Shown here in pieces: positions 1 to 41,890 of a DNA stretch of 41,890 bases. The notes beneath the pieces were generated by a model. The model was not told where the DNA came from, ran no database searches, and saw only the letters and a program-made list of their open reading frames with translations. A program made the translations under genes and the position numbers. Every line of letters begins with the position of its first letter. The first letter of the stretch is position 1. Source of the stretch: Candidatus Tectomicrobia bacterium RIFCSPLOWO2_12_FULL_69_37 (lineage in GTDB: Bacteria; UBA8248); the NCBI GenBank assembly GCA_001790955.1, contig MGDP01000144.1, forward strand, positions 1 to 41,890, written 5' to 3'.

Positions 1-62
1 CATCGTCCGCAATTACTTCCGGGCGGGCCATGTCCGCTACGCCGCCTCGTGAAAGGTGTCAA

Positions 63-338
63 TCATTTACCGCTCCCGGTAATAACATGATTGGAGCTCA
101 TGACGAACACCGTGGGCGCGCCCTCGATGGGGAAGACGACGAAGGTTTGGCTCCAGGCGGCTACGCTGGCGAGGTAGACAACGTTGGGCTGGCCCGGTTC
201 CATCCCCATGCCCCGGCTCACGCCGTAGACGATGAGGCCATCCAGGCCTTTCCTGGCCATGCTTTCCCGGATGCGCGCGTAGCGGCGGGCGTACTCCTCC
301 TCGGAGAACCAGGGCCAGAAATAGTTCGGGCACTCCAT
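63..338 (-). pseudogene. N-terminal fragment of an M24/creatinase-like (Xaa-Pro peptidase) protein, truncated
   Basis: Translation from ATG at 338: MECPNYFWPWFSEEEYARRYARIRESMARKGLDGLIVYGVSRGMGMEPGQPNVVYLASVAAWSQTFVVFPIEGAPTVFVMSSNHVITGSGK*. It resembles the start of a creatinase N-terminal domain but stops after about 92 aa, with no catalytic domain in any frame before the window edge. Confidence 0.45.
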
Positions 339-382
339 GACGAATTCCCTTCGCGCCCGGCAGCCCACCGCCGCTCGCTGCT

Positions 383-820
383 TTACAGAAGTTCGACGAT
401 GTCGACGAGCATCCCTTTGATGCGGCCATCGCACAGGTGGCCGCCGTAGACTTCTTCCCATTTTCCCGGGCCGCCGCTCAGCGTCATATGCAGATGGACG
501 TAAGGCTCCGGTTCCCCCTTCCAGCGGTGCTTCTCCAGCAGCGTCTCAGGCTGGGTGTCTGGCCAGCTGATGTAGCCCTGGCCGTGGACGTCCCTCCAGT
601 CGGTCAGGTGCTTCCGTGTCCACTCCTCCGGGGGCATCGGGGGGGAAGGTTTCAGCACCCCGGGGATGATGTCGCACTCGTAGAAGGCGCCGAGAAAGAA
701 CACGAGGCCGGACCGGATGCTCTTCTCTTTCACGAAGCGGACAAGCACGCCGTAGAACTCATCCGATTCCTCCATCCGCAAGTTGAATATCCGGCCGAAC
801 TTCCGCTCCGTCACTTTCAT
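383..820 (-). CDS. PPC (DUF296) domain-containing protein
   Basis: MKVTERKFGRIFNLRMEESDEFYGVLVRFVKEKSIRSGLVFFLGAFYECD...YVHLHMTLSG...YGGHLCDGRIKGMLVDIVELL; HLH...GGHL pattern typical of PPC/DUF296 domains. Confidence 0.72.
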   Translation of the reverse strand: MKVTERKFGRIFNLRMEESDEFYGVLVRFVKEKSIRSGLVFFLGAFYECDIIPGVLKPSPPMPPEEWTRKHLTDWRDVHGQGYISWPDTQPETLLEKHRWKGEPEPYVHLHMTLSGGPGKWEEVYGGHLCDGRIKGMLVDIVELL

Positions 821-881
821 TTCTCGCCCCCAAGACTGAGAAGGAGGGACAGGCACGGCCCCCACTCGGGCGCCCGGCCGG

Positions 882-2420
882 TCACTTTGTCTGAACCATC
901 TCCCAGACGGCGATGGTCTCGTCGCCGCGAGGCTCAAACCTCAAGGTCTTGCGCAAGCCGAACGTCTCGCGGAATTTGAACAGGATCTTGTGCATTGCCT
1001 GTTCCTTCATCTTTCCCCATAGCTTCTCGAACGCCGCCTGCTGCATCTCGGGGTCGGCCATGGCGCCCGCTTCCTCGTTGAGCTTATCCAGCTCCGGGAA
1101 GCACGACACGCTCCAGACGCCGGTGCATGAGCTCGTGCCCCGCCAGACGCCCGTGGTGTCACCGACCGAGTTTCCCCAGCTTCGCCAGACCAGCGCCGGC
1201 TCCTTGGTCTTCCCTTCTTGGGCGTTGTTCACCGCCCGCCGGTAGAGGGGCCAGGTGTAGGCCTCGACCTTCATGTCGATACCGATCTTCTTGAGCATCG
1301 CGGAGACGGCTTCGCCCGTCTCGCGATCTCCGACGAACCTTCCGTTCGGGGCGACGAACACGGCTTTGAACCCGTTCGGATAGCCGGCCTCCTTCATCAG
1401 CGCCTTGGCCTTGGCGAGATCGTAGCCGAACCATTTAAGGCCGGGGTTGTAGCCCGAAAAGGACCAAGGGTGATAGAGCATGTGGAATGGGTCCGTCAGC
1501 CCGCCCATGATGGTCTTGCCGATGAGATCGGAGTCGATGGCGTAGTTCACCGCCTGGCGGACCTTGGGATCCGCAAACGGCCCTCCGTGGCGCATGGCGA
1601 AGGCGAGGTAAAAGATCCGCATCCCGGGGACCACCACGACTTTCGTGTTGGGATCCTTCTGAAGCTCGGGGATGAATTGGGCGTCTACTCCCTGGATGAA
1701 GTCAAGCTCTCCGGTCAACAGCGCCTTCACCCGCGTCGTGGCTTCGCGGATGGGCCGGAGGGCGACGGTCTGGGGCCGGTCCGGGTACTGGCGGTTTCCC
1801 CACCAGTGCGGGTTTGCCTCGAACACCATCTTGGAGCCCTTTGTCCACGACTTGAGGACGTACGGCCCTCCACCGTAGGTATTGAGGCTGACCTTGGCCT
1901 TATCCACTCCCTTCGACTTGGGGTTGATGATGAGGAACCAATTGTGCAGGCGCCCGAACAGGCCGTTATCGGGCCCCTTTTGGTGCCAGATGAAAGTGTG
2001 ATCGTCGAGGACCTCGATGCTCTTGAAGGTTTGGAAATAGCCCCGCTGACGGCTCTTGAGGTCTTTGTCGAAGATGCGGTCCATAGTGAACTTCACGGCG
2101 TGAGCGGTGACGGGGGTCCCGTCGGAGAACTTGGCGTCTTTCCTCAACCAGAACTTGAAGCTCGTGGGGCCGAGCTTCTCCCACTTCTCCGCGAGCCACG
2201 GAATGGTTTCTTTCTTTTGCAGGTTATATTTCACCAGAGTGTCATAGGCCCAGCCCCAGACTACGAACCCAAGGGCGTCGGAGGTGGCGTTCGGGTCCAT
2301 GGTGGGCGGATCGGTCGCATGGCCGATGGTGACCACCCCTTTAAAAGCCCCGGCGGGAGAAATCGGGGATAGGGCAAGCGAAATCGCCAACGCCAAGAAG
2401 AAATATGCCGGTTTCCGCAT
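882..2420 (-). CDS. ABC transporter substrate-binding protein, family 5 (peptide/nickel type)
   Basis: Signal peptide MRKPAYFFLALAISLALSPISPAGA, then GHATDPPTMDPNATSDALGFVVWGWAYDTLVKYN...WLRKDAKFSDGTPVTAHAVKFTMDRI, typical of SBP_bac_5. Confidence 0.93.
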   Translation of the reverse strand: MRKPAYFFLALAISLALSPISPAGAFKGVVTIGHATDPPTMDPNATSDALGFVVWGWAYDTLVKYNLQKKETIPWLAEKWEKLGPTSFKFWLRKDAKFSDGTPVTAHAVKFTMDRIFDKDLKSRQRGYFQTFKSIEVLDDHTFIWHQKGPDNGLFGRLHNWFLIINPKSKGVDKAKVSLNTYGGGPYVLKSWTKGSKMVFEANPHWWGNRQYPDRPQTVALRPIREATTRVKALLTGELDFIQGVDAQFIPELQKDPNTKVVVVPGMRIFYLAFAMRHGGPFADPKVRQAVNYAIDSDLIGKTIMGGLTDPFHMLYHPWSFSGYNPGLKWFGYDLAKAKALMKEAGYPNGFKAVFVAPNGRFVGDRETGEAVSAMLKKIGIDMKVEAYTWPLYRRAVNNAQEGKTKEPALVWRSWGNSVGDTTGVWRGTSSCTGVWSVSCFPELDKLNEEAGAMADPEMQQAAFEKLWGKMKEQAMHKILFKFRETFGLRKTLRFEPRGDETIAVWEMVQTK

Positions 2421-2536
2421 TCTGATTCCCTCCTTGCAGGTGGACGTACAGCCCGGCTCCCGTCCGGAGCCCAAGAACCTGGCAGGCAGCATTCTGGAAA
2501 AATGTCGCTCAGGGGCTCCCGCAGGAGCTCAGGCTC

Positions 2537-2550
2537 GCTCGGGCCCGAGC
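2537..2550. repeat. 14-bp perfect palindrome GCTCGGGCCCGAGC
   Basis: Read directly; lies in the divergent SBP/GntR intergenic region. Confidence 0.5.
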
Positions 2551-2650
2551 GGCGAGGGGCGCCTGAGTGCTTTTCCACCGGCGGTGCCCCGGGGGGAATT
2601 CCATTTCATCCAGCGCACATGCGGGCGCTGTTCCATGCAGCCGAGTGGAT

Positions 2651-2699
2651 GCACAAAAATTGTGCTTTCAATCGAGAATATGTTTGTTATCATAAACAA
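2651..2699. promoter_or_regulatory. Two AT-rich inverted repeats, candidate operator(s)
   Basis: GCACAA-AAA-TTGTGC (2651-2665) and TTGTT-ATCATA-AACAA (2684-2699), in the divergent intergenic region upstream of the GntR regulator. Confidence 0.45.
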
Positions 2700-3024
2700 T
2701 CCAACCTGGCCTCGCAAGAGATTCTCGGCCCGGCGCGCAAAATAAGGGAATGCGACTCAGTGGATGAGGAGGAAAACGGTCCCGGGAGCGTGTCGCACTC
2801 TTCGTGCGGCCTGCGGGTGGAAGAAGCGGACAGTCGGGAGTGGCCCTTCGTCCAGCAATCGAGTGCACCGGCCGGAGACATAGGAAAGGAATACCTGGTT
2901 TTAGCAATTCGCACCTGGCAATCCGGAGAACTTTTCAAGGCGACCCGAGGAACCGGCGAATTTTTCGGCGCCGACTCAGCAAGGAATGGTCATCGCCTTT
3001 CTCTTTCGGTTCAGGTGGGAATAT

Positions 3025-3780
3025 ATGAGAGGGCATCTCTCGGAAATGCCGATCGCGAGCCACCCGATCCCCTATTACTATCAGATCGCTGGGGTCTTGC
3101 GCCGCAGAATCGAAGCAGGGGAAATGGCGCCTGGCGAAAGACTTCCCAAGGAGATGGATCTGGCGGAGATGTTCGGGGTCAGCCGTGTACCCGTTCGTCA
3201 AGCCCTGTCTTTGCTGGCCGCCGAGGGTGTGCTGACCCATAAGCGCGGGCGCGGGACTTTCGTCCGCGAGGGCATCGCGAAGACCGAATCATTCCGGCTG
3301 ACGGGGCTCATCGGCGGGAAAATTTCCAAGGGGAAGGAGCACCGCATGATAGCAGTGGAAGATGTGGCCCCCACCCCGCAGTTGGCCGAGTTCTTCGGGC
3401 TGAGGCCGGACGAGGGCCTGACGCGCTTCAGGCGCCTGAGGCTGGAGCAGAATACGCCTTATTGCTACATCGTCAATTATTTGGGGCGGGAGATCGCGAG
3501 GGGCATCAAGGGCGCGAAATTCGAGAACAAGACCATGCTGGAAATCATTCAAGGGAGGCTCGCCATCTCGCTGGGAAAAATCCTTCAGACGTTCGAGGCC
3601 CGGATAGCGGACAATGAAATCGCGAATCGCCTTTCTATCGCCATGATGGCTCCCGTCTTTTATGTCGAGACTTTTGTCCGTGACAAAATGGAAAGACCGC
3701 TCGAATTCTCCCAGATTTACTACCCGGGGGATCGGCACAAGTACAGCGTCGAAATCTTGGCCGATTCGGACGTTGGCTAG
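3025..3780 (+). CDS. GntR-family transcriptional regulator, HutC/UTRA type
   Basis: N-terminal wHTH PYYYQIAGVLRRRIEAGEMAPGERLPKEMDLAEMFGVSRVPVRQALSLLAAEGVLTHKRGRGTFV plus C-terminal UTRA-like domain. Start could be ATG 3025 or 3046. Confidence 0.9.
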   Translation: MRGHLSEMPIASHPIPYYYQIAGVLRRRIEAGEMAPGERLPKEMDLAEMFGVSRVPVRQALSLLAAEGVLTHKRGRGTFVREGIAKTESFRLTGLIGGKISKGKEHRMIAVEDVAPTPQLAEFFGLRPDEGLTRFRRLRLEQNTPYCYIVNYLGREIARGIKGAKFENKTMLEIIQGRLAISLGKILQTFEARIADNEIANRLSIAMMAPVFYVETFVRDKMERPLEFSQIYYPGDRHKYSVEILADSDVG

Positions 3781-4108
3781 AATCCCCGCCGGGTGTCGCC
3801 AATCCGTTCTGTCTCCACGCGGTCCAAGTGGGTTTAATGGCAAGTACTTCGAAGATCGGCCTCCTCTTTGCGGGCCTGTGCGCTGACGGCGGGAGCCGGC
3901 ATAGGCCGCAGCCAGCTGGCGACAAGATTGGCGCCCAGCACGGAGAGACTGTCGGCTTCGGCGGGAAGCAGTCAGGGCGAAAGCGCCGGTCGCGGCACTT
4001 GCGGCGTCGGCTCCAAGAATCGTTCTTTCCGCTTCTGCCAGATTGTCTCGCTCCCGGCGTGGAAACGATGCCAGGGATGTGCATCGTTTTTCCTCATTTT
4101 CTAGTTGG

Positions 4109-4138
4109 TTGACAGTTCTGTGCGCGCAATTCTAGAAT
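4109..4138 (+). promoter_or_regulatory. Candidate sigma70-type promoter for the liv operon
   Basis: TTGACA (4109-4114), 18-bp spacer, TAGAAT (4133-4138), in a comparatively AT-rich patch about 160 bp upstream of the livH-like start. Confidence 0.55.
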
Positions 4139-4294
4139 ACCCCCATTAGCATTAAATCGGGTGGCCATTCTCCGGTTCGTCGCGGGTGCCGGAGCGCGGT
4201 GTGCCTTCGCAGCAGGGCCTTGGCTTAGGGCGGCCTCTTCCGCTTGGCCGTCATCTTCGCGCGGCGGGTACTCTGCTTGTTCCGGGGGACGGCG

Positions 4295-5152
4295 ATGAAC
4301 TATTGGCTCACCCAGCTGTTCAACGGATTTTCCTACGGTGCGCTCATTTTCCTCCTCGCCATGGGTCTCTCCCTGATCTTCGGCGTGATGCAGGTCATCA
4401 ACGTGACACATGGGACCTACTTCCTGGTCGGCACCTACATCGGGCTGAGCATCCTCACGTGGACCGGCAACTTCTACCTCGCCATACTGGGGGGAGGTCT
4501 CGTGATCGCGCTGGTCGGAATCTTCATCGAGCGCTTCTTCTTGCGGCGGCTGCGGGGGAACGACCTGGGCCAGGTGCTCATCACGTTCGGCTTCGTCCTC
4601 TTGCTCCAGGACGCCATCCTTCTCATCTGGGGACCCGACCCGAAGTTGATGGGGGAGCCCAAGTCGATCTCCTTCACCGCCCATATCGGGAGCTTCACCT
4701 TCCCTTCCTACCGCCTCTTCGTAATCGTCGTGGCGGCGGCGGTGGCGGCGGGCCTCTGGCTCTTCGAGAACAAGACCAAGTTCGGCTCCGCCGTCCGCGC
4801 GGCGGTGGACGACGTCGAGATGGCGTCGGGGATGGGGGTGAACGTCCCTCTCGTCTTCACGGTGGTCTTCGGGCTGGGGTCGTTTCTGGCGGGGCTGGGG
4901 GGGGTGCTGAGCGGCCCCTGGCTGGGCCTGCAGTACGGGCTGGACCTGGAGATTCTCCCCTACGCGTTTGTGGTCGTCATCGTGGGGGGGATGGGGAGCC
5001 TCAAGGGGGCGATCCTCGCGAGCTTGCTCGTCGGCCTCGTCGACAATTTCGGGAAGGGCTTCTTCCCCGACCTCGCCTACTTCACCCTCTTCCTCCCCAT
5101 GGCGGTCATTCTGGCAGTCCGCCCCCAGGGGCTTTTCGGGAGGACGCTGTGA
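4295..5152 (+). CDS. livH: Branched-chain amino-acid ABC transporter permease, LivH family
   Basis: MNYWLTQLFNGFSYGALIFLLAMGLSLIFGVMQVINVTHGTYFLVGTYIGL...; classic LivH N-terminus. Confidence 0.92.
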   Translation: MNYWLTQLFNGFSYGALIFLLAMGLSLIFGVMQVINVTHGTYFLVGTYIGLSILTWTGNFYLAILGGGLVIALVGIFIERFFLRRLRGNDLGQVLITFGFVLLLQDAILLIWGPDPKLMGEPKSISFTAHIGSFTFPSYRLFVIVVAAAVAAGLWLFENKTKFGSAVRAAVDDVEMASGMGVNVPLVFTVVFGLGSFLAGLGGVLSGPWLGLQYGLDLEILPYAFVVVIVGGMGSLKGAILASLLVGLVDNFGKGFFPDLAYFTLFLPMAVILAVRPQGLFGRTL

Positions 5153-6153
5153 TCTTCGAGCTGCTCCGCGGCCGGGGGAGGGTGGCGGTGGCCGTCGCCG
5201 CGCTGGTTTTCTTCGCGGTCTATCCCTGGTTCGCAAGCCGCTTCATGATCACCGTGCTCGTCCAGTGCCTCATCATGGCCATCCTGGCCATGAGCCTCGA
5301 CCTCATGGTGGGCTACACCGGGATGGCCTCGCTCGGCCACGCCGCCTACTTCGGCTCGGGCGCCTACGCGGCGGCCATCGTGTCCGTCACCTACAAAGCG
5401 AGCTTCCCCGAGGCGCTGGCGGTGGGACTGATCGTCGCGGTCGCCGTGACGGCGGTGTTCGCCCTTGTGGCGCTGAGGGCGACGGGGGTGTACTTCCTCA
5501 TGATCACCTTCGCCCTCGCCATGCTCATCTGGGGGCTCGCCTACCGGTGGAACTCCATGACGGGCGGTGAGAATGGCATCGCGGGCGTTCAGCGCCCCTC
5601 CTTCATCGCGGGCACGACGACCTTCTACTATTTCGTGCTGGCAATCGCGGCCGCCGTGTTCGTCTTTTTCGGTGTCCTGGTGCGCTCGTCGTTCGGGCGC
5701 ACCCTCGTGGGCATCCGCGAGAGCGAGTCCCGGATGCGGACCCTCGGCTACAACGTGTGGCTCCACAAGTACATCGTCTTTCTCATCTCGGGCCTCTTCA
5801 GCGGGCTGGCTGGGGTGCTCTGGGTGTTCTACGACAGCCTGGTCGCGCCCCCCCTGGTGGACCTCAGCACCTCCTTCGACGCCCTCCTGATGGTGTCCGT
5901 CGGAGGAGGGGGCACCCTCGTGGGCGCCGTCCTGGGCGCCGTCATCGTCAAGATGCTTGAGAATCTTGTGAATCTCGTCACGGACCGGTGGCTTACCGTG
6001 GTAGCCCTCGTCTACATCACCGTGGTGCTTCTGGCCCCTCAGGGGATCATTGGTCTCCTGAGGGACCTGATGGCGCGCAGGGAAATGAACAGGGCGGCAC
6101 TCGAAGTCGCGGGTCGGGCAAACGCGTCGGCGGGCAAGGAGGGATCGAAATGA
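5149..6153 (+). CDS. livM: Branched-chain amino-acid ABC transporter permease, LivM family
   Basis: GTG start overlaps livH stop (GTGA). ALSLDLMVGYTGMASLGHAAYFGSGAYAAA-type LivM signature (AMSLDLMVGYTGMASLGHAAYFG). Confidence 0.92.
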   Translation: MIFELLRGRGRVAVAVAALVFFAVYPWFASRFMITVLVQCLIMAILAMSLDLMVGYTGMASLGHAAYFGSGAYAAAIVSVTYKASFPEALAVGLIVAVAVTAVFALVALRATGVYFLMITFALAMLIWGLAYRWNSMTGGENGIAGVQRPSFIAGTTTFYYFVLAIAAAVFVFFGVLVRSSFGRTLVGIRESESRMRTLGYNVWLHKYIVFLISGLFSGLAGVLWVFYDSLVAPPLVDLSTSFDALLMVSVGGGGTLVGAVLGAVIVKMLENLVNLVTDRWLTVVALVYITVVLLAPQGIIGLLRDLMARREMNRAALEVAGRANASAGKEGSK

Positions 6154-7409
6154 AAAGAGCGCTTGTCGGATTGACTGTCTTGGCAACGGCGTTGGTCCTT
6201 GGCCTCGTCCTGGCCCCACGGGGGGACGCTGCCGAGAAGGGCCCCATCCGCATCGGGCTGCTCACCTCGAAGACCGGTGTGCTCGCCATCCATGGCACCC
6301 ATCAGATGGCGGCTGTCGAGGCGTTCAAGGACAAGTACGGGACCACGGTGGCGGGGCGGAAGGTAGAGTTCTACCCCGAGGACGATCAGAGCAAGGTCCC
6401 GCTGGGGGTGACCAAGGTGCGCAAGCTCATCACGGGCGACAAGGTCCACATCGTGATGGGCGGCCTGTTCGCCTCGACGGGCTACGCCATCGCGCCGCTC
6501 GGGGACCAGTACCAGACCCCGATCTTCGTGTGGAGTTGTCCGGACGACCTCTCTCAGCGCAAACGATACAAGTTCGTCGTCAAGTACTTCTCCTGCAGCC
6601 AGCCTCAGCACGCCATGGCCCATTGGTTGCGCAAGAACAAGCCCCAGGTGAAGAAGGTCATCATCTTCGGGCCTGACTACGCCTTCGGCTACGAGTCCTC
6701 GGGGGGCTTCCAGAAGGTGTTCGAGGACATGGGCGGCCAGGTCGTCCAGAAAATCTACGCGCCCATCAACACCGTGGACTACGGACCCTACATCGGCCAG
6801 TTCCGCAAGGACGCGGAAGGGATGTTCGTGACCCTCGCGGGGCCGCAGGCCCTCCGCTTCCCGAAGCAGTACCAGCAGGCGGGGCTCAGGGACAAATATG
6901 TCCTCGTGGGGAACGGCACCAACACCGACGAGTTCGCCCTCGCGGCCCAGGGCGAGGATGTTCTCGGCTGGATCACGGCCCACATCTACGGTGGCGCCGC
7001 CTACCCCTCGCAGGACAACCAGGAGTTCGTCAGGAACTTCAAGAAGCATCTTGGCAACAAGGACCCAGGCTATTACGCCGAAGGGTACTACGGCGCCCTG
7101 GTGCTGATCTACAAGGCCATCGAGGCGATCAAGGGAGACGTCGAGAACAAGGCGAAATTCATGGAGGCCCTGGGCCGCACCAAGGTCACGGAGGGCATGC
7201 CGGGCGGCCCGAAGGTCTCCGACGGATACGGGAACCTGAACACGAACGTCTACATCCGCGACGTGCGTAAGGAGGCTTCCGGAAAGTTGTATCACCACGT
7301 GCTGCATGTGTATGAGAACGTGAGCCAATTCTGGAGCTACAGGCCGGAAGAGTTCCTGAAGCAAGCGGTCTACGACAAGGACTTCCCTCCCTGCAAGTTT
7401 TGCAAGTGA
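6150..7409 (+). CDS. livK: Branched-chain amino-acid-type ABC transporter substrate-binding protein
   Basis: Signal peptide MKRALVGLTVLATALVLGLVLAPRGDAA; IRIGLLTSKTGVLAIHGTHQMAAVEAFKDKYG...GGLFASTGYAIAPLGDQYQTPIFVW; ATGA overlap with livM stop. Confidence 0.9.
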   Translation: MKRALVGLTVLATALVLGLVLAPRGDAAEKGPIRIGLLTSKTGVLAIHGTHQMAAVEAFKDKYGTTVAGRKVEFYPEDDQSKVPLGVTKVRKLITGDKVHIVMGGLFASTGYAIAPLGDQYQTPIFVWSCPDDLSQRKRYKFVVKYFSCSQPQHAMAHWLRKNKPQVKKVIIFGPDYAFGYESSGGFQKVFEDMGGQVVQKIYAPINTVDYGPYIGQFRKDAEGMFVTLAGPQALRFPKQYQQAGLRDKYVLVGNGTNTDEFALAAQGEDVLGWITAHIYGGAAYPSQDNQEFVRNFKKHLGNKDPGYYAEGYYGALVLIYKAIEAIKGDVENKAKFMEALGRTKVTEGMPGGPKVSDGYGNLNTNVYIRDVRKEASGKLYHHVLHVYENVSQFWSYRPEEFLKQAVYDKDFPPCKFCK

Positions 7410-7413
7410 GGGC

Positions 7414-7441
7414 GGGGCGGAGAACGGGGGAAATCCGCCCC
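7414..7441 (+). other. Intercistronic stem-loop between livK and livG
   Basis: Perfect 8-bp inverted repeat GGGGCGGA (7414-7421) / TCCGCCCC (7434-7441), 12-nt loop, no following T-tract. Confidence 0.5.
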
Positions 7442-7527
7442 CTCCCGCGATCCTGAGCGGCGAGGGGGCGGGCTTCGCCAGCTTTCGGGGCTCGTCGCGC
7501 CCCGGGAAGAGAAGGGGTGGCCGCATC

Positions 7528-8280
7528 GTGACTCCCGCAGAGGTTTCTCTCGCCGTTGAGAGCGTGTCAAAGAACTTCGGGGGGCTGGCCGCCGTCAAGG
7601 AGGTCAGCCTCCGGGTCGAGCGCGGGGAGCGGCGGGGGATCCTGGGCCCCAACGGGGCCGGGAAGACCACCCTCTTCAACCTCATCGCTGGCGACCTCAA
7701 GCCCTCCGCGGGCAAGATCCTCCTCCACGGCCAGGACATCACCCACATGCCCAACCACCAGCGGGCGTACCTGGGCATGGCGCGGACCTTTCAGATCACC
7801 AATCTGTTTCCCAACATGACGGTGATTGACAACCTGCTCTTGGCGGCCCAGGCGCTGGATCGCGCAAAGTTTTCCATGTTCCGGCCTATCCAGAGCCATG
7901 AACATATCGTCGCACGGGCGGAGCGGGCCTTGGAGCAGATCAAGATGGGAGATTTGCGGGACATCCCGATCAAGCACCTTTCCTACGGCGTCCAGCGCCA
8001 GATCGAGGTCGCCCTGGCTCTCGTCGAGGAGCCGAAGGTCCTTCTTCTCGACGAACCGACGGCCGGCCTGTCTCCGGCCGAGTCGGCGGAGATGGTGGGC
8101 CTCCTCAAGGAGCTTGACCCGGGCATCACCATACTCATCATCGAGCATGACATGGACGTGGCCTTCGAGCTGACCGACCGGCTCACGGTCATGCACGAAG
8201 GCTCCATCCTCGCCGACGGGCCCAAGGACGAGGTGCGGAACAACCAAACGGTCCAGGAGATCTACCTCGGCTATGGATGA
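7528..8280 (+). CDS. livG: Branched-chain amino-acid ABC transporter ATP-binding protein, LivG family
   Basis: Walker A GPNGAGKTTLFN; LSYGVQRQIEVALAL; Walker B VLLLDEPTAGLSPAE. GTG start. Confidence 0.92.
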   Translation: MTPAEVSLAVESVSKNFGGLAAVKEVSLRVERGERRGILGPNGAGKTTLFNLIAGDLKPSAGKILLHGQDITHMPNHQRAYLGMARTFQITNLFPNMTVIDNLLLAAQALDRAKFSMFRPIQSHEHIVARAERALEQIKMGDLRDIPIKHLSYGVQRQIEVALALVEEPKVLLLDEPTAGLSPAESAEMVGLLKELDPGITILIIEHDMDVAFELTDRLTVMHEGSILADGPKDEVRNNQTVQEIYLGYG

Positions 8281-8998
8281 TCGGGGATTGATGCTCCAGG
8301 TGGACGACATTCACACCTATTACGGCGAGAGCTACGTCCTCCAAGGGATCTCGCTCGGGGTGCCCAGCGGGACCGTCATGGCCGTCCTCGGCCGCAACGG
8401 CATGGGGAAGACAACCCTCATCCGCTCCATCATCGGTTTTACCAAGCCAAGAGCCGGCCGGATTATCTTCGAGGGCAGGGACATCACCCCCCTCCGGTCT
8501 CACCAGATCGTGAGCTTGGGGATAGCGCTCGTCCCCCAGGGGCGGCGGATATTCCCCTCCCTGACTGTGCGGGAGAATCTCACCCTCGGCGAGAAGCCGC
8601 CCGGCGCGAATGGGAGAGGGGAAGCCTGGAACCTGGACCTCGTCCTCGATCTCTTCCCCCGCCTCAAGGAGCGGCTCTCGAACACGGGCAACAAGCTCAG
8701 CGGCGGGGAGCAGCAAATGCTCGCATTCGCCCGGGCCCTGATGACCAACCCCCGGCTCCTTCTCCTCGACGAACCGACCGAGGGGCTGGCCCCGCTCTTG
8801 GTCCGAGCCCTGGGCGACATTCTCCTGAAGTTGAAGGAGCGGAAACTCTCCATTCTCCTGGTCGAGCAGAACCTGAAGTTCGCGTTGCAGTTCTCCAATC
8901 ACGTGCACATCCTGAACCGGGGCCGCGTGGTGCACTCCTCCTCGCCAGAGGCGCTCGACAAGAACCACGAGGTGAAGGCGCGCTTTCTCGGCGTCTGA
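8273..8998 (+). CDS. livF: Branched-chain amino-acid ABC transporter ATP-binding protein, LivF family
   Basis: Walker A GRNGMGKTTLIRSI; LSGGEQQMLAFARAL; LLLDEPTEGLAPLLV; overlaps livG by 8 nt. Confidence 0.92.
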   Translation: MDDRGLMLQVDDIHTYYGESYVLQGISLGVPSGTVMAVLGRNGMGKTTLIRSIIGFTKPRAGRIIFEGRDITPLRSHQIVSLGIALVPQGRRIFPSLTVRENLTLGEKPPGANGRGEAWNLDLVLDLFPRLKERLSNTGNKLSGGEQQMLAFARALMTNPRLLLLDEPTEGLAPLLVRALGDILLKLKERKLSILLVEQNLKFALQFSNHVHILNRGRVVHSSSPEALDKNHEVKARFLGV

Positions 8999-9184
8999 GT
9001 CGAAGCTCCAGGCCTGAAAAGAGGCGGGAGAAGCGGACTCTTCGCCCACAAAACCTCAATGATTTCAATATGAGTTTCTATCAGCCCGAGGGGGGGAGCG
9101 TTGCGGCATAAACAGGATTACAATATCCGATAAGGATGTATTCTTCCGGCGGAACGGTGTCCGGATTTTCTGCCCGTGTTCCCC

Positions 9185-9271
9185 TTCCGCCCGAGTGCTG
9201 CGGAAAGGAAGCCCGTCGCGCGGAGAGCGTGCTTCGGGCACGGGTGACCGGCTTTTGCGGCACGAGCCGCA
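9185..9271 (+). other. Structured leader with three consecutive short hairpins
   Basis: TTCCGC/GCGGAA (9185-9205), CGTGC-TTCGG-GCACG (9228-9242), TGCGGC-ACGA-GCCGCA (9256-9271), immediately 5' of the acyl-CoA dehydrogenase start at 9299. Confidence 0.3.
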
Positions 9272-9298
9272 TATGACCCACATCGGAGGGATGGAACC

Positions 9299-10513
9299 AT
9301 GGACCTGAGGCTCTCGGACGAACAGATCAGACTGCAACGGCTGGCCCGCGATTTCGCCATGAGGGAGATGAAGCCTGTGGTGGCCGAGCTGGACAAGCTT
9401 TCGGATCCCAACGAGGTGCAGAAGCGTTTTCCCTGGAACGTCATCAAGGAAGGCTCGAAGGTCGGACTGCGCACGGCTGCCCTGCCGAGGGAATACGGCG
9501 GCGCCGGAATCGGAATCCTCACTCATCTCCTCATGCTGGAGGAGCTCTGCCAGGCGGATTCGGGTTTCGCCACCCATTTCCACCAAGCGTGGAAGATGGC
9601 CAAGCTCCTCGTCCAAAAGTGCTCGAAAGAACAGCGGGAGCATTTTCTTCCCAAATTCAAGGACGACGACACCGCCCTTCTCGCCGTGGGGATCACCGAG
9701 CCGGACTCCGGGTGCGACACCTTGATGCCTTACGACGAGCCGGACGGCGGCGTACGGACCACCGCAGTGCGGGATGGGGACGGCTGGGTGATCAACGGCA
9801 CCAAGCACTTTATCGCTTGCGCTTCGGTCGCCAAGCTCTTTTTTGTGGCCACGCGGACGGACAGGACCGTCGGCGTCACCAAGGGCCTCACGACATTCCT
9901 CATCGAGAAAGGGACGCCGGGTTTCCGCATTGGCCGCATCCACGATAAGATGGGCAACCGCTTGATGATGAACGCTGAGCTTATCTTCGAGAACTGCCGT
10001 GTGCCCGACTTCAACCGCGTGAGTGAAGTGGGCCGGGGGCTCCAGTTCCTCGCCTCCTTCGGCGCGCGTCATGTTCCCACGACGGGCGCCTTCGGCCTCG
10101 CCCTGGCGCGGGCGGCGTTCGAGTACGTCGTCGAGTACACGAAGAGCCGGGTGCAGGGAGGCAAGCCGATCATCGAGCACACCACCGTCGCCCTCCGGCT
10201 CGGGGAGATGGCCGCCCAGATCGAGGCCGCCCGGGCCGTCTGCCTCCAGGCGGCGTGGATGGCCGACCAGCCCGACTATGACGCCAGGCATGGAATCCTG
10301 GCTTCCATCTTCGCCTCCGACGTCGGCCCCAAAATATGCGACATGGCCCTCCAGATCATGGGGGGCTACGGCTACATGCGGGACTACCCGATCGAGAAGA
10401 TTATGCGGGACGCCCTGATGTGCTATCATATCGATGGAACCTCAGATGTTCACCGGATCAAGATCGGCGAGATGCTTCGCGGCGTTGCGCGGACCGGGTA
10501 CATCGCGGAGTGA
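9299..10513 (+). CDS. Acyl-CoA dehydrogenase
   Basis: MDLRLSDEQIRLQRLARDFAMREMKPV...LPREYGGAGIGILTHLLMLEEL...GITEPDSGCD...GWVINGTKHFIACA...IMGGYGYMRDYPIEKIMRDALMCYHIDGTSDVHRIKIGEML. Confidence 0.93.
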   Translation: MDLRLSDEQIRLQRLARDFAMREMKPVVAELDKLSDPNEVQKRFPWNVIKEGSKVGLRTAALPREYGGAGIGILTHLLMLEELCQADSGFATHFHQAWKMAKLLVQKCSKEQREHFLPKFKDDDTALLAVGITEPDSGCDTLMPYDEPDGGVRTTAVRDGDGWVINGTKHFIACASVAKLFFVATRTDRTVGVTKGLTTFLIEKGTPGFRIGRIHDKMGNRLMMNAELIFENCRVPDFNRVSEVGRGLQFLASFGARHVPTTGAFGLALARAAFEYVVEYTKSRVQGGKPIIEHTTVALRLGEMAAQIEAARAVCLQAAWMADQPDYDARHGILASIFASDVGPKICDMALQIMGGYGYMRDYPIEKIMRDALMCYHIDGTSDVHRIKIGEMLRGVARTGYIAE

Positions 10514-10558
10514 GCTCATGGCCTGCCAGACGGCGTTCGGTCCTTCCGCTCTCGCTGT

Positions 10559-11530
10559 ATGAACGCCGCTGCCCGGCTGGAAAGCATCGAGAGAATCGCC
10601 GTCGTCGGGGGCGGTTACGTGGGCCACGGGGTGGCCCAGCAGTTCGCCCAAGCGGGCTATCCGGTCTCGATGTACAACCGCACCGGGGAGAGTTCCGCCC
10701 GCGCCATGGCCGGCGTGGAGAGGGGGCTCAAGCTCTTTGTGGACGCGGGTCTCTCCACCCCGGCGGAGGCGGAAGCCGCCCGGGCCCGGGTCCGGCCCAC
10801 GAATGATCTGAGGGACGCCGTCCGCGGCGCGGATTTCGTCGTCGAGGCCGTGGCCGAGCGGCTCCCTGTCAAGCAGGAGCTTTTCCTGCGCCTGGATGGC
10901 CTCGCCCCCGGGAGCGCCATCTTCGCGAGCGAGACCTCGGGCCTCCGCATCAGCGACATCGCGCGAGGGACGCGACGTCCCGAGCGCTGCATCGCCACCC
11001 ATAATTACACTCCTCCCTACCTCGTCCCCGTGGTCGAGGTGGTGCCAGGCGAGCGGACGGCGCCCGAGGTGGTCGAGGCCACCTGCGCCCTCCTCCGCCG
11101 AGCGGGCAAGGAGCCCGTCCTTTGCAAGGAGGTGCCCGGCCACATCGGCACCCGCCTGACGACTGCCCTCCGGCGGGAGGCCTACTACATCGTTGAGCAA
11201 GGCTACGCCACCCCCGAGGCGGTGGACACGGTCCTCCGCGCGGTGGCGCGCCTGATACCGGTGATCGGAGTCATGGTGATGACGGATTTCTCTGGCGTCG
11301 ACGTCCTGCGGGACGTCCACCGGAACATCCAGCCCCACTTGGACCACCGGCCGGACCCGTCGCCCCTCCTCGACCGCTTGATCGAGGACGGGCGGCTCGG
11401 CATCAAGAGTGGCCAGGGGTTCTACCGCTGGACGCCGGATCAGATCCAGGAGATGTTCGAGGCCCGGGGGCTTGAGCTCATCCGCTGGATGCGCCAGTCC
11501 CCGCCACCCCCGCTTCCACCATCCCTCTGA
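10559..11530 (+). CDS. 3-hydroxyacyl-CoA dehydrogenase family protein
   Basis: Rossmann IAVVGGGYVGHGVAQQFAQAGYPVSMYNR; ASETSGLRISDIARGTRRPERCIATHNYTPPYLVPVVEVVPGERT; C-terminal LGIKSGQGFYRW. Confidence 0.88.
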   Translation: MNAAARLESIERIAVVGGGYVGHGVAQQFAQAGYPVSMYNRTGESSARAMAGVERGLKLFVDAGLSTPAEAEAARARVRPTNDLRDAVRGADFVVEAVAERLPVKQELFLRLDGLAPGSAIFASETSGLRISDIARGTRRPERCIATHNYTPPYLVPVVEVVPGERTAPEVVEATCALLRRAGKEPVLCKEVPGHIGTRLTTALRREAYYIVEQGYATPEAVDTVLRAVARLIPVIGVMVMTDFSGVDVLRDVHRNIQPHLDHRPDPSPLLDRLIEDGRLGIKSGQGFYRWTPDQIQEMFEARGLELIRWMRQSPPPPLPPSL

Positions 11531-11578
11531 CGCAGGGCGTCGGTTCAGCGCTCCTCCGGTCGGCCCAGGAGAACGGAC

Positions 11579-12799
11579 ATGATGGACTATCTCTTGAACG
11601 ACGAGATCCGGCAGTGGCGGAAGAAGGCGGCGGACTTCGCGAAGGGCGAGCTCAAGCCCCGCGCCGCCGAGTGGGACCGCCGGGCGGGCATCGATCCCGC
11701 CACGGCCTTCCCGTTCGACGCGCTCAAGAAGTGCTCGAAGGCGGGTCTGCGCACCGTCACGGTGCCCAAGGAGATGGGGGGCGCGGGACTGGGCATCCTC
11801 GGCCACTGCGTGCTGCTCGAGGAGCTTTTCCTGGGAGAGGCCGGCTTCGCCTCGGTCGTCCACCAGGGCTGGAAGCTCGCCAAGATGCTCTGCCACTTCA
11901 CCTCGGACGCCCAGCGCAAGGAATTCCTGCCCCGCTTCATGAACGTTGACACGAGCACCATGGCGATCGGGATGACCGAGCCCGACCACGGGACGGACAA
12001 CATCCTCCCCGCCCGCCAGCCCGAGGCCGGCCTCAAGCTCTCCGCCAGGCGGAACGGCTCGGGGGGCTGGATCCTGAACGGGATGAAGCACTTCATCGCA
12101 TGCGCTGCAATGAGCAACATCAACTTCCTCCTGACGCGCACGGACGCGTCCGTCCCCGTGAACGAGGGCTGCACTATGTTCATCCTGACGGACGAGCTCC
12201 GCGGCTTCCGGCGGGGCAGGGTGCACGGCAAGCTCGGCGCCCGGCTCCTCATGAACGCCGAGATGATCTATGAGAACTGCGAGGTCCCCGACGCCTGGCG
12301 CCTGAGCGAGGTGAACAAGGGGGTGCCCTTCATGGCGCGCGTCTTCAGCCGCCACTCCCCGACGACCGCCACGTTCGCCGTGGGGATCGCGCGCGCGGCC
12401 TACGAGGAGGCTCTCGCCTACGCGGGCAAGCGCGTCCAGTGCGGCGTCCCCATCATCCAGCACGAGGGTGTGCGCAACCGGCTAGCCGACATGTACACGT
12501 CGGTCTCGGTCGCGCGGGACGCCATCTGGCACGCCGCCTGGCACGCCGACACCGCGCCGGAGGGCCAGTACGACCCCAAGGAAGGACTCCGGGTGGCGCT
12601 CTTCGCCTCCGAGATGGCGCCTGAGGTATGCATCTCGGCGATGAACGTGTTCGGCGGGAACGGCTACATGTGGGACCACCCGGCCGAGCGCCACGTTCGC
12701 GACGCCCTGATGTGCTACCACATCGACGGCCTGAACGACATCACCCGGATGAAGCTGGGGGCGATGCTTGCCGGCGAGGCGCACGCTGGGGCCATTTAG
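11579..12799 (+). CDS. Acyl-CoA dehydrogenase (paralog of 9299-10513)
   Basis: Same architecture and motifs: GGAGLGILGHCVLLEELFLGEAGFAS, GMTEPDHGTD, GWILNGMKHFIACAAM, VFGGNGYMWDHPAERHVRDALMCYHIDGLNDITRMKLGAML. Confidence 0.93.
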   Translation: MMDYLLNDEIRQWRKKAADFAKGELKPRAAEWDRRAGIDPATAFPFDALKKCSKAGLRTVTVPKEMGGAGLGILGHCVLLEELFLGEAGFASVVHQGWKLAKMLCHFTSDAQRKEFLPRFMNVDTSTMAIGMTEPDHGTDNILPARQPEAGLKLSARRNGSGGWILNGMKHFIACAAMSNINFLLTRTDASVPVNEGCTMFILTDELRGFRRGRVHGKLGARLLMNAEMIYENCEVPDAWRLSEVNKGVPFMARVFSRHSPTTATFAVGIARAAYEEALAYAGKRVQCGVPIIQHEGVRNRLADMYTSVSVARDAIWHAAWHADTAPEGQYDPKEGLRVALFASEMAPEVCISAMNVFGGNGYMWDHPAERHVRDALMCYHIDGLNDITRMKLGAMLAGEAHAGAI

Positions 12800-12833
12800 G
12801 AAACCCGCACGGCGCGGCGGGAGGAGAAGTCGC

Positions 12834-13862
12834 ATGCGCGCGATGGTCCTGCACGAGTGGGGCGGCATGTTGACCCTTGAGACGGTTCCCGACCCCGCCC
12901 CCGGCCTGGGGGAGGTGGTTCTCCGCGTCCACGCCTGCGCACCGGATCAGTTCGACGTGACCATCCGCGCGGGCCGTGCGGGCGGCAAGCTCCCCCTCAT
13001 CCTGGGCCACGAGATCGCGGGCGAGGTGGCGGCGGTGGGCGCGGGCGTCGAGGCCTGGCGGGAGGGGGATCGTGCGATCCTCCACGCCTACCTGACCTGC
13101 GGCGCCTGCCGGTTCTGCCAGATGGGGCGGGAGACGCTCTGCCGGGACTTCCGGGGCTACTTCGGCGTCCACGCCGACGGGGGCTACGCCGAGTACGTCC
13201 GAGCGCCGGCGCGCAACCTGTGCCGCATTCCCGAGAGCGTGGGCTACACCGAGGCGACGGTCATCGTGAGCCCGGTCGCGACCCCCCTCAAGGCCATCAA
13301 GACGCGCGCGGGGGTCCGCCCGGGGGACGACCTTGTGATCGTGGGGGCGTGCGGGGGAGTGGGCATCCACGCGGTCCAGATCGGCAAGCGCTTCGGGGCG
13401 CGGGTGATCGCGGTGGACATCGACGACGCGCGCCTGGAGCGGGCGAAGGCTCTCGGAGCGGACTACGCGGTCAACGGCCGCCGTGAGAATTTCGGCGAGG
13501 CGGTGGCCCAGATCACCAGCGGGAAGGGGGCAGAGGCCGTGCTCGAGTTCGTGGGGACCGAGGAAACCCTCCCCCGCAGCTTCGCTTCCCTGGCAGTGGC
13601 GGGGACGCTCATCGTGATCGGCTTCCAGCCGGGAGCCGTCTTCGCGAGTGATCCCACCCGCTTCGTCATGGAAGAGATTGCCGTCACAGGCTCGCGCTAC
13701 GTCAACCGGGCGGAACTCGCCGAGGCCGCCCGCTGGGTGGGCGAGGGCTGGGTGAAGCCCGTCATCTCGGCGACCTATCCCCTGGCCGAAACCGAGAGGG
13801 CGCTCGCCGACCTCGCCGCCAACCGCGTCTTCGGCCGGGCCCCCATCCTGCCGGGAGCGTAG
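12834..13862 (+). CDS. Zinc-binding alcohol dehydrogenase (MDR superfamily)
   Basis: GHEIAGEVAAVGAGVEAWREGDRAILHAYLTCGACRFCQMGRETLC (structural zinc cysteines), GACGGVGIHAVQIGKRFGARVIAVDI. Confidence 0.9.
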   Translation: MRAMVLHEWGGMLTLETVPDPAPGLGEVVLRVHACAPDQFDVTIRAGRAGGKLPLILGHEIAGEVAAVGAGVEAWREGDRAILHAYLTCGACRFCQMGRETLCRDFRGYFGVHADGGYAEYVRAPARNLCRIPESVGYTEATVIVSPVATPLKAIKTRAGVRPGDDLVIVGACGGVGIHAVQIGKRFGARVIAVDIDDARLERAKALGADYAVNGRRENFGEAVAQITSGKGAEAVLEFVGTEETLPRSFASLAVAGTLIVIGFQPGAVFASDPTRFVMEEIAVTGSRYVNRAELAEAARWVGEGWVKPVISATYPLAETERALADLAANRVFGRAPILPGA

Positions 13863-13895
13863 CCGGTCTCCGCCCCGTCGCCCCGGGCGGCGGCG

Positions 13896-14903
13896 TCACC
13901 GATCCCGGGCGAAGTCGCTGCTCCAGATTCGCGCGAGGCGCGCCATGGCCTCTTCGGGGAGCCCGTCCGCGCCCGAAGCCGAGAGCACCTCGTCGAGCTG
14001 CGCTTCGCCCGAAAAGCCGCATAGCACCGTCGAGACCCCCGCCTTCATGAGGGCGAAGCGGACGGCCGCCTGAGCCAGGGAGGCAGCCTCCCTCCCCGCT
14101 AGCCAGCGCAGCCGAGCCGCGCGCTGCACATCCCTGCCGTATTCCGAGCCCGGGGAGAGGAGAGGGGGCGGCGCGTCCACGAAGCCCAGGAAGTTTGGCG
14201 CCTCCGAGAGCGCCCCCAGTGCCAGCACCCGGATGACCAGGACTCCCATCCCCAGCTCGGCGGCGCGGTCCAGCAGGAGGCCGTAGTCGAGCGCGGAGAA
14301 GCCCGGAGACACCGGATGGCCCGCGCTCGGGTTCAGCAGGTTGTAATAGACCTGGAGGGTGTCGAAGGCCCCGCTCTCCGCCACCTCGCGGACCGCCCTC
14401 GGGTCCCCCAGGCCGGTCAGGCCGAAGAAGCGCACCTTCCCGCGGTCGCGCAGCGCCCGGAAGCCCTCCAGCACCCCGCCCGGCCCGAGGATGTCCGCCG
14501 GGTCCAGGACGAGCCCGATCGGCCACTCGCGCCGCGGGGCGATGAGGTTGTGGATCTGGACCAGGTCCACGGACTCCTGCCCGAGGCGCTCCAGGCTCCG
14601 TTCGACCGAGGCGATGGCCGCGCCCTTGGGGTCGGCGAGTTCCTCCGGCCCCAGGCGCACCTTGGTCGAGACGGTCGCCTTCGCTCCCAGCGCCCGGAGG
14701 GCCCTTCCGAGGTTGGCCTCGGAGCGGCCGTTGCCATATCCTGCCGCGGTGTCGAAGAAGGTGAGGCCCCGATCCAGGGCGCCGCGGACGGCGCGGAGCT
14801 GGGCCTCGCGGTCGTCCTCGGCCATGAGGCGGCTCACCCCGCCCGTGCCGAAGCCGACCTCGGAGACGGTCAGCCCGGTCCTCCCGAGGGTGCGGTAGCG
14901 CAT
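13896..14903 (-). CDS. Aldo/keto reductase
   Basis: MRYRTLGRTGLTVSEVGFGTGGVSRL...GLTFFDTAAGYGNGRSEANLGRAL...STKV...VDLVQIHNL; D-Y-K-H tetrad visible. Confidence 0.92.
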   Translation of the reverse strand: MRYRTLGRTGLTVSEVGFGTGGVSRLMAEDDREAQLRAVRGALDRGLTFFDTAAGYGNGRSEANLGRALRALGAKATVSTKVRLGPEELADPKGAAIASVERSLERLGQESVDLVQIHNLIAPRREWPIGLVLDPADILGPGGVLEGFRALRDRGKVRFFGLTGLGDPRAVREVAESGAFDTLQVYYNLLNPSAGHPVSPGFSALDYGLLLDRAAELGMGVLVIRVLALGALSEAPNFLGFVDAPPPLLSPGSEYGRDVQRAARLRWLAGREAASLAQAAVRFALMKAGVSTVLCGFSGEAQLDEVLSASGADGLPEEAMARLARIWSSDFARDR

Positions 14904-14931
14904 GAGGGTCTTCTGATTCCGGGCGGCCCGC

Positions 14932-15240
14932 TCAGGCGCGGGCGTGTTCCTTGAGCGGGCGCTTGAAGGCCACGGCCGCCACGTCGAAGTACTCGAGGGT
15001 GGCGTTGTTCTGCGCTCGGAAGCTCCGTTGGCGCTCCGAATTGAACCAGGCTTCGGCAGAGACCAAGTCCTCGAAGTGGTAGACCGAGGCTCCCCGGCCG
15101 GTCCTTTCGTTCGTGCCCCAGGTCTTGTCGATGAGGCCGGGGATCTCACTCTCGAAGAAGGGCACGGATTTTTCCTTGTCGGCGCGGAGCTCTTCCAAGG
15201 TGGGCAGGAGGGCTGGGTAGTGCAGGATGACCATGATCAT
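14932..15240 (-). CDS. Small dimeric alpha/beta-barrel protein, YdhR/EthD-like
   Basis: 102 aa; MIMVILHYPALLPTLEELRADKEKSVPFFESEIPGLIDKTWGTNERTGRGASVYHFEDLVSAEAWFNSERQRSF; resembles putative mono-oxygenase YdhR-type folds. Confidence 0.55.
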   Translation of the reverse strand: MIMVILHYPALLPTLEELRADKEKSVPFFESEIPGLIDKTWGTNERTGRGASVYHFEDLVSAEAWFNSERQRSFRAQNNATLEYFDVAAVAFKRPLKEHARA

Positions 15241-15504
15241 GGCGGCTGGCTCCCTATTGGCGGCGATCCGCTGGTGTCCGATTTCGCTTCCCGGGGCGGG
15301 GGGCCCGTCCTTTTTCGTGGATGTCCGTAACCCGCAAGGAACGGCGGGGCCACAGGGGCCATCCTACGACAGATGGGCGGGTGTGCCTACCGGAGCGCCG
15401 CCGGGAGAGGGGGCTCCACGGCGTTGACGGGGCCCGGGTGCCGCATCAACATTGAGGTTCCCCTGCGGCACGGCCCGCCGCGAACCCAGCAAGGAGGCTC
15501 GACC

Positions 15505-16947
15505 ATGAGCGATGAAACGTACAGGGCGATCCACGAACGGGCCAAGGCGAACCTGGAGAAGATGGGGAAACCGGACCTGCTGGACATCCTCCGGCCGGTG
15601 ACGCCGGGGACGGCGGTAGTCCGTTCCTTTTATGAGCGGTTCGGCCTTCGCCTGAATCTATTCTCCGCCGCCGAGGCGGACACGGTCTTCGATTTCCTGG
15701 GGAAGAAGCTGGCCAGCCCCATCATGGTCGCCCCCATGAGCGACAACTCCCTGAGCAACCACTACCCAGGCGCGTTCCGGGACATCTCCGCCGCCGCCCG
15801 CAAGTTCGGGACGCAGTACTGGATCGGCGACTGCAAGGACTCGGTGTGGAAGGAAGTGGCCTCCGCTGCGCCTTCCGCCATCCGGATCGTCAAGCCCTGG
15901 AAGGACCGGGAGCGGACCCTGGCGTCGCTCAGGCAGGCCGAGGAGAACGGGGCCTTCGCCGTGGGTATGGACCTCGATTCGGGCTTCTACTCCCCGGAGT
16001 GCGCGCCCCAGCCGGCCTCGGCGCTGCCCATATACGTGAAGGCGACGCGGCTCCCGTTCATCGTGAAGGCCATCGGCGCGGTGCAAGCGGCGCGCGCCGC
16101 GCGGGACGCGGGGGCCGCCGCCGTCATGGTCACCAGTCACGGGGGCTCGCTGGGGCCCTCCTGGGGGCACCCCCTGGAGGTCCTGCCGGAGATCGCGCGC
16201 GCGGTGGGGGATGACGTGCTCGTCCTGGCCGAAAGCGGCCTCCGGCGCGGGGAGGACGTGCTGAAGCTCCTCGCGCGCGGCGCCAGGGGGGTGCTGATGG
16301 GGCGCGGCCTCCTCCTCGGCCTGTTCGCCGGGGGCTCGGAGGGGGTGCTGGAGGTCCTGCGGATGCTGGACGAGGAGCTCAAGCGCGGCATGGTGCTGGC
16401 CGGCTGCCCCGACCTGGCGTCGATCGGGCAGGCCGAGGAGAACGGGGCCTTCGCCGTGGGTATGGACCTCGATTCGGGCTTCTACTCCCCGGAGTGCGCG
16501 CCCCAGCCGGCCTCGGCGCTGCCCATATACGTGAAGGCGACGCGGCTCCCGTTCATCGTGAAGGCCATCGGCGCGGTGCAAGCGGCGCGCGCCGCGCGGG
16601 ACGCGGGGGCCGCCGCCGTCATGGTCACCAGTCACGGGGGCTCGCTGGGGCCCTCCTGGGGGCACCCCCTGGAGGTCCTGCCGGAGATCGCGCGCGCGGT
16701 GGGGGATGACGTGCTCGTCCTGGCCGAAAGCGGCCTCCGGCGCGGGGAGGACGTGCTGAAGCTCCTCGCGCGCGGCGCCAGGGGGGTGCTGATGGGGCGC
16801 GGCCTCCTCCTCGGCCTGTTCGCCGGGGGCTCGGAGGGGGTGCTGGAGGTCCTGCGGATGCTGGACGAGGAGCTCAAGCGCGGCATGGTGCTGGCCGGCT
16901 GCCCCGACCTGGCGTCGATCGGCGGGGATATTCTGATCCCCCGCTAA
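15505..16947 (+). CDS. FMN-dependent alpha-hydroxy-acid dehydrogenase/oxidase family protein with internal duplication
   Basis: PIMVAPMSDNSLSNHYPGAFRDISAAARKFGTQYWIGD; LPFIVKAIGAVQAARAARDAGAAAVMVTSHGG...LPEIARAVGDDVLVLAESGLRRGEDVLKLLARGARGVLMGRGLLLGL (barrel C-terminal half, present twice). Confidence 0.82.
   Translation: MSDETYRAIHERAKANLEKMGKPDLLDILRPVTPGTAVVRSFYERFGLRLNLFSAAEADTVFDFLGKKLASPIMVAPMSDNSLSNHYPGAFRDISAAARKFGTQYWIGDCKDSVWKEVASAAPSAIRIVKPWKDRERTLASLRQAEENGAFAVGMDLDSGFYSPECAPQPASALPIYVKATRLPFIVKAIGAVQAARAARDAGAAAVMVTSHGGSLGPSWGHPLEVLPEIARAVGDDVLVLAESGLRRGEDVLKLLARGARGVLMGRGLLLGLFAGGSEGVLEVLRMLDEELKRGMVLAGCPDLASIGQAEENGAFAVGMDLDSGFYSPECAPQPASALPIYVKATRLPFIVKAIGAVQAARAARDAGAAAVMVTSHGGSLGPSWGHPLEVLPEIARAVGDDVLVLAESGLRRGEDVLKLLARGARGVLMGRGLLLGLFAGGSEGVLEVLRMLDEELKRGMVLAGCPDLASIGGDILIPR
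15932..16921 (+). repeat. Perfect 495-bp tandem direct duplication (copies 15932-16426 and 16427-16921)
   Basis: Side-by-side reading of the two copies found no mismatch. The unit is 165 codons and in frame. A 10-bp CCTGGCGTCG occurs at 15918, 16413 and 16908, flanking the breakpoints. Confidence 0.97.
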
Positions 16948-16952
16948 GCTCG

Positions 16953-18374
16953 TTAGACGCCCATCTTCTCCGCGAGGGCGAGCAGCGCCTCCCGGAACGG
17001 GGCCTCGGGGGCCCGGAGGATGCCCGCCCCGATCTGGCCGATCCCGGCCTGGCGGTGGGCGATGCCGGTGTTGATGATGGGGAGCACGTTCGTCTCCACC
17101 ACCTTCCGCACGTCGATGGCCATGGGTGCGCCCGCGAACTCCAGGACGGGGAGGGTGTAGTCCCGGCTCCGCGTCCAGGTGATGCCGTACATCTCGTTCG
17201 TCGCGCGCAGGGCCTCGGCGGGGGTGCCCCCCACGAACTGCACGATGGCGGGCGCCGCTCCCATGACGAACCCCCCCAGCCCCAGGGTCTCCATGATGGC
17301 GGAGTCGCCGATGTCGGGGTTGGCGTCCTCCTGGCGGAAGCCCGGGAAGAAGAGGCCGATGGGCATCTTGGCGGGCGCGGTGAACCAGCGCTCCCCCAGC
17401 CCGCTCACCCGGATCCCGAAGTCGGTCCCGTTCCGCGCCATGGTGTAGACGAGGGAGCAGTTCTCGACGCCCCGCATGGCCTCCAGGCTCGCCTTGGCCG
17501 AGGGCATCCCGTAGTTCAGGAAGAAGTGGTCGTTCCCGGAGATGAAGCGGGCGGCCCGGGCCACGAGCTTGCCGTCTCCCACGGCGTCCGCGAGGTGGGG
17601 CATGGTCATCCGGATGAAGGTGGCCGTGGCGGCGAGGTTGCGGTTGTGCACCTCGTCCCCCATGTGGATGGCGCGGGCGATGAGGTTCTTGATGTCCAGC
17701 CCGCCCATCGCCCGGATGGTGGCCCGGAGGGCGGGCCCCAGCTCCTCCCGCATCCAGCGCAGCCGGTCCAGCACTTCGGGGGAGTAGGCGCCGTAGCGGA
17801 GTACCTTGCCCAGGCCCTCGTTCAGGTTGCAGTAGGCCCGGTTCCCGCCGCCCAGCTCGGGCGGGGCCTGGTTCTCGATGACGTTGACGGGCATGGAGGG
17901 GGAGGTGACCCCCGCCATGGGCCCGACCGAGGAATGGTGGTGGCAGGGCTCGAAGGAGATCTCCCCGTTCGCTCCTAGGCGCTCCGCCTCCCTCTCGTCC
18001 TTGGCCCATCCTTCGAGGAGGATGGCGCCGACCACGGCCCCCCGCATGGGCCCGCTCATCCGCTCCCAGGCGATGGGGGGGCCAGAGTGCAGGATCATAC
18101 GGTCCTGCATGCCCGGTATCACGTCCTTGGCCGTCGCGACGTCGATCCATGTCGGGCGGGCGGCCTGGAGCCGTTCGGCGGCCCTCTCGTTCGCCTCATC
18201 GCAGGCTGACATCCGCTCGATGATCCCCGCCGTCTGGCGGTCCCCCCCGGCGGGAGGCTTCCAATCCACCTGGGCCGCCCGCCCCCCCTGGGCGCGGATG
18301 GACTCGGCGAAGAGCTCCGCCCCTACGTTGGCGACGCGGACGCCTTCCAGAAGGCTCAAGGGGTTCCCGCTCAT
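16953..18374 (-). CDS. DUF1116 family protein (YahG/YlbE-AllG-like)
   Basis: MSGNPLSLLEGVRVANVGAELFAESIRAQGGRAAQVDWKPPAGGD...HHHSSVGPMAGVTSPSMPVNVIEN...GNRAYCNLNEGLGKVLRYGAY...TARNGTDFGIRVSGLG-like DUF1116 motifs; adjacent to FdrA as in enteric bacteria. Confidence 0.85.
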   Translation of the reverse strand: MSGNPLSLLEGVRVANVGAELFAESIRAQGGRAAQVDWKPPAGGDRQTAGIIERMSACDEANERAAERLQAARPTWIDVATAKDVIPGMQDRMILHSGPPIAWERMSGPMRGAVVGAILLEGWAKDEREAERLGANGEISFEPCHHHSSVGPMAGVTSPSMPVNVIENQAPPELGGGNRAYCNLNEGLGKVLRYGAYSPEVLDRLRWMREELGPALRATIRAMGGLDIKNLIARAIHMGDEVHNRNLAATATFIRMTMPHLADAVGDGKLVARAARFISGNDHFFLNYGMPSAKASLEAMRGVENCSLVYTMARNGTDFGIRVSGLGERWFTAPAKMPIGLFFPGFRQEDANPDIGDSAIMETLGLGGFVMGAAPAIVQFVGGTPAEALRATNEMYGITWTRSRDYTLPVLEFAGAPMAIDVRKVVETNVLPIINTGIAHRQAGIGQIGAGILRAPEAPFREALLALAEKMGV

Positions 18375-19936
18375 CCCGCCATCTCCCGGAAGGCTGCTTC
18401 GGCCAGCAGGCAGGCCTCGGCGTGCGTCTCGGCCACGACGGCGCCCGCCGCCTCCAGCTTGCGCCGCTGGGTCTCCAGCCCCTGAGGGTCGCCTGCCGTC
18501 CCCGTCACGCTGCACAGGCAGAGGACGTCTGGGTGCTCCCGCCTGGCCCGGGCTACCGTCTTGGCGGTCTCTCCCCCCGGATCGGGATGGGCGCCCAGCC
18601 CCAGGACGACGTCGAAGAGGAGCACCGCCGTCTCCGGGTTCCCCGCCTCGCGCAGCATCTGCCCCTCGCGGAGGGAGGGCTCGATCATGGGGTGGGGGCG
18701 GCCCCGGGTGAAGTGGTCGTCCCCCAGGTCGATGACGGTGTGCCCCGGTGAGGTTTCGGGATCGGCCAGCTTGTCCGCCTTCACGAGGGGGGCGTTCGAG
18801 CGGATGGCCCCCAGGGTCTTGCGCAGGATGGCTTGGGCCTCGGCGCAGAGGGTGCCCCCGGTGTAAAGGCCGCGCAGGAACCTCCGGCGGCTGTCTTTCT
18901 TGCTTTGCGCCCAGGCCGTGACCTTGGCGAGAAGATCGGGGGAAGGGATGGGAGCCGGGGGGGCGGCGCCTCCCTTCGAGAGAGAGGCGGCCAGGTGCCC
19001 CGCCTCGGCCAGCGTCCCCGCGGCGCGGAGATCGGCCTTGCCCCGGTACGCGCTCCGGATGGCGCCTGCGTCCGCTCCGACGAAGTGGATGACGGCGGGC
19101 TTCCCGGCTTCGCCGAGGGCGCCGAGAATCGCCTGGAGGGCCCGGGGCTCGGGCGGCTTCCCCAGGATGAGGAGGACCTCCGCCGCCTGATCCGCCGCGA
19201 GGAAGCGGATGGCATCCACCATGGCGAGGCCGCCCACCGCGTCCGTCACGTCGCGCCCGCCCGTCCCCAGGGCGCAGCGGACGCCCCCGCCCGCGCGGTC
19301 GATGGCAGCCAGCGCTTCTTGGATGCCCGTCCCCGCCGCCCCCACGATCCCGATGGGGCCAGGGAGGACCACGTTGCAGAAGCCTAGGCCCACTCCCCCG
19401 ATGTGGCAGGTGCCGCAGTCCGGCCCCATCACGAGGAGCCCCTGCTCCCGCCCCAGGCGCTTGAGGACCACCTCGTCCTCGACCGGGACGTTGTCGCTGA
19501 AGATGAGGCAGTGGAGCCCCTTGCGCAGCGCCCGCTCCGCCTCCCGGCGTACCCAGGGGCCGGGGATGGAGAGGAGGGCCAGGTTGATGCCGGGGTCCGC
19601 CCCCAGGGCGGCGTCGAGGCTGGCGAACGAGAGAGGTGGGATGAAGCCTGGGGACGCCTGGGGGCGGGCGGTCAAGGCCGCCTCCATCTCTCGCAGCGCC
19701 GCCGCCGCCGCGGCCTCGCTCTCGGCCAGGACCGCGAGCACGAGGTCGTTGGGGCCCGCCCCCTTCGCCGCCTCCATCGGGAAGCCGGCCCCCCGGAACT
19801 GCTCCAGGTTCATGGGGGTGCCGAGGACGGCCATCGCCTGGCGGACGCCGGGGCGCGCGGAGGCCGCGGAGCTGATCCGCATGAGCTTGATCGAATCCTG
19901 GTACGCCCCCGGGAGGACCCGGGCCAAGGAGGGCAT
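18371..19936 (-). CDS. fdrA: FdrA family protein (YahF/AllF-like, succinyl-CoA synthetase alpha-like)
   Basis: RVLPGAYQDSIKLMRISSAASARPGVRQAMAVLGTPMNLEQF; LVMGPDCGTCHIGGVGLGFCN; GIVGAAGTGIQEALAAIDRAGGGVRCALGTGGRDVTDAVGG; ATGA overlap with DUF1116 start. Confidence 0.87.
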   Translation of the reverse strand: MPSLARVLPGAYQDSIKLMRISSAASARPGVRQAMAVLGTPMNLEQFRGAGFPMEAAKGAGPNDLVLAVLAESEAAAAAALREMEAALTARPQASPGFIPPLSFASLDAALGADPGINLALLSIPGPWVRREAERALRKGLHCLIFSDNVPVEDEVVLKRLGREQGLLVMGPDCGTCHIGGVGLGFCNVVLPGPIGIVGAAGTGIQEALAAIDRAGGGVRCALGTGGRDVTDAVGGLAMVDAIRFLAADQAAEVLLILGKPPEPRALQAILGALGEAGKPAVIHFVGADAGAIRSAYRGKADLRAAGTLAEAGHLAASLSKGGAAPPAPIPSPDLLAKVTAWAQSKKDSRRRFLRGLYTGGTLCAEAQAILRKTLGAIRSNAPLVKADKLADPETSPGHTVIDLGDDHFTRGRPHPMIEPSLREGQMLREAGNPETAVLLFDVVLGLGAHPDPGGETAKTVARARREHPDVLCLCSVTGTAGDPQGLETQRRKLEAAGAVVAETHAEACLLAEAAFREMAG

Positions 19937-19955
19937 GAGGGCTTCTCTCCTTCGG

Positions 19956-20672
19956 TCAGTCCACTATCGCCACGGCCCGGATGGGGGAGCCGGAGACGCC
20001 CCGGAACTTGATGGGCAGCACCGAGAGCTTGAAGCCGAAGGGCTTCGGGATGAGGTGGAGGTTGATCATGTTTTCGATGTGGCAGTAGTCCTTCTCGAGC
20101 ATGACGCGGTGGGCCTCCCAGTAGCGCCGGGTCTGGTGCATCTTCCAGATGGGCACGTCCCAGCCGCTCGCGTCGATGCCCATGACGCGGACGCCGTTGT
20201 CAATGAGGTAGTGGGTGGCCTCGGCGCTCATGCCGGGCTGGTTCTTGGTGTAGTCGGGGTCGGTCTCCCAGTTGCGGCTGGCGTCGGTGCGGATGAGGAC
20301 GATGTCGAGAGGCTTGAGCCTGTAGTTGATCTTCCTGAGGGCGGCCTGGATGTCCGCCGCCATGATCTCGTAGCCGCTCTCCTTGTCCGTGAAGTCGAGC
20401 ACGACGCCGCCCGAGAAGCACCACTCCAGGGGGATCCGCTCCGTGGTAAAGCCCTTGGGGTTGTTGTGCCAGGGCGAGTCGATGTGGGTGCCGGTGTGGT
20501 CGCTCATGAAGATGACACAGTGGTTGGTGACGACGGGGGCGCCGTAGTTGATGGAGCCCGTCCGCCGGGCCACGGTGTCCCAGTCCTCGTCCACCGTGAG
20601 GCTGGGGCCGGGGAGGTCCGGGTAGATGGGCATCCCGCGGTAGATCTCCATGCTGAGGTCGATCATCTTCAT
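19956..20672 (-). CDS. Cyclase family protein (kynurenine formamidase-like)
   Basis: MKMIDLSMEIYRGMPIYPDLPGPSL...SDHTGTHIDSPWHNN...VLIRTD...GVRVMGIDASGWD; HxGTHxDxPxH cyclase motif. Confidence 0.88.
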   Translation of the reverse strand: MKMIDLSMEIYRGMPIYPDLPGPSLTVDEDWDTVARRTGSINYGAPVVTNHCVIFMSDHTGTHIDSPWHNNPKGFTTERIPLEWCFSGGVVLDFTDKESGYEIMAADIQAALRKINYRLKPLDIVLIRTDASRNWETDPDYTKNQPGMSAEATHYLIDNGVRVMGIDASGWDVPIWKMHQTRRYWEAHRVMLEKDYCHIENMINLHLIPKPFGFKLSVLPIKFRGVSGSPIRAVAIVD

Positions 20673-23600
20673 CGCCGTGCTCTCCCTCGTCTCGACACCG
20701 CGCGCTTCACGGAAGTGTTTGATCTCGAATTGGTTGGACGAACCGATCGGTCGAAAAACGGCCGCTTCCGGCCGCGCTTCTTCTTCAGGAGGCTCCGCTG
20801 CTTTTCCGTCGCCGCCGCGTCGACTGGGGCGTCCTCTCCTTTCCCGATCACGACGCCGTAGTCCCGCCGGGCGCCCTCCCGCGTGACCTTCCCCCACAGG
20901 ACGTCCTGCCGGACGAGCTCGGTCTCCCGCTCCAGAGGATCGCCCCAGCCGCCCCCGCCCGTGGTGACGACCCGGACGATGTCCCCTTTCTTCACCGGCA
21001 CCCGGTTGCTCAGGGCGGGGACCACTCTCTCGCGGGAGGTCCCCGGATTCAAGGTGATGCCGTAGAGCCCCCCCGCCATCCCGCGATTCACCCCCCAGGG
21101 AGGGATGATCGAGCGGTCGGCGTTGCTGAGGGCCTCGCAGTCGCACAGGATGCGGAACTCCTTGAAGTAGCCCAGGCCCCCCCGGCACTTCCCAGGGCCC
21201 CCCGAGTCGGGCGCCAGGCCCAGCCGCTCGACCCGGACGGGGAAGCGGCTCTCGCTGAACTCGGCCGGGAGGTTCCGGCTGTTGGGTACCACGTGAATGA
21301 CGTCCACCCCGTCCCCCCAGGGCCTGCCGCCCGAGCCCCCGCCCAGGATCTCGCGGAAGAGGAAGAACTTGCCGCCGGGGCCGTGGCCGTGGACGCCCCA
21401 GTAGCGGATAGTTTCCTGGTCGGCGGGCATCCGGCCTCCCGTGGCCACCCCCAGCACCCCGCAGAAGAGGCTCAGCAGGCGCAGGATGGTGAAGGTGCGC
21501 ATGTTGGTGGGGGCGGGGAAGACCGGGGTGATGAGGGTGCCCGGCTCGGGGAATTGGACGTCCATCAGGCGGCAGATGCCCTCGTTCACGTCGATCTCGA
21601 ACATCCGGTCGTAGCTGTCCGCCAGGTTGCGTAGGATGGGCCCGATCCACTTCTTCAGGAAGGCGCCTTCGGCGTAGTCGCCCGGCCAGTTGATGGGGCC
21701 CTTGGCCTGGGGGGAGGTGCCCCGGAAGTCGAGGCGGAGGCGGCCGTTCCGCTTCGTCATCTTGAGCTTGAGGGTGTGGCGCCGGCCGTTCTCCACGCCG
21801 TCGCTCTCGATGTAGTCCTCCCAGGCGTAGGTCCCGTCCTTGATCTTGGAGATCAACTCCTCCCGGATGGTACGCTCACACTTGTCCAGCAGGGCCTCGA
21901 AGCAGCCGTTGACCGTCTCCCGCCCGAAACGCTCGAAGAGCTCGACGAGGCGCGCCCCGCCCGCCCGGCAGGCCGAGATCTCGGCGTCGATGTCGGCCTG
22001 GAGGTGCTCCCCGAGGCGGCTGTTTCGGAAGATGACTTTGTACACCGCCTCGTTCCGGACGCCACGGTCGTAGAGCTTGATGGGGGGGACGAGGATGCCC
22101 TCCTGGAAGACATCGGTGGCGTTCGTGGGGAGGCTGCCCGGCACCATGCCCCCCACGTCGTCGTGGTGGCCGAACACCAGGGCGAAGGCGGAGAGCTTCC
22201 CGTAATGGAAGATTGGCACGCAGGAGCAGAGGTCGGGGAGGTGCCCGATGCCCCCTTCCGCGAGATAGATGTCGTTCCAGAGGAAGACGTCTCCCGCATG
22301 GATATCCTCGAGGGGCCAGTTCTTGAGGACGGGGTCGACGACGGCCGAGTAGGAGCGCCCCGTCAGCTTCCTCCCCTTCACGTCGAAAAGACCCACCCGG
22401 TAGTCGTGCATGTCGCGGATGAGGGGGGAGCGCGCCGTCCGCTCGACGAGGTCCTCCATCTCGCGCTCGGCGGCGTAGAGGGCGCCCTCCACGATCTCCT
22501 GCACGACGGGGCTGGCCGTTTCCTGGGAGGCGGTCTTCGCCTTCGGGGCCAGCTGGATCCGGAGGTTGTTCCACTTGTCCACCCGGCAGCCGGCGCCCGG
22601 CGGCACCACGGTGGTGGAGCCGAACTCCTCGATGACGCAGGGGCCCTGCACCCGGTCCCCCAGCCCGAGCCGGCCTCGGTCGTACAGGGGAGTGGACACG
22701 TATCCCTGGCCCGCGAAGTAGACGGGCCGCGCGCCCTTCCGGGCGCGCTCGGGGCCCCCACTGGACCCGACCCGTCTCCGCGGGTGCCGCTCCAGTTCCC
22801 CCACGGCGGTGAGGCGCAGGTTCACGATCTCGACGGGGGTGTGGTTCTCGTAGTTGAAGCCGAATTGGGCGCGGTACGCCGCGTGGAAAAAAGAAGCGGA
22901 CCGGGACAGGGAGCGGGCGAAGCCACCTTCCGCCGGGAGCTCCACCGTCATCTCCTGGCCTTCGCCGAAGTAGCGCATGTCGGCCGAGCGGAGGAAGCGG
23001 CGGCGCGCCGGAGGGATCTCCTCCTTGGCCAGGTCGTCCTGCGCCTCGGCCTCCATGCGCTGGAAATCCCTTTCCAGCGCCTTGGGCTTCGCTTCGTCCA
23101 GGCGGGTGATGTGGGTCCGCACGTAGTCGTTCCGCAGATCCACCTCGACGAGCCCCACGGCGCTCCCGCAGCCCGGCTGGGCGGGCACCACGATCTCCCG
23201 GATGCCGAGCACCTCCGCGATGTCAGCCGCCATGAGGGGGCCCGCCCCTCCGAAGGCGAGGAGGGCGTATTCCCTCGGATCTTTCCCGCGGTTCACCGTC
23301 ATCTGGCGGATGGCGAGGGCTTGGTTCCAGGCGGCGACCTCGACGATCCCCCGGGCCGCTTCCACGGGGGAGAGGCCCTGGGGCCCGGCGAGGCGGCGGA
23401 CGCCCTCCTCCGCCTTGGCGCGGTCCAGCGGAATCCCGCCCCCGACGAGGCTTGTGGGGAGCCTGCCGAGGAGGAGCTCGGCGTCGGTCACGGTGGGCTC
23501 GCCCCCTCCCTTGCCGTAGCACATGGGGCCGGGGTCGGCCCCGGCGCTCCGCGGCCCGACCCGGAGCCTCCCCTCGGGGTTCACCCAGGCGATGGAGCCC

Positions 23601-24610
23601 CCGCCGGTGCCGACCGTCACGATGTCGATCATGGGGAGCTTGACTTGGTAATGGCCCAGCTTCGCGGAGGTGGTGTGGCGGGGCTTGCCGTCCTCGATGA
23701 CGGAGACGTCCGTCGAGGTGCCTCCCGCGTCCAGGGTGATCACCTTGCCGAGTTTGGCCGCCGCGGCGATGGCGGCCCCAGCCAGGGCGCCGGCCGCCGG
23801 TCCGGAGAGGGCGGTGGTGAGGGGCCGGCCAGCGATGGCCTGCACGCTCATCACCCCGCCGTTCGATTTCATCACCAGGAAGGGGGTCTTGGGGGTGAGC
23901 GTCCCGGCTACGCCCCCGCGCGCCCGCTCGATGTACCTCAGGATGATCGGCTTGCACGCGGCGTCCATGAGGGTAGCCAGGGCCCGCTCGTACTCTTGGT
24001 ATTCCGGGAGGACCTCGGAGGAGAGGGAGACGCAGCAGCCGGGGAATTCCTCCCGGAAGATCTCGCGGACGCGGCGCTCATGGGAGGGGTTGGCGTAGGC
24101 GTGGAGGAGGCAGACGCCCACCGCCGCCACCCGCATCTCCCGCAGGCGCCGCGCGGCCCGGGCTACGCCTCTCTCGTCGAGGGGACGGAGCTCCCGGCCC
24201 CTGAAATCCATCCGCCCCCGCACCTCGAGCACCCGGTCGACCGGAACGAGGCGGGGAGGCTTCACCCAGAAGAAGGAGTTCCCGTAGCCGTCCGGCACGC
24301 TCTGGCGGGCGATTTCGAGAAGGAAGCGGAAGCCCCCGTTCACGATCAGGCCCATGTTGTGGTCTTCACGCTCGAGGAGGGCGTTGGTGGCCACAGTGGT
24401 CCCGTGGACGAAGGTGTGGACCTGCCCGGGGGTGGCGCCCGCCTCCCGGAGGATCTCCCGGATGGCGGACTGAAGGGCTTGGGAGGGATCGGACGGTGTG
24501 GAGGGGACCTTCGAGGAGAAGATGGTCCCGTCGGTTGAACGGACGGCCACGACGTCGGTGAAGGTACCCCCCGTGTCCACCCCGATTCGGAACAGCGGGT
24601 CGTTCTGCAT
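20669..24610 (-). CDS. Fused hydantoinase/oxoprolinase, HyuA (N-terminal) + HyuB (C-terminal)
   Basis: HyuA: RIGVDTGGTFTDVVAVRS, TVATNALLER, LTTALSGPAAGALAGA, TLDAGGTSTDVSV. HyuB begins near SPVVQEIVEGALYAAEREMEDLVERTARSPLIRDMHDYRVGLFD and includes WNDIYLAEGGIGHLPD, FGHHDDVGG, DFRGTSPQAKGPIN, TTGGGGWGDPLER. Single ORF of about 1313 aa; ATGA overlap with cyclase start. Confidence 0.92.
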   Translation of the reverse strand: MQNDPLFRIGVDTGGTFTDVVAVRSTDGTIFSSKVPSTPSDPSQALQSAIREILREAGATPGQVHTFVHGTTVATNALLEREDHNMGLIVNGGFRFLLEIARQSVPDGYGNSFFWVKPPRLVPVDRVLEVRGRMDFRGRELRPLDERGVARAARRLREMRVAAVGVCLLHAYANPSHERRVREIFREEFPGCCVSLSSEVLPEYQEYERALATLMDAACKPIILRYIERARGGVAGTLTPKTPFLVMKSNGGVMSVQAIAGRPLTTALSGPAAGALAGAAIAAAAKLGKVITLDAGGTSTDVSVIEDGKPRHTTSAKLGHYQVKLPMIDIVTVGTGGGSIAWVNPEGRLRVGPRSAGADPGPMCYGKGGGEPTVTDAELLLGRLPTSLVGGGIPLDRAKAEEGVRRLAGPQGLSPVEAARGIVEVAAWNQALAIRQMTVNRGKDPREYALLAFGGAGPLMAADIAEVLGIREIVVPAQPGCGSAVGLVEVDLRNDYVRTHITRLDEAKPKALERDFQRMEAEAQDDLAKEEIPPARRRFLRSADMRYFGEGQEMTVELPAEGGFARSLSRSASFFHAAYRAQFGFNYENHTPVEIVNLRLTAVGELERHPRRRVGSSGGPERARKGARPVYFAGQGYVSTPLYDRGRLGLGDRVQGPCVIEEFGSTTVVPPGAGCRVDKWNNLRIQLAPKAKTASQETASPVVQEIVEGALYAAEREMEDLVERTARSPLIRDMHDYRVGLFDVKGRKLTGRSYSAVVDPVLKNWPLEDIHAGDVFLWNDIYLAEGGIGHLPDLCSCVPIFHYGKLSAFALVFGHHDDVGGMVPGSLPTNATDVFQEGILVPPIKLYDRGVRNEAVYKVIFRNSRLGEHLQADIDAEISACRAGGARLVELFERFGRETVNGCFEALLDKCERTIREELISKIKDGTYAWEDYIESDGVENGRRHTLKLKMTKRNGRLRLDFRGTSPQAKGPINWPGDYAEGAFLKKWIGPILRNLADSYDRMFEIDVNEGICRLMDVQFPEPGTLITPVFPAPTNMRTFTILRLLSLFCGVLGVATGGRMPADQETIRYWGVHGHGPGGKFFLFREILGGGSGGRPWGDGVDVIHVVPNSRNLPAEFSESRFPVRVERLGLAPDSGGPGKCRGGLGYFKEFRILCDCEALSNADRSIIPPWGVNRGMAGGLYGITLNPGTSRERVVPALSNRVPVKKGDIVRVVTTGGGGWGDPLERETELVRQDVLWGKVTREGARRDYGVVIGKGEDAPVDAAATEKQRSLLKKKRGRKRPFFDRSVRPTNSRSNTSVKRAVSRRGRARR

Positions 24611-24766
24611 CGGCGCTCCTGGCCTGGATTCTGGGTGGCGCTCTGGGACCTTCCCTGGAGCGGGGAGGCCCTCCGCTCCCGCGGACGGGAGAGCCAACTG
24701 TAAAAGATCGAGGGGAAAAAGAAAACGCGCCGGGCCGGATGGATTTACCCCCGTCCCGGGGGATCG

Positions 24767-24796
24767 GATATACTCCGCTGGGGGTGCGGGTTCCAA
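24767..24796 (-). promoter_or_regulatory. Candidate promoter for the hyuAB operon
   Basis: On the - strand: TTGGAA, 18-bp spacer, TATATC (4/6 matches each); about 160 bp upstream of the HyuAB ATG. Confidence 0.3.
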
Positions 24797-24915
24797 TAGG
24801 AGATGCCGGTTTATTTCATCGAATTTCGCTTGGCAGGCCGGATGCAAATCTAGTCAAAGAAGGGGCACCACGAAGCGGGGCAGGGTGACTGCCTGACGCG
24901 AGGGAGTGGAGTGCC

Positions 24916-25863
24916 GTGTCGTTGGGATTTGTTTTCGACATCTCGCTGCTCCAGCTGACCATGGTCATGATGGCCCCCCTGATCATCGCCTGCCTGGGCG
25001 AGATCATCATCGAGCGGTCCGGCATCTTGAATGTGGGCATCGAGGGCATCGTGACCGTGGGCTCGGTGGCGGGCTTTCTGGGCACCTTCATGATGGGCAG
25101 CCCAGTGCTGGGCTGCCTGACCGCGATGATGGCCGGCGGCATCCTCTCGCTCTTGCTCGCCTATTTCGCCATCTCGATGCGGGCGAACCAGATCGTGGTC
25201 GGGCTGGGGATCTTCGTCCTGGGACTCGGCCTCTCGCCCCTTTCCTATCGTCTCGCCGTCGGGGTCGTCCAATCCCCGCCCCAGATCAAAACCCTCTCCG
25301 GGGTCCCCGTCCCCCTCCTGGGGAATATCCCCTATGTGGGGGAGGTCCTGTTCCGCCAGAACATCCTGGTTTACCTGACGTATTTCCTGGTGGCGGCGGT
25401 CGCCTTCTTCCTTTTCAAGACCCCCCTGGGGCTGCGGCTGCGCTCCTGCGGGGAGAACCCCCGGGCGGCCGATTCGCTCGGCATCAACGTGACGGCGATG
25501 CGCTACGGGGCGTGCGTCGTGGGGGGGTTCTTCCTCGGGCTGGCGGGCGCCTACCTGCCCCTCCTCATCACGGGCACCTTCACCGACAACCTGGTGAACG
25601 GGCGGGGCTGGCTGGCCCTTATGCTGGTCATCTTCGGGCGTTGGATGCCGCTGTGGGCCTTCCTGGGCGCGCTGCTGTTCGCCTACGTGGACGCCTTCCA
25701 GTTCAAGGTCAGTTCGCTGCCCCAGATGGCCAAGGCCGTTCCGCCCCAGTTCCTCCTCATGCTCCCCTATGTGTTCGCCATGCTCGTCCTGGTCAAGGTC
25801 GCGAGCGGGGCCGAAGCGCCCAGAGCCCTGACCCGCCCCTATGACCGGGAGTCGAGGGAATGA
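24916..25863 (+). CDS. ABC transporter permease, BMP/nucleoside-importer type (YufQ-like)
   Basis: LIIACLGEIIIERSGILNVGIEGIVTVGSVAGFLG...GLRLRSCGENPRAADSLGINV; GTG start. Confidence 0.87.
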   Translation: MSLGFVFDISLLQLTMVMMAPLIIACLGEIIIERSGILNVGIEGIVTVGSVAGFLGTFMMGSPVLGCLTAMMAGGILSLLLAYFAISMRANQIVVGLGIFVLGLGLSPLSYRLAVGVVQSPPQIKTLSGVPVPLLGNIPYVGEVLFRQNILVYLTYFLVAAVAFFLFKTPLGLRLRSCGENPRAADSLGINVTAMRYGACVVGGFFLGLAGAYLPLLITGTFTDNLVNGRGWLALMLVIFGRWMPLWAFLGALLFAYVDAFQFKVSSLPQMAKAVPPQFLLMLPYVFAMLVLVKVASGAEAPRALTRPYDRESRE

Positions 25864-27404
25864 GCGCCGCCCCGCCCCGCGTCGAGATGCGGGGGATCTG
25901 CAAGCGCTTCGGCGAGGTGGTCGCCCTCGACCGCGTCGACCTCGAGGCGGCGAAGGGGGAGATCCACGCCCTCCTCGGGGAGAACGGCGCGGGCAAGACC
26001 ACCATCATGAACATCCTGAGCGGCCTCTACCGCTCGGACGCGGGCGAGATCCGCGTCGACGGCCGCCCGGCGCCAATCCGCTCCCCCAAGGACGCCATCG
26101 GCTTCCGCATCGGCATGGTGCACCAGCACGTGGAGCTGATCGGCAACTTCACGGCCCTGGAGAACATCCTGCTCGGCCACGAGGGCACGGGCTGGGTGCT
26201 GCGGGCGGAGAGCCAGCGGGGCGCGGTGGAGGAGGTCGCTTCCCGCTACGGCCTCTCCGTGCCCTTGAACGAGCGGGTCAAGGCTCTGCCGGTCGGTATC
26301 CAGCAGAAGATTGAGATCCTCAAGGCGCTCTACCGGGGGGCTGACATCCTCATCTTGGACGAGCCGACCACCATGCTCACCCCCCAGGAGGTGGACGCGC
26401 TCTTCGCCACCATCCGGAAAATCGCCGAGGGAGGTCTCACGGTCATCTTCATCACCCACAAGATCAAGGAAGTGCTCGCGAACTCCGACCGGATCACCGT
26501 ATTCCGGGGAGGGTGCAGGGTGGGGACGGTGCGGCGGCCGGAAGCGAGCCGCGAGCTTCTCGTCCAGATGATGGTGGGCGAGAGGGAGTTCCCCGCCGGC
26601 GCGGGCCGGCCCGGCGCGGTCGCCTCCTCCTCCGCGGGACCACCCGCCCTCTCCGTGCGCGATCTTTCCTTGAGAAACGCGGACATTCATCTCCTGAAGG
26701 ATGTATCCTTCGACGTTCCCGCTGGCGCGATCGTCGGCTTGGCGGGGGTGTCGGGGAACGGCCAGCGCGAGCTCGCCGAGGCGATCGCGGGCCTTCTCCC
26801 CGTCCAGGCCGGCGAGGTCACGATACGCGGCCGCTCGGTCGAGAAGCTGACCGTCGCCGCCCGGATCGCCCTGGGCCTCGTTTTGATCCCCCAGAACCGG
26901 ATCGACGAGGGGATTCTCCCGTCCCTCTCCCTGGCCGAGAACTTCGTGCTGGGTCTCCATCCCTACATCTTCAAGCGATCGGGCTTCTTCGAGCAGGGGA
27001 CCGCCCACGAGATGGCCCGGATCGCCATTCGCGACTACAATGTCCTCACCCGCAACGAGCGCGTGCCCTCGGCCCATCTCTCGGGGGGCAATATCCAGAA
27101 GGTGATCGTGGCTCGGGCCATGGCACTTTTCCGCGCCATCGGGGGAGGAATCCTGATCGCCAACAACCCGACCCGCGGCCTGGACATCATGGCCGCCGCC
27201 TTCGTCCATGCCCGCTTCCGGGAGGTCCGCGAGGGGGGAGGCGGCGTCCTGCTCATCTCGGAGGACCTGGACGAGCTTTGCTCGATCTGCGACCGGATCC
27301 TGGTCATCCACTCGGGCGAGATCCTGGGCGGCTTCGATGGCCCCGACTACGATGTGTACCGCATCGGGGAGCTCATGGCTGGCGTGCGGAGAAGGCAGCC
27401 GTGA
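25860..27404 (+). CDS. ABC transporter ATP-binding protein with two ABC domains (YufO-like)
   Basis: Walker A LLGENGAGKTTIMNILSGLY; MVHQHVELIGNFTALENILLG; second domain VGLAGVSGNGQRELAEAIAG, LSGGNIQKVIVARAM, NNPTRGLD; ATGA overlap with upstream permease. Confidence 0.92.
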   Translation: MSAAPPRVEMRGICKRFGEVVALDRVDLEAAKGEIHALLGENGAGKTTIMNILSGLYRSDAGEIRVDGRPAPIRSPKDAIGFRIGMVHQHVELIGNFTALENILLGHEGTGWVLRAESQRGAVEEVASRYGLSVPLNERVKALPVGIQQKIEILKALYRGADILILDEPTTMLTPQEVDALFATIRKIAEGGLTVIFITHKIKEVLANSDRITVFRGGCRVGTVRRPEASRELLVQMMVGEREFPAGAGRPGAVASSSAGPPALSVRDLSLRNADIHLLKDVSFDVPAGAIVGLAGVSGNGQRELAEAIAGLLPVQAGEVTIRGRSVEKLTVAARIALGLVLIPQNRIDEGILPSLSLAENFVLGLHPYIFKRSGFFEQGTAHEMARIAIRDYNVLTRNERVPSAHLSGGNIQKVIVARAMALFRAIGGGILIANNPTRGLDIMAAAFVHARFREVREGGGGVLLISEDLDELCSICDRILVIHSGEILGGFDGPDYDVYRIGELMAGVRRRQP

Positions 27405-28468
27405 TGAAGGGCGCCTGGTCGGAGGAAGACCGTCGGCACGCGGCCGCGCTGGCCGCCACCTACGCGGCCGCGGCAGCCTTGGCGCTCCTGGCGGCGGCGC
27501 TGTTCATCCTCGCCTTCGGCGGCAGCATCCGCGTCGCGTTCGCGACGGTTCTTCAAGCCTCCCTGGGCACATGGGGCGGGTTCGCCCAGACCCTGAACAA
27601 GTTCTGCCCATTGCTGCTGGGTTCTCTCGCTGTCGCTTTTGGCATGCGGGGGGGGCACTTCAACATCGGGGTGGACGGCCAGATCTACGCCGGGGCCATA
27701 GGGATGGCCGCGGTCGCCTTCGGCCTCGAGGGCCTGAACCTTCCCTGGCCGGTCTTTGTCCCCCTCGGGATCCTGGGAGGGGTCTTAGCCGGGGCGTTCT
27801 GGGGGCTCATACCGGGCGTTCTGCGCGTCCGCTACCGCGTGAGCGAGATCTTCGTCACCGTCATGTTGAACTTCGTCGCCCTGTACCTGGTGGACTACCT
27901 GGCGAACGGCCCCTGGAACGACCCCCTCGCCGGGGACGCCATCACGGTCCCGATCCCCAAGTCCGCCGTGCTCCCGCAGATGCTCCCGAAATCCGGGGGT
28001 CACATGGGCCCGCTCATCGCCCTCGCCGCCGCCGCGGGGATCTACTTCATGATGTCCAGGACCATCATCGGCTACGAGATACGCGCCGTGGGCGACAACC
28101 CGACGGCGGCCCGGTTCGGCGGGATCAACATCAACCGGATCACCCTCGTCATCATGCCGGTCTGCGGGGCCCTCTCCGGCCTGGCGGGCGCGATCGAGGT
28201 GTCCGGCTTCCACCAGACCCTGCTCCTCGGGCTCACCGGCCCCACCGGCGCGCCCAACTACGGCGCGATGAGCATCCTGATCGCCGTCATCGGCCGGCGC
28301 CATCCCTTGGGCGTCATCCTCGCGGCCGCCGTGTTCGCCATCCTGATGGTGGGCTCGGACTCGCTCCAGCGGAGCATCGGCCTGCCCGGCTCCGCCGTGT
28401 TCGTCTTTCAGGCCATCATCGTCCTGACGGTTCTCTACGTGGAGGCCAGGCGCCAGTTATCCACCTGA
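27404..28468 (+). CDS. ABC transporter permease, BMP/nucleoside-importer type (YufP-like)
   Basis: FCPLLLGSLAVAFGMRGGHFNIGVDGQIYAGAIGMA...GDNPTAARFGGININRITLVIMPVCGALSGLAGAIEVSG; start overlaps ATPase stop (GTGATG). Confidence 0.88.
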   Translation: MKGAWSEEDRRHAAALAATYAAAAALALLAAALFILAFGGSIRVAFATVLQASLGTWGGFAQTLNKFCPLLLGSLAVAFGMRGGHFNIGVDGQIYAGAIGMAAVAFGLEGLNLPWPVFVPLGILGGVLAGAFWGLIPGVLRVRYRVSEIFVTVMLNFVALYLVDYLANGPWNDPLAGDAITVPIPKSAVLPQMLPKSGGHMGPLIALAAAAGIYFMMSRTIIGYEIRAVGDNPTAARFGGININRITLVIMPVCGALSGLAGAIEVSGFHQTLLLGLTGPTGAPNYGAMSILIAVIGRRHPLGVILAAAVFAILMVGSDSLQRSIGLPGSAVFVFQAIIVLTVLYVEARRQLST

Positions 28469-28522
28469 GGCGGAAGTGGTGATCCAGGTATCCGGCGGGA
28501 GATCGCTAAATCGGGTTGGCTT

Positions 28523-29317
28523 TCAGCTGCCAAGGAAATTCGGCTTCCGCTTTTCCATGAACGCCGTTCTTCCCTCGATGTAGTCCCGGCTGTCGAAGCA
28601 AGTCTTCACCATTCGGCTGATCGCCCCGAAGTCTCGGCTGGAAGGATCCTTGAGGGTCTCGCCAATGGTGAATTTCGCAGCCTTGACCGACAGGGGGGCG
28701 TTCGATGCGATCGTGGTTGCAAGCTCCCGGGCAGTCTCTTCGAGCTTGCCCGCGGGCACGACACGGTTGACGAGCCCGATCCGGAGCGCCTCCTCGGCAG
28801 ACAGGCGCCTCGCGGAGAAGGCGATCTCCTTGGCGAAGGCAGGGCCGACCAGGTCCACGAGCTGCTTCATGGCCTCGTAGCCGTAGGCGATGCCCAGGCG
28901 GGCGGCGGGCACGCCGAGCTGGGCGTCCTCCGAGGCGATGCGGATGTCCGCGTTGAGGGCGACGGTCAGGCCTCCGCCAAGGCAGTAGCCCCGGATCATG
29001 GCAATGAGGGGCTTGTCGAGGTCGGCGAGCCGCTGCCGCGCCCCGGACAGGGTGGCGGAATATTGCTCGATCTGCTGGGCGTTGCTCCGCTTCTCGTCGA
29101 ATTGGGAGATGTCCGCCCCCGCCACGAAGGCCTTGTCGCCGGCCCCCTTCATGACGACGACCCGGACCGAATGGTCCTGCTGGAACTCTTCGACGATCAT
29201 GGCGATGGCTTCCCACATCTCGAGGGAGAGCGCGTTCCGCCGCTCCGGGTTGTTGAAGGTCATCCACCCGATCCCGTCCTCGACCTCGGCGATCATCTTG
29301 TCCGTGTTGAGTTGCAT
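28523..29317 (-). CDS. Enoyl-CoA hydratase/isomerase family protein
   Basis: GIGWMTFNNPERRNALSLEMWEAI...AFVAGADISQFDEKRS...KPLIAMIRGYCLGGGLTVALNADIRIASEDAQLGVPAARLGIAYGYEAMKQL. Confidence 0.92.
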   Translation of the reverse strand: MQLNTDKMIAEVEDGIGWMTFNNPERRNALSLEMWEAIAMIVEEFQQDHSVRVVVMKGAGDKAFVAGADISQFDEKRSNAQQIEQYSATLSGARQRLADLDKPLIAMIRGYCLGGGLTVALNADIRIASEDAQLGVPAARLGIAYGYEAMKQLVDLVGPAFAKEIAFSARRLSAEEALRIGLVNRVVPAGKLEETARELATTIASNAPLSVKAAKFTIGETLKDPSSRDFGAISRMVKTCFDSRDYIEGRTAFMEKRKPNFLGS

Positions 29318-29360
29318 CGGTCCGCCTCGCTGGAAAGTCGCTGCCCCATGCAGCCCCGCC

Positions 29361-30530
29361 TCATACGACTCCGATGTCGCGCAACCGCTGGATTTCCTGC
29401 GGACTGTACCCGATTGACGCGAGAATCTCGTCCGTGTGCTCCCCGAGCTCCGGGGTAGGGTTTCTCTTGCGCTGGGGGGTCCGGCTCAGCTTGACGGCCT
29501 GGCCGACGACTTTGATCGGGCCGAGGACGGGGTGAAAGATTTCGGGGTCCATGTTCAGGGTCCGGACCTGAGGATCTGCGAACGTCTGATCGACAGTATG
29601 AATGGGCCCGCAGGGAATGCCCTCGGCGTTCAGGATTTCGATCCACTCCTTGCTCGTCTTCCGGCGGATGTGCCCGCCGATGATGGCGTTGAGGGCGTCC
29701 CGGTTCTTCGTGCGTGTTTCCTTTTCGGCGTAGTCCGGATGCTCGGTCAGCTCCGGCACGCCGAGCGCGTTGGCGAGGCGTTTCCACAGGCGTGGGCTGC
29801 CGGCCTGGATGTTGATCCGGCCGTCCGTGGTCTCGAAGACCCCGGTAGGGATGAGGGTCGGGTGGTTGTTGCCCGCCTGCTTAGGCACTTCGCCCTTGAT
29901 GAGGTAGCGGGCCGCCTGCAGGTCCATCATCTGGATCTGGGCTTCCAAGAGTGAGGTGTGGACCCATTGCCCCTCTCCGGAGACCTCGCGCTCCAGCAGG
30001 GCGAGCAGGATGCCCTGAGCGAGCAGCATTCCGGCGGAGAGGTCCGCTATCGGGACGCCCACGCGCATGGGGCCCCGCCCGGGCTCGCCGGTCACCGACA
30101 TGAGGCCGCCTAGGCCTTGAGCGATCTGATCCAGACCGGGCCGGTCGGAATAGGGCCCGGTCTGTCCGAAGCCGGAGATGCTCCCGTAGACGATCCGGGA
30201 ATTCACCTTCCAGACGGACTCGTAGTCGACGCCGAGCCGGTGCTTCACCCGGGGGCGGAAGTTCTCGACGATGACGTCGGCTCCCTTCGCCAGGGAGAAG
30301 AATATCTTCTTCCCCTCCTCGGCCTTGAGGTTGAGCGTCAGGCTGCGCTTGTTACGATGGAGGTTCATGGATTCATAGCTGTGGCGGTCGCCACCCATCA
30401 AATCGGCGCCCACCGAGGCGGGCTGCTCGATCCGGATGACGTCGGCCCCCCAGTCCGCGAGTTGCCGGACCGCCGTCGGGCCCGATCGGGCCTGTGTCAG
30501 GTCGAGAACCTTGAAGCGTGAGAGTGGCAT
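29361..30530 (-). CDS. Class III CoA transferase (CaiB/BaiF family)
   Basis: MPLSRFKVLDLTQARSGPTAVRQLADWGADVIRIEQP...NLHRNKRSLTLNLKAEEGKKIF...GVPIADLSAGMLLAQGILLALLERE (conserved Asp). Confidence 0.94.
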   Translation of the reverse strand: MPLSRFKVLDLTQARSGPTAVRQLADWGADVIRIEQPASVGADLMGGDRHSYESMNLHRNKRSLTLNLKAEEGKKIFFSLAKGADVIVENFRPRVKHRLGVDYESVWKVNSRIVYGSISGFGQTGPYSDRPGLDQIAQGLGGLMSVTGEPGRGPMRVGVPIADLSAGMLLAQGILLALLEREVSGEGQWVHTSLLEAQIQMMDLQAARYLIKGEVPKQAGNNHPTLIPTGVFETTDGRINIQAGSPRLWKRLANALGVPELTEHPDYAEKETRTKNRDALNAIIGGHIRRKTSKEWIEILNAEGIPCGPIHTVDQTFADPQVRTLNMDPEIFHPVLGPIKVVGQAVKLSRTPQRKRNPTPELGEHTDEILASIGYSPQEIQRLRDIGVV

Positions 30531-30626
30531 GTTCACGTGATCTCCGAAGTGCGCTTCGCTAGGGCTTTCCGGCCCCATGGATTCTCCGCGTTCGCCTTGT
30601 GCCGGGAAGCCCTCCGGCGAGGCGGC

Positions 30627-31007
30627 TCATTTTTCCCGCTTGTGGATCTGATCCATCTTCTTGGAGCGCCCGGCCGAGTAGACCATGCAGCCCACCGGAT
30701 AGTGGTAGGGGCCGTGCGGCTCGGTGCCGCCGTAGACGTAGTCGCCGGGCCGGAGGATTTTCCCGGCGACGTGCATCTCTCCTTCAAGCACAAGGGTGCT
30801 GTGGAAATACTCGTGGCTGTGGCGCGGTTCGACGTAGCCAGAGGGGAACTTGACGAGCTTGTCCACCCGCTCCGAGATCTCGTCCGAGCCCTCGGCGATG
30901 ATCTTGACCTGGACGCCGGGGGGATGCCCCAGGAGCTTCGCCCCGTCCCGCCACTCGATCTTACTCGTGTTCACGGCCATGAACTTGGGCGTCGGCTCCA
31001 TGCGCAT
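30627..31007 (-). CDS. Cupin domain-containing protein
   Basis: FPSGYVEPRHSHEYFHSTLVLEGEMHVAGKILRPGDYVYGGTEPHGPYHYPVGCMVY; two cupin motifs. Confidence 0.8.
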   Translation of the reverse strand: MRMEPTPKFMAVNTSKIEWRDGAKLLGHPPGVQVKIIAEGSDEISERVDKLVKFPSGYVEPRHSHEYFHSTLVLEGEMHVAGKILRPGDYVYGGTEPHGPYHYPVGCMVYSAGRSKKMDQIHKREK

Positions 31008-31236
31008 TTCTCCTTCGTCTCGGCAAGAAGAGGGCGGATTCGGCGTTTCCCAGCGGCCCCATCGGGTGGCGGATCTTAGCACAAGAAAATCTCGCCTGTC
31101 CCGGAGGGGTATCTTCCTGCGAAGGCCCCCGGAAAACCGGGCTGGCTACTACGAAACACCCCGGGGAGTGGTACAATCGCCGAGCCGACTGAAAAACCGC
31201 GAACAGGGATCGTTCTGTCTTCTTCAAGGAGAGCCG

Positions 31237-32112
31237 ATGCAATATCGAGTCCTGGGACGAACCGGACTGCGCATCAGCGAGATCAGCCTGGGAACCTCGC
31301 AGACGTTCCGCCTCGCGTCCAAGGAGGACGTGAGCCGCTGCGTCCGGATCGTTCATGAGGCCCTGGATCACGGGGTGAACTTCTTCGATACGGCGCCCAG
31401 CTACTGGGAGGCGGAGAGTGCGCTGGGCCTCGCCCTGGAGGGGCGGCGCCGCGAGGCCCTGATCGCCACCAAGGTCCGAGCCGAGGACGCGGCGTCTGCC
31501 CGGAAGAGCATCGAGCGCTCCTTCGAGCGGCTGCGGACCGACGTGATCGACCTGCTCCAGATCCATTCCATGCGCGGCTGGCGGGAGGTGACGCCGGTGA
31601 TCCAGGAGTATCAGCGCCAGGGCCGGGTGCGCTTCATCGGGCTGACGGAGAGCGAACCCGGAAACTACGCGGAAATCACCGAGGCGATGCGCACGGGGCT
31701 CTATGACTCTATCCAGATCCTGTTCTCCGCCGCGGCCCGGACGTGTTGCGCGGAGATGCTGCCTCTCGCGCAGAAGATGAACATCGGGGTGATCGCCCTG
31801 CGCACGATCCTCAATTTGCTGGCGAGCCGGATCCCGACGGATCCGGGGGCAGTCGGGAGGCGTCCCGAGGAGACCCCGGCGCAGAGGAGGGTGCGCGAGG
31901 TGCAGGAGCGGGGCGAGTTCTCTCCCCTTGAGAAATATGGCGTGAAAACGCCCGGCCAGGCGCTTCTGAAGTACGTGCTGGGCCACCCGGCGGTCTCCAC
32001 CATCATCGTGGCCACGGGCAAGGCCGAGCGCATCTCCGAGAACGCGGCGGCCTCGGATGGCCGTCTCTTGCCGCCGGAGAGCCGGGCCTGGCTGGAGGGT
32101 TTGTTCGCTTAG
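31237..32112 (+). CDS. Aldo/keto reductase
   Basis: MQYRVLGRTGLRISEISLGTSQTFRLASKEDV...GVNFFDTAPSYWEAESALGLALEG...IATKV...VIDLLQIHSM. Confidence 0.9.
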   Translation: MQYRVLGRTGLRISEISLGTSQTFRLASKEDVSRCVRIVHEALDHGVNFFDTAPSYWEAESALGLALEGRRREALIATKVRAEDAASARKSIERSFERLRTDVIDLLQIHSMRGWREVTPVIQEYQRQGRVRFIGLTESEPGNYAEITEAMRTGLYDSIQILFSAAARTCCAEMLPLAQKMNIGVIALRTILNLLASRIPTDPGAVGRRPEETPAQRRVREVQERGEFSPLEKYGVKTPGQALLKYVLGHPAVSTIIVATGKAERISENAAASDGRLLPPESRAWLEGLFA

Positions 32113-32158
32113 GAGAAGGAAGCGCAGACGCCCCTTGCGGGTGACATACCTTGAATTG

Positions 32159-33182
32159 ATGAGGAGAGATCGGATAGCGATCTCACCCGCATGCGCACAT
32201 CATCCCCGTGTCCTGGATCGAGGATATCCGCGCGGGGCGGCTGGGTTCCGCCGTTTCCATCGCGGCCAGCGGCGGAGCTGAGCGGCTCGTCACGAAATTC
32301 ACCGTCCTTGGCCAGGAGCGGACGAACTCCTACCCGCTTCCGCGGGAGACCTACGACGTCGAGATGCGCCTCAAGGACATGAAGCGGATGGGCGTGGAGC
32401 GGCAGATCCTCTCGATCGTCCCCGTCCTCATGTTCTACAGCCTCGACCCCGGCCAGAGCCTGGAGATCGCCGTCTCCTTGAATGATGCACTGTGCGGCCT
32501 GGCGCGGGAGCATCCGGAGGCGTTCTCCTGCATGCCCGCGGCGCCCCTTCAGGCCCCGCAGGCGGCCGCGGATGAGCTCGAGCGGGCGGTGAAGAAGGGG
32601 CACCGGGGCGTCCAGATCGGCGCGAACGTCGCGGGGAAGAACCTCGACGACCCCGGGCTCGACATCTTTTGGGCGAAGGCGGCCGAGCTGGACGCGCCCA
32701 TCTTCATCCATCCCGCCGCCGCGAGAGGGTTCGAGGACCGCCTGCAGAAGTATTACCTCTCGAACTTTATCGGCAATCCCCTCGACACCACGGTCTCGGT
32801 GGCGTGCCTTATCTTCGGCGGGGTGCTGGACCGGTTCCCCTCGCTGAAGTTCCTGCTCTCCCACACGGGCGGGTTCACGCCCTGGATCCGGGGCCGCTGG
32901 CAGCACGGCTACGGGGAGAGGAAGGAGCCCAAGGAGCACGGGGCGAGGGACCCCGAGCAGTATTTCGGCAAGCTCTACTACGACACCATCATCCACAACG
33001 CCGATTGCCTGGAGTTCGCCGTCAAGACGCTGAGGGCCGGCAACGTGGTGTACGGGACGGATTACCCCTTCGACATGGGCGACCTCTGCCCGGCCCGGGA
33101 GATCCCGGGCCTCTCCCGGCTCTCTCCGGCGGAGCAGGAGACGATCCTCTCGGGCAACGCCCGAGGCCTCTACAAGCTCTGA
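32159..33182 (+). CDS. Amidohydrolase (ACMSD-like, amidohydrolase 2); apparent frameshift near 32184-32190
   Basis: Uninterrupted ORF from GTG 32208: VSWIEDIRAGRLG...IFIHPAAARGFEDR...FGGVLDRFPSLKFLLSHTGGFTPW...VYGTDYPFDMGD. In-frame upstream codons encode HAHIIP but have no start before TAG 32175; ATG 32159 (MRRDRIAIS) joins only after removal of 1 nt. Confidence 0.82.
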
Positions 33183-33310
33183 GGGGGCGTATCCGGGCCT
33201 CTCGTTGATGCTCGGGCCCCTGGCCGCTAGTATTCGTCTTTCTGGCAGGTTTCCACCGCACACGGGTCTGGTCCCGGCTCTGCGGGCCGCTCAGGAGAGG
33301 AAAATTGGCC

Positions 33311-33694
33311 ATGTACCGCTACGATCACCTTCACTTCCGCAGCGAGGACCCCCACGCCGCCCGGAAATTCTGGGAAGAGATGTTCGGCGCCAAGATGGTC
33401 GCCCAGCGGGAATTGGGCGGGGCGCCCTCGTTCAATATGGATCTGAACGGCATGACTTTTATCGTCTCGGGCCGCGCGAAGAATGAGAACCCCATCCGCG
33501 TCGGAAGCGATCCCCGCTACGGCCTCGACCACTTCGGCCTCAAGGTCGACGACATGGACGCAGCGGCGAAAGAGCTCAAGGCCAAAGGGGCCGAATTCAT
33601 CTGCGAGCCCTGGGAGATCCGCCCGGGCGTCAAGATCGCCTTTGTCAAAGGCCCGGACGATATCAGCATCGAGCTCGCGGAGCGCAAAGGATAA
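33311..33694 (+). CDS. VOC/glyoxalase family protein
   Basis: MYRYDHLHFRSEDPHAARKFWEEMFGAKMV...YGLDHFGLKVDDMDAAAKELKAKGAEF...VKGPDDISIELAERKG. Confidence 0.9.
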   Translation: MYRYDHLHFRSEDPHAARKFWEEMFGAKMVAQRELGGAPSFNMDLNGMTFIVSGRAKNENPIRVGSDPRYGLDHFGLKVDDMDAAAKELKAKGAEFICEPWEIRPGVKIAFVKGPDDISIELAERKG

Positions 33695-33792
33695 GCGGCT
33701 CCACGTTCTCTTGAGCCGGGTTTCCGCGGCGGATGCGTCGATACCCCGCATCGGACCCCTTCGGCCGTTTCCGCCGATTTCGGAGAAACGCG

Positions 33793-34797
33793 ATGGGCGG
33801 CGAGAAGGTGCGCCTCGGCGCAATCGGGGTGGGCCACTGGGCGGGCGTGCTGGCCAAGGGCGTGGAGAAGAGCGGCGCGGCGGCGATCATTCGCTGCTAC
33901 GCCCGCACCGGTGAGAGCCGCAGGGCCTTCGGGGAGAAGTTCGGCTGCCGTCCCGCCGATTCTCTGGACGAGCTGCTCCGCGACGGCGCGGTAGAAGGCG
34001 TCATCATTTCCACCCCCCACTCGACTCACGTCGATTTGATTCAGCAAGCCGCCTCCGCGGGCAAGCATGTTTTTGTGGAAAAACCCCTCGCCCTGGCGGT
34101 GGAGGACGGCAAGCGCGCGACCCGGGCTTGCGAGCAGGTGGGGGTCGTCCTCATGGTGGGCCATCACCGTCGGCGCCTGGGAGCGACGCGCGGGATCCGC
34201 CGGATGCTCGACGCAGGCGAGCTGGGCATGCTCCATCAGCTGGAGGGCCAGGTCTGCAACTGGAACGCCCAGCGAAAGCGAGCCGGCTGGCGGAACGACC
34301 CGAAGGAGTGGCCGGCGGGGGGGCTGACCGGCCGGGGCGTCCACATCGTGGACAATCTCATCTATCTGGCGGGGCCGGTCCGGCGGGTGATGGCGTTCAG
34401 CAAGAGGCTCCTGGGAGCGAACGCGCTCGACGACGTCACCGCCATCGCGCTGGAACATGACAGCGGTCCCCTGAGCTACATCGGTGTCTCGATGGTAGTC
34501 CCCTGGCGGATCAGCACGGCGGCTTTCGGCACCCGGGCCTCCGCCTGGAGCGAGCAGGATGGCGCCAAGCTCTACTTCCAGAAGGTCGGCGAGGAGACGC
34601 GGACGGAGCTGCCCGTGGAAACAGGCGATCCCTTCGCGGAGGAGATCTCCGAATTCGCGCGCTGCATCCGCGGGGGCGGGAGGTCCGAAACGGGAGGCCC
34701 CGAAGCCCTGGAGGTGGTCGCCGTACTCGAAGCCGTCCTGGCGAGCATTCGGAGTGGCCGGGCGGAAGAGGTGGCCGATTCGCGCCAGCAGGCCTAA
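33793..34797 (+). CDS. Gfo/Idh/MocA family oxidoreductase
   Basis: VRLGAIGVGHWAGVLAKGVEKSG...GVIISTPHSTHVDLIQQAASAGKHVFVEKPLALAVEDGKR. Confidence 0.92.
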   Translation: MGGEKVRLGAIGVGHWAGVLAKGVEKSGAAAIIRCYARTGESRRAFGEKFGCRPADSLDELLRDGAVEGVIISTPHSTHVDLIQQAASAGKHVFVEKPLALAVEDGKRATRACEQVGVVLMVGHHRRRLGATRGIRRMLDAGELGMLHQLEGQVCNWNAQRKRAGWRNDPKEWPAGGLTGRGVHIVDNLIYLAGPVRRVMAFSKRLLGANALDDVTAIALEHDSGPLSYIGVSMVVPWRISTAAFGTRASAWSEQDGAKLYFQKVGEETRTELPVETGDPFAEEISEFARCIRGGGRSETGGPEALEVVAVLEAVLASIRSGRAEEVADSRQQA

Positions 34798-34934
34798 TGG
34801 AAATCCGCGGCTTCGCCCGCCAGAAATGGCGCAGGACCTTCTTGACGGACGTGTGGTCCGCTCCCCATCGGGTCGCCCCCCGGCCGTAGCCCCTTCGGTG
34901 TCATCCAGCCGCTTTTCCCCCGCGAAGCCAATGG

Positions 34935-35369
34935 TTGTATGATTCGGACAAGGCCCTCCTGATTCCCGCTGCGGCCGAGGAGGAACGCCGGATGGAGGGT
35001 GAGGCTGGAAGCGACAAGCGAAGAGATCCGCGGCATCCGAATCCCTACAAGGGCACCTTCCCTCCCGTCATCACCATGGACATGCCAGGGCTGGCGGGGT
35101 TTCCCCTCTCGCCCGAGGATTTCAGCGAGGGGGGCTTCAAGACCCTCGTTCCCGTTCCCTTGGAAGTAGGCTCGGCCTTCCCCTGCGCCGTTCACGTTCG
35201 AGGCTCCACCGTTCTCGGTTTCATGGCACGCGTCGCCTGGGTAAAAGAGGTGCAGGGCCTGCCGCCCATGTGGGAGGTGGGGTTTTCGCTCGGAATCTCG
35301 GACCTGGACCGGGAGGAGCTCTGGCGATTGCTTTCGGCTGCCACGGGACGGAGCAGGAGCGAGTCATGA
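34935..35369 (+). CDS. PilZ domain protein (putative c-di-GMP receptor)
   Basis: RxxxR as RRDPR followed by DFSEGG matching (D/N)xSxxG; 144 aa; C-terminal ISDLDREELWRLL. Confidence 0.72.
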   Translation: MYDSDKALLIPAAAEEERRMEGEAGSDKRRDPRHPNPYKGTFPPVITMDMPGLAGFPLSPEDFSEGGFKTLVPVPLEVGSAFPCAVHVRGSTVLGFMARVAWVKEVQGLPPMWEVGFSLGISDLDREELWRLLSAATGRSRSES

Positions 35370-36766
35370 TCCAAGCGACGGCGGAGAACCCTTTCCATCC
35401 GAAACGCAAGAAACCCAACCGGGCGCTCATTTGCGCGCTCACGGCCGCCCTGGCGGCTGCCCTCTATGTGGCGCTGCCCCCCCAGCTCGGCGAGCTGCCC
35501 CGGCGGACCCTGGCCATCTTCCTGGTGGCCGCCGTCCTCTGGGCGACCGAGGCGCTCCCTCTTTTTGCGACCTCGCTTTGCATCCTGGGGTTGGAGATCC
35601 TCCTGCTGGCGAAAAGGGGAGGGCTCGCGGGGGTGGGCGAGCTCCGGTACGAGCAGTTCTTCCAGCCCTTCTCTTCCAGCATCATCATCCTTTTCATGGG
35701 GGCCTTCCTTCTATCCCACGCCCTGACGAAGCACGGCATCGATCGGGCGATCGCCTCCCGCCTTCTTCGGCCGTTCTCCCGTTCGCCTCTCCTCATGCTT
35801 TACGGCGTCCTGGGAATCACCGCCCTGTTCTCGATGTGGATGTCGAACACGGCCGCCGCCGTCATGATGATCGCCGTCGTCTCCCCCGTCATCGCCTCGC
35901 TCGGGGACGGCAACCGGTTCGCCACCGCGCTCATCCTGGCCGTGCCCTTCGGGAGCGCGGTGGGAGGGATCAGCACCCCCATCGGGACGCCGCCCAACGC
36001 GGTCGCCCTGGCGGCTTTACGCCAGGCCAGGTACGACGTGAGCTTCCTGGACTGGATGCTGCTGGCGGTTCCGCTCATGGTGCTGCTTCTGGTCCTGACC
36101 GGCCTCCTGCTGTTCTATTTCTTTCTGCCGGAGAGAGGCATGATGCTGGCGAAGCTGGACCCTCCGGCGGAGATCTCCGCGCAGGGGAAGCTGACCCTGC
36201 TGATCCTGGCTGTGACGGTCGCACTGTGGCTCACGGGAGATTGGCATGGGATTTCGACGGCTGTGGTAGCCCTGCTGGCCGCGGCGTCGCTCGCCGCCCT
36301 GGGCGTCCTGGACCGGCACGACGTGAACTCCATTGACTGGGACATCCTCATATTGATGTGGAGCGGGCTCTCCTTGGGCCAGGCGATGCAGCTCTCGGGC
36401 CTGCTGGACTGGGTCGTCCGCCTTCCCCTGGCCCAGATGAGCGGCTTGGCCCTCTCCGCCTCCGTCGCCTTTCTTGCCCTGGGGCTTTCTACCTTCATGA
36501 GCAACACGGCCACCGCGAACCTCATCATCCCGACGGCGATGGCCCTCTCCTCGGCGCAACAAGGGCAGCTGGCCATCCTGACGGCCCTGGCCTGCTCGTT
36601 CGCCATGGCCATGCCGGTCTCCACCCCGCCCAACGCCATCGCCTTCGCCACGGGAAAGGTCCCGGTGGGCGACATGATCCGGGCCGGAGGGCTCATCTCC
36701 ATCGTCTCGGTGATTGTGATGCTCCTGGGCTACCAGGCCATTCTGCCTTGGGTGCTGGGCTTCTAA
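35366..36766 (+). CDS. DASS/SLC13-family anion (di/tricarboxylate-type) transporter
   Basis: Paired SNT motifs (SNTAAAVMMIAVVSPV; SNTATANLIIPTAM) each followed by TPPNA motifs; polytopic; ATGA overlap with PilZ stop. Confidence 0.92.
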   Translation: MIQATAENPFHPKRKKPNRALICALTAALAAALYVALPPQLGELPRRTLAIFLVAAVLWATEALPLFATSLCILGLEILLLAKRGGLAGVGELRYEQFFQPFSSSIIILFMGAFLLSHALTKHGIDRAIASRLLRPFSRSPLLMLYGVLGITALFSMWMSNTAAAVMMIAVVSPVIASLGDGNRFATALILAVPFGSAVGGISTPIGTPPNAVALAALRQARYDVSFLDWMLLAVPLMVLLLVLTGLLLFYFFLPERGMMLAKLDPPAEISAQGKLTLLILAVTVALWLTGDWHGISTAVVALLAAASLAALGVLDRHDVNSIDWDILILMWSGLSLGQAMQLSGLLDWVVRLPLAQMSGLALSASVAFLALGLSTFMSNTATANLIIPTAMALSSAQQGQLAILTALACSFAMAMPVSTPPNAIAFATGKVPVGDMIRAGGLISIVSVIVMLLGYQAILPWVLGF

Positions 36767-36787
36767 GGACATCAACGGAGGGCCGCC

Positions 36788-37726
36788 ATGGCCATTACCA
36801 TCGGTTTCGTGGGGCTCGGCAGGATGGGTGGGGCGATTTCGGCCAACCTGTTGGCTTCTGGCTATTCCGTCGTGGGCTGCGATCTCTCCCGAAAGCGGGT
36901 TCGCGAGCTGGAGGCTCTCGGCGGGGAAACGGCCGCCTCCCCCGAGGAGGCCGCCGCGCGCTCGCGCATGCTCATGATCTCCGTTCCCGAGGACAAGGAC
37001 GTGGAGCGGGTGCTGCTCGGGAAGGACGGTGCCATCGGCGGGCTTCGGCGCGGCGGGGTGGTGACGGACTTTTCCACCCTTCTCCCCTCGACCTCGCAGC
37101 GGATGGCCGAGGCCCTGAAGAAAGTGGGCGCCTTTTACCTGGACACGCCCATCAGCGGCAACCGGGCCATCACCCGGAAGCGCGGGGGGACCCTGATGGC
37201 CGGGGGGGACGAGCGGGCCTTCCGCCGGGCGCTGCCCATACTCCGCAAGATCACCCATCGTCAGTTCTACCTGGGGCCGAGCGGCCGCGGGGCGCTGGGC
37301 AAGCTCGTGATGAACACGGTGAGCGAGCTCAACCGGACAGCCCTGGCCGAGGGGCTCGCCTTCGGGATGGCTGGAGGCATCGACGGGAAGGTGCTCCTCG
37401 AGTTCCTGGCTTCCGGCTCGGCTTACTCCAAGCAGATCGATCATAAGGGAATGCGGATGGTAAAGCAGGATTTCAAGGACCCGGAAGGCACCATCGAGAT
37501 GTGCGTCAAGGACGCCGAGCACATGCTCCGGACCGCCCGGGAGCTCGGCGCGCTCCTTCCCCTGACGGCGCTTCGCTGCCAGCTCTACCAGGCGATCATT
37601 CGCATGGGCCACGCCTCGGACGACCCCGCCAGCATATTCGCCCTGTATCACTATATGTCCGGCAAGGGGGCGAAGCCGGTCCGGAAGGCCAAAGCGGCGC
37701 GAAGGCCCAAGGCCCTCCGGGCATGA
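36788..37726 (+). CDS. NAD(P)-dependent beta-hydroxyacid dehydrogenase (3-hydroxyisobutyrate dehydrogenase family)
   Basis: IGFVGLGRMGGAISANLLASGYSVVGCD...DTPISGNRAITRKRGGTLMAGGD...GRGALGKLVMNTV. Confidence 0.92.
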   Translation: MAITIGFVGLGRMGGAISANLLASGYSVVGCDLSRKRVRELEALGGETAASPEEAAARSRMLMISVPEDKDVERVLLGKDGAIGGLRRGGVVTDFSTLLPSTSQRMAEALKKVGAFYLDTPISGNRAITRKRGGTLMAGGDERAFRRALPILRKITHRQFYLGPSGRGALGKLVMNTVSELNRTALAEGLAFGMAGGIDGKVLLEFLASGSAYSKQIDHKGMRMVKQDFKDPEGTIEMCVKDAEHMLRTARELGALLPLTALRCQLYQAIIRMGHASDDPASIFALYHYMSGKGAKPVRKAKAARRPKALRA

Positions 37727-38787
37727 GGGCTTTCGGCGGAACGCGGGAGAAGCCCATGGATGAAGCGGCGGACCCCTTCGAGTATTTCTTCCGGCTCCCG
37801 TGGACCGACGGGCTGCCGGTGGTCACCCCGACGGAGGCGCGTATCGCCTGGATGCTGGGCGGTACCAAGCGCTCCCCGGGAGGGTCCCTGGGGCACGTCC
37901 CCCCCGCCGGCCACGAGGCCACAGTCGAGCAGGCGGCGATCCACGCCGTCATGGCAGGGGCGAGGCCCGAGTACCTGCCCGCCATCCTGGGGACGCTGGA
38001 GGCCGTCCTCGCCGAGCGGTTCAACCTGAACGGCCTGCAGGCCACCATGGGCCCGGGCGGGCCGATGGTGATGTTCAACGGGCCCTACGCCAGGAAGATC
38101 GGAGTGCACGGCGGGTCCGGCTGCATGGGGCCCGGCTTCCGGGCCAACGCGGCCATCGGGCGCGCCCTGCGCCTCATGATGCTGAACCTGGGGGGCGCCA
38201 TCCCGGGCGTCTCTGACATGAGCTGCTTCGGCCATCCGGACAAGTTCAGCTTCTGCCTGAGCGAGAACGAGGAGCTGAGCCCCTGGCCCCCGCTTTCGGC
38301 GGACCTGGGGTTCGGCCCGGGGGAAGACGTGGTCACCGTCTTCGCCGCCGAGGGTCCGCACCAAGCCTTCGACGACTCCAGCTCCGAACCCGACGGCCTG
38401 CTCGCCACCATCGCCTCCGTCATGAGCACGATGGGCTCCTCGAACGCCTACATGCGGCAGAATATGGTGATCGCCATGAGCCCCGATCACGCGGAGGTCA
38501 TGCGGCGAGCGGGGTACTCGCGCCGGGATGTCAAGCGGCGTCTCTTCGAGCTGGCGCGCCTGCCGGTGGGTCAGATGCGGAAGGGGGGGAGGTTCCGCCA
38601 GTCCGGCCGGGTGGACTGGCCCGCGTGGGTGGACCGGGACGACGACGCCTGCCTCGTCCCCATGATCCACGATCCCGATGACATCCTCCTCCTCGTGGCG
38701 GGAGGGCGGCCCGGGCCGCACTCGATGATCGTCCCCGGATGGAACAAGTCGAGCCGGTTCGTCTCGATTCGGTACCGCACCGGCTGA
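37723..38787 (+). CDS. Conserved protein of unknown function
   Basis: MRAFGGTREKPMDEAADPFEYFFRLPWTDGLPVVTPTEARIAWMLGG...GHVPPAGHEATVEQAAIHAVMAGARPEYLPAILGTLEAV...NLNGLQATMGPGGPMVMFNGPYARKIGVHGGSGCMGPGFRANAAIGRALRLMMLNLGG; ATGA overlap with previous stop. Confidence 0.8.
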   Translation: MRAFGGTREKPMDEAADPFEYFFRLPWTDGLPVVTPTEARIAWMLGGTKRSPGGSLGHVPPAGHEATVEQAAIHAVMAGARPEYLPAILGTLEAVLAERFNLNGLQATMGPGGPMVMFNGPYARKIGVHGGSGCMGPGFRANAAIGRALRLMMLNLGGAIPGVSDMSCFGHPDKFSFCLSENEELSPWPPLSADLGFGPGEDVVTVFAAEGPHQAFDDSSSEPDGLLATIASVMSTMGSSNAYMRQNMVIAMSPDHAEVMRRAGYSRRDVKRRLFELARLPVGQMRKGGRFRQSGRVDWPAWVDRDDDACLVPMIHDPDDILLLVAGGRPGPHSMIVPGWNKSSRFVSIRYRTG

Positions 38788-38804
38788 GCCGTCGGAGAGG
38801 GGCC

Positions 38805-39902
38805 ATGGTCTTGACGCGCAAGCAGATCGGGGTCGCGGTCGTCGGATCGGGCCGCATCGGAACCCACCGCGCCCGCCTGGCCGCGCAGCATCCCGGCGTC
38901 CGCTATCTGGCGGTCTCGGACGTGGAGGCCGCGCGCGCCAGGAGCCTGGGCGAGCGCGTGGGAGCCGACCTTTCCTCGGCCAGCAACGAGGAGGTGATCG
39001 CGCGGCCCGAAGTGGACGTGGTCATCGTCTCCACCCCCGAGCCCGCCCACGTCGCCCCCGTCCTCCAGGCCGTCGGGCTGGGGAAGCCCGTGCTGGTCGA
39101 GAAGCCTATCGCCATGGCGCTGGAGGACGCGGACCGCATCATCGGCGCGGCCGAGGCGAAAGGGGTGGAGGTGCGCGTGGGCTACATCATGCGCTACAAG
39201 CGGCAATACTTCCTGGGCAAGCAGCAGATCCTCGAGGGCCGGCTCGGACGGATCATCGGCGGCGCCGGCCGCGTCTACAACAGCCGGGCGCAGGCCTTCG
39301 AGATCCTCAAGCGCTCGGCCGACGCCACCCCCGTCGTGGACGTGCTCACCTACTATGTGGACCTTGCCTGCTGGTTCCTGGAGGGGAGCCGCCCGGTGGA
39401 GGTGGTGGCCCGGGGGAACGGGCTGGTCTTCAAGGAGGCCGGGTACCCCAAGGCGGACGACGTGCACTGGGCCCTCGTCACCTTCGACAGCGGGGCCGTG
39501 ATGAGCCTCGGCGTCTGCTACGCCCTGCCCTCCCAGTATCCGACCCTGGGCCAAAGCGCCCGCCTGGAGATCATGGGGACGGAGGGCGTGCTCTTCTTCG
39601 ACGAGGACCACAAGGAGAACATCCTATACTCCGAGAAGGGGTATCCCCACGCCTACGTGCCGGACCACAACCTGAAGATGGTGTTCCTGGGGAGCACCTC
39701 CTCAGGGGACTGGTCGCTGGACCACATGTACGGCCCCATCGCAGAGGAGACGCGCAGCTGGCTGGACCATCTGACCACGGGACGGCCCTGCCTCCTGGCG
39801 ACGGCCGAGGACGCCCGCCAGACTCTCGAGGTGACGCTTGCGATGGAGCTTTCGGCCCGCACCGGCGCGGCGATCAGGCTTCCACTGAGCGAGGGGCACT
39901 AG
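38805..39902 (+). CDS. Gfo/Idh/MocA family oxidoreductase
   Basis: IGVAVVGSGRIGTHRARLAAQHPGVRYLAVSD...VDVVIVSTPEPAHVAPVLQAVGLGKPVLVEKPIAMALEDADRI. Confidence 0.93.
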   Translation: MVLTRKQIGVAVVGSGRIGTHRARLAAQHPGVRYLAVSDVEAARARSLGERVGADLSSASNEEVIARPEVDVVIVSTPEPAHVAPVLQAVGLGKPVLVEKPIAMALEDADRIIGAAEAKGVEVRVGYIMRYKRQYFLGKQQILEGRLGRIIGGAGRVYNSRAQAFEILKRSADATPVVDVLTYYVDLACWFLEGSRPVEVVARGNGLVFKEAGYPKADDVHWALVTFDSGAVMSLGVCYALPSQYPTLGQSARLEIMGTEGVLFFDEDHKENILYSEKGYPHAYVPDHNLKMVFLGSTSSGDWSLDHMYGPIAEETRSWLDHLTTGRPCLLATAEDARQTLEVTLAMELSARTGAAIRLPLSEGH

Positions 39903-39919
39903 AAGCCGCCCAGGCTGTT

Positions 39920-41881
<1,962 letters not shown>

Positions 41882-41890
41882 GGGGGGAGA

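Follow-up and report, generated by a model that had tools for sequence, protein, structure and literature searches.

A gapless, in-frame 495-bp tandem duplication in an FMN_dh-type gene is probably an artefact of genome assembly

Tandem half-barrel proteins include engineered duplications of the C-terminal half of HisF, and tandem copies are usually lost again through recombination. In genome assemblies, false duplications are marked by gaps or by wrong gap filling between the copies (PMC9516828; PMC2864568). According to Kelley and Salzberg, duplications within one contig are rarely mis-assembled (PMC2864568), which would count against an artefact here, although it applies to contigs left unaltered after assembly. 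Here, we analyse a duplication in an FMN_dh-type gene in a window of 41,890 nucleotides, the whole stretch of DNA under study and one entire contig (C144) of a 3.30-Mb genome in 228 contigs (91.6% complete). The evidence points strongly to a scaffolding or gap-closing artefact as the source of the second copy, and the real gene in the organism is probably a single-copy gene for a 315-aa FMN_dh-family enzyme like its orthologues.

Direct comparison of the two copies confirmed the perfect, in-frame tandem duplication of the preliminary description: they lie head to tail and agree at all positions. At an offset of 495, the maximal exact run spans 15932-16427 (496 bp), and Tandem Repeats Finder reports an array at 15918-16922 with a period of 495 and 2.0 copies. 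The unit equals 165 codons and leaves the reading frame open. The 10-mer noted earlier at three positions is indeed present at each of them and reads CCTGGCGTCG. The seam contains no N, which counts against an artefact. An identity of this length does not arise by chance, the probability for unrelated sequence of the same composition being about 10^-275. No separate single-copy allele or paralogue of the gene was found elsewhere in the genome, Rfam gave no match within the window, and nothing mobile was recognised among the genes adjoining the duplication. In the neighbourhood of the gene, the AllG, CoA-ligase-domain and putative cyclase genes stand in a row on the minus strand (16953-21650), a possible oxamate/carbamoyl-transfer cluster.

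Table 1. Features of the duplicated gene and its surroundings (window positions), with N-gaps elsewhere in the genome sample that have duplicated ends
Feature	Position	Strand	Remark
Aldo/keto reductase	13896-15149	-	upstream of the FMN_dh-type ORF
AAGGAGG Shine-Dalgarno-like sequence	immediately 5' of ORF 15505..16947		
FMN_dh-type ORF (alpha-hydroxy-acid oxidase/dehydrogenase-like)	15505..16947	+	480 aa as assembled; PF01070 match
Unduplicated N-terminal part, residues 1-143, barrel strands beta1-beta3	15505..15931	+	by motif
10-mer CCTGGCGTCG ahead of copy 1	15918..15927	+	
Copy 1 of 495-bp unit, residues 144-308, strands beta4-beta8	15932..16426	+	by motif; exact match to copy 2
10-mer CCTGGCGTCG at seam	16413..16422	+	
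Seam tail ATCGG, 4-5 nt	16423..16427	+	matches end-side, not start-side sequence; presumed join directly after
Copy 2 of 495-bp unit, residues 309-473	16427..16921	+	exact match to copy 1; missing in 7/7 complete relatives
10-mer CCTGGCGTCG at end of copy 2	16908..16917	+	
Native C-terminal tail GGDILIPR and stop	16922..16947	+	as in single-copy relatives
AllG, oxamate carbamoyltransferase subunit	16953-18515	-	convergent, downstream of the FMN_dh-type ORF
CoA-ligase domain protein (FdrA-like by context)	18371-19936	-	convergent, downstream
Putative cyclase	19956-21650	-	convergent, downstream
N-gaps with duplicated ends	L041 14083; L050 5202; L065 14000; L078 534		
N-gaps with duplicated ends	L083 1211; L127 1281; L130 1248; L150 4367		

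The gene had been assigned to the FMN alpha-hydroxy-acid dehydrogenases, and a match to FMN_dh (PF01070) bears this out: the ORF aligns in several stretches (E=1.6e-88; 297.6 bits against a Pfam gathering cut-off of 24.9, a score in which the duplicated part is counted more than once). The duplicated segment carries the Lys, His and GxxxGR motifs attributed to it, and LPFIVKA (Lys) and SHGG (His) line up with solved structures of the family. Its description as the C-terminal half of the barrel is slightly inexact, since sequence motifs and the predicted secondary structure place five of the eight strand positions, beta4-beta8, in the unit. The Arg that binds the substrate carboxylate, expected after HGG/HGA, is missing throughout the L004-L010 group of relatives, with Ser here and in L004 and Ala in the others. 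This leaves the substrate uncertain; in this group it may be something other than a simple 2-hydroxy acid, and we therefore file the protein only as FMN_dh-like. The window protein matched no NCBIfam equivalog at its cut-off. Judged by its sequence, the underlying gene encodes a divergent yet ordinary FMN_dh-type protein. AlphaFold, run on the 480-aa product with an eight-sequence alignment, returned a mean pLDDT of 49.1, and thus we make no claim about the fold of that product.

Comparison with orthologues shows which part of the ORF is peculiar to this assembly. All seven complete orthologues from the same bacterial family are exactly 315 aa long, as the earlier estimate of about 315 in place of 480 had anticipated, with identities of 60-63% (closest 71%). 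All are single-copy, and they came from a contig search with the relatives' alignment; an earlier contig search with the window protein as query gave no matches, and two congeneric genomes yielded no close homologue. In the alignment of the orthologues with the window protein, 165 columns form one clean gap, and copy 2 is followed by the native tail, x-ILI-x-R. Because 480 is 315 plus 165 and one gap accounts for the difference, the duplication is confined to this assembly. A naturally longer family is ruled out by the same uniform lengths. Among more distant relatives (L014, L015, L017 and L018), the homologous domain makes up the C-terminal portion of longer ORFs (about 700-755 aa), whose N-terminal part resembles, by eye, ATP-grasp ligases.

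The duplication has counterparts in the same genome. A sample of 101 stretches including the window (1.30 Mb, 39% of the genome) contains three large gapless head-to-tail duplications, that of the window among them; 40 stretches from six relatives' genomes (596 kb; G001, G006, G007, G011, G012 and G013) contain none. On contig C30 (L040 15046-15849), 402 bp are duplicated in frame with 2 mismatches within an ORF for an iron-sulphur/molybdopterin-type oxidoreductase. On contig C161 (L093 2936-5553), an exact duplication of 1309 bp, a length that is no multiple of 3, yields a chimera of two overlapping genes, whose start resembles a D-2-hydroxyacid dehydrogenase and whose end resembles hydantoinase B (names by eye). 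At both loci, the relatives have the single-copy arrangement. The 402-bp duplication is probably of the same artefact class as the 495-bp one.

The three seams have a common form: after an exact match in register come nucleotides of the left copy before the right copy begins. The matches are CCTGGCGTCG (10 nt), AGGCGGGGCGC (11 nt) and GACCAGGTGG (10 nt), each followed by a left-copy tail (4-5, 5 and 4-5 nt, respectively) that differs from the start-side sequence; the 495-bp seam thus keeps ATCG or ATCGG (16423-16426/7) from the end side before the start-side sequence begins. This form was noticed after the fact and in three seams only. The probability that 10 or more matching nucleotides in a row fall within 20 bp of a random seam is about 3e-4 to 8e-4, which indicates that the matches belong to the mechanism. 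Their lengths fit those of chance matches with a 10-nt floor, 65% of which are 10 nt and 23% 11 nt long. Simple slippage or exchange inside the 10-mer is rejected, as the seam lies 4-5 nt beyond CCTGGCGTCG.

Gaps in the assembly provide a second line of evidence. In the sample, 8 of 19 N-gaps are flanked on both sides by an identical 14-62 bp, which means that overlapping pieces were placed side by side and left unmerged; such placement is the basic step by which a false tandem duplication forms. As a separate observation, the 127 bp preceding a 47-N gap (L123 1507-1633) recur exactly 2042 bp downstream, a possible misjoin.

We favour an artefact because two more tandem duplications share the seam form and the N-gaps show unmerged overlaps. 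In the mechanism that we propose, two assembled pieces, or the left and right extensions into a gap, would overlap over one stretch and be joined end to end rather than merged. If a spurious agreement of about 10 nt between their ends, here CCTGGCGTCG, sufficed for the join, a perfect head-to-tail copy would result; a program that closes gaps by extending both flanks and is satisfied with a 10-nt overlap could leave such seams where its extensions overshoot each other. We infer that the join was made at a scaffolding or gap-closing step. GapFiller has such a rule, its default being to close a gap once the extensions from either side share an overlap of 10 nt or more (PMC3446322); we cite it as an example of the 10-nt rule in use. 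Neither the GapFiller description nor the published rules consulted account for the constant tail of about 5 nt. Three marks of false duplication are seen here: identical copies, absence from relatives and the same kind of error elsewhere in the assembly. The preliminary description had read the 10-mer as a sign of microhomology or slippage and had left the choice between a very recent event and an assembly artefact. The latter is now favoured, and a minimum-overlap join accounts for CCTGGCGTCG better than slippage, given the seams of 10-11 nt plus about 5 nt at C30 and C161 and the unmerged overlaps at N-gaps.

The main alternative, a real and very recent in-frame tandem duplication that is fixed or polymorphic in the population, we consider unlikely. 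It would have arisen by slipped-strand pairing or template switching at an imperfect 15-nt repeat, CCTGGCGTCG-x-TC-x-G, and it would account for the identity of the copies, the intact frame, the retained native tail and the 10-nt repeat at the borders. The seam matches are also in the coding frame in all three events, as would be seen if real duplications had been under selection, and this counts against an artefact; 48% of 10-mer pairs that arise by chance 300-1500 bp apart in this genome are in phase, so that three of three has a chance of about 0.11. The 2 mismatches in the 402-bp pair could likewise be slight real divergence. However, a real origin has to explain why three events that share a seam form occur within 39% of the genome, against none in the sample from the relatives, and this in an assembly that demonstrably leaves overlaps unmerged. 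The match lengths sit at the 10-nt floor, where a wider spread would be expected of biological microhomology, and the unmatched 3' tail of 4-5 nt runs contrary to polymerase priming, as a polymerase would not normally be expected to extend such a tail. Amplification chimeras typically have short-homology junctions, and the seam does carry short homology, but chimeric library molecules produced by template switching and unrolled once by the assembler, with one unit in the organism, are a very improbable source, as nothing indicates amplified DNA, switching by a polymerase would not be expected to yield the constant 10 + 5 form of the seams, and the unmerged N-gap flanks would go unexplained.

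The artefact reading has practical consequences. If it is correct, the case warns that a draft genome can mimic new protein architectures through tandem duplications that are gapless, in frame and perfect, and a match of at least 10 nt with a left-copy tail of about 5 nt, together with duplicated N-gap flanks, offers a quick test for other genomes. If instead the duplication were real, residues 1-308 would form a normal barrel missing only the last few tail residues, and copy 2 would be an orphan five-strand extension without strands 1 to 3. The product would be a natural enzyme with 13 strand positions, in which a second, still undiverged beta4-beta8 set follows a full FMN barrel, and the genome would be one in which tandem duplications at 10-nt repeats arise repeatedly. 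Such a rare, fresh partial-barrel duplication would be relevant to the growth of TIM barrels.

Set beside known systems, the protein shares the conserved Lys, His, RRG and GR motifs of the PF01070 enzymes lactate oxidase, glycolate oxidase and hydroxyacid oxidase; these oxidases have an Arg in HGGR where the window protein and its relatives have Ser or Ala, and the underlying gene product, at 315 aa, is shorter. If the duplication were real, the engineered HisF C-half duplications would be the nearest analogue. In contrast to the four-strand HisF half-barrels, the unit here has five strand positions, follows an intact barrel and probably exists only in the assembly. The closer likeness is to the false tandem duplications described by Kelley and Salzberg (2010, PMC2864568) and Ko et al. 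(2022, PMC9516828): adjacent, near-identical copies that are missing in relatives, gaps with unmerged overlaps in the assembly and a false gain of gene content. Those cases come from diploid vertebrates with haplotype differences, whereas the present one comes from a bacterial draft genome and has gapless seams with a 10-nt overlap.
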